A stretch of DNA of 64,000 nucleotides from Arthrobacter sp. NicSoilC5 (GTDB taxonomy: Bacteria > Actinomycetota > Actinomycetes > Actinomycetales > Micrococcaceae): NCBI RefSeq assembly GCF_019977395.1, contig NZ_AP024660.1, positions 372,001 through 436,000 of the forward strand, given 5' to 3'. Of this stretch, positions 1 through 64,000 are shown piece after piece; the first letter of the stretch is position 1, and every line of letters starts with the position of its first letter. The notes under the pieces are model-generated. The model ran no database searches and was not told where the DNA came from. It was given only the letters and a program-made list of their open reading frames with translations. The position numbers were made by a program, and so were the translations under genes.

Positions 1-129
1 GCGAAGTTCACTCGCGTGGTCGTTATTCAAATCGATTTCGTATTCAGTGCCATCAAGGGCAAAAGATACCGTCTCCGCGCCTTCTGAGCCGTCGAGGTCA
101 TCTTCGAGGATTGTCACAGTGCGTTTCAT
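1..129 (-). CDS. lsr2: Lsr2 family nucleoid-associated protein, N-terminal part (cut by window edge)
   Basis: The reverse strand reads 43 residues from an ATG at 129, beginning MKRTVTILEDDLDGSEGAETV and continuing with FALDGTEYEIDL. This matches the N-terminal dimerisation domain of actinobacterial Lsr2, whose members begin with a lysine-rich VTVTLVDDLDGS-type strand followed by F-LDG--YEIDL. Lsr2 is an H-NS-like protein that coats AT-rich and foreign DNA and silences it. The AT-hook-like C-terminal DNA-binding domain would lie beyond the window. Extra lsr2 copies are common on actinobacterial mobile elements, and the accessory genes that follow fit that, though a chromosomal copy cannot be excluded from this fragment. 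Confidence 0.85.
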   Translation of the reverse strand, partial: MKRTVTILEDDLDGSEGAETVSFALDGTEYEIDLNNDHASELR

Positions 130-178
130 AGTAAGCAAGCTTACTCCAATTATGCCGGAGAGATGATCGGCAGAGTCC

Positions 179-391
179 CTAACTGAAGGGATACGTGAAG
201 GGGCCATAAAACGGTTGAGTGAATCGCCAAATCGTAAAGGGTGTACCGATGACTAGGAACACCACTGCCAAGATGATGGATGAGCGACGGTCCCAAGTCT
301 GAGTAATCGCTGTATATAGGAAAGCGATGCCAGCCGTGATAAGAAAAAGAGGTCCAATAGTCACCATGAGCCACTCGACGATGTACCCCAT
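179..391 (-). CDS. Small two-helix membrane protein, unknown function
   Basis: A 70-residue protein made almost entirely of two hydrophobic segments, about residues 8-30 (MVTIGPLFLITAGIAFLYTA) and 38-53 (SIILAVVFLVIGTPFTIW), with a charged linker QTWDRRSS between them. That predicts a small inner-membrane hairpin protein. It lies about 50 bases upstream of and on the same strand as the lsr2 fragment, and diverges from the gene at 433. I do not recognise a family. Hydrophobicity and isolated position support a real gene, but no motif confirms it. Confidence 0.5.
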   Translation of the reverse strand: MGYIVEWLMVTIGPLFLITAGIAFLYTAITQTWDRRSSIILAVVFLVIGTPFTIWRFTQPFYGPFTYPFS

Positions 392-432
392 ATCAATGTC
401 CCTCCGCTAAGGCGGCTCCCCAGCCGTTCCGC

Positions 433-1230
433 GTGTCTTACAACGTTACGGGACGCTGGCCCGAGTATCGAGGCGAGTTCTGGTCAGAGTTTGGTAGCGA
501 TTATGCTCGTGCAGTGAATACTCAGCCCTCATGGTTCGACCAAAACGCAGGTTGGATCGGTTTCGTCAGCGCGATACTAGGTGTAATCAGCTTCGGACTG
601 TCCATATTGTTCTACGTTTGGGGTCGGAAGCCGAAGCAGTTGGGTTGGCGCGTGCTGAGCAAATACGGGATGATCCGCGGCCGAAGGGCTCTGCCCAAAC
701 TGAGCGTGAGCTACGGGGGCCAGGAGCTTTTCAATCCCGTCGCAACGCTCGTGCGGATTGAAAACTACGGCAAGGTTGAAATTCGAAAGGAAGACTGGGA
801 GATACCCGTCGAATTCAACTACGACGAGAGCCGTATCGTCCAGGCTGCGATTGTGGACAAGTCGGACGGGAACATCGGCGCCACCATCAACGAGCACAAC
901 CTTAGCGATGCCAAGTGCACGTTACAGCCGATGCTGCTCAACCAGGGTGAGTGGTTCGACGTCCAGATAATCACAGACGGTCCGGTAGAAGAGCCGGCCA
1001 TCAACGCCCGGATTGCCGGGGTTACTGGCAAGTTGGCCGACATGGAAGAGCGGAAGCAGAAGTTTCAGCGGTGGATGTTTTTGGCGATCGTGGCGGGCGT
1101 TGCGCTCCTGGCTGTGGCATCCGTTAGTTTGTTTGGACTCGATGCGATACCCGTCTTCACTGCCGTCTTTGCCCTCGTAATCACGCTTGTTGTAGATAAG
1201 TTTTTGGTGGGAAAGCCTAAGAACAAGTAG
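433..1230 (+). CDS. Hypothetical membrane protein with N- and C-terminal helices
   Basis: A 265-residue protein read from a GTG at 433. One membrane helix lies near residues 40-63 (WIGFVSAILGVISFGLSILFYVW). A soluble middle of about 140 residues is rich in beta-like stretches (ELFNPVATLVRIENYGKVEI). Two close hydrophobic segments lie at about 215-258 (FLAIVAGVALLAVASVSLFGL, IPVFTAVFALVITLVVDKFL). The layout suggests a membrane-anchored protein with one soluble domain. The function is not recognised. It belongs to a run of unrelated hypothetical genes typical of an accessory island. Confidence 0.6.
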   Translation: MSYNVTGRWPEYRGEFWSEFGSDYARAVNTQPSWFDQNAGWIGFVSAILGVISFGLSILFYVWGRKPKQLGWRVLSKYGMIRGRRALPKLSVSYGGQELFNPVATLVRIENYGKVEIRKEDWEIPVEFNYDESRIVQAAIVDKSDGNIGATINEHNLSDAKCTLQPMLLNQGEWFDVQIITDGPVEEPAINARIAGVTGKLADMEERKQKFQRWMFLAIVAGVALLAVASVSLFGLDAIPVFTAVFALVITLVVDKFLVGKPKNK

Positions 1231-1260
1231 CCTCTCTTGGCAGGGTTGGGGGGTTAGCTC

Positions 1261-1284
1261 ATAATTCGGGATACCAAGGAGCCC
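1261..1284 (+). repeat. Copy of the promoter/RBS sequence found before the gene at 4158, with no gene behind it
   Basis: ATAATTCGGG followed by ATACCAAGGAGCCC is nearly identical to ATAATTCGGG plus TATATCAAGGAGCCC at 4127-4151. There it carries the -10-like TATAAT and the AAGGAG ribosome site of the terminase-like gene. Here no matching reading frame follows. It is probably the 5' remnant of a lost second copy of that gene, or a short mobile leader. Confidence 0.5.
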
Positions 1285-1351
1285 TCAGGGGCTGATACCC
1301 CCAATATCAGACAGCTCGAATTCTTGAGGCCGGTCAAAGTTTGGGTGTGTC

Positions 1352-2221
1352 CTAGAGGCGTCTGATGTTCCTGGGCGCGGATGCAGCCTGGGTCAGTTCG
1401 GTGGCAAAGTTGCTGTTCAGGAAGCGGTGGCCATCGGCTTTCTCGATGAGAAATTCAATGGCGGCTAGCTTCTTACCCGCCTTGGTGTTCTGCATATAGA
1501 AGTCTTCGACGTTCGATAGCTCAATCGCGAGTTCGCGCTTGCGACTGCGGAAGTCCTCCTCAAACTCCACAGCTTTCGCGTTCACTATTTTGTTCGCTTC
1601 CGGAATGATCCGGTGCGTCAGAAGCACCTCATTGACTTCGCCCAGGCCAGCCGCCGCGATGATGCCAGGCGCGATGTGGCGCCGTTTGGTCACCTGCTCC
1701 CGGCGGTACTTAGGTGATTCAACCAAGGCGGTCACCATGGCGCGGATGTTGGCGTAGTACTCTTCCGTGCGGGCGTCGTCCTCCGCTTCAGCCTGATCTT
1801 CAGCTGCTTGTTTTGCTGCATCTATCTTCATGAGCAGCGGGCCGATCCATTCCGTTTGCGCCGTCCATTGATACGCCAGGCCATCGGCTACCCACCTGAC
1901 TTCTACGGACACCAGCGAGCCGTCATGTTCTTCGGCGGCTTTGAGCATGCGTTCGGCCGCCGCCGGAAGGTCGTCGTAGCCTTCGGTAGCGCGAATCCGG
2001 CTAGCCCAGAACGTCTCGGTCTCCATGGTGATGAAGGGAGCGTTCGCTAATACCGCCACTCGGAGAGCATCCTCGATACTGGCCACAAAGGCGGAGATTT
2101 CCACATCTGCCTCCCTGACGATTTCAACGCCAGGAATGATTGCAAGACCGGCCGCGCCGGCTAGGCCTGGAATTTCGTCGACGATTTCAACCAGGTCGGC
2201 AGAGGTATAGGTGAAGGTCAT
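1352..2221 (-). CDS. Hypothetical protein with long helical/coiled-coil middle
   Basis: A 289-residue acidic soluble protein with no signal peptide or membrane segment. Residues 1-60 form a possible alpha/beta start (LVEIVDEIPGLAGAAGLAIIPG). Residues 130-165 are very rich in Ala, Glu and Asp (DAAKQAAEDQAEAEDDARTEEY) and should be helical. The rest is Lys/Arg/Glu-rich helix ending in APRNIRRL. No known catalytic motif is visible. It is convergent with the gene at 433 and divergent from the gene at 2278. Family unknown. Confidence 0.6.
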   Translation of the reverse strand: MTFTYTSADLVEIVDEIPGLAGAAGLAIIPGVEIVREADVEISAFVASIEDALRVAVLANAPFITMETETFWASRIRATEGYDDLPAAAERMLKAAEEHDGSLVSVEVRWVADGLAYQWTAQTEWIGPLLMKIDAAKQAAEDQAEAEDDARTEEYYANIRAMVTALVESPKYRREQVTKRRHIAPGIIAAAGLGEVNEVLLTHRIIPEANKIVNAKAVEFEEDFRSRKRELAIELSNVEDFYMQNTKAGKKLAAIEFLIEKADGHRFLNSNFATELTQAASAPRNIRRL

Positions 2222-2277
2222 GGTTCAGATACTAGGGCGTTCGATTGACATGACTTGTCGCCGGTGACAGTTACGAT

Positions 2278-3105
2278 ATGGCCATGGGGGAACCGCAACA
2301 CGAATATGAGCTCGACGAGCATGACGTACGGATGGTGCAGGAGGCGCAGCCGCGTTTTATGCCGCCGTATGCAGAATTAGCCGCCGACCCTCAAGCCTTT
2401 TTATTTCAGTGGGGCAAGATGACTTACGTCTTCGGGTTACCCGACCCCGCCGGCTTTCCGCCATTGCCGACCCCGTTGAGTGAACCCGATTCTGATGCGA
2501 TCAGCCGGTACATCGAGGTGTGCCGGGAACTGGCGACCTACAGCTTGATAAGTTCCACCGGGGGAGTGTCGGTCAATTGGACCGCCGAAGGGGGAGTTGA
2601 AGAGCTCAAAGTTGAAGGACCGCCAAAGGAAGCATTACGCGGATTCGCGGTTTTGTTCCGCCAGCTGCACTCCGACGATGACGAACCGGCCAGCTATAGA
2701 ACGGTAAAGGGCATCCTGGATAAGGCATCCCACCGAGCTGGCGACGATAAGGTGGCCGAACGGTCAGCCATGCTAAAGCAATGGCATAGCGCGCGCGGCA
2801 AGCTGCTCCAGTTCAGTCTTACCGACTTGGCCCGCTCTAAAATGTACGCAGCTCGCAATGCTCCGCCCGAGTTCACCGACATCAACCGCGAGCACTCGCC
2901 CACAACCCTGATTTCTATTTTCAACTACGGCGAATACATCCACTGGGGCCGGCGGAGGCATGACCACCGGTCTGCGTTTGAAGACCCGGTTGGTGGCGCT
3001 CTGCTTGAGTTTCAGTTTCACGAATCGCTAATAGGGCTGTCGCATTTTTATCTCGGCTTCGCCAAGGTGCTGGAGTCGGCGGCCTCAGCATTCAAAACCC
3101 CCTGA
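2278..3105 (+). CDS. Hypothetical soluble protein
   Basis: A 275-residue protein with no membrane segment. Its N-terminus is acidic (YELDEHDVRMVQEAQPRFMPP). The C-terminal third contains aromatic- and His-rich stretches (FNYGEYIHWGRRRHDHRSAFE, FHESLIGLSHFYLGFAKVLE). The pattern resembles island-borne proteins of unknown function. I can name no motif. The next gene on this strand starts 103 bases downstream. Confidence 0.6.
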   Translation: MAMGEPQHEYELDEHDVRMVQEAQPRFMPPYAELAADPQAFLFQWGKMTYVFGLPDPAGFPPLPTPLSEPDSDAISRYIEVCRELATYSLISSTGGVSVNWTAEGGVEELKVEGPPKEALRGFAVLFRQLHSDDDEPASYRTVKGILDKASHRAGDDKVAERSAMLKQWHSARGKLLQFSLTDLARSKMYAARNAPPEFTDINREHSPTTLISIFNYGEYIHWGRRRHDHRSAFEDPVGGALLEFQFHESLIGLSHFYLGFAKVLESAASAFKTP

Positions 3106-3208
3106 TTCCTACCCTTTTCGCGCCTTTCCCCTTCCCGCTAGGGGAATACGCGCACATACTGAGCCTTCCAAGCTGTCGGACTCTGCAGCGACAAGTGGAG
3201 GTTTCCTG

Positions 3209-4090
3209 ATGCCGAAGAAGCAGGGAAAAGGTAAGCACCAGGGCAATAGCGAGGTAGACCCAAAGAAGCCATGGTGGAAAAACCCCGTGGTGAAGGTGCT
3301 GCTTTGGTTGCTAGGCATTGTCGCTGGAACCGTAGGTGCCACGCTGACGGGCGGGCTTAAGCCCATTACCGATGGGGTGTTCAACCACTTTACGGAGCAC
3401 GGCGACCCAGTCGCGGTCAGTAGCTTAGAGGTAGCCCATGACGAAAGTATATGGGCGACCCCCGCGGGTGAGACGGTGAGCGCTGACGAAGCCCTGCATA
3501 TGTCTTCTGATGACAAAGAGTTTTTCAGCGACCACCATGCCGCGCGAATTAGTCCGGTTGGAATAAGATTAGGCCTTCAGGGCAATCGAGCCGAAAAGGT
3601 ACGCGTTACCGATCTGACAACTGAGCAAACTTGCGGGCCACCACAAAATGGCGCTTTCTTTGAAGCCCCAAACGCAGGTGCCGACCTTGTCATCCCAGTG
3701 ACTCTCAATCTTGACTCGCCACACCCAGTAGCCCTCGCTCCTGCGCCGCAACCCGACCCGAAATTGAAACCAGAGCCAACACCATACTTTGATGCGAATA
3801 CCGTTTCCTTGGCGAAGGATGAGCAGGTGTTCTTCAAGGTTATAGTCGTCACAACGAAATATCATTGCGACTTCCGACTTGTGATAACCGTGCTCGAAGG
3901 ATCAGAAGTGCGCAAACAAGTCATTGATGATCATGGGCAGATGTTTTCGATAACACCGCGGCTGCCGTTGAAGGAGTTCCAGCAGGTTTATCTCGGAGGA
4001 GTAATGTGTGGAACACGTGGCTTTCACCCCGCTACTAAGGTCTACATTGAGAACCAGCGTACTTACCCGGATAGTCCTTGTGTGGAATAG
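3209..4090 (+). CDS. Membrane-anchored hypothetical protein
   Basis: A 293-residue protein. A strongly basic N-terminus (MPKKQGKGKHQGNSE) precedes one helix at about residues 29-50 (VVKVLLWLLGIVAGTVGATLTGG), leaving roughly 240 residues outside. This is a signal-anchor arrangement. The outer part contains a Pro-rich linker (PAPQPDPKLKPEPTPY) and a few Cys residues (TEQTCGPPQ, KYHCDFR, GVMCGTRGF, DSPCVE) that could form disulfides. An AGTGGAGG-like ribosome site lies just before the ATG. Function unknown; likely surface exposed. Confidence 0.6.
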   Translation: MPKKQGKGKHQGNSEVDPKKPWWKNPVVKVLLWLLGIVAGTVGATLTGGLKPITDGVFNHFTEHGDPVAVSSLEVAHDESIWATPAGETVSADEALHMSSDDKEFFSDHHAARISPVGIRLGLQGNRAEKVRVTDLTTEQTCGPPQNGAFFEAPNAGADLVIPVTLNLDSPHPVALAPAPQPDPKLKPEPTPYFDANTVSLAKDEQVFFKVIVVTTKYHCDFRLVITVLEGSEVRKQVIDDHGQMFSITPRLPLKEFQQVYLGGVMCGTRGFHPATKVYIENQRTYPDSPCVE

Positions 4091-4126
4091 CGAATAGCAC
4101 CAAGAGGTCTTGGGTTCAGGAATGCT

Positions 4127-4151
4127 ATAATTCGGGTATATCAAGGAGCCC
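4127..4151 (+). promoter_or_regulatory. Promoter -10 and RBS of the terminase-like gene
   Basis: TATAAT at 4126-4131 is a perfect -10 hexamer and AAGGAG at 4143-4148 lies nine bases before the GTG at 4158. Together they imply a very short leader of about 20 nt. No good -35 is visible. The segment is repeated at 1261-1284. Confidence 0.5.
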
Positions 4152-4157
4152 GAATCT

Positions 4158-4493
4158 GTGGCCACAATCAAGCAACGAAAAGCCGCTGAACTGCTGGTTG
4201 AAAATGGTGGAAACGCCAGTAAGGCTATGCGTGACGCTGGGTATTCCCCAGCCACAGCCAAAACTCCGCAGAAGCTTACTGAGAGTACAGGGTTCCAAGA
4301 GCTATGCGACGAGTTGGGTCTCACGGACGAGTTCCTGCTCAAGGCACTCGTGGAGGATATCGCTTCCAAGCCAGGCGACCGGAAGCCGGAGCTAGAGCTG
4401 GGCTTCAAGGTCAAAGGCCGGATGACTGAGAACAACACTAGTAAAGCACGGGCAACGCCGGGGGCGAACCTAACCAGCAGATACACTCCCTAA
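4158..4493 (+). CDS. Terminase small-subunit-like HTH protein (orphan)
   Basis: A 111-residue protein from a GTG with a clear AAGGAG site. Residues 4-50 read KQRKAAELLVENGGNASKAM, RDAGYSPATAK and LTESTGFQEL. This is the helix-turn-helix pattern of phage terminase small subunits and related DNA-binding proteins (K-RKAAEL-...-NATKAA--AGYS--TA). The rest is short, with DEFLLKALVEDIASKPGDRKPELELGFKVKGR typical of the segment after that domain. No large terminase, portal or capsid gene is nearby, so it is either a prophage relic or a protein reused by the adjoining system. It ends 23 bases before the ATPase/DUF3883 gene and may be co-transcribed with it. Confidence 0.6.
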   Translation: MATIKQRKAAELLVENGGNASKAMRDAGYSPATAKTPQKLTESTGFQELCDELGLTDEFLLKALVEDIASKPGDRKPELELGFKVKGRMTENNTSKARATPGANLTSRYTP

Positions 4494-4516
4494 AGATCCA
4501 TAGACGAGGGGGCAAA

Positions 4517-7500
4517 GTGGACGTCACAACGAGACTTCGCGAAAGCGAGCTGGCATCAATCCGCGTCCAAATGGACTACGATTTGCGGGAGAACGTGCTC
4601 AAGAGTCTGGATGAACGTGGCGGCGCACAGGACTTAGTGCGACAACAGTACACCGGACGATATCCCTTCGAGTTATTGCAGAATGCCAACGACGCAGCAC
4701 GTGACACCGGAACCCAGGGTCGCGCACACTTCTTGTTGACCGAAACAGCATTGATCGTGGCCGATAATGGTTCCGGGTTTGGTGATCCACAGGTCGAAGC
4801 CATTTGCTCACTGGGGAGATCCTCCAAGGACCCATCCGACTCAGTCGGTCACAAGGGGCTTGGGTTCAAATCTGTAGGGGAAATCACCGACCATCCGCAG
4901 ATTGTCTCGCAGTTGTCTTCATTCCAATTCAACGGTACGCGCGTCCGTGCTGAAGTCGGCCGGCTTCTAGGATTATTACCGCCGCGTCAGAAGATGCCGA
5001 TTTACGCCTTTCCGTTTCCCGTAGACAATACGGACCTTGGCCCTGATGCTGCCGCGGTTGAGAAACTTCGTGCGAACGGCTTTACGACGGTCATCCGGCT
5101 TCCCTTCCGGGACGGCGTCGAACGGAGGACAGTTGAAGCTGCTCTGATTGAAAACCTCGCCTCCCGTCTCCTTCTCTTTCTGCCACATGTCGATCATCTG
5201 CAGCTGGAAGGGACTTACCTTGACTTCTCTTCCGAGATCTTTCGCGAAACGGACGGCGGCGTGGAGCACGTCATTCTGGAAACCAATGGCAGTACCGAAG
5301 AGTGGTTTATTTATCGAGGCTCTATCGCGCCGGACCCAGCGGTGTTGGAGTCCCTTGGAGAGTCATGGAAGGAGATGGATGAAGTTCGCTTCGCCGTCGC
5401 CGTGCCGGTAGACGAACAGGGCCAGCCGCTCGTCGACGCTACATTCCCACTCCACGTCTATTTCCCGACTGACGAAGAGCCTGGCCTCCACGTGGCGGTC
5501 CACGCGGAGTGGATGCTGAGTATGGACCGACGTCAGATCGCCACGACTCCCGAAGCGGCAGATTTCAACCGCATGCTGTTCCGGGCAGTGTCACATCATC
5601 TCAAGTCGACAGTCGCTCCAGACTTGGTCCGGCGAACTCGGGCGAGTTCCGTCGCGATCGAGGCGCTCGTCCCAGCCAGCGTCCCGCCAGCCGGCGGGGG
5701 CGGGACCGCCATGCGCAGTTATTGGAGGGAAGCACTGCTCGCTTCTCAATTTCTGCCGACTGCAGATGGTTCATTACGTCGTCCCGAGGAGATTTTCCTC
5801 CTGCCGCGAAGTCTGCCGGATGCCGCGACTGCTCATGACTTGGCAAATCTGGATTGCGCTCACACGCTGCGCCCCGACGTCGAGCAGCTCACTCCGATTA
5901 AAGACTTTCTCGCTGGCGTCGCCGACAACCTTGAGATGGGGATTGGCGAGTTTATCGCTTTATTGACTGCGCCGACACGGGAGACTGCGGAGTACTACTA
6001 CCAGTTCCTGGCGGACTGGCGCGAATCGGTCGGCATGAGAATCGTCAACGAACTCAAGAAGGCTCCAATCGTTCTCGGCGCGGCTGGTCAGCTTCTGACG
6101 CCGGGCAGTGACACCATCTTCTTTCCACGGGAGCGCGGTGACACCACCATTCCGGAAGATCTGCCGGTGCCCATTGCATATGTGCCCGACGGCGACGGCG
6201 TGAGGAACCTTCTTCGTGAGTTGGGGATCAAGTCATTTGAATGGCGCGAACTCATTCGCGAATATCTGATCAAGATTTTGAGCGACCCTGAACCTGATGG
6301 CGACGCGCGTGCTGGCGCTATGGCCGGCCTCCGGGCGTACCACCAGATGCGACTACAGGGAAGCGAGGAATTCGAGCCGCTGCTCGGAGGAGTACTTCTT
6401 CCTGCCAGGACGGCAGACGGCTCCGTCCAACAGATGCGTCCTGCAGCCGAGATCTACTTCGGTGCGCCGTGGATCGGTTCCGACCATTTGGAAGTTATCT
6501 ATGGGCCGTTTGGTCACGCCGAGTTCCTCGACATCGCACCTCCCCAGGACTCCGAAAGCCGCCAGCATGACTTTGACTTTTACCGCATGCTCGGCGTTGT
6601 TGAACATCCCCGCCTTTCCAAAGCTGAAACGAACACGCCTGTCAACAACACCATCAGACATCCTCACCGCGGCGGGCTTTTCCGAGAGTGGTTCGAATGC
6701 TCTGAAGTCAGGGATGCGACGCAGTGCCCGCAAGGGCACACTCAATCTCAGCAACTGCGCGAGTCATTCCGCCTTGACCGTCATGAAGAACTCATTGCGT
6801 CCGAGGATCCTATCCGCCTCATGGCGCTCTGGAAGCAGTTCGCACGACGATGGGGATCGGTTTACGAGGACGGCATGCATGCCATCTTCTACTGCATCCA
6901 CGGCAGCCATGCCGGCGAGCGTGGCCGTCGTGCCCCTTCGTTGTTCGCCTACACCCTCCGGGCGCAACCGTGGGTTCCGGTTGACCGGGGCAACACGCCG
7001 GATCTGGTCCGGCCGTCGGAGGCATGGATCGATGCGGCTCAAACGCCGCGCCGAATCCAACAACGCATCCCGCGAATCAGCGAGGCGATGTATCAAACCC
7101 ACGGCGGTGCCGGCCTGGCTGCAGCCCTGCGCCTGACAGACGCCGGCCGACCGGGCGTGGCCGATCTTCTAACGCTGCTGGAGGGCATCGCAGAGGAAGC
7201 GAATGCCGCAGGGAGGACGAACCGTGAAATCGACCAGGCGGCGCGCTGGGTGCAGCGCACCCTGAACGATGTACTTCGCGATGAGCCCGAGCCACACCCT
7301 GCACCAGAGACAGTTCTGCTTCTGGCCAGCCAAGACGGCGTGACCCAGTTCGTGGCACAGCCGGCCTACGCTGACGATCCTCTTCTTCGAGACACTTTCG
7401 AGAAGCAACTCCCGATGCTTTCCGCCGAGGTCGGATTGACCAAACTGACCCGTTATCTCGCGCTGAACAAGCTCGACGACTCAGCAGTTACCTCCGCACT

Positions 7501-8764
7501 TCCCTTCGGTGAGGACCACGGTGCAACCGACGGTCAGGTGAGGCGGCGAATCAACGACATCAAGCCGTACCTGTTGGCGCTGGTTCGCGCCGAGAACTCT
7601 AGCGCCGAAAACCGCGTCCGGCCGGCACTTCGGAGGCTCGAACTCGTCGTCTGCGAACGGCTGGTCCTCACGTACGAATTTGGAGGCACGAAAGCCTCGC
7701 GTGAGGATGCCGTCTGTTATATCGCCAGCCGCTCCGAGAGACGGGGCAGGAAGACGATCAATGTAGGCACGGCATACCTGGAACTCGATGCCGCAACCGG
7801 CCTACCCCATTGGTTTCCGCTCGGACGACAGCTGGCCCAGCACCTAAACGTGCCGACTTTGGCGGACGCATTCACCATGTTGCTTACAGCCTCGCCCGAA
7901 GACCGAAACCGCATGATGGCCGACCGCCAGGTCCTGCCACACGACATTTCGGAGGCCAGGAGGCTGCTCAAACTGCCGCAAGAGGAAGACGAGGAACTTT
8001 TTAACGTCCTCGATTCGCTTCTACCCGATCTCAGCGAGGCGGATGCCGGTATTTCGTCTGGCCTGGCGGCACTAAAAACAGATCAAGCGGGGGTGGTCTC
8101 CGAGCATATTCCTGAGGCGGGGAACCATACGAATGACCCGAGCCAGCACGATTCCGCAGAGGATGAGCAGGAGGTAGCAAGCAAACCCGCGTCAAAGTCT
8201 TCCCCTCCAGCAGTCGACTTCTCAGCTGTTACCGTCGTCGACGGCGTACCGGGAGACCCGGTTCAGACCGGCAGGGCCACATCCAGTGGTTACAGGGGAA
8301 GCGGGGGAAACGGCCACAGCACCGCGCCAAGCATTCACACGGAGGAAGAAGATCGCCGTATCGGCAAGCGCGGCGAAGAGGTGGTGTTCCACGCAGAACG
8401 TCAGCGGCTGAGCAAGCTGGGCAAGAACCCCGACTCGGTTCGGTGGGTGTCCAAGGTCAATGAGCTCTCGCCATATGACCTGGTCAGCCTGGACGAAGAC
8501 GGACAAGTGATCTACCTTGAGGTCAAGTCGACGAAGGGGATCGATCCTACGGAGACGTTCTACATCTCACACCGTGAGCTGATTGAAGCCACAGTGCACC
8601 GGAGTCGGTACTACATTTTCCGGGTTACTCTCGTCGACACTGCAGTTCCAGTCATCACCAGATGGCCCGACCCACTTGGATTGATCAGAAGTGGTAAGGG
8701 TCTGCTGCTGCTCGCGAACGCACAGATGGCCCTTTCTCTGGCCGGTGAGGCTGAGGGCGAATGA
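4517..8764 (+). CDS. Sacsin-like HSP90-type ATPase with C-terminal DUF3883 (PD-(D/E)XK-like) domain
   Basis: A 1415-residue protein from a GTG at 4517 behind a GAGGGGG ribosome site. Residues about 45-130 carry the GHKL ATPase signatures: ELLQNANDAARD (Mg-binding Asn helix), ALIVADNGSGF (G1 box) and GHKGLGFKSV (G2 box). This is the arrangement of sacsin and plant NO VEIN-type proteins. The large middle has no known motif; about residues 1190-1290 are a low-complexity Ser/Glu/Asp linker. Residues about 1295-1400 match DUF3883: GKRGEEVVFHAERQRL, then YDLVSLDEDGQVIYLEVKST, where D...EVK is a PD-(D/E)XK-type active site, then FYISHRELIEA. Such fusions recur in bacterial defence islands. Nucleotide-controlled nuclease action is inferred, not shown. 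Confidence 0.8.
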   Translation: MDVTTRLRESELASIRVQMDYDLRENVLKSLDERGGAQDLVRQQYTGRYPFELLQNANDAARDTGTQGRAHFLLTETALIVADNGSGFGDPQVEAICSLGRSSKDPSDSVGHKGLGFKSVGEITDHPQIVSQLSSFQFNGTRVRAEVGRLLGLLPPRQKMPIYAFPFPVDNTDLGPDAAAVEKLRANGFTTVIRLPFRDGVERRTVEAALIENLASRLLLFLPHVDHLQLEGTYLDFSSEIFRETDGGVEHVILETNGSTEEWFIYRGSIAPDPAVLESLGESWKEMDEVRFAVAVPVDEQGQPLVDATFPLHVYFPTDEEPGLHVAVHAEWMLSMDRRQIATTPEAADFNRMLFRAVSHHLKSTVAPDLVRRTRASSVAIEALVPASVPPAGGGGTAMRSYWREALLASQFLPTADGSLRRPEEIFLLPRSLPDAATAHDLANLDCAHTLRPDVEQLTPIKDFLAGVADNLEMGIGEFIALLTAPTRETAEYYYQFLADWRESVGMRIVNELKKAPIVLGAAGQLLTPGSDTIFFPRERGDTTIPEDLPVPIAYVPDGDGVRNLLRELGIKSFEWRELIREYLIKILSDPEPDGDARAGAMAGLRAYHQMRLQGSEEFEPLLGGVLLPARTADGSVQQMRPAAEIYFGAPWIGSDHLEVIYGPFGHAEFLDIAPPQDSESRQHDFDFYRMLGVVEHPRLSKAETNTPVNNTIRHPHRGGLFREWFECSEVRDATQCPQGHTQSQQLRESFRLDRHEELIASEDPIRLMALWKQFARRWGSVYEDGMHAIFYCIHGSHAGERGRRAPSLFAYTLRAQPWVPVDRGNTPDLVRPSEAWIDAAQTPRRIQQRIPRISEAMYQTHGGAGLAAALRLTDAGRPGVADLLTLLEGIAEEANAAGRTNREIDQAARWVQRTLNDVLRDEPEPHPAPETVLLLASQDGVTQFVAQPAYADDPLLRDTFEKQLPMLSAEVGLTKLTRYLALNKLDDSAVTSALPFGEDHGATDGQVRRRINDIKPYLLALVRAENSSAENRVRPALRRLELVVCERLVLTYEFGGTKASREDAVCYIASRSERRGRKTINVGTAYLELDAATGLPHWFPLGRQLAQHLNVPTLADAFTMLLTASPEDRNRMMADRQVLPHDISEARRLLKLPQEEDEELFNVLDSLLPDLSEADAGISSGLAALKTDQAGVVSEHIPEAGNHTNDPSQHDSAEDEQEVASKPASKSSPPAVDFSAVTVVDGVPGDPVQTGRATSSGYRGSGGNGHSTAPSIHTEEEDRRIGKRGEEVVFHAERQRLSKLGKNPDSVRWVSKVNELSPYDLVSLDEDGQVIYLEVKSTKGIDPTETFYISHRELIEATVHRSRYYIFRVTLVDTAVPVITRWPDPLGLIRSGKGLLLLANAQMALSLAGEAEGE

Positions 8765-8798
8765 GGAAAGAGAAAACTGACTGTCGAGGTATGTCCGT

Positions 8799-10148
8799 AT
8801 GGATTACCGCGAAATTGCCAGCCGATTTGCCTGGGCAACTGCGCCCGGCACACGCATGTCGGCCACGCGAGATACTCTGCATACTGTGAGCGTGAATCCC
8901 GAAGAGGAACCTGAGACAGGCGACGAGGTCGAACTGATCAGCGACGGTGAAAACTTGCTGGTTGTTGGTGACAAGCAGCATGCCGTTGAAAGCTTCTTGC
9001 GGACCAAAGGTTTGCTCGAAAGAGCCCGTGAAATCAGTCTCCAAGAACTTGGACCCGCCCTTCGTTCATCGGCAGGGCTCCTCCAGACAGTCTCCGAGGC
9101 TGTCACCAACTCAGGTCTCTGGGTGAAGATAACGCCGGAATCGGCGGACGCTATCAAGGAGTTCGGGCTCACGGACAGCGGAGTGCCTGGCGTTGCTTAC
9201 GCAATGGCTGGCACTCGCGGCTCCATTAAGGAGTGGCTGAGGATCGACACGACCGCCGGAGCAAGGGCAGCGAACCCCGCCGTGCTGTCAGGCATCGCCG
9301 GGGCGCTGTCACAAGCCGCGCGCCAGCAGGAGGTCGCACAGTTGCGCCAGTTCCTGGGAAAACTGGACCAAAAACTCGACTACGTCCTCCGCGGCCAGCG
9401 GGATGACATTCTGGGCGACTTGGCCGGCATCGAAGGCGAGATCAGGGCTGCCCTCCGTACCGCCAAACTCGAAGGACAGCTCGACTCCCTGACCTGGTCA
9501 AAACTCTCCGGCGCATCACTGGAAATAAGACAGGTGCAGTCAAAGGCAATCCTGAAGCTGGCAGGCATCGCGGACGACTTCGACCTTCACAAGCGCATCG
9601 GTGACCTCAACCAACACCTCCCGCATGCCAAAAGCGGCGTGCAACTATGGCTCGCGACGATCGCCCGCTGCACCGCGGCTCTCGACGAGCTCGCGATTCT
9701 GGAAATCGACCACTACGCCACGATTGCCCCCGGCCAGGTGAATGCCAGACGAATGTCGCTCGAGGCCTCGCGCCGGGATGACCAAGCGGAACTGCATGAG
9801 GGCATCTCGGTTCTGCTGCGCCGCATGGACTCGGCAGCGGATCTTGCCAATCAGAACAAGATCTTTCACGTAAAGGCTGTGCCTGCGGTCATAGGGTCAA
9901 TCGAGCAGACCCGAGGGCTCATCAAGAGGTTCTACGTCGCCTTGAACATCGAAGTCGATTGGGACTCGCTGGACCCAATAGAGTGGAGCGCCGCGATCCG
10001 AGAATGGCGACAGTGGAGAAACGGACTGGTGGAAGGCGGCTCGCTGGCATGGGAGAAGGGAAAACCGGTTCTCGGAACCATCGCACTCACAGTCCTGACG
10101 GCGGCGGTTAAGGACAAGATCAAGCTTCCCGGGAAGCCCTGGAACTAG
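8799..10148 (+). CDS. Uncharacterised helical protein, likely partner of the ATPase/DUF3883 gene
   Basis: A 449-residue protein starting 34 bases after the ATPase/DUF3883 gene on the same strand, so probably co-transcribed. Residues 45-75 form a small beta/alpha segment (VELISDGENLLVVGDKQHAVESF). A Gly/Ala-rich middle (GVAYAMAGTRGSIKEWL) follows, then a long helical part from about 165 to 290 (QAARQQEVAQLRQFLGKLDQ, GDLAGIEGEIRAALRTAKLE) likely to form a coiled coil. A weak hydrophobic helix lies near the C-terminus (PVLGTIALTVLTAAVKDK). I recognise no enzyme motif. Start is uncertain: ATG at 8799 or 8856, or GTG at 8893, which sits just before the first conserved-looking segment. Confidence 0.6.
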   Translation: MDYREIASRFAWATAPGTRMSATRDTLHTVSVNPEEEPETGDEVELISDGENLLVVGDKQHAVESFLRTKGLLERAREISLQELGPALRSSAGLLQTVSEAVTNSGLWVKITPESADAIKEFGLTDSGVPGVAYAMAGTRGSIKEWLRIDTTAGARAANPAVLSGIAGALSQAARQQEVAQLRQFLGKLDQKLDYVLRGQRDDILGDLAGIEGEIRAALRTAKLEGQLDSLTWSKLSGASLEIRQVQSKAILKLAGIADDFDLHKRIGDLNQHLPHAKSGVQLWLATIARCTAALDELAILEIDHYATIAPGQVNARRMSLEASRRDDQAELHEGISVLLRRMDSAADLANQNKIFHVKAVPAVIGSIEQTRGLIKRFYVALNIEVDWDSLDPIEWSAAIREWRQWRNGLVEGGSLAWEKGKPVLGTIALTVLTAAVKDKIKLPGKPWN

Positions 10149-10618
10149 GACAAATTTCCCAACAGCCTGGGGGTGTTCTAGCTTGGTACTCCATGTCGCC
10201 GGAATCCTGGCCCGTCGGCGTGCGGGCGGTGGAGTCGGTTTTCGGCCGCCTTTGGCCCCATCAAGGTCGTGGCCCGCGACGTTCAGCGCCTCGTAGGCTC
10301 TCTGGCAGAATAGACCGTCCATCTTGCCGCTGTAGGTCATACAACGGAGCGGCTCGTACGGTTCTTCGCCGGGCTCGTCGGGTCCTGGGTGCGCCACTCT
10401 TGTGCGCACGGGGCTGTTGCCGTGGCGCCGCTGTCTCTGAGACCCATAGAACGCGCTGATCGTGTTTCTGCCCGCGCAGGTCGTCAGGCTGGATGCTACG
10501 AAAGGCTGTTGGTGCTAAGTCCTCCTGCAGGGTTCCCTTGTTACCACTGTGAACCGCCAGGGGCGCAGTCGCAGAAGACCGCGGTGAAATGGATAGAGGA
10601 AGAATGGGGGGAAAGTGG
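10149..10618. other. Gene-poor stretch with a decayed coding remnant
   Basis: No convincing intact gene. On the minus strand around 10230-10390 one frame reads EEPYEPLRCMTYSGKMDGLF and QRAYEALNVAGHD, which looks like protein. But the frame runs back into the coding region of the previous gene and has no clear start. A similar EEPYDPIK phrase occurs on the minus strand near 60220. I take both as remnants of a related lost gene. Confidence 0.35.
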
Positions 10619-10803
10619 GTGTTGACAATGTCAACACTTCCGACGCCGGATTGGATGGTAAAGCCTGCGGATTGCCCCTTAATGCGCATGTTTTCGCGAG
10701 TTCCCCGTGTTTTCAAGGCCCGGAATGCGGTTCGAGTCCCACCTCGGGCACAGTGTTTCCGCAGGTCAGAGGCTTTTTTGTTTCTAGCTGTTGACAAGGC
10801 TTG
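10619..10803 (+). repeat. 185-bp palindrome plus tRNA-3'-end-like module, copy 1
   Basis: The module starts with a perfect palindrome GTGTTGACA-A-TGTCAACAC (10619-10637). It contains a tRNA T-arm/acceptor-like 3' end at 10730-10752 (TTCGAGT loop, CCCAC half-stem, CTCGGGC acceptor, then ACA) and ends with TGTTGACAAGGCTTG at 10789-10803. Copy 2 at 59897-60081 has all three elements at identical offsets (0, 111 and 170). There is no 5' half of a tRNA, so this is not a functional tRNA gene. It resembles an attachment-site scar where an element integrated at a tRNA 3' end. Confidence 0.6.
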
Positions 10804-10906
10804 ACTTTTTGAGATCGCCGCTCATCCCCTCTGGGGGTCCTCCCGGCTTTTGGGGTCGTCGGGCTGGGGGAGGAATGAACGCCGACGTGGCGGCATCCAT
10901 CGAAAG

Positions 10907-11680
10907 CTATCCGCACTTGGGCATAGTCTCGATGGCATCCGCGACGGTTTTGGGCATGTTGTGCGACTTTGTGACGGGCGAATCCGGATGGATGAACTGG
11001 CCGTCGCTTAGCACGAGCCAGGGTAGCGGTATCTCACGAACTTCCGAGCAAACCCGGACCAGCGCGCCCTCGCCGGGGGGCAGCACAAGGGGTTCATTCT
11101 TGTGCATTTGAGTATCGCTTTTGCTTAGCTCCGGCAAATGAATCCAATGCGCGTCCATGCGGTGGTCCTCTTGGTCCGGTTCTGTGAAATCGAGAATGGT
11201 GATTGGCATGCGACCAGTGTTGGTTAGGATGAAGGTGAAGTCGGAACTGATCATTGACACGACTCCATCGTCTTGAACCTTCAGTCTCGTTTCATTGTCC
11301 GACGGGAAAGCGATAGAAAGGTTAGCGCCTTTGATAGCCTCGTTACCCTGTTGAATCTGGATCCCGACAAAAAATAGTCCTGCTACCGTGGCAACGCTAG
11401 CCAGGAAGCCGACTGCGGCTGAGACGCCGCCCCAAATCCTCGCTTTGCCAGGTTCTGCAGGGGGCGGCAGGTATGGCGCCAGTTCTTTCACCAGCGTTTT
11501 GAGTTGCGAGGTAGTGAGGACCTGCTCGGGTTGTTGGACCGGATCGATTTTCTCCTCTTCCTCGTTTTCGGGCCGGGATTGCGCCCTTTGTGTACTGAGC
11601 GGGGCGGAGGTCTTGGTCACCACGGGAACATACCAGATGTTTGAAGCCCAGGTTTGCCTTGGGAAGATGTGACCTTTCAC
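10907..11680 (-). CDS. Hypothetical single-helix membrane protein
   Basis: A 257-residue protein. The first 90 residues are hydrophilic and acidic (RPENEEEEKIDPVQQPEQVL). One membrane helix follows at about 86-108 (GVSAAVGFLASVATVAGLFFVGI). The soluble C-terminal half has a beta-rich pattern (FTFILTNTGRMPITILDFTEPD, GALVRVCSEVREIPLPWLVL). The latter resembles small Ig-like domains of proteins that describe deviations from a resting state, but I cannot assign a family. The start is uncertain because the first 20 residues have little character. It stands alone between the tRNA-like module and the HNH gene. Confidence 0.5.
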   Translation of the reverse strand: MKGHIFPRQTWASNIWYVPVVTKTSAPLSTQRAQSRPENEEEEKIDPVQQPEQVLTTSQLKTLVKELAPYLPPPAEPGKARIWGGVSAAVGFLASVATVAGLFFVGIQIQQGNEAIKGANLSIAFPSDNETRLKVQDDGVVSMISSDFTFILTNTGRMPITILDFTEPDQEDHRMDAHWIHLPELSKSDTQMHKNEPLVLPPGEGALVRVCSEVREIPLPWLVLSDGQFIHPDSPVTKSHNMPKTVADAIETMPKCG

Positions 11681-12013
11681 CCCTCGTCTCGGGTCCCTGG
11701 CGTGTTGCTGTGGTGGCGGGCATGGCGTCGTACATTGACGCGGCAGCCTTGATCAGTTTCCGGACCGCCATTGTGATTTATCAGGCCGCTTTCGGGGCTC
11801 GCGTCTCATCAGGCCGGCGCCTGCCGGTCTTCGTGTTTAGGCGCGCCGGCTGTCACCGGATAGGTGCGTGATTCTCGCATTTGATGAGCGTTGAGGACTG
11901 GCGATAATGAACATTTTCGCCACCGAGATGGGCTGATAACGCTGCAGCGGGTGCCATCCTCGACCAATACACTCGATCCAATACAGCTGTACCCGCACCG
12001 CTCCAGGTGGACC

Positions 12014-12964
12014 TTACGAAGCTGCGGCCAGCCCCTCGGAAGCGTCTGCTTCCGTGTCGTGCCATTCCAAGCCATACGATCCGTTCTTTTCCAGGTAAGT
12101 GACGCCCTTACCCAGGAGCCGGGCGGAGTCTTGGAACATGCCCAGGCCCGCGTTGCAGGTGGTGCACAGTACGCCGCGCACCTTGCCGGTGTCGTGGTTG
12201 TGGTCGATGTGCGTGGCCTGCTGCTCTTCGCACAGATCGCAGAGCCGCGGGGTGCCCAGCAGTTGGTATGCCTCCCGCGGCGTCAGTCCGTAGCTCTTGC
12301 CGCGCTCCACAATCCGGTAGCACTTAGGACTGCAGAATTGGGTATCCAGGCGCTTTTCTTCAGGGATGTCCCCAAGGCAGGCGATGCATACCAGGATCCT
12401 GTCGGGGGCCCCAAGACGATCTCTCCGGCGGCAGACGTCCGAGCAGAAGAGTCGTTGCTTCGGTGCCGGGCCACCGCAGTAGTGGCAGATCCGGGTGTAG
12501 TCACGCATGATTCGGTCGATCGTGCCGTTGGTCCGGGTACGTCCGTAGTGCATTTCGCAAAGCCTGATCCCAGACTTGGTCCCCGACGACCTGCTCTTTT
12601 TCTCGCAGCCCTCGACGTCACAGGTGGGACAGTCCTGGCGCTTCTCCTCTTTCAGGGCCTTCCTGCGGGCGGCCTTGCACTCAGGGCTGCAGATCTGGGG
12701 CACCCGGCCGCGCCCCATGACCTGATAGTCAAATTCGATACCGCACTGAAGGCAGGTCACCGTATCTTCCCGCGGTTCCTGCCGCACCCGGTTCCTGTTC
12801 CGCGGCCTGACGCCGGACTTTTCTGCGTTGAACTTTGACCTGCACGGGGCGCTACAGTACTTTCGCACCGTCGCCCCTCCGACCCGTTCCCACTGGAACT
12901 CCTTGCCGCAGTATGCGCAGGCGGTGGTTTCGATGGAGCGGGGTTTAGGCTGCTTGGAGGACAT
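12014..12964 (-). CDS. Endonuclease VII-like HNH nuclease with several zinc-finger Cys pairs
   Basis: A 316-residue protein; the ATG at 12964 is chosen because the upstream 39 residues look non-coding. At least five CxxC-type pairs precede the nuclease: CAYCGKEF, YCSAPCRSKF, CLQCGIEF, ICSPECKAAR and CHYCGG with CSDVCRR. The C-terminus carries the recombination endonuclease VII pattern: LCDLCEEQQATHIDHNHDTG, then VRGVLCTTCNAGLGMFQDS. The two CxxC pairs bind zinc and HIDHNHDTG supplies the His/Asn catalytic residues. Such proteins are common on phages and mobile elements of actinobacteria. It probably nicks or cuts DNA; the target is unknown. All key residues appear present. Confidence 0.8.
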   Translation of the reverse strand: MSSKQPKPRSIETTACAYCGKEFQWERVGGATVRKYCSAPCRSKFNAEKSGVRPRNRNRVRQEPREDTVTCLQCGIEFDYQVMGRGRVPQICSPECKAARRKALKEEKRQDCPTCDVEGCEKKSRSSGTKSGIRLCEMHYGRTRTNGTIDRIMRDYTRICHYCGGPAPKQRLFCSDVCRRRDRLGAPDRILVCIACLGDIPEEKRLDTQFCSPKCYRIVERGKSYGLTPREAYQLLGTPRLCDLCEEQQATHIDHNHDTGKVRGVLCTTCNAGLGMFQDSARLLGKGVTYLEKNGSYGLEWHDTEADASEGLAAAS

Positions 12965-13264
12965 GATCGCAGGGTAAATGCAGGGTCTGACAACCAGCGT
13001 TATTGCGTTGGTGTGTTGTTCAGTTCCTTTCAGGTCCGGGCGGAAGCCAGTCCAGCGCCGGCCGTCATCGCCGACCACCACGATGGGGAGGGCTGCATCA
13101 GTCCGTCTTCCTTGAACTTGGACGCCGTGTCAGGATGCTCGTCAAGCTGTACCGCTTCGTATGCGATACGCTCGCGCAGGAGTCGGCAGCAGGCGGACAA
13201 ATAACCGGCCGGTCAAAGCGTGTTGATGAACCGTTCTCGGGATGCTGGCCGTCATGGTTGACCT

Positions 13265-13706
13265 GTGAGGACAGGACAATACTTCCCGGACGAGGCGGGC
13301 GCTGAGTTAGCGCCGCTGCGCGCAGCCAAGTACCCGCAGTCTTCTCTCCCGGCTCTGACGAGCGCGGAACGGCACTCATCCGGCGACTACACCGCAGAGC
13401 TGACACAGTTACTGTGGCCCGCGCGCCTCTACACCCGCGAGGAAGTGCTCGAGCGGTCCTCACCCGTGCCAAAGGTGTCCGGCGTGTACGCGTGGTACTT
13501 CGATGAAGTGCCACCTGGTGTAGACGTCCGCGACTGTCACGTCATCCCTGATGGGGTGATGCTCTACGTCGGCATCGCGCCGAAGGAGCCGTCTCGAAAT
13601 GGAGCACGGCCGAGCACGCAGACGCTTTGGAACCGGATCCGATACCACTACCGCGGCAACGCCTATGGTTCCACACTACGGCTGACACTGGGCTGCCATC
13701 TGGCAG
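13265..13706 (+). pseudogene. GIY-YIG nuclease-like protein, C-terminus cut off by IS21
   Basis: The frame runs from a GTG at 13265 and enters the IS at 13707, where it stops at 13723 after a few foreign residues. The native part reads VSGVYAWYFDEVPPGVD (the GIY strand), VMLYVGIAPKEPS (the YVG strand) and LWNRIRYHYRGNAYGS, with the conserved helix Arg, then LRLTLGCHL. This is an actinobacterial GIY-YIG family of about 200-240 residues, so roughly the last third, including the usual downstream Glu, is missing. The right flank of the IS does not continue the frame, so the rest of the gene is lost rather than merely interrupted. Confidence 0.7.
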
Positions 13707-13762
13707 TGAATATGTCAACTTGATTCAAGACCACTAAGACGGCTTGATTCAGGGCCACCCTG
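13707..13762 (+). repeat. Left terminal repeat region of the IS21 element
   Basis: It contains TTGATTCAAGACCAC and then CTTGATTCAGGGCCACC about 25 bases apart, mirrored at 16735-16790. Multiple such blocks are the transposase-binding sites of IS21 elements. Confidence 0.7.
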
Positions 13763-13813
13763 GCTTCTGCCGATGGTCTTGTCACCTTCGCCCTACCGGG
13801 AGAGACTCACGGC

Positions 13814-14017
13814 ATGACGTTGACGTTTCAGCAGGGACTGCTGTTCTGGCCGGGAATCATCCTTGTGGCCGTAAGTTTCTGGTTACTGATTACGGCGATA
13901 CGGCGCGGACCGGATGCCTATTCTTCGTCGCGTGAACGAAAAAGGACATTCATGAGAATTGCGGTCCTTTGTGCAACCGGCGCAGTGTTACTTCTGGCAC
14001 TGGTGTTGGTCGACTGA
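13814..14017 (+). CDS. Small two-helix membrane protein inside the IS21 element
   Basis: A 67-residue protein with two hydrophobic segments (LLFWPGIILVAVSFWLLITA and MRIAVLCATGAVLLLALVLV) joined by a charged loop RRGPDAYSSSRERKRTF. A GGGAGAG ribosome site precedes the ATG by about nine bases. It lies between the left IS end and the istB stop, on the opposite strand to istAB, so it would be a passenger gene. IS21 elements normally carry only istA and istB. It could instead be host DNA captured by the element. Function unknown. Confidence 0.5.
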   Translation: MTLTFQQGLLFWPGIILVAVSFWLLITAIRRGPDAYSSSRERKRTFMRIAVLCATGAVLLLALVLVD

Positions 14018-14160
14018 GATCCACCGTCGCAATGGACGCCCTTTTCGACCTCTTATGTCGCCTCTGTTAGCCCCTCTCAACCCCAAGGTTAGGACCCAAC
14101 AGAACGGCCTCAACGAGGGTTCCCATCGGGACGCTGGGCGGGCCTCGTTGTCTTGGAGGG

Positions 14161-14976
14161 CTAAGCGTTTTGTTGGGCGATGGTGTGGGCGAGGCGGTAG
14201 GAGTCGGTGCCGGTCTCGATGATGGTGCCGTTGAAGGTGAGGCGGTCCACGATCGCGGCGCACAGGCGCGGGTCGGTGAAGGTCTTGGTCCAGCCTGAGA
14301 ATGATTCGTTGCTTGCGATGGCGATGGAGTTCTTCTCTTCCCTTTCGGTGAGGACCTGGAAGAGGAGTTCGGCGCCTCGGCGGTCCAGCTCCATGTAGCC
14401 GAGCTCGTCAATGCAGAGCAGGTCGACCCGGCCGTAACGGGCGATGGTCTTGGCCAGGACTTTCTCGTCCGCGGCTTCGATGAGTTCGTTCACGAGCCGG
14501 GTCGCCAGGGTGTATTTGACCCGGTAGCCCTTTTCCGCGGCCGCGGTGCCGAGCCCGATGAGCAGGTGGGATTTCCCGGTCCCTGAGTCTCCGATGAGGC
14601 ATAGGGGTGCGCCTTTGCGGATCCAGTCACCGGTCGCCAGGGTGTGGATGGTTGCGGGGTTGATGTTCTGGTTCGCGTCGAAATCGAAGTCCCCGAGCCA
14701 TTTGTCCCGAGGGAAGTTCGCGGCTTTGACGCGGCGGATCGAGGAGCGCCGGTCCCGGTCGTCGCATTCGGCCAGCAGCAGCTCGGCCAGGAACCCCTGG
14801 TAGGACAGTTGCTCTTTCCCGGCAACGCTCAGTGCTTCGTCCAGCACCGCACGGACTGTGGGCAGGCGCAGCCGGCGGCAGGCCTGGTCCACGGCTGCGA
14901 CCGCGGCTTGCTCGGTCAGCCCGCGCCGTCGGCGCAGGGTCGGAGTGATCGTGGCGGCCGGTGCGGTGGGACTCAT
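14161..14976 (-). CDS. istB: IS21 helper ATPase IstB
   Basis: A 271-residue protein with an AAA+ fold. Walker A is LIGDSGTGKSHLLIGLG and Walker B is VDLLCIDELGYMELDRRGAE; FSGWTKTFTDPRLCAAIVDRL is the sensor/arginine-finger region typical of IstB. In IS21 transposition IstB binds DNA with ATP and directs IstA to the target. Its start overlaps the istA stop by four bases (14973-14976), the usual istAB arrangement, which couples translation. Length is normal for the family (about 250-270) and no disruption is seen, so it should be functional. Confidence 0.95.
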   Translation of the reverse strand: MSPTAPAATITPTLRRRRGLTEQAAVAAVDQACRRLRLPTVRAVLDEALSVAGKEQLSYQGFLAELLLAECDDRDRRSSIRRVKAANFPRDKWLGDFDFDANQNINPATIHTLATGDWIRKGAPLCLIGDSGTGKSHLLIGLGTAAAEKGYRVKYTLATRLVNELIEAADEKVLAKTIARYGRVDLLCIDELGYMELDRRGAELLFQVLTEREEKNSIAIASNESFSGWTKTFTDPRLCAAIVDRLTFNGTIIETGTDSYRLAHTIAQQNA

Positions 14977-16649
14977 GAGATGTTCTCCTTCGACGGTGTT
15001 CCTGCAGAGTGCTCGCTGCGCTTGGCCAGCAGCTCGTCATAGGCGCCGATCGACGGAATCGGGCGCGTGTCGGCCGGGAGCCCCGCGATGACCGCCGCAG
15101 GGTCCATGAGCCGGCGCTGGGTCAGGCTGACAACCCGTTGCACATTCACTTCAGCAAGAGCACGCGGATGACGGTCTGAATCGGACCCACCCCCGGTCGG
15201 CGCCGTTGCGTGTCTGCGGGCCTCGACCGCGACGACATCTGCACTGACAGCTCCCACGCCCAGCGCTGCGGTGATCCCTGCCTGAATGTCTCCGGCATCC
15301 ATGGAGCGATGCAGCAACAGGACATCGACGAGTTCACGAGTCCCCTCGGCGTCGCCATTGACGCGGCGGGATGCTGCCCAGAACGCCTCATGGGCGCTGG
15401 TGAACGATCCGGACTGCCGGGCCCGGGCCAGCGCCGTGGAACCGGGCAGCGCACCGGGTTTGGTCCTCAGGACCTCAAGGTAGTGGTCCAGCTGGACCGA
15501 CTGCCCGGACCGGGCGGCTACGCGTTGGTGCCGGGCGACCACGGCCCGGCCGTCGAACACCACGACCTCAGACGCCCTCAATGACACCCGGACTTTCCGG
15601 CCGATGAACCGCGCCGGAACGGAGTACTTCACCATCCGAACCGTGATCAATGAAGACCTGTCCACCGTCGGGTTGAGCACCAGGCCCGGATCAAATTCTT
15701 CCACTGGCAGCGGTGCCAGGAATGGCTGTTCGGTGACGAAGTCCTGGCCGATCGTGTGGATTCTGTCCATGATCCATCGGCGCTCATCCTGGACTTCCCA
15801 GGCCCGGATGCGGTCATTGAGTTCATCCAGGGACTCCACGACCGGCATCGGGGAGAGCCGGTTGCGACGGAACCAGCCCACCTCTCCCTCAACGCCGCCC
15901 TTTTCGTGCGCCCCGCCGATGCCGGGCTGGCAGTAAAAGGCGTCAAAGCCGTAATGCGAGCGGAATAGCACCCACCGGTCGTTCTCCTGCCGCTGCCGGC
16001 CTTGCCCGAACACCACGGCGGTGACCGCGCTGGTGAGGTTGTCGTAGCGGATGTGTCTGACCGGCACACCGCCGATTTCGTTGAACGCCTCGATGTGGCC
16101 TTCCAGGAAAGCTTCCTGGGCTTGGGTGGGGTAGATCCGGTGGATGGCCTTGCCGGAATGCGAGAGCCGGAAGACGAACATGTGGCACTTCGTCTTCACA
16201 CCATTGAGCACCACCCAGAGCTCACCGAAATCCACCTCGGCCTCGGCACCGGGCCCGTGTTCCTGCGGCACGAACACCTCAACCCGGCGGCCGGCTTCCA
16301 CATCGATTTGCGCCCGGCGGACCCGCACGTGGTCACGCACCGTCGAATACGAGAGCTCCTCCGCTCCGTGCTCCTCGATCAGCCGGGCCAGGATCCTCCG
16401 GGCGGTATGACGCTGCTTCCTCGGCGCCGAGGTGTCCGCGATCAGCATGGCGTCGATGGCCGGTTTGAACGGATCCAGCCTGGGCGATGACCGCACCGGT
16501 TTCTTCCGCGCTGGCGGGACAGGATCCGACAATGCCTGTCGGACGGTGTCCCTGCCGACCTGATGCCGCTTTGCCAACCCACGGATCGACATGCCCTCCA
16601 CGCGGGCGTCTCGGCGGATCTTGGCAAACAGCTCCATGCGCACCCTCAT
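14973..16649 (-). CDS. istA: IS21 transposase IstA
   Basis: A DDE transposase of about 558 residues when started at MRVRMELFAKIRRD (16649); a longer frame reaches 16691 into the terminal repeats and is less likely. The N-terminal HTH reads GMSIRGLAKRHQVGRDTVRQ. The rve core has AEVDFGELWVV (first Asp), RYDNLTSAV (second Asp) and HEKGGVEGEVGWFRRN (catalytic Glu). The C-terminal part reads VPARFIGRKVRVSLRASEVV, the DNA-binding beta domain seen in IS21. The frame is intact and all three catalytic residues are present. Confidence 0.95.
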   Translation of the reverse strand: MRVRMELFAKIRRDARVEGMSIRGLAKRHQVGRDTVRQALSDPVPPARKKPVRSSPRLDPFKPAIDAMLIADTSAPRKQRHTARRILARLIEEHGAEELSYSTVRDHVRVRRAQIDVEAGRRVEVFVPQEHGPGAEAEVDFGELWVVLNGVKTKCHMFVFRLSHSGKAIHRIYPTQAQEAFLEGHIEAFNEIGGVPVRHIRYDNLTSAVTAVVFGQGRQRQENDRWVLFRSHYGFDAFYCQPGIGGAHEKGGVEGEVGWFRRNRLSPMPVVESLDELNDRIRAWEVQDERRWIMDRIHTIGQDFVTEQPFLAPLPVEEFDPGLVLNPTVDRSSLITVRMVKYSVPARFIGRKVRVSLRASEVVVFDGRAVVARHQRVAARSGQSVQLDHYLEVLRTKPGALPGSTALARARQSGSFTSAHEAFWAASRRVNGDAEGTRELVDVLLLHRSMDAGDIQAGITAALGVGAVSADVVAVEARRHATAPTGGGSDSDRHPRALAEVNVQRVVSLTQRRLMDPAAVIAGLPADTRPIPSIGAYDELLAKRSEHSAGTPSKENIS

Positions 16650-16734
16650 CCGGGACCTCCAAAGCTCGCTTTCAACAGATGAAAGCAACACTGAGGTGGT
16701 CCTGACTCAAACCGTCATAAGCAACCGGCGAGTC

Positions 16735-16790
16735 GCGGGTGGTCCTGATTCAAGCCGTCACACCGGTCCTGAACCAAACTGCCATAGTCA
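16735..16790 (-). repeat. Right terminal repeat region of the IS21 element
   Basis: It contains GGTCCTGATTCAAGCC and GGTCCTGAACCAAAC blocks, and a further CCTGACTCAAACC just inside at 16699. They are inverted relative to the left end. The outer boundary is set at 16790 by alignment with the left end. Confidence 0.7.
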
Positions 16791-17224
16791 CACGTACAGG
16801 CGATAGAACCCTGAGCAACTTCCCGGAAGTTGGATGGGAAAATCGTCAGGTCTTGTCCCGATGAGGTAGCGAAACCGGTTGTCAAAAGTTCTTCGGACCA
16901 CTGGTGCAACCGGCTGTGTAGAAAGCGCTGGATACACTCGTCCAGTGCACTGAGTCGCCCCACATCACGCCGGATCTAGACCGGCTCCCCAGGGGTGTAA
17001 GTACCGACCCAGCGACCGCTATTCGGCGGCTCTATTCCGGGCTGACAGACGTCAGGTTGCGGTGTACTCCAGCATAAAGTCCCGGAGGAACAAACCGAAT
17101 CAAAACGACTGGAGTTGACTGGAGCACCGGGGCACGGTCTTGCTCTCGAAACCGGAAGACACCCCTGAGTTCCGGGTTTTGAACCGGGTCCTCCATCGTC
17201 CAAGTTCCCGTTCTTGGGGGCGGC
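16791..17224. other. Flank of the IS with a possible truncated minus-strand gene
   Basis: On the minus strand a frame opens at a GTG near 16963 (MGRLSALDECIQRFLHSRLH, WSEELLTTGFATSSG) and runs into the IS after about 57 residues. It may be the 5' part of a gene cut by the insertion, but the family is not recognised. The rest of the stretch shows no convincing gene. Confidence 0.3.
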
Positions 17225-17485
17225 TTAGGCATGACGGAGGTGCACATCAGGGTCTTTCTCGATGATGCGTCGAGGGACCGCCCCGTTCTGCTGCAGCCAC
17301 AGGAGGCTTCCGTCATGTGTCACGCATTCCACTGTCCCGAGGTCTACCAGCTTCCCGAGATGGTGAACCTCGACGGGGGAGCCAACCAAGGCGCTCCAAT
17401 CCTCTTCCGGCTGCCACTGGCTTGGTGCTGTGCCGGTGCCGGCTCCGATCGCAAGTCGGTTCACTATGATTTCGTTAGGGTTCAC
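17225..17485 (-). CDS. Small conserved-looking protein, unknown function
   Basis: An 86-residue protein from a GTG behind a GGAGG site. The core reads WSALVGSPVEVHHLGKLVDL, GTVECVTHDGSLLWLQQNGA and VPRRIIEKD. It is a compact beta-barrel-like pattern (G-x-V-E-V, G-V, G-LLWL) resembling short SH3-like domains. A similar small protein lies at 49720-49944 before the formaldehyde genes. It follows the epimerase-like gene on the same strand after 66 bases and may be the last gene of that operon. Confidence 0.6.
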   Translation of the reverse strand: MNPNEIIVNRLAIGAGTGTAPSQWQPEEDWSALVGSPVEVHHLGKLVDLGTVECVTHDGSLLWLQQNGAVPRRIIEKDPDVHLRHA

Positions 17486-17551
17486 GGTGTTCCTGCCTCC
17501 TGCTTCTCTGGGGTTTCGGTATCAGCGTGTTGTGAACGTTCCGCAGCGGGG

Positions 17552-19078
17552 TCAGGTCTTCGGCCGTGATGTGCCCGCTGCGCTGCCCGTCGCTGCAGTT
17601 GTGTGGACTGGTTGTTCCGCAGCCTGGACAAGTTGGGCGAGGAACGGATTCCGCGCGGCTTGGTCTGGGTAGCTGGCAGTGTCCGCGACGCAGGTGGGGC
17701 ACCAGTGGCCGGCTGTTAGGACCAGGCGGGGGCTGGCATCGAAGGCATGGTCGAATGCGCACCTCCACGTGATCGGTTTGGTGAATTGTCCCGGTGCGAT
17801 GTCCTGGGTCAGCAGGTGCCCGCCTCTGAATTCTGCGGCGGAGCTGTAGTCTGTTCCGGTCCAGTCGGATGGCTTCTTGGTTTCGTCGTACCCGTGGTCG
17901 AGCAGGACTGGTGTCTTGTCAGGCGCAGGGGGATGGAACGTGGACCAGTCTCCGATTGACTGCCAGTTGGCAAGGGACCCGAAGTGGGCGTTGATTTCAG
18001 GAGTGTTGCCCGACCTCAGGGCGTGCATGGTCCCGCGTGGTTGGCGGGTAAGGGGTTTCATGACCAGATGCTTGATGAGCCAGCCGGGCACTTTCCCGGC
18101 CGACTTTACGGCAGCGGGCAGGGAACCGACGGCCCGGGACAGGGCTTCGGGGAAAGTGTCTTGGCGGAAGGGTACGAGCGCTTGAAGGCGGTCACTGTCG
18201 GTGTACCAGTGGCCGTGGAAGTTTCCGGTGGCGAACCAGTTGCGGTCGTACCATCGCGTGATGTCCTTTACTCCCAGCGCGTCGGCGATGGCGGTCTGGA
18301 GTTCCCAGTTGGTCAAACGCCACGGCGCGCCGCCGCCAATGTTGTAGATCCCGCCCCAGAATTCGTCGGGGACGGTGGGTTCGCAGATGTTGGCTAGCAG
18401 CCTGGCTGAGTCCTCTACCGATACCCATTCCATGACCCCGTCCAGGGTGGAGTGCGTCATGATGGGGTCGCGGATGGTGAGCATGTCCGGGTGAAAGATT
18501 CCCGTTTGCCGGAGCCAGGCCCAGCGGGGGAGCCCGGAGTCCGCCAGTTCCCGCTCGGCGATGACTTTGGTTTGTCCGTATTCATCGAAGGTTGAGACGC
18601 GGATCGGGTCCCCGATGCGGCCCCAGTGATGGGGGACCGCCCGGTTTCCTGTTTCGGCGACGGACCCCACTCCGACTACTTTGATGCGGGACGGATCTGG
18701 CAGGTTTTTGACCGCGCGGATGATGTTGCGCATGCTGCCGATGTTGACTTTGCGCGCGAGCTCGGGGTGCTGGTCGGCCAGGGGGGAGACCACCGCCCCC
18801 ACGTGCAGGATGATGTCAGTGTCTGCAACGCAGCGCTCCACGGCTGCCGGGTCTGTCAGGTCGCCCCAGACGACGTTCAGGTTTTCCATGCCGCTGAATT
18901 CCTCCAGCGCGGTCCGGTCACGTTCGGTGGGAAGCACGAGCGCTGTCACGCTGATCCGGTCGGCACGTTCCCTGAGTTCCCTGAGCGTGGCCCGCCCCCA
19001 GTTCCCTGAGGCCCCTGTGAGGAAAACACGGGTCCGGGCTGGCTTGCCGGACTCGTCCCGGCCCTTCGGCCGGCTCAT
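17552..19078 (-). CDS. NAD-dependent epimerase/dehydratase-like protein with C-terminal zinc-finger-like extension
   Basis: A 508-residue protein. The ATG at 19078 overlaps the preceding GH3 stop by four bases, which fixes the start. Residues 15-330 form an extended SDR: VFLTGASGNWGRATLRELRE (Rossmann nucleotide site), DLTDPAAVERC, VGVGSVAE and EYGQTKVIAERE (Tyr-x3-Lys catalytic pair). The remaining 170 residues are unusual. They end in WRCAFDHAFDASPRLVLTAG and HWCPTCVADTAS, a single-C plus CxxC treble-clef-like segment. The substrate is unknown. As last gene of a transporter-GH78-GH3 operon it may modify a released sugar or aglycone. Confidence 0.75.
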   Translation of the reverse strand: MSRPKGRDESGKPARTRVFLTGASGNWGRATLRELRERADRISVTALVLPTERDRTALEEFSGMENLNVVWGDLTDPAAVERCVADTDIILHVGAVVSPLADQHPELARKVNIGSMRNIIRAVKNLPDPSRIKVVGVGSVAETGNRAVPHHWGRIGDPIRVSTFDEYGQTKVIAERELADSGLPRWAWLRQTGIFHPDMLTIRDPIMTHSTLDGVMEWVSVEDSARLLANICEPTVPDEFWGGIYNIGGGAPWRLTNWELQTAIADALGVKDITRWYDRNWFATGNFHGHWYTDSDRLQALVPFRQDTFPEALSRAVGSLPAAVKSAGKVPGWLIKHLVMKPLTRQPRGTMHALRSGNTPEINAHFGSLANWQSIGDWSTFHPPAPDKTPVLLDHGYDETKKPSDWTGTDYSSAAEFRGGHLLTQDIAPGQFTKPITWRCAFDHAFDASPRLVLTAGHWCPTCVADTASYPDQAARNPFLAQLVQAAEQPVHTTAATGSAAGTSRPKT

Positions 19079-21318
19079 GAGGCCGCTTCCTCTTTTTTGC
19101 TCAATTCCATTAGTGCTTCCAGTGCTTCGGCGGGAAAGAGGCCGTTGGTGAAGGCAAGGAATTGCTGCATGGGCATGGACTCGACCATTTTGAGTTGGTC
19201 GTTGTTCTCTTGGGCCTGCTTGGCCTGTTCTTCGGTCATGGAAGCGGTAAGTCCTGCCATGAGCGCCGGGCCCACTGCAGGGTGGGCAAACCAGTCCCCG
19301 ACGGTGGAGTCCATGGTCAGTTCGCGGATGATGCTGTCCCCGGCGAGGGTCACTTCCTGTTCTGCCAGGACAGTGGACGCGTCCGAACACACCTGGATGG
19401 TGTAGGAGCCCGCGGGCACCACCCAGCGGTCCAGTTCGATGTCCCAGTAGGCGAAGGCGCGGCGGTCCAGGGTTAGGGCGACCCGCTTACTTTTGCCTGG
19501 CTGCAGGCTGATTTTGGTGAAGGCACGCAGTTCCCGGGCGGGTCGGCGGACCGGGCCTGCTGTTGTGGCGACGTAGACCTGGACCACGTGCTTGCCGGGC
19601 CGTTCCCCGGTGTTGGTGACGGTCGCGCGGACGGTGACGCTGTCGTCGGAGAGCGTCTCGACGTCCAGCTCGGATGTGTCGAAGGTGGTGTAGGACAGTC
19701 CGTGCCCGAAGGGGTAGCGGACCTTCACGCCGGCGGTGGTGTAGTAGCGGTAGCCGACGAAGACCCCTTCGCTGTAGCGGACGTGGCCCTGCTCGCCGGG
19801 AAAGTTCAGCCAGCTCGGGTTGTCCTCCAGGTGCAAGGGGATGGTTTCGGCAAGGCGGCCCGAGGGGTTTACGACGCCGAAGAGGACGTCGGCGAGTGCC
19901 CCTCCGCCGGCTTGCCCCAGTAGCCAGCCCTCGACGATGGCGTCCACGTCATCGTGCCATCCTTCAAGCGAGACGACGCCGCCGTTGGAGAGGACGACAA
20001 CTGTTTTCGGCGCTGCCGCGGCCACGGCCCGGATCAGTTCGACCTGGTTGGCGGGCAGTTCAAGTCCGGTCCTGTCGAAGCCTTCGGACTCTTCACGTTC
20101 GCTGAGGCCGGCGAAGACCACGGCGACATCTGCGGCCTGGGCAACGCTGATGGCCTCGTTCTGCAGGATTGCGGATCCCGGTTCCTCAAGGGAGAACCCG
20201 GTCGCGTAATCGACAGTGGCGTTGCGCTCGTTGGCGAGAGCTGTGAGTTCTTCTAGGGCTGAGTCGGTTCTGGTGGCGTTGATGTGGGAGCTGCCGCCGC
20301 CCTGGAACCTGGGGGAGGCGGCAAAGGGGCCGATGACGCCGATGCGCTGGCCGTTCTCCAGTGGCAAGGTCTCGCGGTTCTTGAGCAACACGACCGATTC
20401 TGCTGCGACTTCGCGGGCCAGCGCATGGTGCTCCTCCAGGGGCAGGTCGTGAGTGGCTTCCCTGGCCAAGGCTGTCAGGGCAACGACCCGGTGGACGGCG
20501 TTGTCGACCTGTTCTTCGGTGAGACGGCCGGCGCGGACGGCGTCGATGATCTGCTGGTCGGTGGTTCCGCCGCTGCCGGGCATTTCGAGGTCCATCCCGG
20601 CGGCGACGCCTGCGACGCGGTCACTGACCGCGCCCCAGTCAGAGACGACGGCACCGTCGAAGCCCCAGTCGCCCCGCAGGACGTCGGTCAGCAGCCATTT
20701 GTTGTGTGAGGCGTAGACGCCGTTGACCTTGTTGTAGGAGCACATGACGGTTGCTGGGCGGGCTTCGGTGACGACCCGTTCGAAGGCGGGGAAGTAGATT
20801 TCGCGCAGCGTTCGTTCATCGACGTCTGCGCTGATGCGCATCCGTTCGGTTTCCTGGTTGTTGGCGGCGAAATGCTTGACGGAGGCGCCGGGGCCGGTTC
20901 CCTGGAGGCCAGTGACGTGGGCGGCTCCGAGGACGCCGGACAGCAGCGGGTCCTCGGAGTAGTACTCGAAGTTCCGTCCGCATAGCGGGGACCGCTTGAT
21001 GTTTACGCCCGGTCCGAGGACCACGGATACCCCGAAGGCCCTGGCTTCGCGGCCGACGGCGGCGCCCACGTTGGCGGCCACGTCAGGGTCCCAGCTTGAG
21101 CCCACGGCCACGGCCGGAGGGAAGCAGGTGGATGGCAGGCTGTCGTTGATGCCCAGATGATCCGCCGCCGCATCCTGACGGCGGATCCCGTGGGGTCCGT
21201 CGGTAAGGACAATGGAGGGTATTCCGGCGTCATCGATGCTTTTGGTGGACCAGAAGTGTTTTCCGGAGAGCAGGGACGCCTTGTGCTCAAGTGTCAGGGC
21301 GGAAATATCGGCGGTCAT
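19075..21318 (-). CDS. Glycoside hydrolase family 3 (beta-glucosidase-type)
   Basis: A 747-residue protein without signal peptide, so cytoplasmic. The N-terminal barrel contains VLTDGPHGIRRQ, GPGVNIKRSPLCGRNFEYYS and KHFAANNQET. The nucleophile Asp lies in DGAVVSDWGAV at about residue 227. The second alpha/beta domain follows (VAVVFAGLSEREESEGFDR). A fibronectin III-like domain begins at VRYPFGHGLSYTTFD and PVRRPARELRAFTKISLQPG. This is the layout of beta-glucosidases and beta-xylosidases of GH3. Start and stop overlap the neighbours by four bases each. With the GH78 genes it probably removes beta-linked sugars from imported rhamnosides. Confidence 0.9.
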   Translation of the reverse strand: MTADISALTLEHKASLLSGKHFWSTKSIDDAGIPSIVLTDGPHGIRRQDAAADHLGINDSLPSTCFPPAVAVGSSWDPDVAANVGAAVGREARAFGVSVVLGPGVNIKRSPLCGRNFEYYSEDPLLSGVLGAAHVTGLQGTGPGASVKHFAANNQETERMRISADVDERTLREIYFPAFERVVTEARPATVMCSYNKVNGVYASHNKWLLTDVLRGDWGFDGAVVSDWGAVSDRVAGVAAGMDLEMPGSGGTTDQQIIDAVRAGRLTEEQVDNAVHRVVALTALAREATHDLPLEEHHALAREVAAESVVLLKNRETLPLENGQRIGVIGPFAASPRFQGGGSSHINATRTDSALEELTALANERNATVDYATGFSLEEPGSAILQNEAISVAQAADVAVVFAGLSEREESEGFDRTGLELPANQVELIRAVAAAAPKTVVVLSNGGVVSLEGWHDDVDAIVEGWLLGQAGGGALADVLFGVVNPSGRLAETIPLHLEDNPSWLNFPGEQGHVRYSEGVFVGYRYYTTAGVKVRYPFGHGLSYTTFDTSELDVETLSDDSVTVRATVTNTGERPGKHVVQVYVATTAGPVRRPARELRAFTKISLQPGKSKRVALTLDRRAFAYWDIELDRWVVPAGSYTIQVCSDASTVLAEQEVTLAGDSIIRELTMDSTVGDWFAHPAVGPALMAGLTASMTEEQAKQAQENNDQLKMVESMPMQQFLAFTNGLFPAEALEALMELSKKEEAAS

Positions 21319-23813
21319 GCGTGGGCTCCTTGGGAAGCGGACGTGAGTGCTGTCGCGAGGTCGGTTTTGAGTTCATCGGAGGCGCCGGGGACGTAGTCGA
21401 GCATGGTCCGCACGGACATCACTGCCGCCTCAGGTGCTCGACCGTCCAGGGGCACGCCGGGGAAGTGGCTGGAGAATGCGTCCGTGAAGGCCCGCCAGGC
21501 GCGGGCGTTGCCGGCGATCTGCCCCAGCGTTGAGTCCAGGGTGAAGACAGCGTCGGCGGCTGCCTGGTCTTCCATCTCGTAGGACCATTGGTGGGTTCCG
21601 CCGCTGATGTTGATGGTGGGGGAGTTCGGGTGCAGCGGTAGCCGTACCTCTGCGCTTGTTCCGGCCGGGAGGGTCGCTTCCAGGGTCATGGTGCGGTCGG
21701 TGATGGACCAGGAGATGTTTACTTCGCCGTGGACGGTGTCGTGGCGGAGGTGCGCGTGGGTGAGTCCGCCGCCGGGGTGGGGTGCGATGCGCATGTGCCG
21801 GTAGCCGGGTTCGACGGCGGTGAGCCCGCCGATGGTGCGGTGCATCCAGTCCACCACCGCGCCGAGGGCGTAGTGGTTCAGGGAGGTCATGCCGGAGGGG
21901 TTGATGGTCCCGTCGGGCCGGATGGAGTCCCAGCGTTCCCAGATCGTTGTCGCTCCCATGGTGATGGGGTAGAGGAATGATGGGCAGCCGGTTTCGAGCA
22001 GCAGGAGGTAGGCCTCGTCGAGGTGGCCGGTCATCGAGAGCGCGTCGGTGACCAGGGGTGTTCCGGCGAAACCGGTGGAGATGCGGTACCCGGACTTGGC
22101 TACCGTTGTGGCGAGGATTTTTCCGGCGAGCTTTTGCTGGTCTGCGTCAAGGATGCCGAATGTGATGGCCAGGGCGTACGCGGTGGCGGTCTGGTCCACG
22201 AGCCGCCCGTTTTTCGTGACGTACTCGTTAATGAACGCGCGGCGGACCCGGTTGGCGAGGGTGGAGAATTCTTCGGCGTCAGCGTCCCGGCCGAGGATCC
22301 TGGCGGTGTCGGTCATTTCGCGGGTGGTCCGGCACAGGTAAGCCGAGGCGACGAGGTGCCTGTCGGTTTTGCCGCCGGCGGGGTTGTCCATGGGGGCGTC
22401 CGGGTCCAGCCAGTCACCGTACTGGAAGCCGCTGCTCCACAAACCGTTCGCGTCCAGCAGGCCTGCGACCTGGCGGATGAAGGTTGCCATGGAGTCATAG
22501 GCGTTGGCGAGGATGGTCTCATCACCGTATTCGCGGTAGAGGGCCCAGGGCAGGCTGACCGCGACGTCGCTCCACAGTGCGGTGGGGGAGGACGGAGTGG
22601 ACAGGACGTCTGGCACCACCCACGGTACGAAGCCCTTCTCCGCCTGTTCCGCGGCGAGGTCCTCCAGCCAGGAGCTAAGGACTGACCGTACGTCGTAGAG
22701 GAACGCGGCGGTGGGGGCGAAGGCGTTCAGGTCTCCGGTCCAGCCCAGGCGTTCGTCGCGCTGTGGGCAGTCCGTGGGAACGCCCACGAAGTTGTCCCGC
22801 ATGGACCAGACCGCGTTGGCGTGCAACTGGTTCAGCAGCGGGTTTGAGGTTTCCAGCCAGCCTGTGCGGCGCATGTCCGAGTGCACGACCACGGCACGCA
22901 GCGCCTCTTGGTCCAGGGTCCCTGGCCAGCCGTCGATCTCGACGTACCGGAAGCCGTGGAAGGTGAACCTTGGCTCCCAGGTTTCGGGTTCTCCTCCGCG
23001 GAGTGTGTAGCGGTCGGTGGCTTTTGCGGTGCGCAGGGTTTCGACGTCGATTTCCCCTTCGGTCATCACTTCGGCGTGCCGCAGTGTGACGGTGGTTCCT
23101 GCCTCGCCCTGAACGGTGAGGCGCACCCACCCGGAGATGATCTGACCGAAGTCCACGACGGTCTTACCGGTGGGGGTGGTGAAGATCTCGACCGGTGCGA
23201 CTTCTTCTATGCGGCGGATGGGGTCGGCCGTGGCTTCAAAGAGGGCATCGAGAGGCCAGTCAAAGGACTCCGCAGATCCCCAGGCTGAGTCGTCAAACCC
23301 TGGACGGTCCCACCCGTCGGGTTCGAGCCGGGCGTCGAATTCCTCGCCGTCGTAGATGCTGTTGGCGCCCACCCCACCTGCGCTTGCCCGGAAAGACGCA
23401 TCGCTGGTGATGGTTTCTGTCCGGTCCGCATATTCAAGGTCCAGCTCAAGATACAGGGCGGGGCGGTCCGTGTAATGGTGCCGTTTGTCTTCCCAACCCA
23501 GCCGGCCCATCGCCCACCCCTGTCCCACGATGGCACCAACGGCATTGGTTCCGACCACAATTGCGTCGGTGACGTCGTGGGTGCTGACGGCAAGACGGTG
23601 CCGGTAGGAAGTCCACCCGGGGGCTAGGACCTCATCACCCACTACACCGCCGTTCAGGTGCGGTTCGACCAGCCCGAGTCCTGTGACGTGCAGGATGGCA
23701 CGCACAGGAGGCTCGGGAACGTCGAACTCCCGGCGGAGATACGCGGCGGGGTCATTTTCGTTGCCGTGCGAAGCAGTGGGGGTGATGTACTGGCCGGTCC
23801 AGATGCGGGACAT
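21315..23813 (-). CDS. Alpha-L-rhamnosidase (GH78), first copy
   Basis: An 832-residue cytoplasmic protein. The N-terminal beta domains read LRREFDVPEPPVRAILHVTG, LNGGVVGDEVLAPGWTSY and GQGWAMGRLGWEDKRHHY. The (alpha/alpha)6 barrel holds the family signature DCPQRDERLGWTGDLNAF with its catalytic Glu, SGFQYGDWLDPDAP, YRISTGFAGTPLVTDALSMT and MGATTIWERWDSIRPDGTI. It should release L-rhamnose from rhamnosides such as flavonoid glycosides or pectin fragments. The MFS gene ends 27 bases upstream and the stop overlaps the GH3 start, so the genes form one operon. A C-terminal tail of about 80 residues (ALTSASQGAHA end) exceeds the second copy at 29670. Confidence 0.92.
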   Translation of the reverse strand: MSRIWTGQYITPTASHGNENDPAAYLRREFDVPEPPVRAILHVTGLGLVEPHLNGGVVGDEVLAPGWTSYRHRLAVSTHDVTDAIVVGTNAVGAIVGQGWAMGRLGWEDKRHHYTDRPALYLELDLEYADRTETITSDASFRASAGGVGANSIYDGEEFDARLEPDGWDRPGFDDSAWGSAESFDWPLDALFEATADPIRRIEEVAPVEIFTTPTGKTVVDFGQIISGWVRLTVQGEAGTTVTLRHAEVMTEGEIDVETLRTAKATDRYTLRGGEPETWEPRFTFHGFRYVEIDGWPGTLDQEALRAVVVHSDMRRTGWLETSNPLLNQLHANAVWSMRDNFVGVPTDCPQRDERLGWTGDLNAFAPTAAFLYDVRSVLSSWLEDLAAEQAEKGFVPWVVPDVLSTPSSPTALWSDVAVSLPWALYREYGDETILANAYDSMATFIRQVAGLLDANGLWSSGFQYGDWLDPDAPMDNPAGGKTDRHLVASAYLCRTTREMTDTARILGRDADAEEFSTLANRVRRAFINEYVTKNGRLVDQTATAYALAITFGILDADQQKLAGKILATTVAKSGYRISTGFAGTPLVTDALSMTGHLDEAYLLLLETGCPSFLYPITMGATTIWERWDSIRPDGTINPSGMTSLNHYALGAVVDWMHRTIGGLTAVEPGYRHMRIAPHPGGGLTHAHLRHDTVHGEVNISWSITDRTMTLEATLPAGTSAEVRLPLHPNSPTINISGGTHQWSYEMEDQAAADAVFTLDSTLGQIAGNARAWRAFTDAFSSHFPGVPLDGRAPEAAVMSVRTMLDYVPGASDELKTDLATALTSASQGAHA

Positions 23814-23840
23814 AACGTATTCCTAAAAACGGGGTGTAAA

Positions 23841-25220
23841 CTAGCGGACGGAGCGGATGCGAAGGACCACCAGGCCACCGAAAATGGTGCAGGCCGCAGC
23901 GATCACGTACAGCAGGAGATAGTTTTTCTCGCCTCCTGCAGCAACACCGACTGCGAGGAAGATCGGGGCGATGAGCGGGGCGATCGACTGCGGAATGGAC
24001 GTGGCGAAACCGGTGATGCCCATGAACCGGCCCGCGTCCGTGTCCCTTTCGGGAAGGACATCCAGGAGCAGTGCCTGGTCAACTGCGGAGAAGGCACCGA
24101 TGCCGAGCGATCCAAGCAGTGAACCGACGACGAGCATGGGCATCTCCGTGGCGAACGCCATTACAATGGCGCCGGCTGCGAACACGATGCCCGCGCCGAA
24201 AACGAAGGCGCGCCGACGCCGCAGCTTGTCGGAGAGGAAGCCGCCGCCGATGGCACCGGCCGTGGTAGTCAAAATCCCTGCCATGGAGAGAACGGCGATG
24301 ATCCCGGCGACGTCCGTGACGCTGACCCCCAGACGGGAGGCGAAGAAGAATGCGGTGAAAGTGGTGTTCAGGGTAAGGCCGAAGTAGAAGAAAAAGCGGC
24401 CGAGCCAGTTCCAGGAGAAATCCGGGTACTGCTTGGGGTTGTAGAGGTATTTCCGCAGCAGGCTGCCCAGGTTGAGCTTCTCATCAAACGTGTTGCCGCG
24501 GCTGTCACTTTCGTGCACCAGGAGGACGAACAGGGTGGTCAGGAGGACGCCAACTGCTCCGGGAACCAGGAACAGCAGCAGATTATCGGTAGTGAAGCTT
24601 CCAGCGAGGACCACACCCACAACGGGTGCGACCTGGGTGGCAAACCCGGTCAGGCCGGCGACCTTGCCGCGCTGATTTTCCGGCAGCCGATCGGCAGTGG
24701 AAATCTGCAGGTTGCTAAGCACCTGGCCCCAACCCAGTTGGGCAAGGACCCAGCCTGCTCCGAGCACGAGGACGCTCGGGGCAGTTGCCATGACCACCAG
24801 AGAAACGACCCCAAGGATCATCCCGCCGATCATGAACGGCCGGCGGCGGCCCAGACGGGTACGTGTGCGGTCGCTGGCTACGCCCAGGAACGGCGCAGTC
24901 AACATGACGGCGAATGCTCCCGCACCCGTGATGTAGCCCAGGTATTCCTCGTGTCCGGGAGCCAGTTGGTTCAGGCGAATCGCCAGGGAAATTGCAAGAG
25001 GCGTGATGAAAGCGACGAAGACCCCGAACTGGGCGAGGACCATCAGCCAGATGTAGCGCTTGCCGACCGGAGCCTGGGAAGGTGCAGTCGCCGGCATCGT
25101 CAGCTCGGGTGCTTCGGGGAGTACGTCGAGCTGGGGGAGGGATTGGGGCAAGGGTGCGTCAGAACGCGGCGCGCTGCCCGTCGAAGAATTTGTCAATGAT
25201 GACTCCGTTGTCGACACCAA
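23841..25220 (-). CDS. MFS transporter, probable rhamnoside/oligosaccharide importer
   Basis: A 459-residue protein with 12 predicted membrane segments after a hydrophilic N-terminus of about 50 residues rich in Ser/Pro. It has the MFS loop 2-3 motif GVASDRTRTRLGRRRPFMIG, characteristic of sugar porters related to the GPH family, and a matching repeat GGFLSDKLRRRRAFVFG in the second half. The start is TTG at 25220 or GTG at 25217; neither has a strong ribosome site. It is first gene of the operon with GH78, GH3 and the epimerase, and an operator-like palindrome lies 18 bases upstream. Import of an intact rhamnoside for cytoplasmic hydrolysis is inferred. Confidence 0.85.
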   Translation of the reverse strand: MVSTTESSLTNSSTGSAPRSDAPLPQSLPQLDVLPEAPELTMPATAPSQAPVGKRYIWLMVLAQFGVFVAFITPLAISLAIRLNQLAPGHEEYLGYITGAGAFAVMLTAPFLGVASDRTRTRLGRRRPFMIGGMILGVVSLVVMATAPSVLVLGAGWVLAQLGWGQVLSNLQISTADRLPENQRGKVAGLTGFATQVAPVVGVVLAGSFTTDNLLLFLVPGAVGVLLTTLFVLLVHESDSRGNTFDEKLNLGSLLRKYLYNPKQYPDFSWNWLGRFFFYFGLTLNTTFTAFFFASRLGVSVTDVAGIIAVLSMAGILTTTAGAIGGGFLSDKLRRRRAFVFGAGIVFAAGAIVMAFATEMPMLVVGSLLGSLGIGAFSAVDQALLLDVLPERDTDAGRFMGITGFATSIPQSIAPLIAPIFLAVGVAAGGEKNYLLLYVIAAACTIFGGLVVLRIRSVR

Positions 25221-25237
25221 TCAAGGTGATTCAGATC

Positions 25238-25253
25238 GCTAGCGCGTGCTAGC
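25238..25253. promoter_or_regulatory. LacI-type operator candidate, site 1
   Basis: GCTAGCGCGTGCTAGC is a 16-bp palindrome with arms GCTAGC. It sits in the 77-bp gap between the divergent MFS operon and lacI gene, so one site could control both. Similar sites occur at 26673-26688 and 32243-32256; the shared form is CTAGC-NCGN-GCTAG, with the central CG typical of LacI-family operators. Confidence 0.65.
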
Positions 25254-25297
25254 TTCCTAAATCGTAACTGCTAGGACTATCGCGCGCAAGGTAATCT

Positions 25298-26302
25298 GTG
25301 AGGATGACAATGGAGACGAAGAATCGGCGGGTAACAGCGACGGATGTCGCCAAGTCATTGGGTATTTCCAGGGCGACCGTGGGCTTCGTCCTCAACAACA
25401 CCCGGGGCCAGACAATCTCTGAGGCCACAAGGGAACGCGTTATCGCAGAGGCTGCACGCCTCGGCTACCGACCCCACAGCGCAGCGCAGGCTCTTGCCCG
25501 TGGCCGCAGCAGGATCATTTTGCTGGTGCTGCCGGACTGGCCCATTGAACACAGTATGAGCCGACACATCGAGGAGGCGTCCAGTTTCCTGGACGAGGCC
25601 GGCTACTCCCTCGTGACCTACACACTTCACGAAGGCGGTACCGCGCGGCCACTTTGGGAAGTGCTGGATCCGGATGTGGTGATGGGTCTACTCCCCTTCT
25701 CAGCCCGCGACATCGCCTCCATGCGCGCAAGCGGCATCACCAACATCATTCCGGACCCCGAAGCGGACACCGCAGCCTGGCAGACAGGACCGAGCATTGT
25801 CGCCGGCCCGGAACTCCAGGTAGAGCATCTTGCCGGCTTGGGCCACAGCAGAATTGGTTTCGCGGCGCCAGCTGATTTGCGACTCACGTTGATTACTGAG
25901 GCGCGGCTCGCGGTTGTTCGCAAGAAGCTGGCGAACCTGGGTCTGGGCGAGGTGGATCACCGCACTATCAACGTCCATGACACGTCCGCCCGGACCGCGG
26001 TCCAGGAGTGGTCAAACAGCGGCACTACGGGAGTGGTGGCGTACAACGACGAAATTGCCGCCGTTGTGGTGGGCGCCGCTTTGCGCGAGGGGGTTTCCGT
26101 CCCCGGCGAGTTGGCTGTTATCGGCCATGACGACAACCCGTGGGCCGAATTGTTCGTCCCGAGCCTCTCCAGCATCCGGATGGACATTGAAGGTCTTGGA
26201 CGTCAAATGGCACTTACCGCCCTGAACGCCGCCGATGGCAGGGCGGTCCCTGCCGAAGAACCTGCCATGATCGCGATGCTCGTCCGCCGCGAGTCAACCT
26301 GA
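25298..26302 (+). CDS. LacI family transcriptional regulator
   Basis: A 334-residue protein. Residues about 12-60 hold the LacI HTH and hinge (TATDVAKSLGISRATVGFVL, NNTRGQTISEATRERVIAEA, RLGYRPHSAAQALARGRS). The periplasmic-binding-like core follows, with GVVAYNDEIAAVVVGAALRE and VPGELAVIGHDDNPWAELF. Possible starts are GTG 25298, ATG 25304 and ATG 25310. The sensor segment after residue 65 is shorter than usual around the first effector contacts. It diverges from the MFS/GH78/GH3 operon with an operator palindrome between them, so it is the likely repressor of the rhamnoside genes, induced by rhamnose or a rhamnoside. Confidence 0.92.
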   Translation: MRMTMETKNRRVTATDVAKSLGISRATVGFVLNNTRGQTISEATRERVIAEAARLGYRPHSAAQALARGRSRIILLVLPDWPIEHSMSRHIEEASSFLDEAGYSLVTYTLHEGGTARPLWEVLDPDVVMGLLPFSARDIASMRASGITNIIPDPEADTAAWQTGPSIVAGPELQVEHLAGLGHSRIGFAAPADLRLTLITEARLAVVRKKLANLGLGEVDHRTINVHDTSARTAVQEWSNSGTTGVVAYNDEIAAVVVGAALREGVSVPGELAVIGHDDNPWAELFVPSLSSIRMDIEGLGRQMALTALNAADGRAVPAEEPAMIAMLVRREST

Positions 26303-26846
26303 CCCTCTCGCCTATGGATCATCGAGTAAGAACAGCGTGCTGCGCCTTGGCTGAAGACCAGGCCCCGCAACTGCGGTTCAGCGGGATCGTAGTCGACGGT
26401 CTGCCGTACGGTCGGGCCTCCTCCTTTTGGCAGATCCCACATGAACCATTAGTCCAATACCGGCAAGCTAGCGCCCACGTCACGGACCGAACCATGGCCC
26501 AGAGAGCGCCCCGCGCGCACCGATGCCGTGCGCCCCGCCTCCAAGGGAGGGGCGAGCCGCACGTGCCATAGGACGACCATGGCAGGCTCGTAGCTGCGGA
26601 ACTTATCGAATACCCTGGCCGCGGTCCAAGGGAGCCTTGCGGAGACCTTGCACCACACCTAAGATTGCCTCCACTAGCACGAGCTAGCATTGGATCCCTA
26701 ACCACCTGGGGCGTCCACTGGAGTCTCATGGATAGCATGCCGCGAGGAGGCAGCGCAGCTCGAGGTGCTTGGGGCCTCCTAGACCGGCAAAGGCACCCTA
26801 TTGCACACGCCGCTCTTCACAATGAGTTTATGCAGGATGGTAGGGA
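26303..26846. other. Intergenic stretch with LacI-type operator candidate, site 2
   Basis: No gene is supported here. ACTAGCACGAGCTAGC at 26673-26688 matches the CTAGC-NCGN-GCTAG form, 159 bases before the araC start. An imperfect GC-rich hairpin lies around 26530-26556. The stretch probably holds the araC promoter. Confidence 0.5.
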
Positions 26847-27731
26847 ATGGGCCTTTCTATAGCCGAGGATGCGGGCGGAGTTGTACACCTGTTGGGAACG
26901 GTTCCTGTCTACGCAGGCCGTCATTTACATGTAGTCGACTACCCTGTGCACAGCCATTCGTTTGTCGAAGTGGTAGTCGTCGTCAACGGGTCCGCCGTCC
27001 ACGAATGCGGGACAAGTTCAGCAAGGATACACCAAGGCGATGTGATATTCCTCAAGCCCGGGATTGCGCATGGTTACGGGTCTTGCCGTGACCTCGAAGT
27101 CTATAACTTCGGTATTAGCACCACTTTGTTGCATCACTCTCTTTCGTGGATGGTGAGCGATACTCGTGTAGCCCGAGCACTTTTCTCCAACGCAGATCCC
27201 GGGTCCGAGCAAATGTTATTTAGCGGACGGCTGCCCAATTGTGTCCTCACATCGTTCATCGAGCGGATGGCTGCGCTTGTACAGCTGTGCAGAGATGACT
27301 CGGAAAAGCGAGCAGAATTTATGTCTGGTTTGCTTCTGCTTCTCGACGACCTGGTACGTCAGGTTGTCAAGAACCAAGAAGCTTCCTCGGCCGCTACTCA
27401 TCCGGCCGTAATCGAGGGCATTCGGCTGTTCGAGGAGAGCCTGCAGGAATCTTGGACCTTGGATGCTTTAGCCCGAAAGCTGCATATCACTCCAAGCCAC
27501 TTGGCGCGGCTGTTCAGAGCGCAGCTTGGTTTGCCTCCGTTGGCCTATCTGGCGCGGCGACGGGTGGAGACGGCGGCTCGTCTTCTTATTGATACTGACA
27601 ACTCAATCGCCCGGATAGGACGCGAAGTAGGGTGGCCAGACGCGAATTACTTTGCCCGACGTTTCAGGGTACATTCGGGACTCTCGCCAACGGCATATCG
27701 ACAGCGATTCGGGCGACCGCGGGAGGCTTGA
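26847..27731 (+). CDS. AraC family transcriptional regulator
   Basis: A 294-residue protein with a cupin sensor and a double HTH. The sensor reads HVVDYPVHSHSFVEVVVVVN, then IHQGDVIFLKPGIAHGYGSC, a jelly-roll sugar-binding arrangement. The C-terminal 100 residues contain WTLDALARKLHITPSHLARL, FRAQLGLPPLAYLARRRVET and IARIGREVGWPDANYFARRF, typical of AraC/XylS. The layout is that of RhaR/RhaS-like activators. It lies between lacI and a galactanase gene within the plant-polysaccharide locus. Activation of one of the flanking glycosidase or transport operons is likely; the effector is not known. Confidence 0.9.
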   Translation: MGLSIAEDAGGVVHLLGTVPVYAGRHLHVVDYPVHSHSFVEVVVVVNGSAVHECGTSSARIHQGDVIFLKPGIAHGYGSCRDLEVYNFGISTTLLHHSLSWMVSDTRVARALFSNADPGSEQMLFSGRLPNCVLTSFIERMAALVQLCRDDSEKRAEFMSGLLLLLDDLVRQVVKNQEASSAATHPAVIEGIRLFEESLQESWTLDALARKLHITPSHLARLFRAQLGLPPLAYLARRRVETAARLLIDTDNSIARIGREVGWPDANYFARRFRVHSGLSPTAYRQRFGRPREA

Positions 27732-27736
27732 CCGTT

Positions 27737-27776
27737 TTGATCCCGTTAGGCGAGTCATGGCACCTAACGGGATCAA
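27737..27776. terminator. Bidirectional hairpin terminator
   Basis: A perfect 14-bp stem (TTGATCCCGTTAGG at 27737-27750 and its complement at 27763-27776) with a 12-base loop lies between the convergent araC and galactanase genes. There is no T-run, as is usual in actinobacteria. Confidence 0.75.
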
Positions 27777-27793
27777 TCCGGACCGGCTAGCCC

Positions 27794-29134
27794 TTATAGG
27801 AGCGGGAGCCCGGCAGGCAGGCCATCCTGAATACCCCGCAACGCGGGCTCCGCCTTAGCGATGTTGCCCTCAGGTGTAAAGAAGCTCATCGGCTGCCAGC
27901 CGCCGAGTGCATAATCCGGCGCCCAGGGACGTATTCCGGACAGCACACCGCTGGTTGCACCCCAGGCAGTGAGGTCGCGGTAGAAGCGGTACTCGCCATC
28001 TTGATCCTGGGGGTATTCGATCAAGGGCGAATTCCAGGCGAACGGTTGGCCCATGGTGCCCGACGGGTAGCCGGTTTCACTGATAAAGACCTTCTTCCCG
28101 TACCGCTCCTTCAGGAGAGTCGCCGTGGCCTGGAAAGAAGTCAGAGACCCACCAGTGGCGGTGGGGTAGTAGGAGACGCCAATCTCGTCGAAGTCGATGC
28201 CAGCATCGCTCATCGATTGCCAGAATTCCGTGAGGAGGTCTGGGAAGTAGAAAGCAGTCGTACTGGTATGGGTACTGAATCGGGCATGAGGGTCAACACT
28301 GCGGATTCCCGAGGCCACCGCCGCGAAAATTGCACCAATGTGTGGCCAGAGGTGCTGTTTGAGCCAGGCTGTCCGGTCAGGCATGCCAAAGAGCTGCATA
28401 GCGGTCATCCTGCCAATTTCTGGATCTACTGCGTCCGGCGGGCTGTACGACCAGTATGCTGTGGATTCGGTGAAGCTCCGTATCGCAACACCCGCGGATC
28501 CGAACTCAACTTCATTACCGAGGTCCCAGACATTTACTTCCGCGCCGGTGGCCAGAATTTGTCTTGCAACACGTGCCCCATAGTCCTTCATGGCCGCAAC
28601 CATGACGGTAATCGGCTGGGAGGTCCAAGGCCCAGGTACCGCGATCTGTGGGTAGTCAGAGAAATCAGGGCCAGGTTGATGCGAAATATCGCCGTAGACC
28701 GCAAACAGGCCCAGTTCGGGGTTGAAGGGCAATCCTAGCTTGCGAGCAAGGCGGGCCTTTTCGAGACCCGGTTCCAGTCCGTGCTGTGCGTCCACGTCAT
28801 TGGCGGTTCGCCGCGTGGCAATCCGCGCATAAACCTCGTTTCCGCCATGTGCCATGAAGAGCCGTTGTACCTCTTCCAGGGACGCTGCCGTCAGCGAACC
28901 GTCGGTGTAGGTAAGGCCCTTCTGGAGCATCGATGACGTAAAGGGGGAAACCGACAATCCCGCACGGAACGTGGCGCTGGGAGGCAAAACACTTTTGGGT
29001 TTAGCCCACGCCGAAGGGGCACCTGCCGCTATGCCAGCGCCGGCCATCAACCCACCGGCGGCAGAGATCGAGAGGAATTTGCGACGGTTAAAGTCGCTTC
29101 GCGGAGATTGCGATGGAGGATTTAGTGACGTCAT
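27794..29134 (-). CDS. Secreted GH53-like arabinogalactan endo-beta-1,4-galactanase
   Basis: A 446-residue protein. The start is placed at ATG 29134, because the 64 upstream residues of the longer frame are out of character and because it begins a Tat-type signal (FNRRKFLSISAAGGLMAGAG, ending near PSAWA). The mature enzyme contains NVWDLGNEVEFG, with the putative acid/base Glu, and KKVFISETGYPSGTMG, with the putative nucleophile Glu. These are the two motifs of clan GH-A family 53. It would cut galactan side chains of pectin outside the cell, which suits a neighbourhood of rhamnosidases. It could belong to another GH-A family; overall sequence is divergent. Confidence 0.7.
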   Translation of the reverse strand: MTSLNPPSQSPRSDFNRRKFLSISAAGGLMAGAGIAAGAPSAWAKPKSVLPPSATFRAGLSVSPFTSSMLQKGLTYTDGSLTAASLEEVQRLFMAHGGNEVYARIATRRTANDVDAQHGLEPGLEKARLARKLGLPFNPELGLFAVYGDISHQPGPDFSDYPQIAVPGPWTSQPITVMVAAMKDYGARVARQILATGAEVNVWDLGNEVEFGSAGVAIRSFTESTAYWSYSPPDAVDPEIGRMTAMQLFGMPDRTAWLKQHLWPHIGAIFAAVASGIRSVDPHARFSTHTSTTAFYFPDLLTEFWQSMSDAGIDFDEIGVSYYPTATGGSLTSFQATATLLKERYGKKVFISETGYPSGTMGQPFAWNSPLIEYPQDQDGEYRFYRDLTAWGATSGVLSGIRPWAPDYALGGWQPMSFFTPEGNIAKAEPALRGIQDGLPAGLPLL

Positions 29135-29669
29135 CGTCGGTCTTTCTTTTCGTGGGAACTCGGCTTGATCAAAGCTGCCTTTCAATTCTGGGGTTTGCCC
29201 GCATTCCTCGATAGCACTCTGTTGCTTTCCTCTAGCACCCAGTTGATCTATTCGACGTTTCACACCCGCCGGGAGATGCTTTCCTCCAGCGGTCCTGAGA
29301 CGGGTTCCGATAACGTGATCAACCACGCGAGGGCGTTACTCGTGCGGCAGAGAGACGCTCCGGATAGCGTGCGGGCACAGTTTCGTCACCAAGCCGCGGG
29401 TCAGACGCAGCACAACCTCCATATGTGAGCGGACACTGCCAGGGCCTGCACTGTGCCAAGACGTCAGTCCTGGCGACAACGGGCCGTTCAAAGCCGCACT
29501 TTGCAAGGTTCGGAGGTGATGACCCGGACCAAGCGAATGGCCGACTTTGTAGCCTACGTCCCGTTCCCCACAGCTATGACCGCATGTGCCGTAGATTCGG
29601 TGGCCCACCCCAATGGCCGTAGGTGGGCCATGATTCCGCTATGTGTTCTTTGCCGAATCCGGGGACTGT
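29135..29669. other. Intergenic stretch between galactanase and second rhamnosidase
   Basis: No gene is supported. It must hold the galactanase promoter. The only clear structure is the hairpin at 29601-29630 described separately. Confidence 0.4.
29601..29630 (-). terminator. Hairpin terminator after the second rhamnosidase gene
   Basis: TGGCCCACC (29601-29609) pairs with GGTGGGCCA (29622-29630) across a 12-base loop, 40 bases beyond the stop of the minus-strand GH78 gene. Confidence 0.6.
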
Positions 29670-31922
29670 TCAGGCCGTCGGGACCATGGTGACTTCGAAG
29701 CTATGCCTGCCTGATGCGATGGTGTGCGTGGTGCCATCTGGAAGGATGACATCGGCAAGAATTCCTTCAGGGACGAGCGTTTCGACGGTCACGTGATGTT
29801 CTCCGTCGCGGCTCCAGCCGCACTCGGCCGTCCCGTGGGGGGTGTCCAGGGTTGCCTTGGCGTAATCGAGCCCTGGTCCCGGCACGGGTTGCAACAGCAG
29901 ACGTGAGTAGCCAGGTTCGGCGGGACGGAGGCCGGCTACATAGGTGTAGAGCCAGTCGACGACGGCACCGAGGGCATAGTGATTGAAGCTCGTCATCTCG
30001 CCGGGGTTGATGGTGCCGTCCTCGAGCATCGAGTCCCAACGTTCCCAAATTGTGGTGGCGCCCATGCTGACGGGGTATAGCCAGGAGGGGTTGCCCGTCT
30101 CCAGGAGCAGGCGGTAAGCCTCCTCGATGTGTCCGGTTTCAGTGAGGGCGCGATTGATAAAGGGGGTACCAGCGAAACCAGTAGAGATGCGATAGCCCGC
30201 GTTTCGGACCAACTCGGCAAGCCGGTCGCCGGCTGGCTCCAGCAGGTCCTCCGGAAGCAGCGCAAAACAGATCGCCAGAGTGTAGACCGTAGGGCAGTCG
30301 GAAACGATCCTGCCCGACCCATCGACGTAAGCATCGTTGAATGCTGCGCGCGTGCGTTGAGCCAGCTCATGCCAGCGTTCGGCGTCACTGGTCTTCCCAA
30401 GGAGTTCTGCGGTCTCCGCAGCAACACGGGCTGAGCGGTAAAGGCAGGAGGTTGCAACTACTCCGGGATCGGCCTTGGCTTTCCACGGTTCATCAGGTGC
30501 GGCGTCAGGGTCGAGCCAGTCACCGAACTGGAAGCCTTGGTCCCACACACCGGTGGCGGAAAGCCGAGGAAGCACGGATTCAAGGTGGAGGACCATGCCG
30601 GGGTAATGTTCGGCCAACCGCTGCCGGTCCCCGTAGGCGTTCCATAGTGCCTCCGGAACCCAGACTGCCGCGTCACCCCAGATGGTCTTAGGGCCCGCAA
30701 ACAGCTCTTCCCGTTCAGCGTGTTCGTCCGGAAAATTGGCGTATTTGAGTACGTCAGGAACAACGTGCGGCACCCCGTATTTCCCGTGGCGGGTTTCTTC
30801 TGCGAGATCGAGAAGCCACTTGTGCAGGAAATCTGCGGTTTCAAACTGAAACGTTGCCGTGGACGCGTAGGCTGCCAAGTCACCGGTCCAGCCGAGACGC
30901 TCATCACGTTGCGGACAATCCGTTGGTACGTCAAGGAAGTTGCCTTTCTGGCTCCAGATGGAGTTGCTGACGAGCTTGTTGACCAGCTCGTTTGAACACT
31001 GGAACCAGCCAGTGCGACGCATTTGAGAGTGGACCACCACTGCTTCGAGATCCTCAATGCCGGGGGTACCCGGCCAGCCAGTGATCTCCGCATAACGGAA
31101 ACCGTGGAACGTCAGGGTCGGTTCGAACGAGTCGAGTTCCCCGGAAAGCACGAAAGTGTCGGTGGCCTTGGCCCCGCGCAACGGACGGGTCCCCAGCTCC
31201 TCGTGCTCCAAGACTTCGGCGTGCCGGATAGTTATTTCAGAGCCGGCCGGACCCTGGACCCGGAAGCGAAGCCAACCGACCAGGTTCTGCCCGAAGTCCA
31301 CCAGCACGCGGCCGGCCGGTGAAGTCCAGATGCGCTGGGGACGAAGCGATTCCTGCCGCACCACCGGCGGCCCGACCTGTGAGATCAGTGTCGAGCGGTC
31401 AAAATCTAAACAGCGGACTTCCAACGCAGCACCCGCGCCCCGGAGCCGGGCGTCAATTTTTTGTCCGTTATAGAGGCTGTTTTCGGGGGTATCGCTCGCG
31501 TGGGCACCCCAGGAGTCGTCCGTAACGATCTTTTGGCTGCTCCCATCTGAATAGGTGAGTTCGAGCTCCCCGATAAATCCGATTTCCTCGCCGTAGTTGG
31601 CGTTGGCATTCTCGAAGCCCAAGTCTCCGCGGTACCAGCCATTGCCAAGCAGGACCTCCAAGTCCACGCCGTCCTGCACCAAGTCGATGACGTCCACTTC
31701 CTGCACCTGCAGCCGCCACTCATAGGAGGTCCAGCCTGGCGTCAAAAGTGCCTTTGAAACGGGCTGGCCGCCAATGCGGGCCTCGTACACACCGTGGGCG
31801 GTGGCACGCAGAGTCGCCTTCTGGAGGTGGCCTGCACGCGTGTCCAGCTTGATAGTGCTAGTCAGCACGACGGCGGCGGTGCGTCCGGCGTCTGCAGTGA
31901 TCATGGTTGCGGTTTCGAGCAC
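29670..31922 (-). CDS. Alpha-L-rhamnosidase (GH78), second copy
   Basis: A 750-residue protein with the same order of signatures as the copy at 21315: LLTPGWTSYEWRLQVQEVDV, GNGWYRGDLGFENAN, DCPQRDERLGWTGDLAAY, FQFGDWLDPDAAPDEPWKAK, ISTGFAGTPFINRALTETGH and MGATTIWERWDSMLEDGTIN. It has no signal peptide, so it is cytoplasmic. Sequence between the motifs differs widely, so this is an old paralogue rather than a recent duplication, probably with a different linkage or aglycone preference. It is transcribed alone, diverging from the ABC transporter operon across about 570 bases that contain operator site 3. Confidence 0.92.
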   Translation of the reverse strand: MLETATMITADAGRTAAVVLTSTIKLDTRAGHLQKATLRATAHGVYEARIGGQPVSKALLTPGWTSYEWRLQVQEVDVIDLVQDGVDLEVLLGNGWYRGDLGFENANANYGEEIGFIGELELTYSDGSSQKIVTDDSWGAHASDTPENSLYNGQKIDARLRGAGAALEVRCLDFDRSTLISQVGPPVVRQESLRPQRIWTSPAGRVLVDFGQNLVGWLRFRVQGPAGSEITIRHAEVLEHEELGTRPLRGAKATDTFVLSGELDSFEPTLTFHGFRYAEITGWPGTPGIEDLEAVVVHSQMRRTGWFQCSNELVNKLVSNSIWSQKGNFLDVPTDCPQRDERLGWTGDLAAYASTATFQFETADFLHKWLLDLAEETRHGKYGVPHVVPDVLKYANFPDEHAEREELFAGPKTIWGDAAVWVPEALWNAYGDRQRLAEHYPGMVLHLESVLPRLSATGVWDQGFQFGDWLDPDAAPDEPWKAKADPGVVATSCLYRSARVAAETAELLGKTSDAERWHELAQRTRAAFNDAYVDGSGRIVSDCPTVYTLAICFALLPEDLLEPAGDRLAELVRNAGYRISTGFAGTPFINRALTETGHIEEAYRLLLETGNPSWLYPVSMGATTIWERWDSMLEDGTINPGEMTSFNHYALGAVVDWLYTYVAGLRPAEPGYSRLLLQPVPGPGLDYAKATLDTPHGTAECGWSRDGEHHVTVETLVPEGILADVILPDGTTHTIASGRHSFEVTMVPTA

Positions 31923-32496
31923 GGAGGTTTCCTTCGGTGGCGTTTGGGAGGCAGCTGAACGCGTTGTATGGGCTTAGCAATACGCACGTGCCCCCAGTAG
32001 GCGGGATCGGTGTTGGTACGTAAGGCGCCGCAATCCAAGAAATTCGTGACGCGGCGGGCTGGGCGGAGGAGAGGTGGCCTTAGCCCTTTACCGCTTGACG
32101 CGGGGAGGGGAGATGGGGCCATACCTACTCAGGATTTGCTGCCAGCGGCAAGAGTACTTGGAAGTATAGACGGGAACACCCGAAAATGAATCGATCCAAT
32201 TTGGTTGCGCCCGATCATCGAACCGTTTACGATCAATCTCAGCTAGCTCGCGATAGTTACGCAGCTCACAGAAAATTGTTACCACGTTTTACTGGTAGCA
32301 ACCAAAGAAGCGGCGTGCAGAGCCTGCACCGAAGTCCGCGCAACCAGGGCCTCCTGCCCTTCGGCTGCGCGGCAAGTCGGAGGTGCGCGAAAGGCTGTCA
32401 ACTGTTCTTGAATCCTCGGATCGGCGCAATCCGTCCGAAACATTGAAACGTTCCAAGCGCGTCGCAGCGCTGGAACCTAACTTCCAGGAGGCTGGA
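31923..32496. promoter_or_regulatory. Divergent promoter region with LacI-type operator candidate, site 3
   Basis: CTAGCTCGCGATAG at 32243-32256 matches the CTAGC-NCGN-GCTAG form with one mismatch. A second inverted repeat, TTGTTACCA (32276-32284) against TGGTAGCAA (32293-32301), has one mismatch and an 8-base spacer. The region separates the second GH78 gene from the sugar ABC transporter genes and could serve both. No gene is supported inside it. Confidence 0.5.
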
Positions 32497-33807
32497 TTGG
32501 GAATTAGAAAGAACCACGCCGCATTCGTGGGTGCCGCAGCGACGCTGGCCCTTGCTCTCACAGGGTGCGCTGGAGGCGGCGGAGCGGCAACGGGGGGCAA
32601 GACGACGCTTTCGTTCCTAGTAGACAACGCGGACGCCACCGTTGCAGCGGCCCAGGAGCTGGCGAAGGAGTTCACGGCAGCCAACCCTGACATCGTGGTC
32701 GATGTGCAGACCCGGCCCGGCGGCTCGGACGGCGACAACGCCGTGAAGACCAAGCTTGCCACGGGCGACATGGCCGACGTGTTCCTGTACAACTCCGGTT
32801 CATTGTTCCAGCAGATCAGCCCTGAACAGAACCTTGTTGCTGTGACAGACCAGCCGTACATGTCAGGGGTCTCCGACTCGTTCAAACCAGTCGTGACCGT
32901 GAACGGGCAGGCATACGGCGTGCCGTTCGGTAGCGGCATGGCCGGGGGGGTGCTCTACAACAAAAAGGTATATTCGAAACTTGGCCTTTCGGTGCCAAAG
33001 ACCTGGGCTGACTTCATCGCCAACAGCCAGAAGATCAAAGACTCCGGCGTCACACCGATCATCCAGAGCTATAAAGACACCTGGACGTCACAGCTCTTCG
33101 TCCTGGGGGACTTCGCCAACGTCGCAAAGTCCGAGCCGAACTTTGCTGCCGACTACACGGCAAACAAGGCCAAGTACGCGACAGACACTGCCGCGATCAA
33201 GGGATTTCAACACCAGGAAGAAGCCGCAAAAGCCAGCCTCTTCAACAAGGACTTCGCCTCCGCAACATACGCTCAGGGCCTCGATATGCTCGCGAACGGC
33301 GACGGCGCCCAGTACCCGATGTTGACCATGGGGCTCGCGGGCATCCAAGCAAGCAACCCTGACAAGCTCAACGACATCGGGTTCTTCCCTCTGCCGGGGG
33401 ACAGCGCAACGAGCAATGTCGCCACGGTTTGGCTGCCGGGTGGGGTCTACATCCCGAAGTCATCCAAGCACGTCTCCGAGGCCGAGAAATTCCAGGCTTT
33501 CATCGCGAGCAAGGAAGGGTGTGACGCCCAAACGAAAGCAGCCGGCGTCACCGGGCCGTATCTCGTGAAGGACTGCACATTGCCATCCGATGCCCCCGCT
33601 GCAGTGCAGGACATGCTCCCGTTCTTCAACGACCCTGCGAAGAACAGCCCTGCGCTAGAGTTCCTCTCCCCTGTCAAGGGACCTTCGCTGGAACAGTTCA
33701 CGGTGCTGGTCGGCACCCAGCAGGCGGACGCCCAGAAGGCTGCGCAGCTCTATGACGAGGACATCAAGAAGCAGGCCCAACAGCTCAACCTGCCTGGTTG
33801 GAACTGA
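32497..33807 (+). CDS. Sugar ABC transporter substrate-binding lipoprotein
   Basis: A 436-residue protein. The TTG at 32497 is chosen because a perfect AGGAGG site ends five bases before it and the lipoprotein signal follows directly (GIRKNHAAFVGAAATLALALTGC, lipobox LTGC). The mature part is family 1 extracellular solute-binding: FTAANPDIVVDVQTRPGGSD, KTKLATGDMADVFLYNSGSL, YGVPFGSGMAGGVLYNKKVY and MLTMGLAGIQ. It captures a carbohydrate outside the membrane for the two permeases downstream. No ATPase gene is in the operon, so a shared MsiK-like ATPase must serve it, as is common in actinobacteria. Rhamnose or a short rhamnoside is the likely ligand by context. Confidence 0.9.
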   Translation: MGIRKNHAAFVGAAATLALALTGCAGGGGAATGGKTTLSFLVDNADATVAAAQELAKEFTAANPDIVVDVQTRPGGSDGDNAVKTKLATGDMADVFLYNSGSLFQQISPEQNLVAVTDQPYMSGVSDSFKPVVTVNGQAYGVPFGSGMAGGVLYNKKVYSKLGLSVPKTWADFIANSQKIKDSGVTPIIQSYKDTWTSQLFVLGDFANVAKSEPNFAADYTANKAKYATDTAAIKGFQHQEEAAKASLFNKDFASATYAQGLDMLANGDGAQYPMLTMGLAGIQASNPDKLNDIGFFPLPGDSATSNVATVWLPGGVYIPKSSKHVSEAEKFQAFIASKEGCDAQTKAAGVTGPYLVKDCTLPSDAPAAVQDMLPFFNDPAKNSPALEFLSPVKGPSLEQFTVLVGTQQADAQKAAQLYDEDIKKQAQQLNLPGWN

Positions 33808-33865
33808 TCAGAACCACAAAGGTCCGGGGCGGCCATGTCGCCCCGGACCCGCTCCAGGAGTTTCA

Positions 33866-34810
33866 ATGACCGTCAACCAGACCTCGCCGACCGTCTCGCC
33901 TCCTCGCCAGGAGGCAGCGGCCCCGCCCAGCGGCAAGCCCTTAGCGCGGAAGGCCAAAAAAAGCGCCTACCCCTACTGGTTTTACCTACCGGCCGCGGCA
34001 ATCTACGCGGCCCTGTTCCTGCTGCCGACATTCGCCTCGTTCATCTTCAGCTTCACGCGCTGGACGATCTTCGACGCCACGTTTATCGGTTTCGGTAACT
34101 TCATTCAATTCTTCCAGGAGCCGGCACTTGTAACCGGCCTACGAAACACCATTGTCTATGCCGCAGTGACTTCCGTGTTGAAGGTCGTACTCGGCATGCT
34201 GTGCGGAATCCTGCTCACGTCGAACATCATTGCGCGGGGATTCCTGCGTTCGGTGTTGTTCTTCCCGGTACTCCTGAGCACCATCGGGGTCGGCATCATG
34301 TTTAGCGTCCTCATGGATCCAACCAAGGGGCTCATCAACCAGGTTCTCGGCGTCGTTGGGATCCAAGGCCCCGCGTGGCTCGCCGACCCAGCCTGGGCGC
34401 TTCTCTCCGTCGCACTCGTGGACGTATGGAAGGGCGTAGGCCTGGCAACAGTGATCTACATCGCCGGAATCGTGTCCATTCCCCAGGAATTCTTTGAGGC
34501 CGCGAGGGTCGATGGCGCTGGCTCCTTGAAAACCTTCTGGAATATCACAATGCCGCTTGCACGTCCGGCGACGACGACGGTCATCATCCTTTCCCTCATC
34601 GGCGGCCTGCGATCGTTCGACCTCATCTGGGCCATGACTCAAGGCGGGCCCGGATTCGCGTCCGACGTCATCGCCTCAGTCATCTACAAGCAGTACCAAG
34701 CCGGTTTCTATGGGCTGTCCACCGCCGGAAACGTGGTCCTCTTCCTCATAGTCACCGCCGTCATCCTTCCCCTGTCAATTCTTCTCAACCGCAAGGAGGT
34801 CGAGCAATGA
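33866..34810 (+). CDS. Sugar ABC transporter permease, MalF/UgpA type
   Basis: A 314-residue protein from ATG 33866 behind CCAGGAG. It has six predicted helices. The ATPase-contact EAA loop reads IPQEFFEAARVDGAGSLKTF, followed by NITMPLARPATTTVI. A hydrophilic N-terminus of about 30 residues precedes the first helix. It is 58 bases after the binding protein gene and overlaps the next permease gene by four bases. Confidence 0.93.
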   Translation: MTVNQTSPTVSPPRQEAAAPPSGKPLARKAKKSAYPYWFYLPAAAIYAALFLLPTFASFIFSFTRWTIFDATFIGFGNFIQFFQEPALVTGLRNTIVYAAVTSVLKVVLGMLCGILLTSNIIARGFLRSVLFFPVLLSTIGVGIMFSVLMDPTKGLINQVLGVVGIQGPAWLADPAWALLSVALVDVWKGVGLATVIYIAGIVSIPQEFFEAARVDGAGSLKTFWNITMPLARPATTTVIILSLIGGLRSFDLIWAMTQGGPGFASDVIASVIYKQYQAGFYGLSTAGNVVLFLIVTAVILPLSILLNRKEVEQ

Positions 34811-35634
34811 GAAATTTGAAACGCTATGGGCCCGGCACTCTCGCCATCATCCTGGCCACCGCGTTGTTCCTCGTCCCTCTCGCGTTCATGGTGCTCACCG
34901 CAGTCAAGGACCGCCGTCAGGCGGCAAAGCTCGACTGGTCCTGGCCCACGAACTTTTCCCTGCTCGAGAACCTTCAGCAGGTCATCTCGGCGCGGAACTT
35001 TATGCTCGTCACGGCCTTCGTCAACAGCACTATCCTGACTTTAGTAAGCATCACCGTTTTGGTGGTCCTCGCGGCGATGGTCGCCTGGGTTCTACAACGA
35101 CGCCGCAGCCGCTGGAACGGAGTGGCCAACTTCCTCATCCTCTCCGGACTCATCATCCCGCCCGCTGTCGTACCGACTATCTGGGTACTTCAAGGACTGG
35201 GCCTGTTCAAGACCATGCCCGGGCTCATCCTCGTAGAAGTAGCCTTCGGCATGTCCTTTTGCGTGATGATCTTCCGTGCGTTTATCTCCACCATCCCCCG
35301 CGAACTCGACGAGGCCGCAGTGATAGACGGCTGCGGCCCGGTACGGCTCTTCTTCCGGGTGATCTTTCCGCTCCTACGCTCGGTCATCGTGACAGTGGTG
35401 GTTGTCCAGTCCGTCGCAATCTTCAACGATTTCCAAAACCCGCTGTACTTCTTCCCAGGCGACAAGAACGCCACCGTCCAGCTCACGCTCTTCAACTTCC
35501 AGAGCCAGTTCACAACCAGCTACAACCTGCTCTTCACCGACATTCTGCTTGTCACCATTCCACCCCTCATCATGTACCTATTCTTCAACCGCCAGATTGT
35601 CGCAGGAATGACCGCCGGCGCCGTCAAAGGCTAG
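34807..35634 (+). CDS. Sugar ABC transporter permease, MalG type
   Basis: A 275-residue protein with six predicted helices and the EAA loop IPRELDEAAVIDGCGPVRLF, followed by FRVIFPLLRSVIVTVV. It starts inside the stop of the previous permease gene (ATGA). Length and motif placement match MalG-type partners in CUT1 importers. It forms the membrane channel with the product of 33866. The rhamnose isomerase gene begins 172 bases later, probably still in the same transcript or from its own promoter. Confidence 0.93.
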   Translation: MRNLKRYGPGTLAIILATALFLVPLAFMVLTAVKDRRQAAKLDWSWPTNFSLLENLQQVISARNFMLVTAFVNSTILTLVSITVLVVLAAMVAWVLQRRRSRWNGVANFLILSGLIIPPAVVPTIWVLQGLGLFKTMPGLILVEVAFGMSFCVMIFRAFISTIPRELDEAAVIDGCGPVRLFFRVIFPLLRSVIVTVVVVQSVAIFNDFQNPLYFFPGDKNATVQLTLFNFQSQFTTSYNLLFTDILLVTIPPLIMYLFFNRQIVAGMTAGAVKG

Positions 35635-35806
35635 CCCTCGCGCATCAGAGCTCACTAGGTATGCCGCCCTCCGATAGGTGAAGCGCCTGCCCCTTTTGGC
35701 TGCTTAGCGGGCTAACAAAGCAACCTCAGGCTCACGTGGCGGGCGGCCCATGCCATCTACTGAGCCAGCAAAAACAAACACGAACAAGACACCGGAAAGA
35801 ACCATC

Positions 35807-36973
35807 ATGAACGACGTAGCAACGGCGCTGGGCAGGCTCGGGGAGCTTGCCATCGAGGTCCCTTCGTGGGCCTATGGAAATTCGGGGACGCGGTTCAAGG
35901 TGTTCGGTACGCCCGGCACGCCCCGGACCGTCCAGGAGAAGCTGGCGGACGCCGCGAAGGTCCACGAGCTGACGGGCCTGGCGCCCACCGTGGCCCTGCA
36001 CATCCCGTGGGACAAGGTGGATGACTATTCCGCTTTGAAGGAGTACGCGGCGGGGTTGGGCGTGGGCCTGGGCACCATCAACTCCAACACGTTCCAGGAT
36101 GATGAGTACAAGTTCGGTTCCCTGACCTCCTCCAACGAGGCCGTGCGGCGGCGGGCGGTCGACCACCACCTGGACTGCATCCAGATCATGCATGCCACGG
36201 GGTCCCGCGACTTGAAGATCTGGCTGGCGGACGGCACCAACTACCCGGGCCAGGACGATCTGCGCGGCCGGCAGGACCGCCTGGCCGAGTCGCTGCAGGA
36301 GATTTACGCGGCCCTGGGGGATGAGCAGCGTTTGGTGCTGGAGTACAAGTTCTTCGAGCCGGCGTTCTATCACACCGATGTTCCGGACTGGGGCACCTCG
36401 TACGCCCAGACCCTGGCCTTGGGGGAGAAGGCGTTCGTCTGCCTGGACACCGGCCACCATGCGCCGGGCACGAACATCGAGTTCATCGTGATGCAGCTGC
36501 TGCGCCTGGGCAAGTTGGGCTCCTTCGACTTCAACTCCCGCTTCTACGCCGACGACGACCTCATCGTGGGTGCGGCGGATCCGTTCCAGCTGTTCCGCAT
36601 CATGCACGAAGTGATTCGGGGCGGCGGCTACGGTAAGGACTCCGGGGTGGCGCTCATGCTGGACCAGTGCCACAACCTGGAGGAGAAGATCCCGGGCCAG
36701 ATCCGCTCGGTGCTCAACGTCCAGGAGATGACCCTGCGCGCCCTGCTGGTGGACACCGCGGCGCTGGGTGAAGCGCAGCGTACCGGCGACGTCCTGGCAG
36801 CGAACGGCATCTTCAACGATGCCTTCTACACCGACGTCCGGCCCATCCTGGCCGAATGGCGAGAATCCCGCGGTTTGCCCGCGGACCCGATGGCCGCCTT
36901 CAAGGCCAGCGGCTACCAGAAACAGATCAATGAGGACCGCGTGGGCGGCCAGCAAGCCGGATGGGGCGCCTGA
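35807..36973 (+). CDS. rhaI: L-rhamnose isomerase, RhaI type
   Basis: Converts L-rhamnose to L-rhamnulose. From ATG 35807, behind a GGAAAGA site, the protein has 388 residues; an upstream in-frame ATG at 35750 would add 19 low-complexity residues and lacks a ribosome site. The TIM barrel shows the metal-binding pattern of the Pseudomonas stutzeri/actinobacterial enzyme: VALHIPWDKVDDYSAL, GTINSNTFQDDEYKFGSL, IWLADGTNYPGQDDLR, LVLEYKFFEPAFYHTDVPDW, FVCLDTGHHAPGTNIEF and FNSRFYADDDLIVGAADPFQ, with the Glu, Asp and His ligands intact. It lies six bases before the fused aldolase/dehydrogenase gene. Confidence 0.95.
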   Translation: MNDVATALGRLGELAIEVPSWAYGNSGTRFKVFGTPGTPRTVQEKLADAAKVHELTGLAPTVALHIPWDKVDDYSALKEYAAGLGVGLGTINSNTFQDDEYKFGSLTSSNEAVRRRAVDHHLDCIQIMHATGSRDLKIWLADGTNYPGQDDLRGRQDRLAESLQEIYAALGDEQRLVLEYKFFEPAFYHTDVPDWGTSYAQTLALGEKAFVCLDTGHHAPGTNIEFIVMQLLRLGKLGSFDFNSRFYADDDLIVGAADPFQLFRIMHEVIRGGGYGKDSGVALMLDQCHNLEEKIPGQIRSVLNVQEMTLRALLVDTAALGEAQRTGDVLAANGIFNDAFYTDVRPILAEWRESRGLPADPMAAFKASGYQKQINEDRVGGQQAGWGA

Positions 36974-36979
36974 TTAGTT

Positions 36980-39016
36980 ATGACCGATAAGACTGTTGAA
37001 GACCTGATTTCCCGTTCCAACCGCCTGGGCGCGGACAAGCGGAACACCAACTTCGCCGGCGGCAACACCTCCGCAAAGGGCACCGCAACGGACCCGGTCA
37101 CGGGCGAGGACGTCCAGCTGCTGTGGGTCAAGGGCTCCGGCGGGGACCTGGGCACGCTGAAGGCAGAAAACCTGGCGGTGCTGCGGCTGGACCGTCTGAC
37201 CGCGCTCAAGAACGTCTACCCCGGGGTGGAGCGCGAGGACGAGATGGTGGCCGCGTTCGACTATTGCTTGCACGGCAAGGGCGGCGCGGCTCCCTCGATC
37301 GATACCGCCATGCACGGCCTGGTGGACGCAGCGCACGTGGACCACCTGCACCCGGACTCCGGCATCGCCATTGCCACGGCCGTGGACGGTAAGGCGCTGA
37401 CCACCAAGATTTTCGGCAGCAAGGTGGTGTGGGTGCCGTGGCGCCGGCCCGGGTTCCAGCTTGGCCTGGACATCGCCGGGATCAAGGACGCCAACCCGCA
37501 GGCCATCGGGACCATCCTGGGCGGCCACGGCATCACCGCCTGGGGCGCCACCAGCGAAGAAGCCGAAGCCAACTCCCTGTGGATCATTGAGCAGGCAGAA
37601 AAGTACATCACGGACAACGGCAAGGCCGAACCCTTCGGGCCCAAGCTTCCCGGCTACGGTGCGCTGCCGGAGGCGGAGCGCCGCGTCAAGGCCGCGGCCC
37701 TGGCACCGGTGATCCGCGGCCTGGCCTCCACGGACAAAGCGCAGCTGGGGCACTTCAGCGATGACGCCGTCGTCCTGGATTTCCTGGAAGCCGCCGAACA
37801 CCCGCGGCTGGGCGCCCTGGGCACCTCCTGCCCGGACCACTTCCTGCGCACCAAGGTCAAACCCCTGATCCTGGACCTGCCCGCGGACGCCTCGATCGAG
37901 GACTCCATTGCCCGGCTGCACGAGCTGCATGCCGACTACCGCGAGGACTACCAGGCCTACTACGACCGCCATGCCGACGCCGACAGCCCGGCGCTGCGCG
38001 GCGCGGACCCGGCCATCGTGCTGGTCCCGGGCGTGGGCATGTTCTCCTTCGGCGCCAACAAGCAGACCGCACGCGTTGCCGGCGAGTTCTACATCAATGC
38101 CATCAACGTCATGCGCGGCGCTGAGGCGATCTCCACCTACGCCCCGATCGAGGAATCCGAGAAGTTCCGGATCGAGTACTGGGCGCTGGAGGAAGCCAAA
38201 CTGGCCCGGATGCCCAAGCCCAAGTCCCACGCCACCCGCATCGCTTTGGTGACCGGCGCGGCGTCGGGCATCGGCAAGGCCATCGCCACCCGCCTCGCCG
38301 CGGAAGGCGCCTGCGTGGTCATCGCCGACCTCAACCTGGAGAACGCGCAAAAAGTGGCCGAGGAACTCGGCGGCCCGGACGTTGCTGTTGGTGTCCAGGC
38401 GGACGTGACGGACGAGGCCCAGGTTTCCGCGGCCATCGACGCAGCCGTCCTGGCCTTCGGCGGCGTGGACCTGGTGGTCAACAACGCCGGCCTGTCCATC
38501 TCCAAGCCGCTGCTGGAAACCACCGAAAAGGACTGGGACCTGCAGCACAACGTCATGGCCAAGGGCTCCTTCCTGGTGGCCAAGGCCGCGGCGAGGGTGA
38601 TGATCGCGCAGGGCATGGGCGGGGACATCATCTACATCTCGTCCAAGAACTCCGTGTTCGCCGGGCCCAACAACATCGCCTACTCCGCCACCAAGGCCGA
38701 CCAAGCCCACCAGGTCCGGCTGCTCGCGGCGGAGCTGGGCGAGCACGGAATCCGCGTCAACGGCATCAACCCCGACGGCGTGGTCCGCGGCTCCGGCATC
38801 TTCGCCGGCGGCTGGGGCGCCAAGCGCGCCGCGGTCTACGGCGTGGACGAGGAGAAACTGGGCGAGTACTACGCCCAGCGCACCCTGCTCAAGCGCGAAG
38901 TCCTGCCCGAACACGTGGCCAACGCCGCCGCCGTCCTCACCAGCAACGAACTGTCACACACCACCGGCCTGCACATCCCCGTGGACGCCGGAGTGGCCGC
39001 AGCCTTCCTCCGATGA
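36980..39016 (+). CDS. Bifunctional rhamnulose-1-phosphate aldolase / L-lactaldehyde dehydrogenase (RhaEW type)
   Basis: A 678-residue fusion. Residues 1-410 form a class II aldolase domain: NTNFAGGNTSAKGTATDPVT, LWVKGSGGDLGTL, HVDHLHPDSGIAIATAVDGK (zinc ligands) and ILGGHGITAWG. Residues about 415-678 form an SDR domain: IALVTGAASGIGKAIATRLA (NAD site), VNNAGLSISKPLLET, IYISSKNSVFAGPNNIAYSA and TKAD, giving the Ser-Tyr-Lys active site, ending LHIPVDAGVAAAFLR. It cleaves rhamnulose-1-phosphate to dihydroxyacetone phosphate and lactaldehyde and oxidises the latter to lactate. The stop overlaps the start of the truncated kinase gene by four bases. Confidence 0.92.
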   Translation: MTDKTVEDLISRSNRLGADKRNTNFAGGNTSAKGTATDPVTGEDVQLLWVKGSGGDLGTLKAENLAVLRLDRLTALKNVYPGVEREDEMVAAFDYCLHGKGGAAPSIDTAMHGLVDAAHVDHLHPDSGIAIATAVDGKALTTKIFGSKVVWVPWRRPGFQLGLDIAGIKDANPQAIGTILGGHGITAWGATSEEAEANSLWIIEQAEKYITDNGKAEPFGPKLPGYGALPEAERRVKAAALAPVIRGLASTDKAQLGHFSDDAVVLDFLEAAEHPRLGALGTSCPDHFLRTKVKPLILDLPADASIEDSIARLHELHADYREDYQAYYDRHADADSPALRGADPAIVLVPGVGMFSFGANKQTARVAGEFYINAINVMRGAEAISTYAPIEESEKFRIEYWALEEAKLARMPKPKSHATRIALVTGAASGIGKAIATRLAAEGACVVIADLNLENAQKVAEELGGPDVAVGVQADVTDEAQVSAAIDAAVLAFGGVDLVVNNAGLSISKPLLETTEKDWDLQHNVMAKGSFLVAKAAARVMIAQGMGGDIIYISSKNSVFAGPNNIAYSATKADQAHQVRLLAAELGEHGIRVNGINPDGVVRGSGIFAGGWGAKRAAVYGVDEEKLGEYYAQRTLLKREVLPEHVANAAAVLTSNELSHTTGLHIPVDAGVAAAFLR

Positions 39017-39174
39017 GCACCGCGGAATCAGCCGCGGACACCGCTCCGGCACCCGCCGGGGCGGTGTTCGCCGCCATCGACATCGGAGCGTCCTCCGGCC
39101 GGGTCATGCTTGGCAAAGAAACACGACCGTTTCTGGGGCGGGGTTCTTGGCGCGATGGTGGATTGGCCGATTGA
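39013..39174 (+). pseudogene. rhaB: Rhamnulokinase gene, broken after the first 34 codons
   Basis: The frame begins MSTAESAADTAPAPAGAVF and continues AAIDIGASSGRVMLG, the N-terminal phosphate-binding strand of FGGY-family rhamnulokinases, at the expected place after rhaI and the aldolase. Homology ends at about residue 34 (39114); the following 19 residues to the stop at 39174 come from unrelated DNA starting with the ACGACCGTTTCTG repeat. About 450 residues, including the catalytic Asp and ATP site, are missing and do not reappear in the window. The rhamnose pathway encoded here therefore lacks its kinase unless another copy exists. Confidence 0.85.
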
Positions 39175-39334
39175 GGGCGTTGTTCGCCAGCTGCTCAAAC
39201 ACCGACTCGGCGATAGCCAATACGACCGTTTCTGAGCGCGATCTCGGGCGGCAGTGGGGGAGCGGTCGTTCTCGTTCTCGTCTTCGAGACGTCAGGAGCG
39301 CCGATTTGGGGTGGCTCAATAACGGCCGTTTTTG
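39123..39334 (+). repeat. Three direct repeats of ACGACCGTTTCTG at ~100-bp spacing
   Basis: ACGACCGTTTCTG is at 39123-39135 and 39222-39234, with a diverged copy ACGGCCGTTTTTG at 39322-39334; the start-to-start distances are 99 and 100 bases. A fourth copy in the same orientation lies at 46763-46775, on the other side of the aromatic cluster. The first begins within about 10 bases of where rhaB homology ends. They may be transposase-binding repeats of a lost insertion sequence. Confidence 0.6.
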
Positions 39335-39398
39335 ATGTGTGTTGCCGGGGGCCCGCGGGTTGCGACTCGGGGAGGATCTCGGCAGCCCGGGTATAACG

Positions 39399-39429
39399 AA
39401 GGCCCACCTGTGGGGGACAGGCGGGCCTT
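39399..39429 (-). terminator. Strong hairpin terminator of the aromatic-oxygenase operon
   Basis: AAGGCCCACCTGT pairs with ACAGGCGGGCCTT (13 bp, one mismatch) around a GGGGG loop, 135 bases beyond the stop at 39564 of the last minus-strand gene. The rest of 39335-39563 shows no gene. Confidence 0.7.
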
Positions 39430-39563
39430 AGCACCTAACGACATAGCGCTGTTCGTTAGCTATCGAAGAGACAGGGGCCTAGACAGGCGGCTTGCTCCAA
39501 GGCAGTGCGACTTCCAGTGGGCTGCGGAAGTTCGGCCGTCCGCAGCCTCGCTGGAAGAGCCAC

Positions 39564-40007
39564 TCACGCTTCGGTTGGGCGGTAGTCTGGGTCCAGGTGG
39601 TGTTTGGGGGTGAGGAAGTTGTCGGTGAATTCCCCGCGGGAGACCTTGACCGGGACTTCTCCTTCGACGCCGAGTTCGACGATGTCATTGCCGGACTTGA
39701 GTTCTTCGGAAGTTAGGGCTTGGATTCGGGTGGCGATTTGTTCGGCTTGCCAGGCGTTGAGCATCCAGGTGAAGCGGTTATCTTCTGAGGTGGGTCGTAA
39801 TCCGTAGGGGGCGTCCGGTCCTTCTCCGGGTATGAGGGTCAGCTGGGAACGTCCCCCGGCATCGGGAAGTGCTTGGCGTACATCGGTTGCCTGGGGATTG
39901 TCGGCGAAGCGTTGGAGCAGCCCGACGAGTTGGTCGAGGTCGTTGCGGTCGCCGAGGAAGAGAAAGAGCGGATGAAAATCGCTTGGCATGTGGTCGAAGC
40001 GCAGCAC
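39564..40007 (-). CDS. Unknown protein at the end of the oxygenase operon
   Basis: A 147-residue protein from GTG 40007, which has an AAGGAG site six bases upstream; a longer frame to 40034 would overlap the preceding gene. It is soluble. The N-terminal half is FHPLFLFLGDRNDLDQLVGL and LQRFADNPQATDVRQALPDA, and the C-terminal half is FTWMLNAWQAEQIATRIQAL with VELGVEGEVPVKVSRGEFTD. The spacing and orientation make it part of the Rieske operon. I do not recognise the family; it might be an accessory or quality-control factor of the oxygenase, but no motif shows this. Confidence 0.65.
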   Translation of the reverse strand: MLRFDHMPSDFHPLFLFLGDRNDLDQLVGLLQRFADNPQATDVRQALPDAGGRSQLTLIPGEGPDAPYGLRPTSEDNRFTWMLNAWQAEQIATRIQALTSEELKSGNDIVELGVEGEVPVKVSRGEFTDNFLTPKHHLDPDYRPTEA

Positions 40008-40023
40008 AGTGACTCCTTCGGGT

Positions 40024-40197
40024 TTATTTCTCAACGACTCGCAGGATGTCCTGCGAGTGGGTTAGTTCGGTGTCAGCACCCTCGTCTTCGGCCACCTGTA
40101 CCCACTGACCGTCTTCCATGTTTTCCTGCACGGTGACCTGACGGCCGTCGACCAGTTCGAGGCGGGTGCCGGGGGTCAGATCAAAGACGTTAATCAT
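40024..40197 (-). CDS. Small unknown protein in the oxygenase operon
   Basis: A 57-residue protein from ATG 40197 behind AAAGGAAAA. The sequence MINVFDLTPGTRLELVDGRQ, VTVQENMEDGQWVQVAEDEG has the pattern of a small beta-barrel (G-x-LELVDG-x-x-VTV). It sits 11 bases after the beta-subunit gene and 16 bases before the next unknown gene. Such a short soluble protein could be an oxygenase accessory factor; that is only inference from position. Confidence 0.6.
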   Translation of the reverse strand: MINVFDLTPGTRLELVDGRQVTVQENMEDGQWVQVAEDEGADTELTHSQDILRVVEK

Positions 40198-40208
40198 TGG
40201 GTTTTCCT

Positions 40209-40790
40209 TTAGAAGAAGGTGGTCAGGTTCTTGGCCAGCAGGATGTTTTGGTCGAGGATGATTTCTCGGCGGGCGACTTTCCACCCGTCCTCGGTGAGAC
40301 GGAGGGTGTCGTTTCGTTTCCCGACGAAGAAGTACGTTTCGTATTCGACGCGGTTCTGGTAGACGAGGAAGCGGGAGCGGACGTCAACTTCGCGCTGGGT
40401 TCCGTTGTTGCGAACCGCCTGGATCTGGACGTTCGAGACCATGTGGCAGACCCGTGAGAGCGGTTCTTCGGCGTAGTGGACGCCGGTGAGGATTTGTTCG
40501 ACGCGTTTGTTTAGGGTCCATTTGCCCTCGTCAAACCAGCTGATGCCTTCGCCAAGTCGTGTGTTTTCTTTTTCGGTGTGCTGGCCGAATTTCACGTTGC
40601 GGCGGATGGGCATGAAGTAGGTGATGTCCTCGGTGAGGAGGTCGAGCCAGTCTTTGAACCGGCGTTCGTCCAGGAGGTCGGCTTCGGTGTAGAGGAAGTC
40701 CTCGATGTCGGCCTTGAGCCGGTGGTACTCATCGTTGCCGACGGTGCCCTGCTGGATGCTGGTCGCACCGGAAAGTGATTGCGCGGTCAT
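40209..40790 (-). CDS. Aromatic-ring-hydroxylating dioxygenase, small (beta) subunit
   Basis: A 193-residue protein of the cone-shaped NTF2-like fold. Conserved stretches are FLYTEADLLDERRFKDWLDL, LTEDITYFMPIRRN, ISWFDEGKWTLNKRVEQI, SRVCHMVSNVQI and REVDVRSRFLVYQNR, with the typical C-terminal RREIILDQNILLAKNLTTFF. It packs against the catalytic alpha subunit in an alpha3beta3 oxygenase. Its ATG overlaps the SDR stop by four bases (40787-40790), which sets the start; the longer frame to 40835 is rejected. The order alpha, SDR, beta is unusual, because the two subunits are normally adjacent. Confidence 0.93.
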   Translation of the reverse strand: MTAQSLSGATSIQQGTVGNDEYHRLKADIEDFLYTEADLLDERRFKDWLDLLTEDITYFMPIRRNVKFGQHTEKENTRLGEGISWFDEGKWTLNKRVEQILTGVHYAEEPLSRVCHMVSNVQIQAVRNNGTQREVDVRSRFLVYQNRVEYETYFFVGKRNDTLRLTEDGWKVARREIILDQNILLAKNLTTFF

Positions 40791-41590
40791 TTGGTGTCCT
40801 TTCTTTTGACGGGGCCGCCTTGATTGGCGAAGCATCCGACATCAATGACGGTTCCTGAGATGGCTGCGGCTTCGTCGCTGATCAGGAAGGCGACGACGTT
40901 GGCCATGTCGGTGCCGGTTACCGGTCGGCCTGCCGCGGAGCCGGGGGCGCTTTTGTCGATATTGGCGATGTCCCCGCCTACCCGTCCCAGGCTCATGCCG
41001 GAGATGATGCCGCCCCCACCGGGTACCACGGTGTTGACTCGGATCCGGTCGTGGAGGAAGTCGTAGGCTGTTGCGGCGGACAGGGCGAACACGCCACCCT
41101 TGCTGGCCGCGTAGGCTGCCATGTTTGGCTTGCCCCAGCCGGCGCCCGAGCCGATGTTCACGATGGAGCCGCCGCCACGTTCGATGAGGTGTGGGAGCAC
41201 TGCACGTGAGCAGAGGTAGGGACCTTTCAGGTTCACGGCCATGATCCTGTCGAACAGCTCTTCTTCTGTGTCCAGGATGGTGCCGAGAGGACCGACGGCG
41301 GCGTTGTTGACCAGGGCGTCGATCCTTCCGTGCCGGGACAGGCTGTGGCCGACGACGCCTGCCACGGCGGAGGCGTCGGTGACATCGGCTTCGAGCACGT
41401 CGATGTCGAGGCCGAGCTCGGCGATTTCCTTGCGCAAACTGTGGACCGAGCCTTCGGCGGTGCTTGATTGTTGGGCGGCGTCGAGCCCGAAGGCCGTGAC
41501 GTGGTGGCCGCGTTCGGCTAGGGCGATGCTGATTTGCCGGCCGATGCCGAAGGTGCCGCCGGTTATGATGACGACTTTGGAATCGGTCAC
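40787..41590 (-). CDS. Short-chain dehydrogenase, probable cis-dihydrodiol dehydrogenase
   Basis: A 267-residue SDR. It shows VVIITGGTFGIGRQISIALA (nucleotide site), VLEADVTD, LVNNAAVGPLGTI, GGSIVNIGSGAG (catalytic Ser), AAYAASKGGVFAL (Tyr and Lys) and RVNTVVPGG, ending near GTVIDVGCFANQGG. It lies between the alpha and beta oxygenase genes and overlaps both by four bases. It therefore most likely rearomatises the cis-dihydrodiol made by the oxygenase to a catechol, with NAD reduction. The substrate cannot be read from sequence. Confidence 0.85.
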   Translation of the reverse strand: MTDSKVVIITGGTFGIGRQISIALAERGHHVTAFGLDAAQQSSTAEGSVHSLRKEIAELGLDIDVLEADVTDASAVAGVVGHSLSRHGRIDALVNNAAVGPLGTILDTEEELFDRIMAVNLKGPYLCSRAVLPHLIERGGGSIVNIGSGAGWGKPNMAAYAASKGGVFALSAATAYDFLHDRIRVNTVVPGGGGIISGMSLGRVGGDIANIDKSAPGSAAGRPVTGTDMANVVAFLISDEAAAISGTVIDVGCFANQGGPVKRKDTK

Positions 41591-42924
41591 TGGGCGTCCC
41601 GGCCGAGCAGGGTGTCCCAGGAGGCGCTGTTCATGTAGTTCTGCCAGGTGCGGTAGTAGCCGCGGGCCATCTGTTCGGTGGGCTGCAGGGTTACGCTGCC
41701 GGGGAGGTCGAACTCGTTAGTGGCCTTGCCCAGGGACTGCTGGTAGTTGAAGGGGTAGCGGCGGGCCACGGTGCCGGTGCTGGCGGCGGTGGCATACAGC
41801 CAGTTCTCCATGTCGTCTTGTTCAGTCATGCCGGCCGGGCCGGAGTACCGCATGTAGTAGTGACGGAGGTAGTCCTTCACCTCGGCGGGTGCGTCCTTGT
41901 CGACGAGGAAGAAGCGCCATGCCTCGGTGCTCGTGGGGGACTGGGGGTGCCAGGCGCACAACCCGCGCGGTTGGCGGCCGTGGTAGGAGGTGTTGGGGAA
42001 GATCGATCCGACGAAGGGCAGAAGCCTGGCCTGCTCGCCGAGCCGGGCCTTGCGTTCCTCGTAGCAGTGCCGGAAGTATTCCTCGAGCACGGGGTTGTCC
42101 AGGAAGGACTCGATGTATTCGTTGACCGAGGGCTGGACAGCGGAGTGCACACCGTGGCCCTGGGGGAAGCTGACCCAGATGTGCTGGGCCTTTTCGAGTT
42201 CGTCGTCGCGGCGGCCCTTTTTGCCGGACTCGGCGCTGGGACCGATGCCGATGAGGTCCACCGAGCGGTGGCTGGGGTTGTGGTAGGTATCGCCAAGGAA
42301 GTTCTCAGCGGCAAACTTCCAGTTCGCGGGAAAGACCCATTTGTGGATGCCGATGACTTCCGAGCCGCCTTCGCGGCCGTCGCGGCAGTCCAGTGCCTGG
42401 TCCAGGTGCAGTTTCGCGTCTCCCAGGTACGTCAGGAAGTCGGGTGCGTCCTTGTCCCAGGTGGCCCAGATGGTGCCCTTGTAGTTGTGAAGCTTGGCAA
42501 CGGATACGAGCCCGTTGGCTTCGCGGTCCAGGTTGCCCTCGTAGAGGGAGCGGTACTGGGGTACGCCCTGGAGTTTGCCGTCGGTAGTGTAGGTCCAGGA
42601 GTGGTAGGGGCAGGTGAAGAGGGAGGTATTGCCGGATTCGTAGCGGCAGACTTTCATGCCCCGGTGCCGGCACGAGTTGAGGAAGACCTGGATCTTTTTG
42701 CTCTTGTCGCGGCAGAGAATCACCGACTCCTCGCCCATGCGGGAGGTGAAGAAGTCGCCGGGCTCCGGGATCTGGCTTTCGTGTCCGACGAACAGCCAGG
42801 CCCGGGTGAAGACTTTGTCCAGTTCATCTTTGTAGAGGCTGGGGTCAACGAAAAGGTCCCGGCTGATGTAGCCGTTCTCCGTATCGACGTAGCCGTTCAT
42901 CATTTCCCGTGTCATTTCAGTCAT
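41587..42924 (-). CDS. Rieske aromatic-ring-hydroxylating dioxygenase, large (alpha) subunit
   Basis: A 445-residue catalytic subunit. The Rieske [2Fe-2S] ligands are Cys85 and His87 in NSCRHRGMKVC and Cys105 and His108 in FTCPYHSWTY. The mononuclear iron site lies in WKFAAENFLGDTYHNPSHRS: bridging Asp212, then His215 and His219. Only three residues separate the two His, whereas most alpha subunits I know have four or five. It should add O2 across an aromatic ring; the substrate is unknown. Electrons would come from the ferredoxin and reductase in the same operon. Start ATG 42924; the stop overlaps the SDR start. Confidence 0.93.
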   Translation of the reverse strand: MTEMTREMMNGYVDTENGYISRDLFVDPSLYKDELDKVFTRAWLFVGHESQIPEPGDFFTSRMGEESVILCRDKSKKIQVFLNSCRHRGMKVCRYESGNTSLFTCPYHSWTYTTDGKLQGVPQYRSLYEGNLDREANGLVSVAKLHNYKGTIWATWDKDAPDFLTYLGDAKLHLDQALDCRDGREGGSEVIGIHKWVFPANWKFAAENFLGDTYHNPSHRSVDLIGIGPSAESGKKGRRDDELEKAQHIWVSFPQGHGVHSAVQPSVNEYIESFLDNPVLEEYFRHCYEERKARLGEQARLLPFVGSIFPNTSYHGRQPRGLCAWHPQSPTSTEAWRFFLVDKDAPAEVKDYLRHYYMRYSGPAGMTEQDDMENWLYATAASTGTVARRYPFNYQQSLGKATNEFDLPGSVTLQPTEQMARGYYRTWQNYMNSASWDTLLGRDAQ

Positions 42925-42945
42925 GAGATTGTCCTTTCTGGGGAT

Positions 42946-44211
42946 TCAGCGCGAGGTTGGTGCGGCCGTCAGAGTGGCGGCGCTGAGGGCGGTCCGCAGT
43001 GAAAAACCTGGGGCGCTCAGCTGCGCCTCGTCCAAGGGCAGGCCTGAGGCCAGGAGTTTGCGGCTGGCGAGGTGGTCGCCGGGGCTGTTGATGGACTCGA
43101 TGGCGACCAGCTGGTCGTCCCGGAGCCGGCAGACGGAAAACCGTCCCGTGGCAGGGTCGCCAAGAATGAGCGACTGGTCACCGGGTTGGGAGAGCCCGGC
43201 GATCTGCAGCTTGTCGCCGGCTTGGTGGCTCCAGAACCACGGAACGTCCTTGTAGCCTCCGTTGAGCTCTTCCGTGGCCGCGCAGAGTTGGCGGGCTAGG
43301 AACCGGGCCTGGTCCGCTGCGTTCTGCACCGACTCGACCCGCACCCGTCCTGATGACTCCGGCCGAGGGTGGCTGGCACAGTCACCGATGGCGAAGATGG
43401 ACGGATCGGTGGTGGCAAGACTTGAGTCGACGACGATGCCGTTATCAACGGTCAGCCCGGCGTCCTGAGCAAGTTCGGCGTTCGGAATGACGCCAATGCC
43501 GACGAGGACGAGGTCTGCGTCGTGAAGCTGTCCATGGATGCGCAGGGCGGTGACCAGGCCGTCGTCGGATCGGACAAACTCGTCGATCGAGGTGCTGCAG
43601 AGCACCTTTACACCTGTGGCAGTATGCCGGTCGGTGAAGTGCGCAGAGATCTCCGTGGAGACCGCACGGCCCATAACCCTGTCAGCCATTTCAACGACCG
43701 TGACGCGTGCGCCCCGTCCGACCGCGACGGAGGCGAATTCCAGGCCGATGAAGCCGGCACCGACAATCAGGACGTTTCGCGCGTCCGTGAGGGCGCTGCG
43801 CAGGCGGGCTGCGTCGTCACGGGTCCTGAGGTAGTGGACGTTTGCCGGTTCGCTGTCGTCGAAGCTGAGCCGGCGGTTTCGTGATCCCGTTGCCAGAACG
43901 AGATGCTCATAGGGCATGCGTTCACCCGTTGCCAGAACGATGCATGTCGCGCCGCGGTCAATGGATGACACGGCGGCGCCGGTGCGCAGCCAAATGTCCT
44001 GCCCTTGGTAGTACTCCGCCGTACGGATTGGCAGCTCCGTCCCGGCGATGCCTCCAGCCATGTACTCCTTGGACAAGGGGGGCCGATGGTAGGGGGTGTG
44101 AGGTTCATCGCCGATCAGGGCGATACCGTCCGGGTAGCCGTTCTCGCGGAGAGACGTGGCCAGCTGTGCCCCGGCCTGTCCCGCTCCGACGATGACAGTA
44201 CCGGCGCTCAT
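42946..44211 (-). CDS. Ferredoxin reductase, glutathione-reductase-type flavoprotein
   Basis: A 421-residue FAD/NAD(P)H protein. The FAD site is TVIVGAGQAGAQLATSLREN; HTPYHRPPLSKEYMAGG is the segment typical of rhodocoxin, putidaredoxin and dioxygenase reductases. The second Rossmann site is NVLIVGAGFIGLEFASVAVG. The FAD-ribityl motif is SIFAIGDCASH, followed by the C-terminal reductase domain. It passes electrons from NADH to the ferredoxin encoded just upstream, whose stop overlaps this start (ATGA). The alpha-subunit gene follows after 21 bases. Confidence 0.93.
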   Translation of the reverse strand: MSAGTVIVGAGQAGAQLATSLRENGYPDGIALIGDEPHTPYHRPPLSKEYMAGGIAGTELPIRTAEYYQGQDIWLRTGAAVSSIDRGATCIVLATGERMPYEHLVLATGSRNRRLSFDDSEPANVHYLRTRDDAARLRSALTDARNVLIVGAGFIGLEFASVAVGRGARVTVVEMADRVMGRAVSTEISAHFTDRHTATGVKVLCSTSIDEFVRSDDGLVTALRIHGQLHDADLVLVGIGVIPNAELAQDAGLTVDNGIVVDSSLATTDPSIFAIGDCASHPRPESSGRVRVESVQNAADQARFLARQLCAATEELNGGYKDVPWFWSHQAGDKLQIAGLSQPGDQSLILGDPATGRFSVCRLRDDQLVAIESINSPGDHLASRKLLASGLPLDEAQLSAPGFSLRTALSAATLTAAPTSR

Positions 44212-44528
44212 TGGGACTCCGGCAGGTTAAGGATCAGACCGTCGAGGTCTTGGTCTACGCGGATCTGGCAGGAGAGACGGCTGTTGGGCTTCCGTTCGCA
44301 CGTTGTGAACTCGAGCATGTCGTCCTCGTCGGGTCCCGGCTCCCCGACTTTGTCGACCCACGCCGTGTCGACATACACGTGGCAGGTAGCGCAGGAAGCT
44401 TCCCCGCCGCAGTCTGCCGCGATTCCGCTCACGCCACCGGTTAGTGCCGCACGCATCGCGCTTGAACCTTCGGCTGCTTCCACCTCCTGGGTTTTACCCT
44501 CGTGGTGGACAAAGAGAATCCTGGACAT
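44208..44528 (-). CDS. [2Fe-2S] ferredoxin, adrenodoxin/putidaredoxin type
   Basis: A 106-residue ferredoxin. Cluster ligands are Cys40, Cys46 and Cys49 (ADCGGEASCATCHVYVD) and Cys87 (SRLSCQIRV), the C-x5-C-x2-C...C spacing of the adrenodoxin family. The acidic PGPDEDDML helix is the usual partner-docking surface. Rieske dioxygenases more often use Rieske-type or chloroplast-type ferredoxins, so this is a class IIA-style chain, as described for the dioxin dioxygenase of Sphingomonas. The start shares one base with the MFS stop. Confidence 0.93.
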   Translation of the reverse strand: MSRILFVHHEGKTQEVEAAEGSSAMRAALTGGVSGIAADCGGEASCATCHVYVDTAWVDKVGEPGPDEDDMLEFTTCERKPNSRLSCQIRVDQDLDGLILNLPESQ

Positions 44529-45793
44529 TATTCCGCTTCTTTCTTAGTTGTTATGGTGCTAGCCGCACCTGGGACTTTTTCGCGGACAAAGAGCATCACG
44601 ATGGCACCCAGGAACGGGCCAACGGCAAGGGTGATGAAAGCCGCGTTGAATGATCCGGTTGCTGCGAAGACGGCGCCTACTGCCATCGGCGCAAACACGC
44701 TTCCGAGTTGCCACACCGCGTTAGCGAGTCCGGAAGCCGCTCCCGTGACCGAGCTGCGCACCAGCCTCGGAACCAAGGAGACGAGCAGTGGAGACCAGCC
44801 GTAGGCGGCGATTCCAAGGAACGGTGCGGCAATGATGAAAGCGATGGATGTCTCGAGCGTGCCAAATAGCAGGAGGATGAGGCCGAACAGACCGAGGAGG
44901 ACAATGGTGGGGCCTTTCCGGGCTCCCTTGAAGAACCTGTCAGTGACGAACCCGATGGCCGGTTTGGCCAGGATCGCGCTGATGGCAAAGATTGCCACGA
45001 CAAGGCCGGCGGTTTCAGGATCGATGCTGTGGCCCTTAATCATGAGCGCGTTGGACCAGGTGACGAAGCCGTAAAGACCCCAGAAGGCGCAGAGCCCGGC
45101 CAAGCACGTCAGGATGAGGTTGCGGTTGCGGGCCAGCGACCCAAACTCGGGTTTCTTGCCGGCCTCGCGGTTTAGCGCACGTTCCTCAAGCAGTGGGCCG
45201 GGGCGGACGGTGAAGAAGAGGGCGATTGCAACCACCACGGAAATGGCGCCAAATACGTGGTAGGAGGTCTGCCACCCGGACTGAGTGATCAGGGCCGGGA
45301 CCACCAGGTTTGCGACGGCAGTACCAAGAGAGGTGGCTGTGGTGAATATACCCATGGCCAGGCCCTGTTCGCGGGGACGGAACCAGCTTGTAATCAACCG
45401 GATCCCCGCAGAGTAATCCGCACCCGCGAAGAATCCGACGACCGCCTGGATGGCGATGCCGACCACGGGCGACGTAGCTGACCCGAACATGAACATCGCA
45501 ACACCGGCGCCAAGAAGGGAAATCGTCAGGACTATCCGTCCACCAAACGCGTCGGCGGCGAAGCCGCTGAGGGCGTTGGACACGACGTACCCGATGTAGT
45601 ACGCCGTGGCAAAGGCACCGAGGCTGGCAATGGGCACCGCAAGGCTATCGCCCACAAAGACAGATGCCGGTCCCCATGTGGACCGATCAATAGAGGTGAG
45701 AGTGAAGGATAACCACGCGGCCAAGAGAACAAGCCATCGGTAACCCGGCAATCTGATCCCTGATGTAGTAGCCGTGATTTCTGTGCTCGACAT
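44528..45793 (-). CDS. MFS transporter, probable aromatic acid/anion importer
   Basis: A 421-residue protein with 12 predicted helices. The start is ATG 45793, which has GGAGG just upstream; frames to 45850 and 45919 extend into the regulatory gap. The first helix reads YRWLVLLAAWLSFTLTSIDR. The loop 2-3 region is GFAADAFGGRIVL, with ITSWFRPREQGLAMGIFTTA, as in the anion:cation symporter group. It is first gene of an eight-gene operon ending at 39564, so it probably imports the oxygenase substrate, likely an organic acid. Confidence 0.88.
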   Translation of the reverse strand: MSSTEITATTSGIRLPGYRWLVLLAAWLSFTLTSIDRSTWGPASVFVGDSLAVPIASLGAFATAYYIGYVVSNALSGFAADAFGGRIVLTISLLGAGVAMFMFGSATSPVVGIAIQAVVGFFAGADYSAGIRLITSWFRPREQGLAMGIFTTATSLGTAVANLVVPALITQSGWQTSYHVFGAISVVVAIALFFTVRPGPLLEERALNREAGKKPEFGSLARNRNLILTCLAGLCAFWGLYGFVTWSNALMIKGHSIDPETAGLVVAIFAISAILAKPAIGFVTDRFFKGARKGPTIVLLGLFGLILLLFGTLETSIAFIIAAPFLGIAAYGWSPLLVSLVPRLVRSSVTGAASGLANAVWQLGSVFAPMAVGAVFAATGSFNAAFITLAVGPFLGAIVMLFVREKVPGAASTITTKKEAE

Positions 45794-45858
45794 TGAGCCT
45801 CCGGGATTGGGTTCCGTCTTCCAACCGGAAGGCGGAAACGAATTTGTCATTGCCCCGA

Positions 45859-45885
45859 TTATCATTCTGTGATAACCTATTATCA
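45859..45885. promoter_or_regulatory. Candidate IclR operator between the divergent MFS and iclR genes
   Basis: TTATCA-TTCTG-TGATAA at 45859-45875 is a palindrome with perfect 6-bp arms and a 5-base spacer, followed by another TTATCA at 45880-45885. It lies in the 146-bp gap between the two divergent starts, where IclR regulators usually bind. Confidence 0.6.
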
Positions 45886-45939
45886 GTGGGGTAGATCCAC
45901 CATAGAGCGGTACTGTCATGGAGTCAACAGAGGAGTGCT

Positions 45940-46692
45940 ATGTCCGCAGCAAAGTCGGGAACTGACAGTGCCCGCCGGGCGCTGGATCTTCTGTTCGCCT
46001 TCGAGAAAATGCCCATGGCCACGGTCCGGGAACTCTCCGATCAAACGCAGATGCCCCTTCCAACCGCCCACAGGTACGTGGCCATGCTGCGGGAAATGGG
46101 GCTGATAGAGGAGGCCAGGCACGGTACCTACCGGCTCACTATGCGGATGGCTTCCCTGGGGCAGGCGGCCCGCCAGGCGACGTCCCTTATTGACCTCGTT
46201 CACCCCTTCATGCAAGCGCTCAGTGACGAAGTTGAGGAAACCGTGCTGTTGGTCCAGCCTGTAGCTGGGCTGCCCGTTTGCACTCACCGCGTGGAGGCCA
46301 AACGGCGATTGCGGTTGTCCTTCGAAGTCGGGCAGCACATGCCTGCCCTACGCGGCGCAAGTCCCCGGCTGCTGCTCGCGAGTCAACCGGAAGATCGACG
46401 CCGCGCCTACATTGAAGAGGCGCTGGCCCGCGGGGAATTGGCGCCCGTCGCGGGCGTGGACGAACTTTTGGCCGAAGTTCGCGAGGACGCCGCGCGTGGG
46501 TGGGCGATCAGTAAAGAAGAGATCGACGAGGGGGTATGGAGCGCAGCAGCCCTAATCCGCAGCGAAGGCAAACCAATCGGCACGTTGTCAGCACCCTGTC
46601 CTATCTTTCGTCTCGACGAAGACAGAGCGGACACTCTCTTGAAGGCCGTGACTGACTCTGCTCGTAAAATCAGTACCGCCCTTGGTTCCTGA
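45940..46692 (+). CDS. IclR family transcriptional regulator
   Basis: A 250-residue protein from ATG behind GAGGAG. The winged HTH covers residues 10-70 (SARRALDLLFAFEKMPMATV, RELSDQTQMPLPTAHRYVAM, LREMGLIEEARHGTYRLTMR). The effector domain follows (IDLVHPFMQALSDEVEETVL, LVQPVAGLPVCTHRVEAKRR, GRGWAISKEEIDEGVWSAAA-like segment). It diverges from the oxygenase operon, so it is its likely regulator, with the aromatic substrate or an intermediate as effector. Confidence 0.9.
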   Translation: MSAAKSGTDSARRALDLLFAFEKMPMATVRELSDQTQMPLPTAHRYVAMLREMGLIEEARHGTYRLTMRMASLGQAARQATSLIDLVHPFMQALSDEVEETVLLVQPVAGLPVCTHRVEAKRRLRLSFEVGQHMPALRGASPRLLLASQPEDRRRAYIEEALARGELAPVAGVDELLAEVREDAARGWAISKEEIDEGVWSAAALIRSEGKPIGTLSAPCPIFRLDEDRADTLLKAVTDSARKISTALGS

Positions 46693-47306
46693 CGGAGTCT
46701 GCAGAGGAGGGATTAACCCCATATCTCCAGGACGCGCCAGGTATTGGAACGGCTCGTCATTAACGACCGTTTCTGACTCGCGACCAGCATGCTTCCCAAA
46801 AAGGTCGAAAAAGGTCCCTGTCGTCGGTCAGAACTGAGCTCCGAAATAAAAGGTGGTCAAAACCTACCGTCGAGGCTTTTTTACGCATACGGCAGCGTTA
46901 TTCGGGTTGCCAGGGTAAGTACCCGCGGAAGTCACTGGATTCCCAAGTAGCCGTAGAAGCGCCGTCTGCATCCTGGAGGAGTGAGCATTCGAACTGCCCA
47001 AGCAAGGACATGATGAAAGGACTGCTCGGAACTACCTGCAGCGACGCAACGTTTGCATGCCAATCTCTGATCAAAACTGGTACTCGAAAAGAATGTTGGT
47101 CAAAACTGTAGGTGCAGGCATTTTGCCCTCGCCGGCAAGGGCGGCAGTCGTCGGATCGTAGTGGACGAGCTCGTCGCATCAGGGACCGGTCATGTCTAGA
47201 CCTGTTCGATGGCTCAGTAAGCAAGAGACAACTGGACGACTTGTTTGCTTCAGCTGCAACCAGGGATAAGCTCCGCGCGCAATCCGCGGAACCGGTGAGG
47301 ATGTAG
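46693..47306. repeat. IS-end-like repeats flanking the aromatic cluster on the right
   Basis: No gene is supported. ACGACCGTTTCTG at 46763-46775 repeats the motif next to rhaB. GGTCAAAAC is found at 46855-46863 and 47098-47106, with a variant GATCAAAAC at 47069-47077 and a weaker GGTCAGAAC at 46826. Groups of such short direct repeats are typical of IS21-family ends, so this is probably the scar of one or more lost insertion sequences. Confidence 0.5.
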
Positions 47307-47380
47307 GTGTACAAGGTCCTCAGCTATCCCAGAACGATGCACCAGTGGAATCCCGGCGTCCTGACGCCGGAAGAAATTGA

Positions 47381-47908
47381 GGTGATGGGCGGAACCCGCT
47401 ACTCGGAGGCACCGACCGCCCTGGAACACGTGGAGCAACTGGCAAAGAGGACCGGCAACTTCTCAGGGCACTGGAACGCGATGGCCGCGCCAGTTACGAG
47501 GAACTGGCGCGCATCACGGGACTCTCGGTGCAGACGACCCAGCGCAGGGTGGAGCGGATGCGGCGCGAGGGGACACTGTTCATCCGCGCAGTCTTCGAGC
47601 CTGCGCTGCTCGGATTGCCGGTAGAGGTGCTGCTGTGGGTCAAAGTGCCGTTTCCGGAACTGGACCGCGTGGAAGCGGAAATGCTTCCTTCCCCGTCAGT
47701 CCGGTACGCCGCGGTCCTCGCCGGTGACTTCCAGCTTGTTGTCGATGCCGTCTTTCCCAGCCGCGCCGCACTTTCCACGTACCTGAAAGAGTCCCAGTGG
47801 GCCACCCGGGCGCAGGCCATCGAGCCGGCCGTGGTGGTAGACGCGCTGAAGCGCAGCGGAACAATGGCACTGTCGTTCGGCGAAGACCTCGGCGGGTACA
47901 GCTCCTGA
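47381..47908 (+). pseudogene. Lrp/AsnC family regulator, 5' part damaged
   Basis: From 47381 the frame reads through KEDRQLLRALERDGRASYEE, LARITGLSVQTTQRRVERMR (complete AsnC-type HTH), then the RAM sensor domain LPVEVLLWVKVPFPELDRVE and VRYAAVLAGDFQLVVDAVFP. But there is no ATG, GTG or TTG between the in-frame stop at 47378-47380 and a GTG at 47528 that lies inside the HTH. Another frame, open from 47307, overlaps the first part, suggesting a frameshift or a 5' replacement at the IS scar. As it stands the protein would lack a complete HTH. Confidence 0.6.
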
Positions 47909-47953
47909 CAGGGTTCGCCGTCGTGGCCGCTGGGGCAACACGACTTCCAGGCA

Positions 47954-48571
47954 CTACGCCAATGTGTTCAGGGTTTCCTGTTCCGCGGCGATGGTGGTGT
48001 TGTCGCCGTGGCCGGTGCGGACCACGGTCTGGGCGGGGAGGGTCAGCAGCTTCTCCCGGATGGAGGCCAGGATGGTGGGGTAGTCGCTGTAGGACCGGCC
48101 GGTGGCACCGGGGCCGCCGTTGAACAGCGTGTCCCCGGTGAAGACCGTTCCTTCGCTTTCGAGGTAGAAGCAGGTGGACCCCGGGGAGTGGCCGGGCGTG
48201 TGGATGGCCTTCAGGGTTGCCCCGCCCACCTGGAACTCGTCGCCGTCTGAGTGGTACTGGTCCGGTTTGGCGTCGGGGTAGACCTGCTCCCACAGCACCA
48301 GGTCCTCGGCGTTCAGGATGATCGGGGCGCCGAGGGCGTCAGCAATCTCCCGGGCGGCGCCGATGTGGTCGTTGTGCGCGTGGGTGAGCAGGATGGCCTT
48401 GACCTTCCGGCTGTGTACCTGGTTGATGATCGCGGCGGCGTCGTGGGGCGCGTCAATGATGAGGCATTCCTCGTCGTTGCCTACGATCCAGACGTTGTTG
48501 TCCACGTCCCAGGTGCCGCCGTCGAGCGAGAAAGTGCCCGAGGTGACCAGGTTCTCGATGGTGACGCTCAT
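47954..48571 (-). CDS. Metallo-beta-lactamase-fold hydrolase, mycothiol formaldehyde pathway
   Basis: A 205-residue MBL protein with the zinc motif [16 protein letters not shown] (His64, His66, Asp68, His69), [17 protein letters not shown] (third His) and [20 protein letters not shown]. It overlaps the mycothiol-dependent dehydrogenase stop by four bases. This pairing is conserved in actinobacteria, where the hydrolase is thought to split S-formylmycothiol or a related thioester made by the dehydrogenase, giving formate and free mycothiol. Confidence 0.88.
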
Positions 48572-49674
48572 GCGGCAGACCCTGCCGGCTGGACTTCGAC
48601 GACGGAGCGCAGCACTTTGCCCTCGTGCATCTTGCCGAAGGCTTCCTCCACTTGGTCGATGGTGATGCGCTCGGAGACGAACGCGTCCAGATCCAGGTTG
48701 CCCTGCTTGTAGTGCGAGACGAGCATGGGGAAGTCCCGGGAGGGCAGGCAGTCGCCGTACCAGGAGGACTTCAGCGATCCGCCGCGGCCAAAGACGTCCA
48801 GCAGCGGCAGCTCCAGCTGCATCTCCGGCGTCGGGACGCCGACCAGGACCACGCGGCCGGCGAGGTCGCGGGCGTAGAACGCCTGCTTGTAGGTTTCGGG
48901 ACGGCCGACGGCGTCAATCACCACGTCGGCGCCGTTGCCTCCGGTGAGGGCGCGGATGGCCTCCACGGCGTCCTCCTGCCGGGAGTTCACGCCATGGGTG
49001 GCGCCGAGGGACGTGGCCATGCCGATCTTGTTGTCGTCGATGTCAACGGCGATGATCGTCGTCGCACCGGCCAGCCTGGCGCCGGCGATCGCGGCGATGC
49101 CCACACCGCCGCAGCCGATCACTGCGACGGACTCGCCGCGCTTGACCTCGCCGGTGTTGATCGCGGCACCGATGCCGGCCATGATGCCGCAGCCCAACAG
49201 GCTCACCGCGGCAGCATCGACGTCGGGGTCCACCTTGGTGCACTGCCCGGCAGCCACCAGGGTCTTCTCGGCGAAAGCACCGATGCCCAGCGCCGGCGAA
49301 AGCTCCGTGCCGTCCTCGAGGGTCATTTTCTGGGTGGCGTTGTGCGTATTGAAGCAGTACTGCGGCTGGCCCTTGGCACAGGCCCGGCACTCGCCGCACA
49401 CGGCGCGCCAGTTCAGGATGACGCGGTCCCCGGGCGCCACGGACGTCACGTCCGGACCAACGGCGCTCACAACACCCGTGGCCTCATGACCCAGCAGGTA
49501 CGGGAAATCATCGCCGATGCCGCCCTGCTTGTAATGCAGGTCCGTGTGGCAGACACCGCAGGTCAGGACGTCCACCAGCGCCTCCCCCGGCCCCGGATCC
49601 GGCACCAGGATCGTCTCCAACGACACCGGAGCGTTCTTTTCCTTAACCACTACTGCTTGGACTTTGTGGACCAT
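48568..49674 (-). CDS. mscR: S-(hydroxymethyl)mycothiol dehydrogenase
   Basis: A 368-residue zinc alcohol dehydrogenase oxidising the formaldehyde-mycothiol adduct with NAD. Catalytic zinc ligands lie in [20 protein letters not shown] and [10 protein letters not shown]; the structural zinc in [40 protein letters not shown] and [20 protein letters not shown] are hallmarks of MscR, with the NAD site [23 protein letters not shown] 49674, behind AAGGAA, is preferred over 49692. Its presence beside a sarcosine-oxidase-type gene fits removal of formaldehyde from N-demethylation. Confidence 0.93.
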
Positions 49675-49719
49675 GAGGCTGTGTTCCTTCATTTGTGTTC
49701 TTGCTGTCGAACCGGCGGA

Positions 49720-49944
49720 TCAGATGTTTCTGGTGCCGAGATGCCAGATTCTGTGGGTCCCGACACTGAGGAGTTGGCGGTCACCACTGGAGAGTCTGCG
49801 GACCCAGATGACACCGATGTCCGCTGCTGTTTCTTCCACTTGGAGCCCGTCCTGGTAGAAGAGGTCTTCTGAAACGGCGACCCTGTCCCCGGCCTGGAGA
49901 ATGGACCAGTCCTCTATTTCAACTGCCTGGGTATGGCGGTTCAT
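49720..49944 (-). CDS. Small protein of unknown function before mscR
   Basis: A 74-residue protein from ATG 49944, which has GGAGG five bases upstream. It reads WSILQAGDRVAVSEDLFYQD, GLQVEETAADIGVIWVRRLS and RQLLSVGTHRIWHL, a short beta-rich pattern (AGDRV-V...G-V...IWV). It resembles in outline the 86-residue protein at 17225. It is 45 bases from mscR on the same strand, so likely in the same transcript. No function can be assigned. Confidence 0.55.
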   Translation of the reverse strand: MNRHTQAVEIEDWSILQAGDRVAVSEDLFYQDGLQVEETAADIGVIWVRRLSSGDRQLLSVGTHRIWHLGTRNI

Positions 49945-50060
49945 TGAATCCTCCGCAATATCGCTTGGCACTACCGCTCGCTGTAACTACGAAGCGACCC
50001 TCAGCCTTGGCCTTCCGCGGTGGGGCACTGCCTGCAGCGGTGCCCCCCGTCAGTGGTGTT

Positions 50061-51458
50061 TCAGCCGTTGATGATTTGGGGCACGCCGAGGTGTTTGAGT
50101 CCTTCGACGCCGAATTCGAGCCCGTAGCCGGATTGTTTCGCGCCACCGAAAGGGATACGTGGGTCGACGGCGCCGTGTTTGTTGATCCAGACGGTACCTG
50201 CTTGGATTCGGGCGGCGACGTTGCGGGCTGTTGCCGGGTTGGAGGACCAGACGGAGGCGCCGAGGCCGACGTCGAGGGCGTTTGCTTTCTGGATTGCTTC
50301 GTCGATGGTGCTGTAGCGGATGATGGGCAGGGCAGGGCCGAATTGTTCTTCGGCGACGAGCGGGTTGTCGTTGTCGACGTCGGCCACGAGGGTGGTGGGG
50401 TAGAAGTAGCCGGGCTGGTCAGTGTCCGGGTTTCCGCCGAGGAGGACGCGGGCCCCGGAGGCTTTGGCGGCCTCGACCAGGTTCGCGACGATCTCGTACT
50501 GTGCCTTGTTCTGCAGCGGTCCCAGGACATTGTTTTCGTCCAGGCCGTTGCCCATCGGCATGGCCTTGGCCACATTGGTGAGCTCCTCGCAGACGGCGTC
50601 GTAGATGTCGTCGTGGACGTAGAGGCGTTTCAGGGCAGCGCAGGTTTGGCCGGTGTTGATGAAGGCACCCCAGAACAGACCTTCGGCGATGGCCTTCGGG
50701 TCGGCGTCGGGCAGGACGATGCCGGCGTCGTTACCGCCGAGCTCCAGGGTGAGCCGCTTGACGGTGTCCGCGGAGGATTTGATGATCGCCTTGCCCGTTG
50801 CGGTGGAGCCGGTGAACATGATCTTCCCGATGGAAGGGTGCGAGGCGAGGGCCTCGCCTACATCGCGTCCGCCGGAGACCACGGTGAGGAGTCCTTCGGG
50901 CAGTGCTTCGTTGAGGGTTTCAACGAGGGCAAGCACGCTGAGCGGGGTGTATTCGGAGGGTTTGACCACCACGGCGTTGCCCATTCTCAGTGCGGGGGCG
51001 ACCTGCCATACGGTGATCATCATGGGCCAGTTCCATGGCCCGATGGCCCCGACGACGCCGATGGGCCGGTAATGCAGCTCCGCACGGGTTTCACCGTCAT
51101 CGACCAGGGTTTCCGATTCGAGCGGTGTCCCGGCGGCGGCGCGGAGCCAGGCGGCGCAGGCGCCGACTTCGAAGCGGGCGTTGGGGCCGTTCAGCGGTTT
51201 GCCCTGCTCGCGGGACAGCAATTGGGCGAGTTCTTCCGCGCGCGCTTCGACGGCGTCGGCGGCCTTCAGCAGTGCAGCGGACCGTGCCTCGTGACCGAGT
51301 GTGGCCCAGCCGGGCTGGGCGGCGACGGCTACGTCGATGGCGTGCTGCAGGTCCGCGACCGTGTGGACGGGTGCGTCGCCGACGGGTTCACCGGTGGCGG
51401 GATTGAAGATGGTCCGGGTGGAGACGGAGTCCTGGGTAAGGACAGGCGTGGTGTTCAT
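50061..51458 (-). CDS. NAD-dependent aldehyde dehydrogenase
   Basis: A 465-residue ALDH superfamily enzyme. The active site is complete: Glu239 in RLTLELGGNDAGIV and Cys273 in FINTGQTCAALKRLY. The nucleotide-binding part is VVKPSEYTPLSVLALVETLN and KIMFTGSTATGKAI, and IGPWNWPMMITVWQVAPALR carries the oxyanion Asn. It oxidises an aldehyde to its acid. By context the aldehyde comes from the amino-alcohol phospho-lyase encoded 52 bases upstream. Substrate specificity cannot be read directly; the closest familiar outlines are betaine- and succinate-semialdehyde-type enzymes. Confidence 0.92.
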   Translation of the reverse strand: MNTTPVLTQDSVSTRTIFNPATGEPVGDAPVHTVADLQHAIDVAVAAQPGWATLGHEARSAALLKAADAVEARAEELAQLLSREQGKPLNGPNARFEVGACAAWLRAAAGTPLESETLVDDGETRAELHYRPIGVVGAIGPWNWPMMITVWQVAPALRMGNAVVVKPSEYTPLSVLALVETLNEALPEGLLTVVSGGRDVGEALASHPSIGKIMFTGSTATGKAIIKSSADTVKRLTLELGGNDAGIVLPDADPKAIAEGLFWGAFINTGQTCAALKRLYVHDDIYDAVCEELTNVAKAMPMGNGLDENNVLGPLQNKAQYEIVANLVEAAKASGARVLLGGNPDTDQPGYFYPTTLVADVDNDNPLVAEEQFGPALPIIRYSTIDEAIQKANALDVGLGASVWSSNPATARNVAARIQAGTVWINKHGAVDPRIPFGGAKQSGYGLEFGVEGLKHLGVPQIING

Positions 51459-51510
51459 GGCATTCTCCTCATTGAGTGGTTAGTTGTTGTTCCGGGTGAA
51501 TCCGGGATGG

Positions 51511-52851
51511 TCACCATTGGTTTTGATCAGCTGGGTCGTTGAGTGTTTCCAGTGCCAGACGGAGTTGCTCGATCATGTGTTGGGCGTGTTCGAGTTCGAA
51601 GACGAGCGGTGGCCTCATTTTGAGGACGTTTTCGTGGCGACCGATCTTTCCGATCAGGACGCCGCGGGAACGCATCTCTTCTGTGAGTGCCTTGGTGGCG
51701 GCGGGGTCCGGCGTCGCATCGTCGGGATTGACGATTTCCAGGCCAAAGAAGAGGCCCCGGCCGCGTACGTTCTTGATCCTGGGGTTGCCCTTAGTAAGGG
51801 CTGCGAGTTCGTCAGCGATGTATTTGCCGAGTTGGTGTGCATTGTCAAGAAGCCCGTTCTCTTCCATGACCTGCAGGACAGCAAGGCCTGCTGCCGACGA
51901 AACGGGGTTTCCAGCAAATGTGTTGAAGTAGGTGTTGTTTTCCCCGAATTCCTCCATCAGTGCGTGCGTGGTGATGACGCCACCTACGGGGTGGCCGTTA
52001 CCCATCGGCTTGCCAAGCGTCACCAGATCAGGGGTCCTGGCGAAAGCCTGGTGGCCCCACATGTGGTTGCCGGTCCGTCCGAAGCCCGACTGGACCTCGT
52101 CCGCTATGACCAGTCCGCCGGCGGCCCGGACCCGGTCGGTGACCGCCTCGATGTAGCCCTCGGGGGTCTGCAGGAGTCCCTCGGTTGAGAACAGCGGGTC
52201 ATACAGGATGGCTGAGACGCCGTAGCCTTCGGCCTGGAGCGAGGAGATGGCTGCGTCGACGTCGCGCAGCGCTTCCTGGAGGAGGCGCTTTCGTTTAGCC
52301 GGTGTCAGCCCTGCTGCGTCCGGAATCCGAAGGGGGCGTACGTGGGCGCCGAGGGGTTCTTTGACCTGGAGGCCGGTGGTCAATTCGGCAAGGGTCGTGG
52401 TGTTGCCGTGGTAGCTGTGGTCCGAAATAAGGATGCCGGTGTTGCCGGTGTGTTGCCGTGCGATTCGCAGCGCGAGCTCGTTTGCTTCCGATCCGCTGTT
52501 GGTGAAAAACACCCGCTCCAAGGGGGAATCAAAGAGCGCCAGCAGCTTTTCCGCGTACTCAACGACGCGCGAGTTGAGGTACCTCGTGTGGAGGTTGACG
52601 GTCTGCAGCTGGGCTGTGATTGCTTCGCGGACGACAGGGTTGGAGTGTCCGACGTGGGGAACGTTGTTGTAGACATCCAGGTAGGTCTTGCCGGTGGCGT
52701 CGTGGACCCACACGCCTTCGCCGGCCACGATTTCCAGGGGAGTGGCATAGAACAGCGGGGAGTGGCGCCCGATGGTGCGTTCGCGGCGGTCAATGAGGCT
52801 TTCTTGAAGGAGCGCGTCGGGTGCCGGTTCTGTGGCTGTTTCGAGTGTCAT
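51511..52851 (-). CDS. Class III aminotransferase-fold PLP enzyme, amino-alcohol phospho-lyase candidate
   Basis: A 446-residue PLP enzyme. SGSEANELALRIARQHTGNT binds the cofactor phosphate; GGLVIADEVQSGFGRTG holds the pyridine-contacting Asp; PDLVTLGKPMGNGHPVGGVI contains the Schiff-base Lys. The phrase GKPMGNGHPV and the N-terminal YLDVYNNVPHVGHSNP are typical of the AGXT2L branch, where ethanolamine-phosphate and phosphohydroxylysine phospho-lyases sit. An APH-type kinase gene and an aldehyde dehydrogenase gene are nearby, as in phosphorylation-dependent amino-alcohol breakdown. Plain transamination remains possible. Confidence 0.85.
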   Translation of the reverse strand: MTLETATEPAPDALLQESLIDRRERTIGRHSPLFYATPLEIVAGEGVWVHDATGKTYLDVYNNVPHVGHSNPVVREAITAQLQTVNLHTRYLNSRVVEYAEKLLALFDSPLERVFFTNSGSEANELALRIARQHTGNTGILISDHSYHGNTTTLAELTTGLQVKEPLGAHVRPLRIPDAAGLTPAKRKRLLQEALRDVDAAISSLQAEGYGVSAILYDPLFSTEGLLQTPEGYIEAVTDRVRAAGGLVIADEVQSGFGRTGNHMWGHQAFARTPDLVTLGKPMGNGHPVGGVITTHALMEEFGENNTYFNTFAGNPVSSAAGLAVLQVMEENGLLDNAHQLGKYIADELAALTKGNPRIKNVRGRGLFFGLEIVNPDDATPDPAATKALTEEMRSRGVLIGKIGRHENVLKMRPPLVFELEHAQHMIEQLRLALETLNDPADQNQW

Positions 52852-52946
52852 TGCTGTCCTTGGCCGTTGGTGCGGATTTAAGTCCGGAACATGAGTCGGT
52901 GGGTGTTGCCGGGGTCGGACGGTCGATGGCCGGCCCCGGCAACCGG

Positions 52947-53345
52947 TTAGAGGGCTTGGGCGCCGGCAGTAGCGACCAGGTGGTCGTTTTCAACGGTGCT
53001 GCCGCTGACACCGATGGCGCCGACGGTGACCCCGTCTTTGGTCAGTGGGATGCCTCCGGGAAAGGTGATCAGGCCGCCATTGGATACTTCGATGTTGAAC
53101 AGCGGTCCGCCGGGCTGCGAGATGGAGCCGATGTCTCCGGTCGGCATGTCGAAGTAGCGCGCCGTGCGTGCCTTCTTGATGGCGATGTCTATGCTGCCAA
53201 GCCACGCACCGTCCATGCGGGTGAAGGCCTTGAGGTTTCCGCCGGCGTCTACAACGGCAATGTTCATCAGGGTTTCCGAGGACAGGGCTGCCTCTCGTGC
53301 CGCTTCAACTATCTTGTGTGCTTCTTGCTGCGTGATGTCGTTCAT
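52947..53345 (-). CDS. GlcG/HbpS-like heme-binding family protein
   Basis: A 132-residue protein of the GlcG/HbpS (PF03928) fold. Conserved stretches are [55 protein letters not shown] and [19 protein letters not shown]. Members bind heme or corrinoid-like ligands or have unknown roles, and often accompany oxidases and catabolic operons. Its exact role here is unknown. It stands between the kinase and phospho-lyase genes with 95-base gaps on each side. Confidence 0.85.
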
Positions 53346-53440
53346 CTGTTGCTCCGAAATCTTTTCCTGTTTAAGGGCGTAGTTGTATTGACTGGCGTAG
53401 AGCCAGCCCTGGTCAGGTGCTAACGCGCGCGGGGGTTTTG

Positions 53441-54394
53441 TTAGACGAGAGCTGCCGGTTTTGCGGCTGCCTTTATTAAGTCGGGGAAGTCAGGGGCTGT
53501 TATTTCAGTGACCAACCCCTCCCAACAGGTACGCAGTTCCCCTGCGTAGTCGGCGTCGTCATTGGGTGCGGCGTTGCCCATGGCGGTGATCCACAGTCCG
53601 CTGTTGGACCAATGAGCCACTGCCATGAAGAGCCTGGCACGCGCCATTTTTACCGGGTCAGCGTTGCCGAAGTAGGCCTCAAAGAGTGCGCGTGCCTTCT
53701 CTTTCCCGAATCCGTTTTGCGCTGCAATGAATCCAATCTCGTAGCACGGGTCCGAGTTGCCGGCGAGATCCCAGTCGATGATGTTGTAGGTCATCGAGGA
53801 GGTGTCCTTGATGATGTTTGCATCCCAAATGTCCAAATGGCAGGGAACAAACTGGGAAGGATCCAGGGCCAGGACGGTCTCCAGGCGGTCCATCAGGGCC
53901 TGGATGGCTGACGTTCCGGGCGGCAGCTCGATACCTTGTCTTCTGGCGGCCTCCATCCTTTGTCGGGCCAGGTTGAAGGGGTTGATGTCGTTGAGGAACC
54001 GGCGGCCGGAGTGATGAAGCCGGTGAAGGGCAGGGACGAGTCGGGTGACGGAGTCATCGTCGTCGCTTAGCCTCGGGTGGCCTCCCGGAACAAAGTCGAG
54101 GGCCAGCGCCAAGGGTTCGTTTGAGACTGTTATGACGGGCGCGCCTACGCCGATGTCGGCGGCAATTCTCGTGTTCTCCAGAACCACGTGGGCGGCGGGC
54201 AGAACTCCTACCGTTTCCCAGTAGTTGTTCCAGAGCTTGACGACGCAGCGACGGGAACCGTCCTCGACGAGGTAGTTCTTATGGGCCTGGCCGCCGGAGA
54301 GGGAATGTGCGGTGACGTGACAGCCAGCCCAGTCGGGGTTCGTCGAAAGCACCGCCTCAATGCTGGTGATTTCGGTATCAGGGACGATGGTCAT
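53441..54394 (-). CDS. APH/choline-kinase-fold kinase, probable amino-alcohol kinase
   Basis: A 317-residue protein from ATG 54394 (AAGGA upstream); an upstream ATG at 54433 is less likely. It has the kinase-like APH fold: [20 protein letters not shown] (nucleotide loop), VVKLWNN (ATP Lys), [20 protein letters not shown] (catalytic H-x-D-x4-N) and [20 protein letters not shown] (metal-binding DWD). The family phosphorylates small amines and alcohols, such as ethanolamine, choline and hydroxylysine. With the class III PLP enzyme it suggests phosphorylation of an amino alcohol, then elimination of phosphate and ammonia. Antibiotic resistance is less likely in this setting. Confidence 0.85.
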
Positions 54395-54536
54395 TAGGAT
54401 TGGATGTCCTTCGATGTTCGAATGCAGGTGCACTGTGTTGGGGTCGGAGGTTGTCCTGGCTGCACTGTTCGCACTGTTTCACGAGCTCCCACAAGCTCTG
54501 TAACGGTGCGGTCAGGACGTCTGCCGGTGTCACTGT

Positions 54537-55664
54537 TTACGCCTTTGCTGTGGCGAAGCGTGAAGGCAGGAACAGGTTTGTTTCGGGGCGGGAAATGCCG
54601 TCGACATGATCGGCCAGCATTTCACCAACAACCGCTGCATAGCGGAACCCGCGGCCCATGTCTCCGGTGCCGATGACGACATCGGACGACTCCGGGTGTC
54701 CACCGATAACCCAATGGCCGTCCTCCACCTCAGACCACATGCATACGGTGGTCGATACCGGGTTGGTGTCGATATCCGGGAGCCTGGCGCTGAGGACTTC
54801 CTGGATCCGTTCGAGGTCTCCGGGCCTGAGGTCCTGACTGAGGTCCTCGGGATCGATCCAGTTTCCCTTCCCGGGGACGGAGAACTTCCATTCACCGTTA
54901 GGCTCGGAGCAACCGTAAGCCGGTGCCTCGTCCGATCCTGGGGGCTTGGCGAAGTAGATGGCCGGCTTCGGTGGCCCGTCCTGGCGGAAATTGGCCAGCA
55001 CCTGACGGTCCACCTTGTAGGGCAGATCCAGTTGCATCAAATGGTTGGCGCGGGCACCCACGGTGACGACGACCTTGTCGGCTGAATAGTTACCCTGATC
55101 GGTGCTTACGACGATGCCCGAAGCGCTCTCATCCCAGCCTTGAACCGCTTCTCCCGTGCGCAGGGTTGCGCCGAGCCGGCGAGCCTCTGACTGCAGGGCC
55201 TTGATGGCGGGGTGAACGAGGGCAACGGTGCCGTTTGGCTCCCATACGGCGACTTCGTCGTCTTTAATCGTGGCCCAAGGGAACCGCTTCCGTGCCGTCG
55301 ACGCGTTGAGGGCATCGTACTCAAAATCGGACGCGTTCAGGGATGCCACCGTTTTGTCGAACCACATTGATCCGGGTTCGCCGACGAACACAGTTCCCGA
55401 ACGTTCCAACAGCCGGGTCCCGGTTTTCGCGGCCAACTCGTCCCACAACTCAAAGGTCCGCTTTGTGAAGGTGGTGTACTGGGCTCCTGCGCTGCTGGAC
55501 TGGCGGGCCAGCCGTGTGGCGCCTCCGTGCGAACCGTGCATGTGTGGTGGTGCAAACTTATCCAGGCCGAGCACAGACTTGCCGCGGGCCGCCAAGTGCC
55601 AGGCCGCTGATGAACCCCAGGGGCCCAGTCCAATGACGATGACGTCGTAGTGTTGTTTTGACAC
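54537..55664 (-). CDS. FAD-dependent amine oxidase, monomeric sarcosine oxidase / N-methyltryptophan oxidase family
   Basis: A 375-residue flavoenzyme. The FAD Rossmann site is YDVIVIGLGPWGSSAAWHLA; GSHGGATRLARQS is typical of sarcosine-oxidase-type proteins. The Cys in VSTTVCMWSEVEDGHWVIGG aligns with the residue that links FAD covalently, and the Lys in GEWKFSVPG with the O2-activating Lys. GDMGRGFRYAAVVGEMLADH closes the FAD site. It oxidises a secondary or N-methyl amine, giving H2O2 and often formaldehyde. It is the first structural gene after the tetR-like gene, with a 34-base gap. Confidence 0.9.
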   Translation of the reverse strand: MSKQHYDVIVIGLGPWGSSAAWHLAARGKSVLGLDKFAPPHMHGSHGGATRLARQSSSAGAQYTTFTKRTFELWDELAAKTGTRLLERSGTVFVGEPGSMWFDKTVASLNASDFEYDALNASTARKRFPWATIKDDEVAVWEPNGTVALVHPAIKALQSEARRLGATLRTGEAVQGWDESASGIVVSTDQGNYSADKVVVTVGARANHLMQLDLPYKVDRQVLANFRQDGPPKPAIYFAKPPGSDEAPAYGCSEPNGEWKFSVPGKGNWIDPEDLSQDLRPGDLERIQEVLSARLPDIDTNPVSTTVCMWSEVEDGHWVIGGHPESSDVVIGTGDMGRGFRYAAVVGEMLADHVDGISRPETNLFLPSRFATAKA

Positions 55665-55698
55665 AAATTCCTCCGTTGTGGTTTTTCAGCCCGGTGGG

Positions 55699-56313
55699 TC
55701 AGACCGTGGCTCGTATGAGAAGTCCGTCCATGAGTAGCCGGATAGCCGCGACGGCCGGCTCGGCGTCCTCCGGCTTACGTGCAGCAGCAGCCCCGGCAGC
55801 GCGGATTGCCCCGGTGATGGTTGCGGCCAAGGCTTCGGTGGGCGCGTCCTCAGGCAAAGTGCCGCTGTCTTTGGCATCCTTCAGATCGCGCGCGATGAGC
55901 TCTTCGAAAGAGCGGGAAGTCGAGCCCATGACATCCGAGAGGGCCGACACCAGGTCCGGTCCCATCACCCCGTAGAACCGGCCCTTGGGCTCCTTTGTCG
56001 CCTCCACCAGCGCGGTGGCCAGCGCCGTGATTCTTGCACCGGGGTCCGTGAGGGGATCGCGCAGGCTGATGCCCCGTACGTAGACGGCGTCGGCGATCCG
56101 CAGATACACCTCACGGACAATTTCGTCCCTTCCACCGGGGAAGTGGGCATAAATGGTCCCCCTCGAAATACCCGCCTGCTGGCTAAGGACTTCAAGGGCG
56201 GTCGAAGCGTACCCCTCCGAACTCAGCAGCTCAGCTGCGGTGTCGAGAATGTCGCCGCGGGTTCTCATACGGTTGCGTTCCCGAAGGGAGAGGGGCTTGT
56301 TGGAGGCACTCAT
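55699..56313 (-). CDS. TetR family transcriptional regulator
   Basis: A 204-residue protein. The HTH covers residues 15-65 (RMRTRGDILDTAAELLSSEG, YASTALEVLSQQAGISRGTI, YAHFPGGRDEIVREVYLRI). The remaining 140 residues form the helical ligand-binding/dimer domain. It is the first gene of the minus-strand amine operon and diverges from the phosphatase and permease genes, so it probably controls both sides from the gap at 56314-56531. Confidence 0.93.
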   Translation of the reverse strand: MSASNKPLSLRERNRMRTRGDILDTAAELLSSEGYASTALEVLSQQAGISRGTIYAHFPGGRDEIVREVYLRIADAVYVRGISLRDPLTDPGARITALATALVEATKEPKGRFYGVMGPDLVSALSDVMGSTSRSFEELIARDLKDAKDSGTLPEDAPTEALAATITGAIRAAGAAAARKPEDAEPAVAAIRLLMDGLLIRATV

Positions 56314-56531
56314 TTTTTGATCCTTCGCGTGGGTGTCCGGTGATCTGCTTCACAGCATTGCACACCCTCTTCTAAAAGTGAACAGTCTGTGCAAAATTTG
56401 ACGAGTGTAGCCTAGCCCGCATGCCCCCGTCGCGAACATTGAACACCATGCCCAAGGTTTGGATTAGTTAAGCAAGAAATATTTGATGTGTTCTATTGCA
56501 GGACGAAACATTCAGTGTTTACCTTCTGTGT
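56314..56531. promoter_or_regulatory. Divergent promoter region with TetR operator candidates
   Basis: TGAACA-GTC-TGTGCA at 56379-56393 is a 15-bp near-palindrome (one mismatch). A wider perfect repeat pairs TTGCACA (56358-56364) with TGTGCAA (56388-56394). Either could be the operator of the adjacent TetR regulator. Confidence 0.5.
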
Positions 56532-57329
56532 ATGAAACAGGTCACACCAGGCTTGGCTGGCCCTAACTCCCTTGAGGGCGTCCGGAACTTCCGAAGCCTT
56601 GGAGGACTGCCGGCGCACGGAGGATCCCGTGTCGCTGAAGGCCTGCTATACAGGAGTGGGCACTTCGGATACTCGACAGCCCAGGATCGTCAGAGGCTGG
56701 AGGCGGTGGGCCTGCACTTCATGGATCTGCGAAGTCCTTGGGAATCCGAAGCCGAAGACCGTTGCGTGCCTGCGTTGAAGACTGTACAAACGCCACTTCA
56801 CGCTAAAGACAGCAGGGACGCGTGGCTGTGGTCTGCGGTTCGCGAAGGTCGCGTGAGCGAGCTTGGCAGGGCCCTGACGGCAGCGCGGGCGGAAGAAGCA
56901 ATGCATCGACTCTATGCCCGTGACATAGCAGGCAACCCATCGGTATTTGCCAGCTTCCTTCATTCATTGACTCGAGTTGAGCTGCCTGTCGTCGTCCACT
57001 GCTCGGCAGGGAAGGACAGAACCGGATGGGCAATAGCCATCCTTTTGACCATCCTGGGAGTACCTGAAACCGCGATCCTCGAAGACTACGTTCAGAGTTC
57101 ATCACCGGAGAACCAATACCTCATCAGAGACTCCGCAGGCAGCGTCACCAGCATCGACAAACACCTGCGAACCGTCATCACACCCTTGCTGGAAGCGCGG
57201 CAAGGGTACCTCGAAACCGCATGGCACAGCGTGGAGCACGCCTGGGGATCACGCCACTCCTACTTGGAAGACGGACTCGGCATCACTCCGGCGCTCACAA
57301 ACAAACTCAAGGCACGGCTCCTCGTCTGA
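56532..57329 (+). CDS. Tyrosine-phosphatase-like protein (bacterial PTP, MptpB/Siw14-like)
   Basis: A 265-residue protein from ATG 56532; TTG 56496 is an alternative and neither has a strong ribosome site. It has the P-loop HCSAGKDRTGWAIAILLTIL (Cys-x5-Arg with the Lys-Asp of the lipid/tyrosine phosphatase group). The N-terminus, SLEGVRNFRSLGGLPAHGG and GLLYRSGHFGYSTAQDRQRL, is typical of MptpB-like proteins. Family members dephosphorylate phosphotyrosine, phosphoinositides or small phospho-compounds. Beside an amino-alcohol kinase and phospho-lyase it could act on a phosphorylated metabolite, but a regulatory role is equally possible. Confidence 0.85.
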   Translation: MKQVTPGLAGPNSLEGVRNFRSLGGLPAHGGSRVAEGLLYRSGHFGYSTAQDRQRLEAVGLHFMDLRSPWESEAEDRCVPALKTVQTPLHAKDSRDAWLWSAVREGRVSELGRALTAARAEEAMHRLYARDIAGNPSVFASFLHSLTRVELPVVVHCSAGKDRTGWAIAILLTILGVPETAILEDYVQSSSPENQYLIRDSAGSVTSIDKHLRTVITPLLEARQGYLETAWHSVEHAWGSRHSYLEDGLGITPALTNKLKARLLV

Positions 57330-57379
57330 GGAATCCCGACCATGGCCACGGCCAATTTCTGCCCCGAAAGAGGAAACCC

Positions 57380-58831
57380 ATGATTGATAACGTCAGCGAG
57401 TTGCCGGCAACGACGCCGTCCAACACACCTGTCCAACCGCAAGCAGGCCATCTCCGCTCAAATAAACTCGGCGTCTTCGCCATCGCCTTCTTCGTCATCG
57501 CAGCGGCGGCCCCCATGGCGGCCGTCGTCGGCACCGGTCCCGTCGTCTTTGCTGCGGTTGGACCTGCAGCCCCATTGATCTACGCGATCGCCGCACTGCT
57601 CATCGCACTCTTCGCCGTCGGATACCTACGCATGAGCAGGCATGTCACCAACGCCGGCGGCTTCGTCGCCTACATCGCCAAAGGCCTCGGTACACCCTGG
57701 GCCACCGCAGGAGCTGGTCTGGCCCTGCTCATGTACCTCAGCCTGCAGGTCGGGCTCTGGTCACAGTTCGGCGTCTTCGCCGGGCAATTGCTGGAGAGCC
57801 TCACAGGACTCTCCGTGCCCCCGCTCGTCTGGATAGTCGCGTTGCTCGTCATCACCACGGCACTCACCATGCGGGGCGTCGACACGAGCATCCGACTCTT
57901 GGCCGTCCTCATCATCGGCGAAACCCTCGTCGTTGCTGCTCTGGTCATTGTGCTCGTTACCAGCAAGGGGCCGGGAGTCTTCACATTCTCCGGCTTCACC
58001 GCTGAGAACCTCTTCAGCCCGGGCCTGGGCATTGCATTGCTGTTCGCCTTCCTGTGCTTCACCAGCTTCGAAGCAACCGTGGTGTTCTCGGAAGAAGCAA
58101 TCAACCCCCGCAAGACCATCCCGCGGGCCCTCTACGCCGTGATCGCCTTTGTCGGAATTTTTTACACGCTCTCCATCTGGGTTATCGGAGGGGCCATCGG
58201 GGTGGACAACATCCAACAGGCGGCAACAGATGACCCTGCAGGATTCATCTTCAACCTCGCCTCCGAAAGCGGAGGGAGCGTCTTGAGCATGGCCATGCAA
58301 GTCCTCGTCGTGACCAGCTACCTCGCCATGCTGCTGGGCCTGATGAACATGTTCGCCCGCTACCTTTTCGCCCTCAGCCGTGCCGGAGTCCTGCCGGCCA
58401 GGCTGGCCAGCGTTTCAAAGGATGGGAGTCCCGCCACCGCAGCCCTGTCCAACGGCGTGGCCGTCGGCATCGTCGTGGTTACCTTCCTCGTCCTCGGCGC
58501 AGACCCACTGACCGTCGTGTTCGCCTGGTTCAGCGCCCTGGCAACGGCAGCCTTCATCACCATCCTCATCGTGGCGTCCGTATCCATCGTCGTGTTCTTC
58601 GTCCGGACCAAGGACAACACCAGTATCTGGGCGACGAAGATCGCACCTACCCTCTCCACCGTGATCCTCTCCTATATCGGCTACGTGACGATCGAGAACT
58701 ACGACTCCCTCATCGGGCCTGACAACGCCGCCGCAAAGTGGCTGCTCATCCTCATTCCTGCCGCGATGCTTGGCGGCCTGGTATTCGGCAGGAGCAAGCG
58801 CGACATCGACTACGCCAAAGAAGTTATCTGA
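57380..58831 (+). CDS. APC family amino acid/amine permease
   Basis: A 483-residue protein from ATG 57380 behind AAAGAGGAAA; the longer frame to 57221 overlaps the phosphatase gene and is rejected. About 12 helices. The first carries FFVIAAAAPMAAVVGTGPVV, and NAGGFVAYIAKGLGTPWATA is the conserved loop of APC transporters. FEATVVFSEEAINPRKTIPR in helix 6 and the following loop is also an APC hallmark. It probably imports the amine or amino acid broken down by the neighbouring operon. It follows the phosphatase gene by 50 bases. Confidence 0.92.
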   Translation: MIDNVSELPATTPSNTPVQPQAGHLRSNKLGVFAIAFFVIAAAAPMAAVVGTGPVVFAAVGPAAPLIYAIAALLIALFAVGYLRMSRHVTNAGGFVAYIAKGLGTPWATAGAGLALLMYLSLQVGLWSQFGVFAGQLLESLTGLSVPPLVWIVALLVITTALTMRGVDTSIRLLAVLIIGETLVVAALVIVLVTSKGPGVFTFSGFTAENLFSPGLGIALLFAFLCFTSFEATVVFSEEAINPRKTIPRALYAVIAFVGIFYTLSIWVIGGAIGVDNIQQAATDDPAGFIFNLASESGGSVLSMAMQVLVVTSYLAMLLGLMNMFARYLFALSRAGVLPARLASVSKDGSPATAALSNGVAVGIVVVTFLVLGADPLTVVFAWFSALATAAFITILIVASVSIVVFFVRTKDNTSIWATKIAPTLSTVILSYIGYVTIENYDSLIGPDNAAAKWLLILIPAAMLGGLVFGRSKRDIDYAKEVI

Positions 58832-58840
58832 AACGGTTAG

Positions 58841-58870
58841 CGTGCTGCCGCCTCCGCGGGCGGCAGCACG
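58841..58870 (+). terminator. GC-rich hairpin terminator after the permease gene
   Basis: CGTGCTGCCGCC (58841-58852) pairs perfectly with GGCGGCAGCACG (58859-58870) across a 6-base loop, nine bases after the permease stop. Confidence 0.7.
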
Positions 58871-59012
58871 GCAATTAATTCGTTTCCTCCGGGACCACAA
58901 CGTCTTCACGAGGTGGCCCAGTGGTATGCCCGCATCGTCTTTGAAGTCTGACGATCGGTCCTCCACGAGTAAGCGAAAGCACACACCTTCGAAACAGAAC
59001 CGGGAGATCAGA

Positions 59013-59819
59013 ATGACCCCCAAATCAGTTGCAGTTATTACCGGCGGAGGAACCGGAATAGGAGCCGCCACTGCCGCAACACTCCGGGGCCAAGGGTGGG
59101 AAGTTGTCGTCTGCGGACGCCGTCCAGAAGCTGTAAGCCGAGTCGCTGACATGACCGGCGCCCGCGCTGTCGTCGCGGATGTTGCTTCCGCTTCCGACAT
59201 GGAACGGCTGGTCGCGGATACCGTGGAGCAATTCGGCGCTATTAACGGCCTCGTACTGAATGCCGGAATTGTCCGCGCCGGCAGTGCCGGCGAACTGTCC
59301 GATGAAGACTGGAACGCCATGGTCAGCACCAACCTCACCGGGCCCTTCCTACTAGTCCGTGCCGCCTTGCCGCACCTGATCAAAGCCAGCGGCTCGATCG
59401 TAGGGGTGGCCTCAGCGGCAGCGCTTCGCGCGACGGCTGGAATCGCGGGCTACGACGCCACGAAGGCCGGCCTTGCCATGTTGATGCAATCCATCGCGGT
59501 CGATTACGGACCGCTCGGGGTGCGCGCCAACGCGGTATGTCCCGGCTGGACCCGGACGGAAATGGCGGATATGGAGATGGGCGAATTTGCTGAACACAGC
59601 GGCATCGATCGCGAGGAAGCTTACAGCCTTGCCACTGCGTTCGTCCCCAGTCGGCGCCCGGCCGCGTCCTCCGAGGTCGCCGATGTCATTGCCTGGCTGC
59701 TCTCCGATCAGGCCTCGTACGTTAATGCAGCCACGATCCCGGTGGATGGGGGACTGATCGCGGTCGAACCGGAGCCATCGCCTTCGACCCCCGTGTCAGT
59801 ATCGGCACCGCTGCCGTAG
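59013..59819 (+). CDS. Short-chain dehydrogenase/reductase
   Basis: A 268-residue classical SDR from ATG 59013 behind CGGGAG; the frame to 58770 overlaps the permease gene. Residues 7-30 are AVITGGGTGIGAATAATLRG (nucleotide site; RRPEAV suggests NADP may also fit). Then VLNAGIVRAGSAGELSDEDW, SGSIVGVASAAALRATAGIA (catalytic Ser), GYDATKAGLAMLMQS (Tyr and Lys) and RANAVCPGWTRTEM. It oxidises or reduces an alcohol or ketone. Its place at the end of the amine locus suggests the amino alcohol or its ketone as substrate, which the sequence alone cannot prove. Confidence 0.88.
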   Translation: MTPKSVAVITGGGTGIGAATAATLRGQGWEVVVCGRRPEAVSRVADMTGARAVVADVASASDMERLVADTVEQFGAINGLVLNAGIVRAGSAGELSDEDWNAMVSTNLTGPFLLVRAALPHLIKASGSIVGVASAAALRATAGIAGYDATKAGLAMLMQSIAVDYGPLGVRANAVCPGWTRTEMADMEMGEFAEHSGIDREEAYSLATAFVPSRRPAASSEVADVIAWLLSDQASYVNAATIPVDGGLIAVEPEPSPSTPVSVSAPLP

Positions 59820-59896
59820 ACGGACCCATCCCGGCGATGCAGGCAATTCCTGACTAAGCGCTACAGTCCGTCTTTCAGGTGTTACTTGAAAAAGGA

Positions 59897-60081
59897 GTGT
59901 GGACATTGTCCACACTCTTCCCTTCGGATCCGACGATACTGCCGACGGACTGCTCCGGATTCCGCATGTTTGCGCGGATCCCGAGTAGTTGCAAGGCCTG
60001 GAAGTCAGTTCGAGTCCCACCTCGGGCACAACAGATCGCCTCGTCAGGGGCGATTTTGCTTCAACGTGTTGACAAAGCTTG
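59897..60081 (+). repeat. 185-bp palindrome plus tRNA-3'-end-like module, copy 2
   Basis: The palindrome GTGTGGACA-T-TGTCCACAC is at 59897-59915, the tRNA-3'-end-like segment at 60008-60030 (identical to 10730-10752 over 23 bases) and TGTTGACAAAGCTTG at 60067-60081. Every offset equals that of copy 1 at 10619-10803. The bases between are partly conserved (GCATGTTT-GCG, AAGGCC-GGAA). Confidence 0.6.
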
Positions 60082-60755
60082 CGGTCGCGTCGCCTGACGG
60101 GTTGGGTCGCGGGCTGTAGCCTGGCCGCCGCGGGGGGTATGCAGGTGTGTGGGTGGCGGGTCCAGGACCCTGGCTGGTGGGCCCTCCGCGTGCTGTTTGA
60201 TGGGGTCATACGGTTCCTCGCTTCCGGTCTTGTCGGGTAGGCCCCGGTGTGGCCTACACCTATTCATGGGCCGGGGGAGAGACGACGACATGACCGCAGC
60301 GCGTTTGACTGGCGGCCTCCGATGCGAGGTTTCGACGACCCAAAAAGCACATTGCGTTCATCGCTTTGACCAGCCAAAGTAAGTGTGGACACTGTCCACA
60401 CTTACGTCTGATTTGATGCTCTGCCCGGCGCCGGCCGGGAGTTCGAGTTCTCGCATTCCCGCTTGCCGTGACTTAGCACAGGGCCGTCAGATGAAAGACT
60501 GTTGGACTCGGCGGTGTGCCGCTCTTCCCCGAGGCAGGTGGGAGGGTCAGCTTGAGATATATCGCTGCTGGGAGTCGGTGTCCAAGGGGCCGTAATCCGA
60601 CTCTAGCCTGACGCCGTCGGACGGTCAGACTGATGTCCGATTGGGGTGTAGTGCACTCGGATTCGCGCCCTTATTGGATTTGCTTCTGGTTGAGCCAAGG
60701 TTGGCCTCCCGGAGGCTTGTCGGCTGCGCAGGCACGGCCGGTGGGATGTACCGCA
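60082..60755. other. Gene-free stretch with a third palindrome
   Basis: No gene is supported. A third perfect palindrome of the same type (AAGTGTGGACA-C-TGTCCACACTT, extending one more base each side) lies at 60380-60404. It is followed by a poorly matching TTCGAGT at 60443, too diverged to call a full module. Minus-strand EEPYDPIK near 60220 echoes the remnant near 10360. Confidence 0.45.
60380..60404. repeat. Third GTGTGGACA/TGTCCACAC palindrome
   Basis: A perfect 25-bp palindrome with 12-base arms around a single C. It shares its core arms with the palindromes at 59897 and, with two changes, 10619. Confidence 0.7.
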
Positions 60756-61466
60756 TCAATGCCAGCGTCTCCCCAGGACCGTCACAGCGGCGGTGATGGC
60801 GATGCCGAGGCCGATCGGGACGCTGAGATGGATCTGCAGCAGGAGTACTCCGATGGCGGCCCCGGCGAACATAGCGAGGACAGCGCCCAGCCGTCGGTTG
60901 AGTAACCGGGGCCGTTGCTTGCCCACAAGTGACTCTCCGGCGAGGGAGGTGATGGTGGAAGTAATGACCACTGTGGTCATGTCTCGTACGCCCAAATGCC
61001 GCGCAATCAAAGCCTGGGAGCCCATGTGCATGGCGATAAGGGCGGCAACGATGACACGAATGGACTGGTGGCCGACGTCTTCCACGATGAGAGAGATGGC
61101 AGCGGTTCCCGTCAACGCGATACAACCCGCTGTGAGAAGGAGCGTTACCCTGCGGTTCCAGCCTTTCGGGCTTGACTGGAGTGTAAATCCGGCGACCGCA
61201 GCGCCGAGGAGAAAGGCGCCAAGTGCTACCAGTGGGCCCAAAGTTGGCAGGTTCGCGGCCCCGGCCAACGCCATCGCAAGAATTACCACGTTGCCGGTCA
61301 TATTTCCGGTGAAGACGCGATCAAGTCCAAGGTAGCCGACGGCGTCAACCACACCTGTAACGAGCGTGAGGGCCATCATGAGCATCAGTCGGAACTTTTC
61401 CGGAGACGCATTTTCTTGCCGAGTACAGGTGGTTTTAGTACCTGAGCTGGCTATGGCTGATGTCAT
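60756..61466 (-). CDS. DUF1275 (YoaK-type) membrane protein
   Basis: A 236-residue protein with about seven hydrophobic segments. MMALTLVTGVVDAVGYLGLD and RVFTGNMTGNVVILAMALAG are the signature of the DUF1275/YoaK family (G-VDA--YL-L---F---MTGN). A second half with MHMGSQALIARHLGVRDMTT and STITSLAGESLVG is also conserved in it. No biochemical role is established for the family. It is a single gene between the palindrome-rich stretch and the methionine synthase operon. Confidence 0.9.
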   Translation of the reverse strand: MTSAIASSGTKTTCTRQENASPEKFRLMLMMALTLVTGVVDAVGYLGLDRVFTGNMTGNVVILAMALAGAANLPTLGPLVALGAFLLGAAVAGFTLQSSPKGWNRRVTLLLTAGCIALTGTAAISLIVEDVGHQSIRVIVAALIAMHMGSQALIARHLGVRDMTTVVITSTITSLAGESLVGKQRPRLLNRRLGAVLAMFAGAAIGVLLLQIHLSVPIGLGIAITAAVTVLGRRWH

Positions 61467-61488
61467 GGTTTATGGAATCCTTCATCGT

Positions 61489-61515
61489 GAGGGGTGGTCT
61501 CTATGACCACCCCTC
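61489..61515. terminator. Hairpin terminator
   Basis: GAGGGGTGGTC (61489-61499) pairs perfectly with GACCACCCCTC (61505-61515) around a 5-base loop. It lies downstream of the minus-strand flavin reductase gene and just before the DUF1275 gene, so it should end the methionine operon. The rest of 61467-61674 shows no gene. Confidence 0.65.
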
Positions 61516-61674
61516 GGACATGCTTATTGGTCATCGTCAATCAGGCCCTCGTCAAGGACGTGGTCGTTGGCCGTCTGTGCGTCCATGCCGCCAACCACGA
61601 AGCGCGAATGGCGGCAGTTATACTTCCGCCGTCGTGAGCCGTTCTGCTTCCTGCCTCCATTGTTGGCGCGGCGC

Positions 61675-62247
61675 TCAGCCTTCAAGCTTGGAATGCTCGC
61701 CCAGGCGGTGCCATGAACGGTTGTGGTAGACCAGAGCGTCGCCGGGTTCGCCCGCTTGGACGTCACGCATCACACGGGACTCCAGGGCGTGAACGGCGAT
61801 GATGGTGGAAGTCCCCACCTCCATGCGATCGATGACGGCGCAGCGCACCCAAGCGCGGACATCGTCATACACCGCTTCGCCGGTTGCAAGGGCCGACCAG
61901 CGGTGCGTCTGGTCAAAGCGGTCGGCGCCGGGGGTCGCTCCCAACTTGGCCAGGTCGACGTCGTGCGCGTCCAGCAGGTGCACGACGACGGTCTCGGCGC
62001 GCGACAGCACCTCGGACGAAGAAGACAGTGCCGAGACCGAGAAGATCAGCAACGGAGGGTCCGCACTCACCGACACGACCGACGATACCGTCAGCGCCAC
62101 AGGCCCTTCGCCGGCATCGGCCGTGACGACGGCGACACCTCCCGGGTGCCCACGGAACAGTGCTTTGAATTCATCGGCCGAGAGGGAAGACGGGAAGCTT
62201 TGCTGCGGAGCCTCGAGCCAAGTGTCTGCGGGGTAGGCGTGAAACAC
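61675..62247 (-). CDS. Flavin reductase-like protein of the MesD operon
   Basis: A 190-residue protein from GTG 62247, which lies two bases after the MesD stop with AAGGTG as ribosome site; the longer frame to 62628 is antisense-like and rejected. It has the split-barrel FMN-binding domain: FKALFRGHPGGVAVVTADAG, PVALTVSSVVSVSADPPLLI, FSVSALSSSSEVLSRAETVV and VHLLDAHDVDLA. It reduces FMN with NAD(P)H. Next to MesD/MesX it may supply reduced flavin to the oxygen-dependent MesX step; this is inference from position. Confidence 0.85.
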   Translation of the reverse strand: MFHAYPADTWLEAPQQSFPSSLSADEFKALFRGHPGGVAVVTADAGEGPVALTVSSVVSVSADPPLLIFSVSALSSSSEVLSRAETVVVHLLDAHDVDLAKLGATPGADRFDQTHRWSALATGEAVYDDVRAWVRCAVIDRMEVGTSTIIAVHALESRVMRDVQAGEPGDALVYHNRSWHRLGEHSKLEG

Positions 62248-62249
62248 CG

Positions 62250-63296
62250 TTATGACACCTTGGGGGTGGAGCGGGCCAGTTCTTCGCGAACGATGGTCGT
62301 CCCTGCGCTGAGAGCACTCAGCTTGGCCAGTGCGACATCCCGGGGGAACGGTGCCATGCCGCAGTTCGAGCTGGGCAGGAGCTTGTCCGCATCGACGAAC
62401 TGCAGGGCCTTGCGGAGGGTGTCGGCGACCTCCTCCGGGGTCTCGATGGTCTCGCTTGCGACGTCGATTGCCCCGAGCATGACTTTCTTGCCCCGGAGGA
62501 GCTCGATGAGGTCCATGGGCACGTGGGAGTTCTGCGATTCCAGCGAGATGATGTCGATGCTGGAGCTCTGGAGCAGCGGGAACGTTTCCTCGTACTGCCG
62601 CCACTGTGAGCCGAGCGTCGCCTTCCATTCATTATTCGCCTTGATCCCGTATCCGTAGCAGATGTGCACGGCGGTCTCCGCACGCAGGCCTTCTGCCGCT
62701 CTCTCAAGCGCAGCCACGCCCCAGTCCTTGACCTCATCGAGGAAGACATTGAACGCGGGCTCGTCGAACTGGATGATGTCCACGCCGGCCGCCTCGAGTT
62801 CCTTTGCCTCCTGGTTCAGGATCGCGGCGAACTCCCAAGCGAGCTTCTCGCGGCTCTTGTAGTGGTCATCGTAAAGCGTATCCACCATCGTCATCGGACC
62901 GGGAAGAGTCCATTTGATCGGCTTGTCGGTAGTTGAGCGGAGGAATTTGGCGTCTTCGACGAATACCGGCCGTTCGCGGCGCACCGGCCCGACGACGGTT
63001 GGCACGCTCGCGTCGTAACGGTCACGGATGCGCACGGTCTTGCGCTGTTCAAAGTCCACCCCGACGAGATGCTCGATGAAGGTGGTGACGAAGTGCTGGC
63101 GGGTTTGCTCGCCGTCGCTGACGATGTCGATGCCTCGCCGACTCTGCTCCTGGATGGCAATGCGCAGCGCATCCTGCTTTCCCTCGAGCAACGACTCTCC
63201 CTCAAGTTTCCAAGGGGACCAAAGAGTCTCCGGCTGTGCGAGCCAGGATGGTTTGGGCAGGCTTCCGACAACGGTGGTGGGCAAAAGTGTGTTCAT
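62250..63296 (-). CDS. mesD: Core-type methionine synthase, MesD-like
   Basis: A 348-residue protein from ATG 63296 corresponding only to the C-terminal half of cobalamin-independent MetE. The barrel shows TTVVGSLPKPSWLAQPETLW, RGIDIVSDGEQTRQHF, KWTLPGPMTMVDTLYDDHY and AGVDIIQFDEPAFNVF. Zinc ligands are in AVHICYGYG (His, Cys), SLESQNSHVP (Glu) and LPSSNCGMAPFPRD (Cys). It lacks the folate-binding N-terminal half, so it cannot be a standard MetE. With the DUF1852 gene 20 bases upstream it matches the MesD family of folate-independent methionine synthases, which require MesX. Confidence 0.88.
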   Translation of the reverse strand: MNTLLPTTVVGSLPKPSWLAQPETLWSPWKLEGESLLEGKQDALRIAIQEQSRRGIDIVSDGEQTRQHFVTTFIEHLVGVDFEQRKTVRIRDRYDASVPTVVGPVRRERPVFVEDAKFLRSTTDKPIKWTLPGPMTMVDTLYDDHYKSREKLAWEFAAILNQEAKELEAAGVDIIQFDEPAFNVFLDEVKDWGVAALERAAEGLRAETAVHICYGYGIKANNEWKATLGSQWRQYEETFPLLQSSSIDIISLESQNSHVPMDLIELLRGKKVMLGAIDVASETIETPEEVADTLRKALQFVDADKLLPSSNCGMAPFPRDVALAKLSALSAGTTIVREELARSTPKVS

Positions 63297-63316
63297 GATT
63301 GACGATTCTCCGTGGG

Positions 63317-64000
63317 TCAGTTGACGAGTGCGGGGTATTTGGCGGTCCACCGGTCCAATAGATCCTTGTGGGGCGTAATGAAGTGTTCCTCGGTGTACTT
63401 CGCCTGGGTGATCGCGAGCTGACTGCGCTCGACGCGGTCGTAGGCGATCTGGGTCCGCGAGAAATCCTGCTCGCCCAGGCTCGGCTGGTAGACGGCGGCG
63501 GCGGCGGAGTTCGCGTTGTAGACCTCCGGGCGGTAGATCTTCTGGAACGTCTCCATGGTGCTGATCGTGCCGATGAGCTGCAGGTTGGAGTAGTCGTTGA
63601 GCAGGTCGCCGCGGAAATAGAAGGCGAGGGGAGCCACGCTGCCGCGTGGCATGAAGTAGCGAACCTGCAGCCCCATCTTTGCGAAGTACGCGTCCGTCAG
63701 CGAGAACTCGTCCTGTGAGTACTCGACGCCCAGGACCGGGTGATGGTTTTCCGTCCGCCGGTACGTCTTGCTCGTGGAGACGCTGATGCACACCACTGGC
63801 GGCTGCGGGAAGCGTTCCTGGCAGGCGGGCGAATCGAGGAATTGCTGGAACAGCTTGCCGTGAAGGTCTCCGAAGTCCTCGGGTACGGTGGGCTTGCCCG
63901 AGTCAGCTGCTGCCGCCGGCAGTACCACGCTGAAGTCGAAGTCGCGGACGTAGGAGGAGAAGTTGTTTCCCACGATCCCCTGGTGGCGGACCCCGTTCAG
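63317..64000 (-). CDS. mesX: DUF1852 protein, MesX-like partner of MesD (5' end beyond window)
   Basis: The frame is open from the window edge: LNGVRHQGIVGNNFSSYVRD at the boundary, then FDFSVVLPAAAADSGKPTVP, VVCISVSTSKTYRRTENHHP, YFAKMGLQVRYFMPRGSVAP, TISTMETFQKIYRPEVYN and the end YTEEHFITPHKDLLDRWTAK. These match DUF1852 (MesX), which is encoded beside MesD and needed for its methionine synthesis in an oxygen-dependent way. About 228 residues are visible; the family is around 320, so roughly 100 N-terminal residues lie outside the window. The GTG at 63973 is internal, not the start. Confidence 0.85.
   Translation of the reverse strand: MNGVRHQGIVGNNFSSYVRDFDFSVVLPAAAADSGKPTVPEDFGDLHGKLFQQFLDSPACQERFPQPPVVCISVSTSKTYRRTENHHPVLGVEYSQDEFSLTDAYFAKMGLQVRYFMPRGSVAPLAFYFRGDLLNDYSNLQLIGTISTMETFQKIYRPEVYNANSAAAAVYQPSLGEQDFSRTQIAYDRVERSQLAITQAKYTEEHFITPHKDLLDRWTAKYPALVN

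Follow-up and report, generated by a model that had tools for sequence, protein, structure and literature searches.

Tiamat is a defence system that consists of a single gene, tmtA. In excerpts of an actinobacterial survey it was among the enriched systems and almost always chromosomal (PMC10482375), and its mechanism is still given as unknown in passages of that and another paper (PMC10482375, PMC12926258). The nucleases PD-T4-1 and PDC-S36 share with TmtA a C-terminal DUF3883/PD-(D/E)xK-like domain, but they are much smaller (models of 216-383 positions) and have no GHKL ATPase. Here we describe a locus of Arthrobacter sp. NicSoilC5 in a window of 64,000 nucleotides, where a preliminary description had placed a possible defence module of three genes. 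The features are as follows.

4158..4493, + strand: 111-aa ORF with a terminase-small-subunit-like N-terminal stretch (residues 3-36)
4475..8744, + strand: DNA block common to tmtA loci, 78-79% in two other Arthrobacter genomes
4509-8741: Amycolatopsis version of the DNA block, 76%
4517..8764, + strand: tmtA, 1415-aa TmtA (Tiamat) family protein (PADLOC PDLC03965)
4649..4951, + strand: GHKL/sacsin-like ATPase domain of TmtA (N-box E52..N56..D59, D83-x-G85-x-G87, G111-x-K113-G114-x-G116)
8372..8641, + strand: NOV_C/DUF3883 PD-(D/E)xK-like nuclease domain of TmtA (E1287, D1321, E1335-x-K1337)
8799..10148, + strand: 449-aa neighbour of an unnamed actinobacterial family, possible true start 8856 or 8886
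10619..10637, + strand: dyad GTGTTGACA-A-TGTCAACAC, upstream arm of the attachment-like site
10730..10751, + strand: copy of the tRNA-Leu(CAA) 3' end, core of the attachment-like site and right end of the tmtA island segment
12014..13081, - strand: recombination endonuclease VII-like protein (PF02945, 63.8 bits)
13265-13723: GIY-YIG
14161..16691, - strand: IS21-type IstB and adjoining transposase

The three ORFs are found on the + strand at the positions described, separated by 23 and 34 bases, although the 34-base gap is itself doubtful. Mobile-DNA features are present in the surroundings, namely endonuclease VII, GIY-YIG and IS21-type IstB with a transposase. Upstream of the three ORFs an ERF-type protein and an rve-type transposase were found. 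An Rfam scan of the window at gathering thresholds gave no match.

The TmtA family protein

The 1415-aa protein matched PADLOC model PDLC03965 with 1474.7 bits over residues 24-1410 (profile positions 10-1360 of 1370) and is, as judged from its sequence, a full-length member of the TmtA (Tiamat) family. In the source genome this model matched tmtA alone, and 2 of 14 control genomes had a match to it as well. Because of the end-to-end match to a catalogued defence family, the type of defence has already been described; the ATPase-nuclease of a defence family stands, the undescribed anti-phage type and the conserved three-gene module do not. The TmtA label brings together several diverged PADLOC models, any one of which may hold the experimentally tested Tiamat. 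Since the other models matched far more weakly (the second best with 299.5 bits only), the window's TmtA belongs to a diverged branch, and the portions of the Tiamat literature searched yielded no experimental test of this branch.

The union of a GHKL ATPase and a DUF3883 domain in one protein was borne out by three models above their cut-offs. The ATPase was matched by NCBIfam NF047352 (69.5 bits, cut-off 50, residues 48-129) and Pfam SACS (32.9 bits, cut-off 32.8), and the C-terminal domain by DUF3883/NOV_C PF13020 (51 bits, cut-off 22.1, residues 1286-1375). The PADLOC profiles of PD-T4-1 and PDC-S36 also fell on the C-terminal region, with 33 and 61.6 bits within residues 1274-1378. We aligned the window's TmtA with 41 relatives, chosen from the best 120 of 371, and all ATPase residues (E52, N56, D59, D83, G85, G87, G111, K113, G114, G116) and nuclease residues (E1287, D1321, E1335, K1337) were invariant in the 42 sequences. 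The domain layout with intact motifs is that of Tiamat; unlike Tiamat, the window's copy sits in a tRNA-Leu island array and adjoins an unrelated gene. With its catalytic motifs intact, this clean and diverged TmtA from an actinobacterium is suited to the study of the Tiamat mechanism.

Based on these features, TmtA is likely to be a Tiamat family protein that acts against phages on its own and whose gene is cargo of a tRNA-Leu-anchored genomic island. The N-terminal GHKL (Hsp90/sacsin-type) ATPase would close as a dimer with ATP, and the long middle, which has no domain assignment, may sense a product of infection. Closure of the putative dimer would switch on the C-terminal DUF3883 PD-(D/E)xK nuclease, which, if this copy is in a working state, would cut phage (or all) DNA. 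Known defence genes do adjoin some TmtA relatives elsewhere, namely pPIWI-RE, a Hma-like methylase/ATPase and type III restriction. A defence island around tmtA in its own genome was rejected, as known defence genes were few: besides TmtA, 1 of 53 scanned ORFs (DrmD) matched PADLOC at E <= 1e-10, the 53 being taken from 138 listed and at least 200 aa long.

The 449-aa neighbour and its relation to tmtA

The second large gene had been described as encoding a helical partner without recognised motif, and its protein indeed had no family match in Pfam, PADLOC or PHROGs. The sole NCBIfam row was far under its cut-off (12 vs 396.1 bits), a scan of genome contigs with the neighbour as sole query gave no match, and two profiles of the family found no solved structure in PDB better than E 0.99. 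The name alpha-xenorhabdolysin-type toxin, carried by a relative (P0065) in UniRef, was not supported, with no Pfam family to E 0.1 for the window's protein and no PDB match. Several close relatives (P0003, P0007 and others) start at neighbour codon 30 (8886) and one (P0002) at codon 20 (8856); longer recorded relatives have 448 aa (P0004) and 459 aa (P0006). The GC profile of the first 29 codons is non-coding-like (0.55/0.66/0.55, the rest 0.66/0.43/0.71). From these starts and the codon composition, the true gap between tmtA and its neighbour may be about 90-120 bases.

With the same strand and the close spacing in the window, the pair could be read as a variant of Tiamat with two genes, the smaller protein serving the ATPase-nuclease as sensor, inhibitor or effector. 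We consider this improbable. The two large genes had been expected to co-occur, and the partner was found unlinked from both sides: a match to the TmtA profile was present in the fetched flanks of 0/32 other neighbour-family loci, and 48 of 49 other TmtA-relative loci had no neighbour-family gene. In the exception, from Mycobacterium nebraskense (L098), a TmtA-like gene is preceded upstream by a distant neighbour relative, one ORF lying between the two, and this locus speaks for the two-gene variant. The 32 loci come from 33 other matched genomes without the weakest (G105); the 49 are distinct loci, many of which match the ATPase part only, with three records identical by coordinates (L022, L182 and L183 to L102, L090 and L097) counted once. 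Weak TmtA-like matches lie 11-24 kb from a neighbour-family gene in three genomes (G010, G052, G117).

At the DNA level the closest tmtA loci resemble the window over tmtA alone (4475-8744), the similarity stopping before the neighbour, and two relatives (G007 and G013) carry an 80%-identical tmtA with no adjoining neighbour gene, the contig of G013 ending 1.5 kb past tmtA. Nine genomes carried both families vs 6.3 expected, near chance. Except for the window's own, none of the longest-contig sizes of 84 of 85 neighbour clusters recurred among the best 120 of 371 TmtA clusters, a comparison that is rough because only 43 neighbour and 91 TmtA contigs reach 8 kb. TmtA is in these comparisons independent of the neighbour, and a false lead of a new two-gene defence system is thereby removed.

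The surroundings of the neighbour family elsewhere include restriction-modification genes, which would also suit a two-gene variant. In total 110 proteins adjoining neighbour-family genes (28 of the 32 loci) matched 201 PADLOC models at E <= 1e-10, and the 25 models shown included restriction-modification enzymes, DpdE and DrmD. The four other loci (L053, L059, L063, L066) were left out, having no separate neighbour-family ORF in simple gene calls. As a control, 26 shifted stretches, taken from the same genomes or from sister genomes, supplied 104 proteins (after leaving out 8 of 112 proteins, of loci L177 and L179), and these matched 51 models. The difference between 201 and 51 is only suggestive, because models and not proteins were counted and many models overlap. 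Housekeeping genes, such as methionine synthase and UPRTase, were also found beside the family. The 449-aa neighbour appears to be a separate accessory gene, a hitch-hiker in the same island as tmtA, and is most likely another island-borne conflict or stress protein.

Alternative readings: housekeeping and phage origins

As the ATPase domain matches sacsin/Hsp90-type models, the protein could also be a chaperone or housekeeping ATPase akin to sacsin or plant NO VEIN. Excerpts of a metagenome survey, in which Tiamat calls from plant samples were plant sequences (PMC12409356), agree with this. We nevertheless regard such a role as quite unlikely: TmtA is patchily distributed (at E <= 1e-80 it occurred in 3 of 396 genomes in the order, counting its own), the nuclease motif is invariant and several relatives lie beside defence genes.

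The first ORF had been called terminase-like, and this similarity was weak. It was seen in Pfam (15.6 bits, cut-off 26.1, residues 3-36 only) and in PHROG 51 (E 4.5e-5), but the match did not extend to a full domain. An operon of this ORF with tmtA was ruled out, because the conserved block starts at 4475, inside the last codons of the ORF, and takes in just its last 19 bases. That the three ORFs are remnants of phage packaging genes (a terminase small subunit with its neighbours) and no defence locus is very improbable in spite of this similarity and the ERF-type and rve-type genes upstream, as the similarity spans 34 residues below the Pfam cut-off, no large terminase, portal or capsid was found in the Pfam-scanned part of the ORFs of the 23-kb segment, TmtA has an open frame of 1415 codons and fits a defence family, the neighbour has no relatives in phage records, and for neither protein was a relative confirmed in viral contigs.

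The probable tRNA-Leu island array

The likely setting of the stand-alone TmtA is indicated by a copy of the tRNA-Leu(CAA) 3' end, located 0.6 kb past the 449-aa neighbour. In the source genome the tRNA-Leu (239728-239810) is followed by 7 copies, all on the + strand, up to 488697, over 249 kb. The 23-kb segment with tmtA lies between the repeats at 359410 and 382730. A tyrosine integrase (PF00589) is encoded beside the tRNA at 240422-240964 and is the sole PF00589 match in the array. The dyad lies about 111 bp upstream of the tRNA-Leu repeat. At least three tRNA-Leu(CAA) copies were present in 9 of the 10 relatives picked, and in one relative (G002) two copies lie on opposite strands of one contig. 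An integrase was found beside the tRNA again in G026 and G017, and was not found in the pieces examined of G011, G001, G006 and G029. G017 has a single copy, and its right flank was not found in positions 230001-576000 (without 310001-312000) of G000. The gene chosen as right-hand marker of the array cannot mark its right end, because it is variable, occurring in 8 of 59 genomes, and in G006 is itself flanked by repeats.

The tmtA locus is probably cargo of this tRNA-anchored island array. Tentatively, and as a possibility that we hold with less than even confidence, tmtA and its neighbour may be cargo of an integron-like island array that is common in the genus. The islands would lack a tyrosine integrase of their own and would be collected, in some genomes, by the one encoded next to tRNA-Leu(CAA), nearly all of them pointing the same way. 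Each would be delimited by an attachment site of about 150 bp, made up of the tRNA 3' end and of a dyad under selection, GTGTGGACA-n-TGTCCACAC, located some 111 bp upstream. Both defence genes (tmtA, for example) and orphan families (for example that of the 449-aa neighbour) would then spread between strains as exchangeable cassettes. The two copies on opposite strands in G002 make this reading somewhat less likely. The array suggests a route for shuffling such genes between strains of a soil genus, and the conserved tRNA-Leu repeat makes the islands easy to map.

The nearest likeness is with the ssrA islands of Dehalococcoides, as given in excerpts of their description (PMC3146451). As here, the islands stand in tandem and are flanked by direct repeats of a structural RNA gene's 3' end, with additional conserved sequence adjoining the repeat; 15 of them have no integration modules, and tandem accretion and cis-mobilizable elements are described. 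In those excerpts the Dehalococcoides islands involve tmRNA and a serine recombinase, and their repeats fall within 100 kb, whereas the Arthrobacter array has tRNA-Leu(CAA), a tyrosine integrase, a span of 249 kb and the dyad.

A tmtA gene of a catalogued kind

The three ORFs reported in the preliminary description are present in the window, all on the forward strand:

4158-4493 (+), terminase-like ORF of 111 aa
4517-8764 (+), tmtA, encoding the 1415-aa TmtA (Tiamat) family protein
8799-10148 (+), gene of a 449-aa protein, the neighbour of tmtA

The 1415-aa protein matched the PADLOC model PDLC03965 (TmtA) with 1474.7 bits over residues 24-1410, so it belongs to a catalogued system and not, as had been proposed, to an undescribed anti-phage type. 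Seven other PADLOC models of TmtA gave 61 to 300 bits and one more was marginal at 14.5 bits. The proposed joining of a GHKL ATPase to a DUF3883 domain was borne out by matches in Pfam and NCBIfam to sacsin/GHKL ATPase near residues 48-133 and to NOV_C (DUF3883) at 1286-1375. Key residues of each domain were invariant in an alignment of 42 TmtA sequences (the window's own and 41 from 119 other relatives among the matches listed, of 371 found). In the ATPase these were E52, N56, D59, D83, G85, G87, G111, K113, G114 and G116, which form the N-box and G-boxes known from the GHKL fold, and in the nuclease E1287, D1321, E1335 and K1337, which form the D...ExK known from that fold. Judging from these motifs, TmtA may act as an ATP-gated nuclease.

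PDLC03965 had a single match in the genome and matches in 2 of 14 control genomes. Close relatives of TmtA are uncommon within the order, occurring in 3 of 396 genomes including its own (E <= 1e-80). TmtA relatives in plasmid records (48 records) were distant or partial, with none covering 80% of the query. Tiamat has been described as enriched in Actinobacteria, almost always chromosomal and of unknown mechanism (PMC10482375), as one of the hotspot systems in Pseudomonas islands (PMC12629846) and, in a 2026 review, as one of the largely uncharacterised systems (PMC12926258); DUF3883 has been termed a novel REase domain (PMC3710099). Among the papers listed by literature searches of limited wording, none gave a mechanism for DUF3883, Hsp90-like ATPase/sacsin or TmtA.

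Gene neighbours were examined at eight selected loci, and some TmtA relatives occur among defence genes, others by mobile genes. In Amycolatopsis pithecellobii (L089, 795-14257) a close tmtA relative (76%) lies immediately 3' of PprDinG and PprPIWI, two pPIWI-RE genes; PprPDDEXK is farther upstream. The Mycolicibacterium relative has an Hma-like methylase/ATPase pair upstream, and a more distant one in Nocardioides (33%) has a DNA methylase and a type III restriction enzyme directly 5'. TniQ adjoins the relative in Knoellia and an integrase that in a Microthrixaceae MAG. The ORF preceding tmtA in G007, an Arthrobacter with an 80%-identical tmtA, had no match in Pfam.

The neighbour and its proposed link to tmtA

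Blastn comparisons were made with the window's first 14.5 kb. The DNA common to the window and the two relatives with 80%-identical tmtA was one block, 4475-8744, and the block shared with Amycolatopsis was 4509-8741. The shared unit comprises tmtA and no more than 42 bases 5' of it; the 449-aa gene lies outside, as does the 111-aa ORF except for its last 19 bases, which argues against the three genes forming a module. Their close spacing had been read as hinting at an operon. The ORFs lie on the forward strand as described, but between tmtA and the neighbour the spacing may be partly a start-codon artefact because the start of the neighbour is uncertain. Tiamat was reportedly a single-gene system in its founding paper.

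Relatives of the neighbour numbered 85 among 8000 candidates scored, those with names being actinobacteria, and the wider family extends down to about 20% identity. Four plasmid records, and none of the phage records searched, carry a relative. In one relative genome (L051 in G023, 8333-11729) a 48%-identical member is followed by a DUF6119 protein on the same strand, and in another (L067 in G052, 9006-10420) the gene is broken into two ORFs and is apparently a decaying copy.

The neighbour had also been suggested as a partner of TmtA, but conservation of the pair did not hold up. With profiles and six-frame translation, no TmtA match was found in the flanks of 32 neighbour-family loci (about 9 kb per side in most), and a neighbour-family gene was found at one of 49 other TmtA-relative loci. 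This was L098 of Mycobacterium nebraskense, in which a distant neighbour relative (7972-9240) is followed by one ORF and then by a TmtA-like gene (9743-14224; 33% identical), in a cluster with matches to Dsr1, NERD-helicase and HEC-05 profiles. Of 199 relative genomes, 34 had a match to the neighbour family and 37 had one to TmtA (in many cases to the ATPase part only); 9 had both, compared with 6.3 expected. As weak TmtA-like matches lay 11-24 kb from a neighbour-family gene in three genomes (G010, G052, G117), the two may share islands without partnership. We conclude that tmtA is a real defence gene of an already catalogued kind and that the neighbour is unrelated to it.

An array of tRNA-Leu(CAA) repeats

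Downstream of the neighbour the window holds two further features:

10619-10637, inverted repeat (dyad), GTGTGGACA-n-TGTCCACAC
10730-10751, repeat core, a copy of the 3' end of tRNA-Leu(CAA)

The genome is one 4.69-Mb contig, of which the window is bases 372001-436000. Parts of window 10601-10800 match eight places in it, all on one strand and spanning 249 kb.

Matches to window 10601-10800 in the genome (contig positions)
239788: 3' end of the true tRNA-Leu(CAA), 239728-239810
359345: core 359410, exact 18-base core
382601: core 382730 (window 10730), exact 18-base core
431897: core 432008, exact 18-base core
437657 and 437925: cores 437776 and 438039, exact 18-base cores
483763: core 483807, exact 18-base core
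488566: core 488680, one mismatch

Three further core matches elsewhere in the genome have one or two mismatches, one of them being on the opposite strand. A tyrosine integrase (240422-240964), the sole PF00589 match in the array, lies just 3' of the tRNA. Given the copies at 359410 and 382730, tmtA and its neighbour sit in a 23.3-kb segment between two repeats. Their setting is a probable island array of an interesting but precedented type: tandem islands at RNA genes, some without integration modules, are described for Dehalococcoides (PMC3146451). A narrowly worded literature search found no publication on an Arthrobacter tRNA-Leu genomic island with an integrase.

The dyad lies about 111 bp 5' of the core and was examined at 19 non-tRNA repeats, those in the stretches covered (seven in this genome, six in G011, three in G001, two in G005 and one in G026, the latter four being relatives). 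It was present 5' of all 19, with 9/9 pairing in nine, 8/9 in eight and 7/9 in two, at 109-112 bases from the core in 18 and at 63 in one. Some copies had matching changes in both arms, e.g. GTGTTGACA/TGTCAACAC and GTGTGCACA/TGTGCACAC. The pairing score alone is weak evidence, because in the same best-of-many scan a different inverted repeat 5' of all seven true tRNA copies scored 7 or 8 of 9. The shared sequence and position of the dyad are the stronger evidence.

Copies of the 22-base core, with at most one mismatch allowed and the tRNA itself counted, were sought in ten chosen relatives. Nine had at least three copies and G017 had one. Copies were all on one strand in the seven relatives that carry them on a single contig (G001, G006, G011, G012, G017, G026, G029), one G012 copy being 593 kb away and possibly another tRNA. 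They were spread over several contigs in G002, G005 and G007, and G002 had two copies 5.9 kb apart on the same contig but on opposite strands, which speaks against a strict one-orientation rule. An integrase adjoins the tRNA in G026 and G017; none was found by the tRNA in the stretches examined of G011, G001, G006 and G029. G005 carries, next to two tRNA-Leu repeats, a truncated neighbour gene relative with 65% identity, which places the neighbour family in an array of this type in a second strain.
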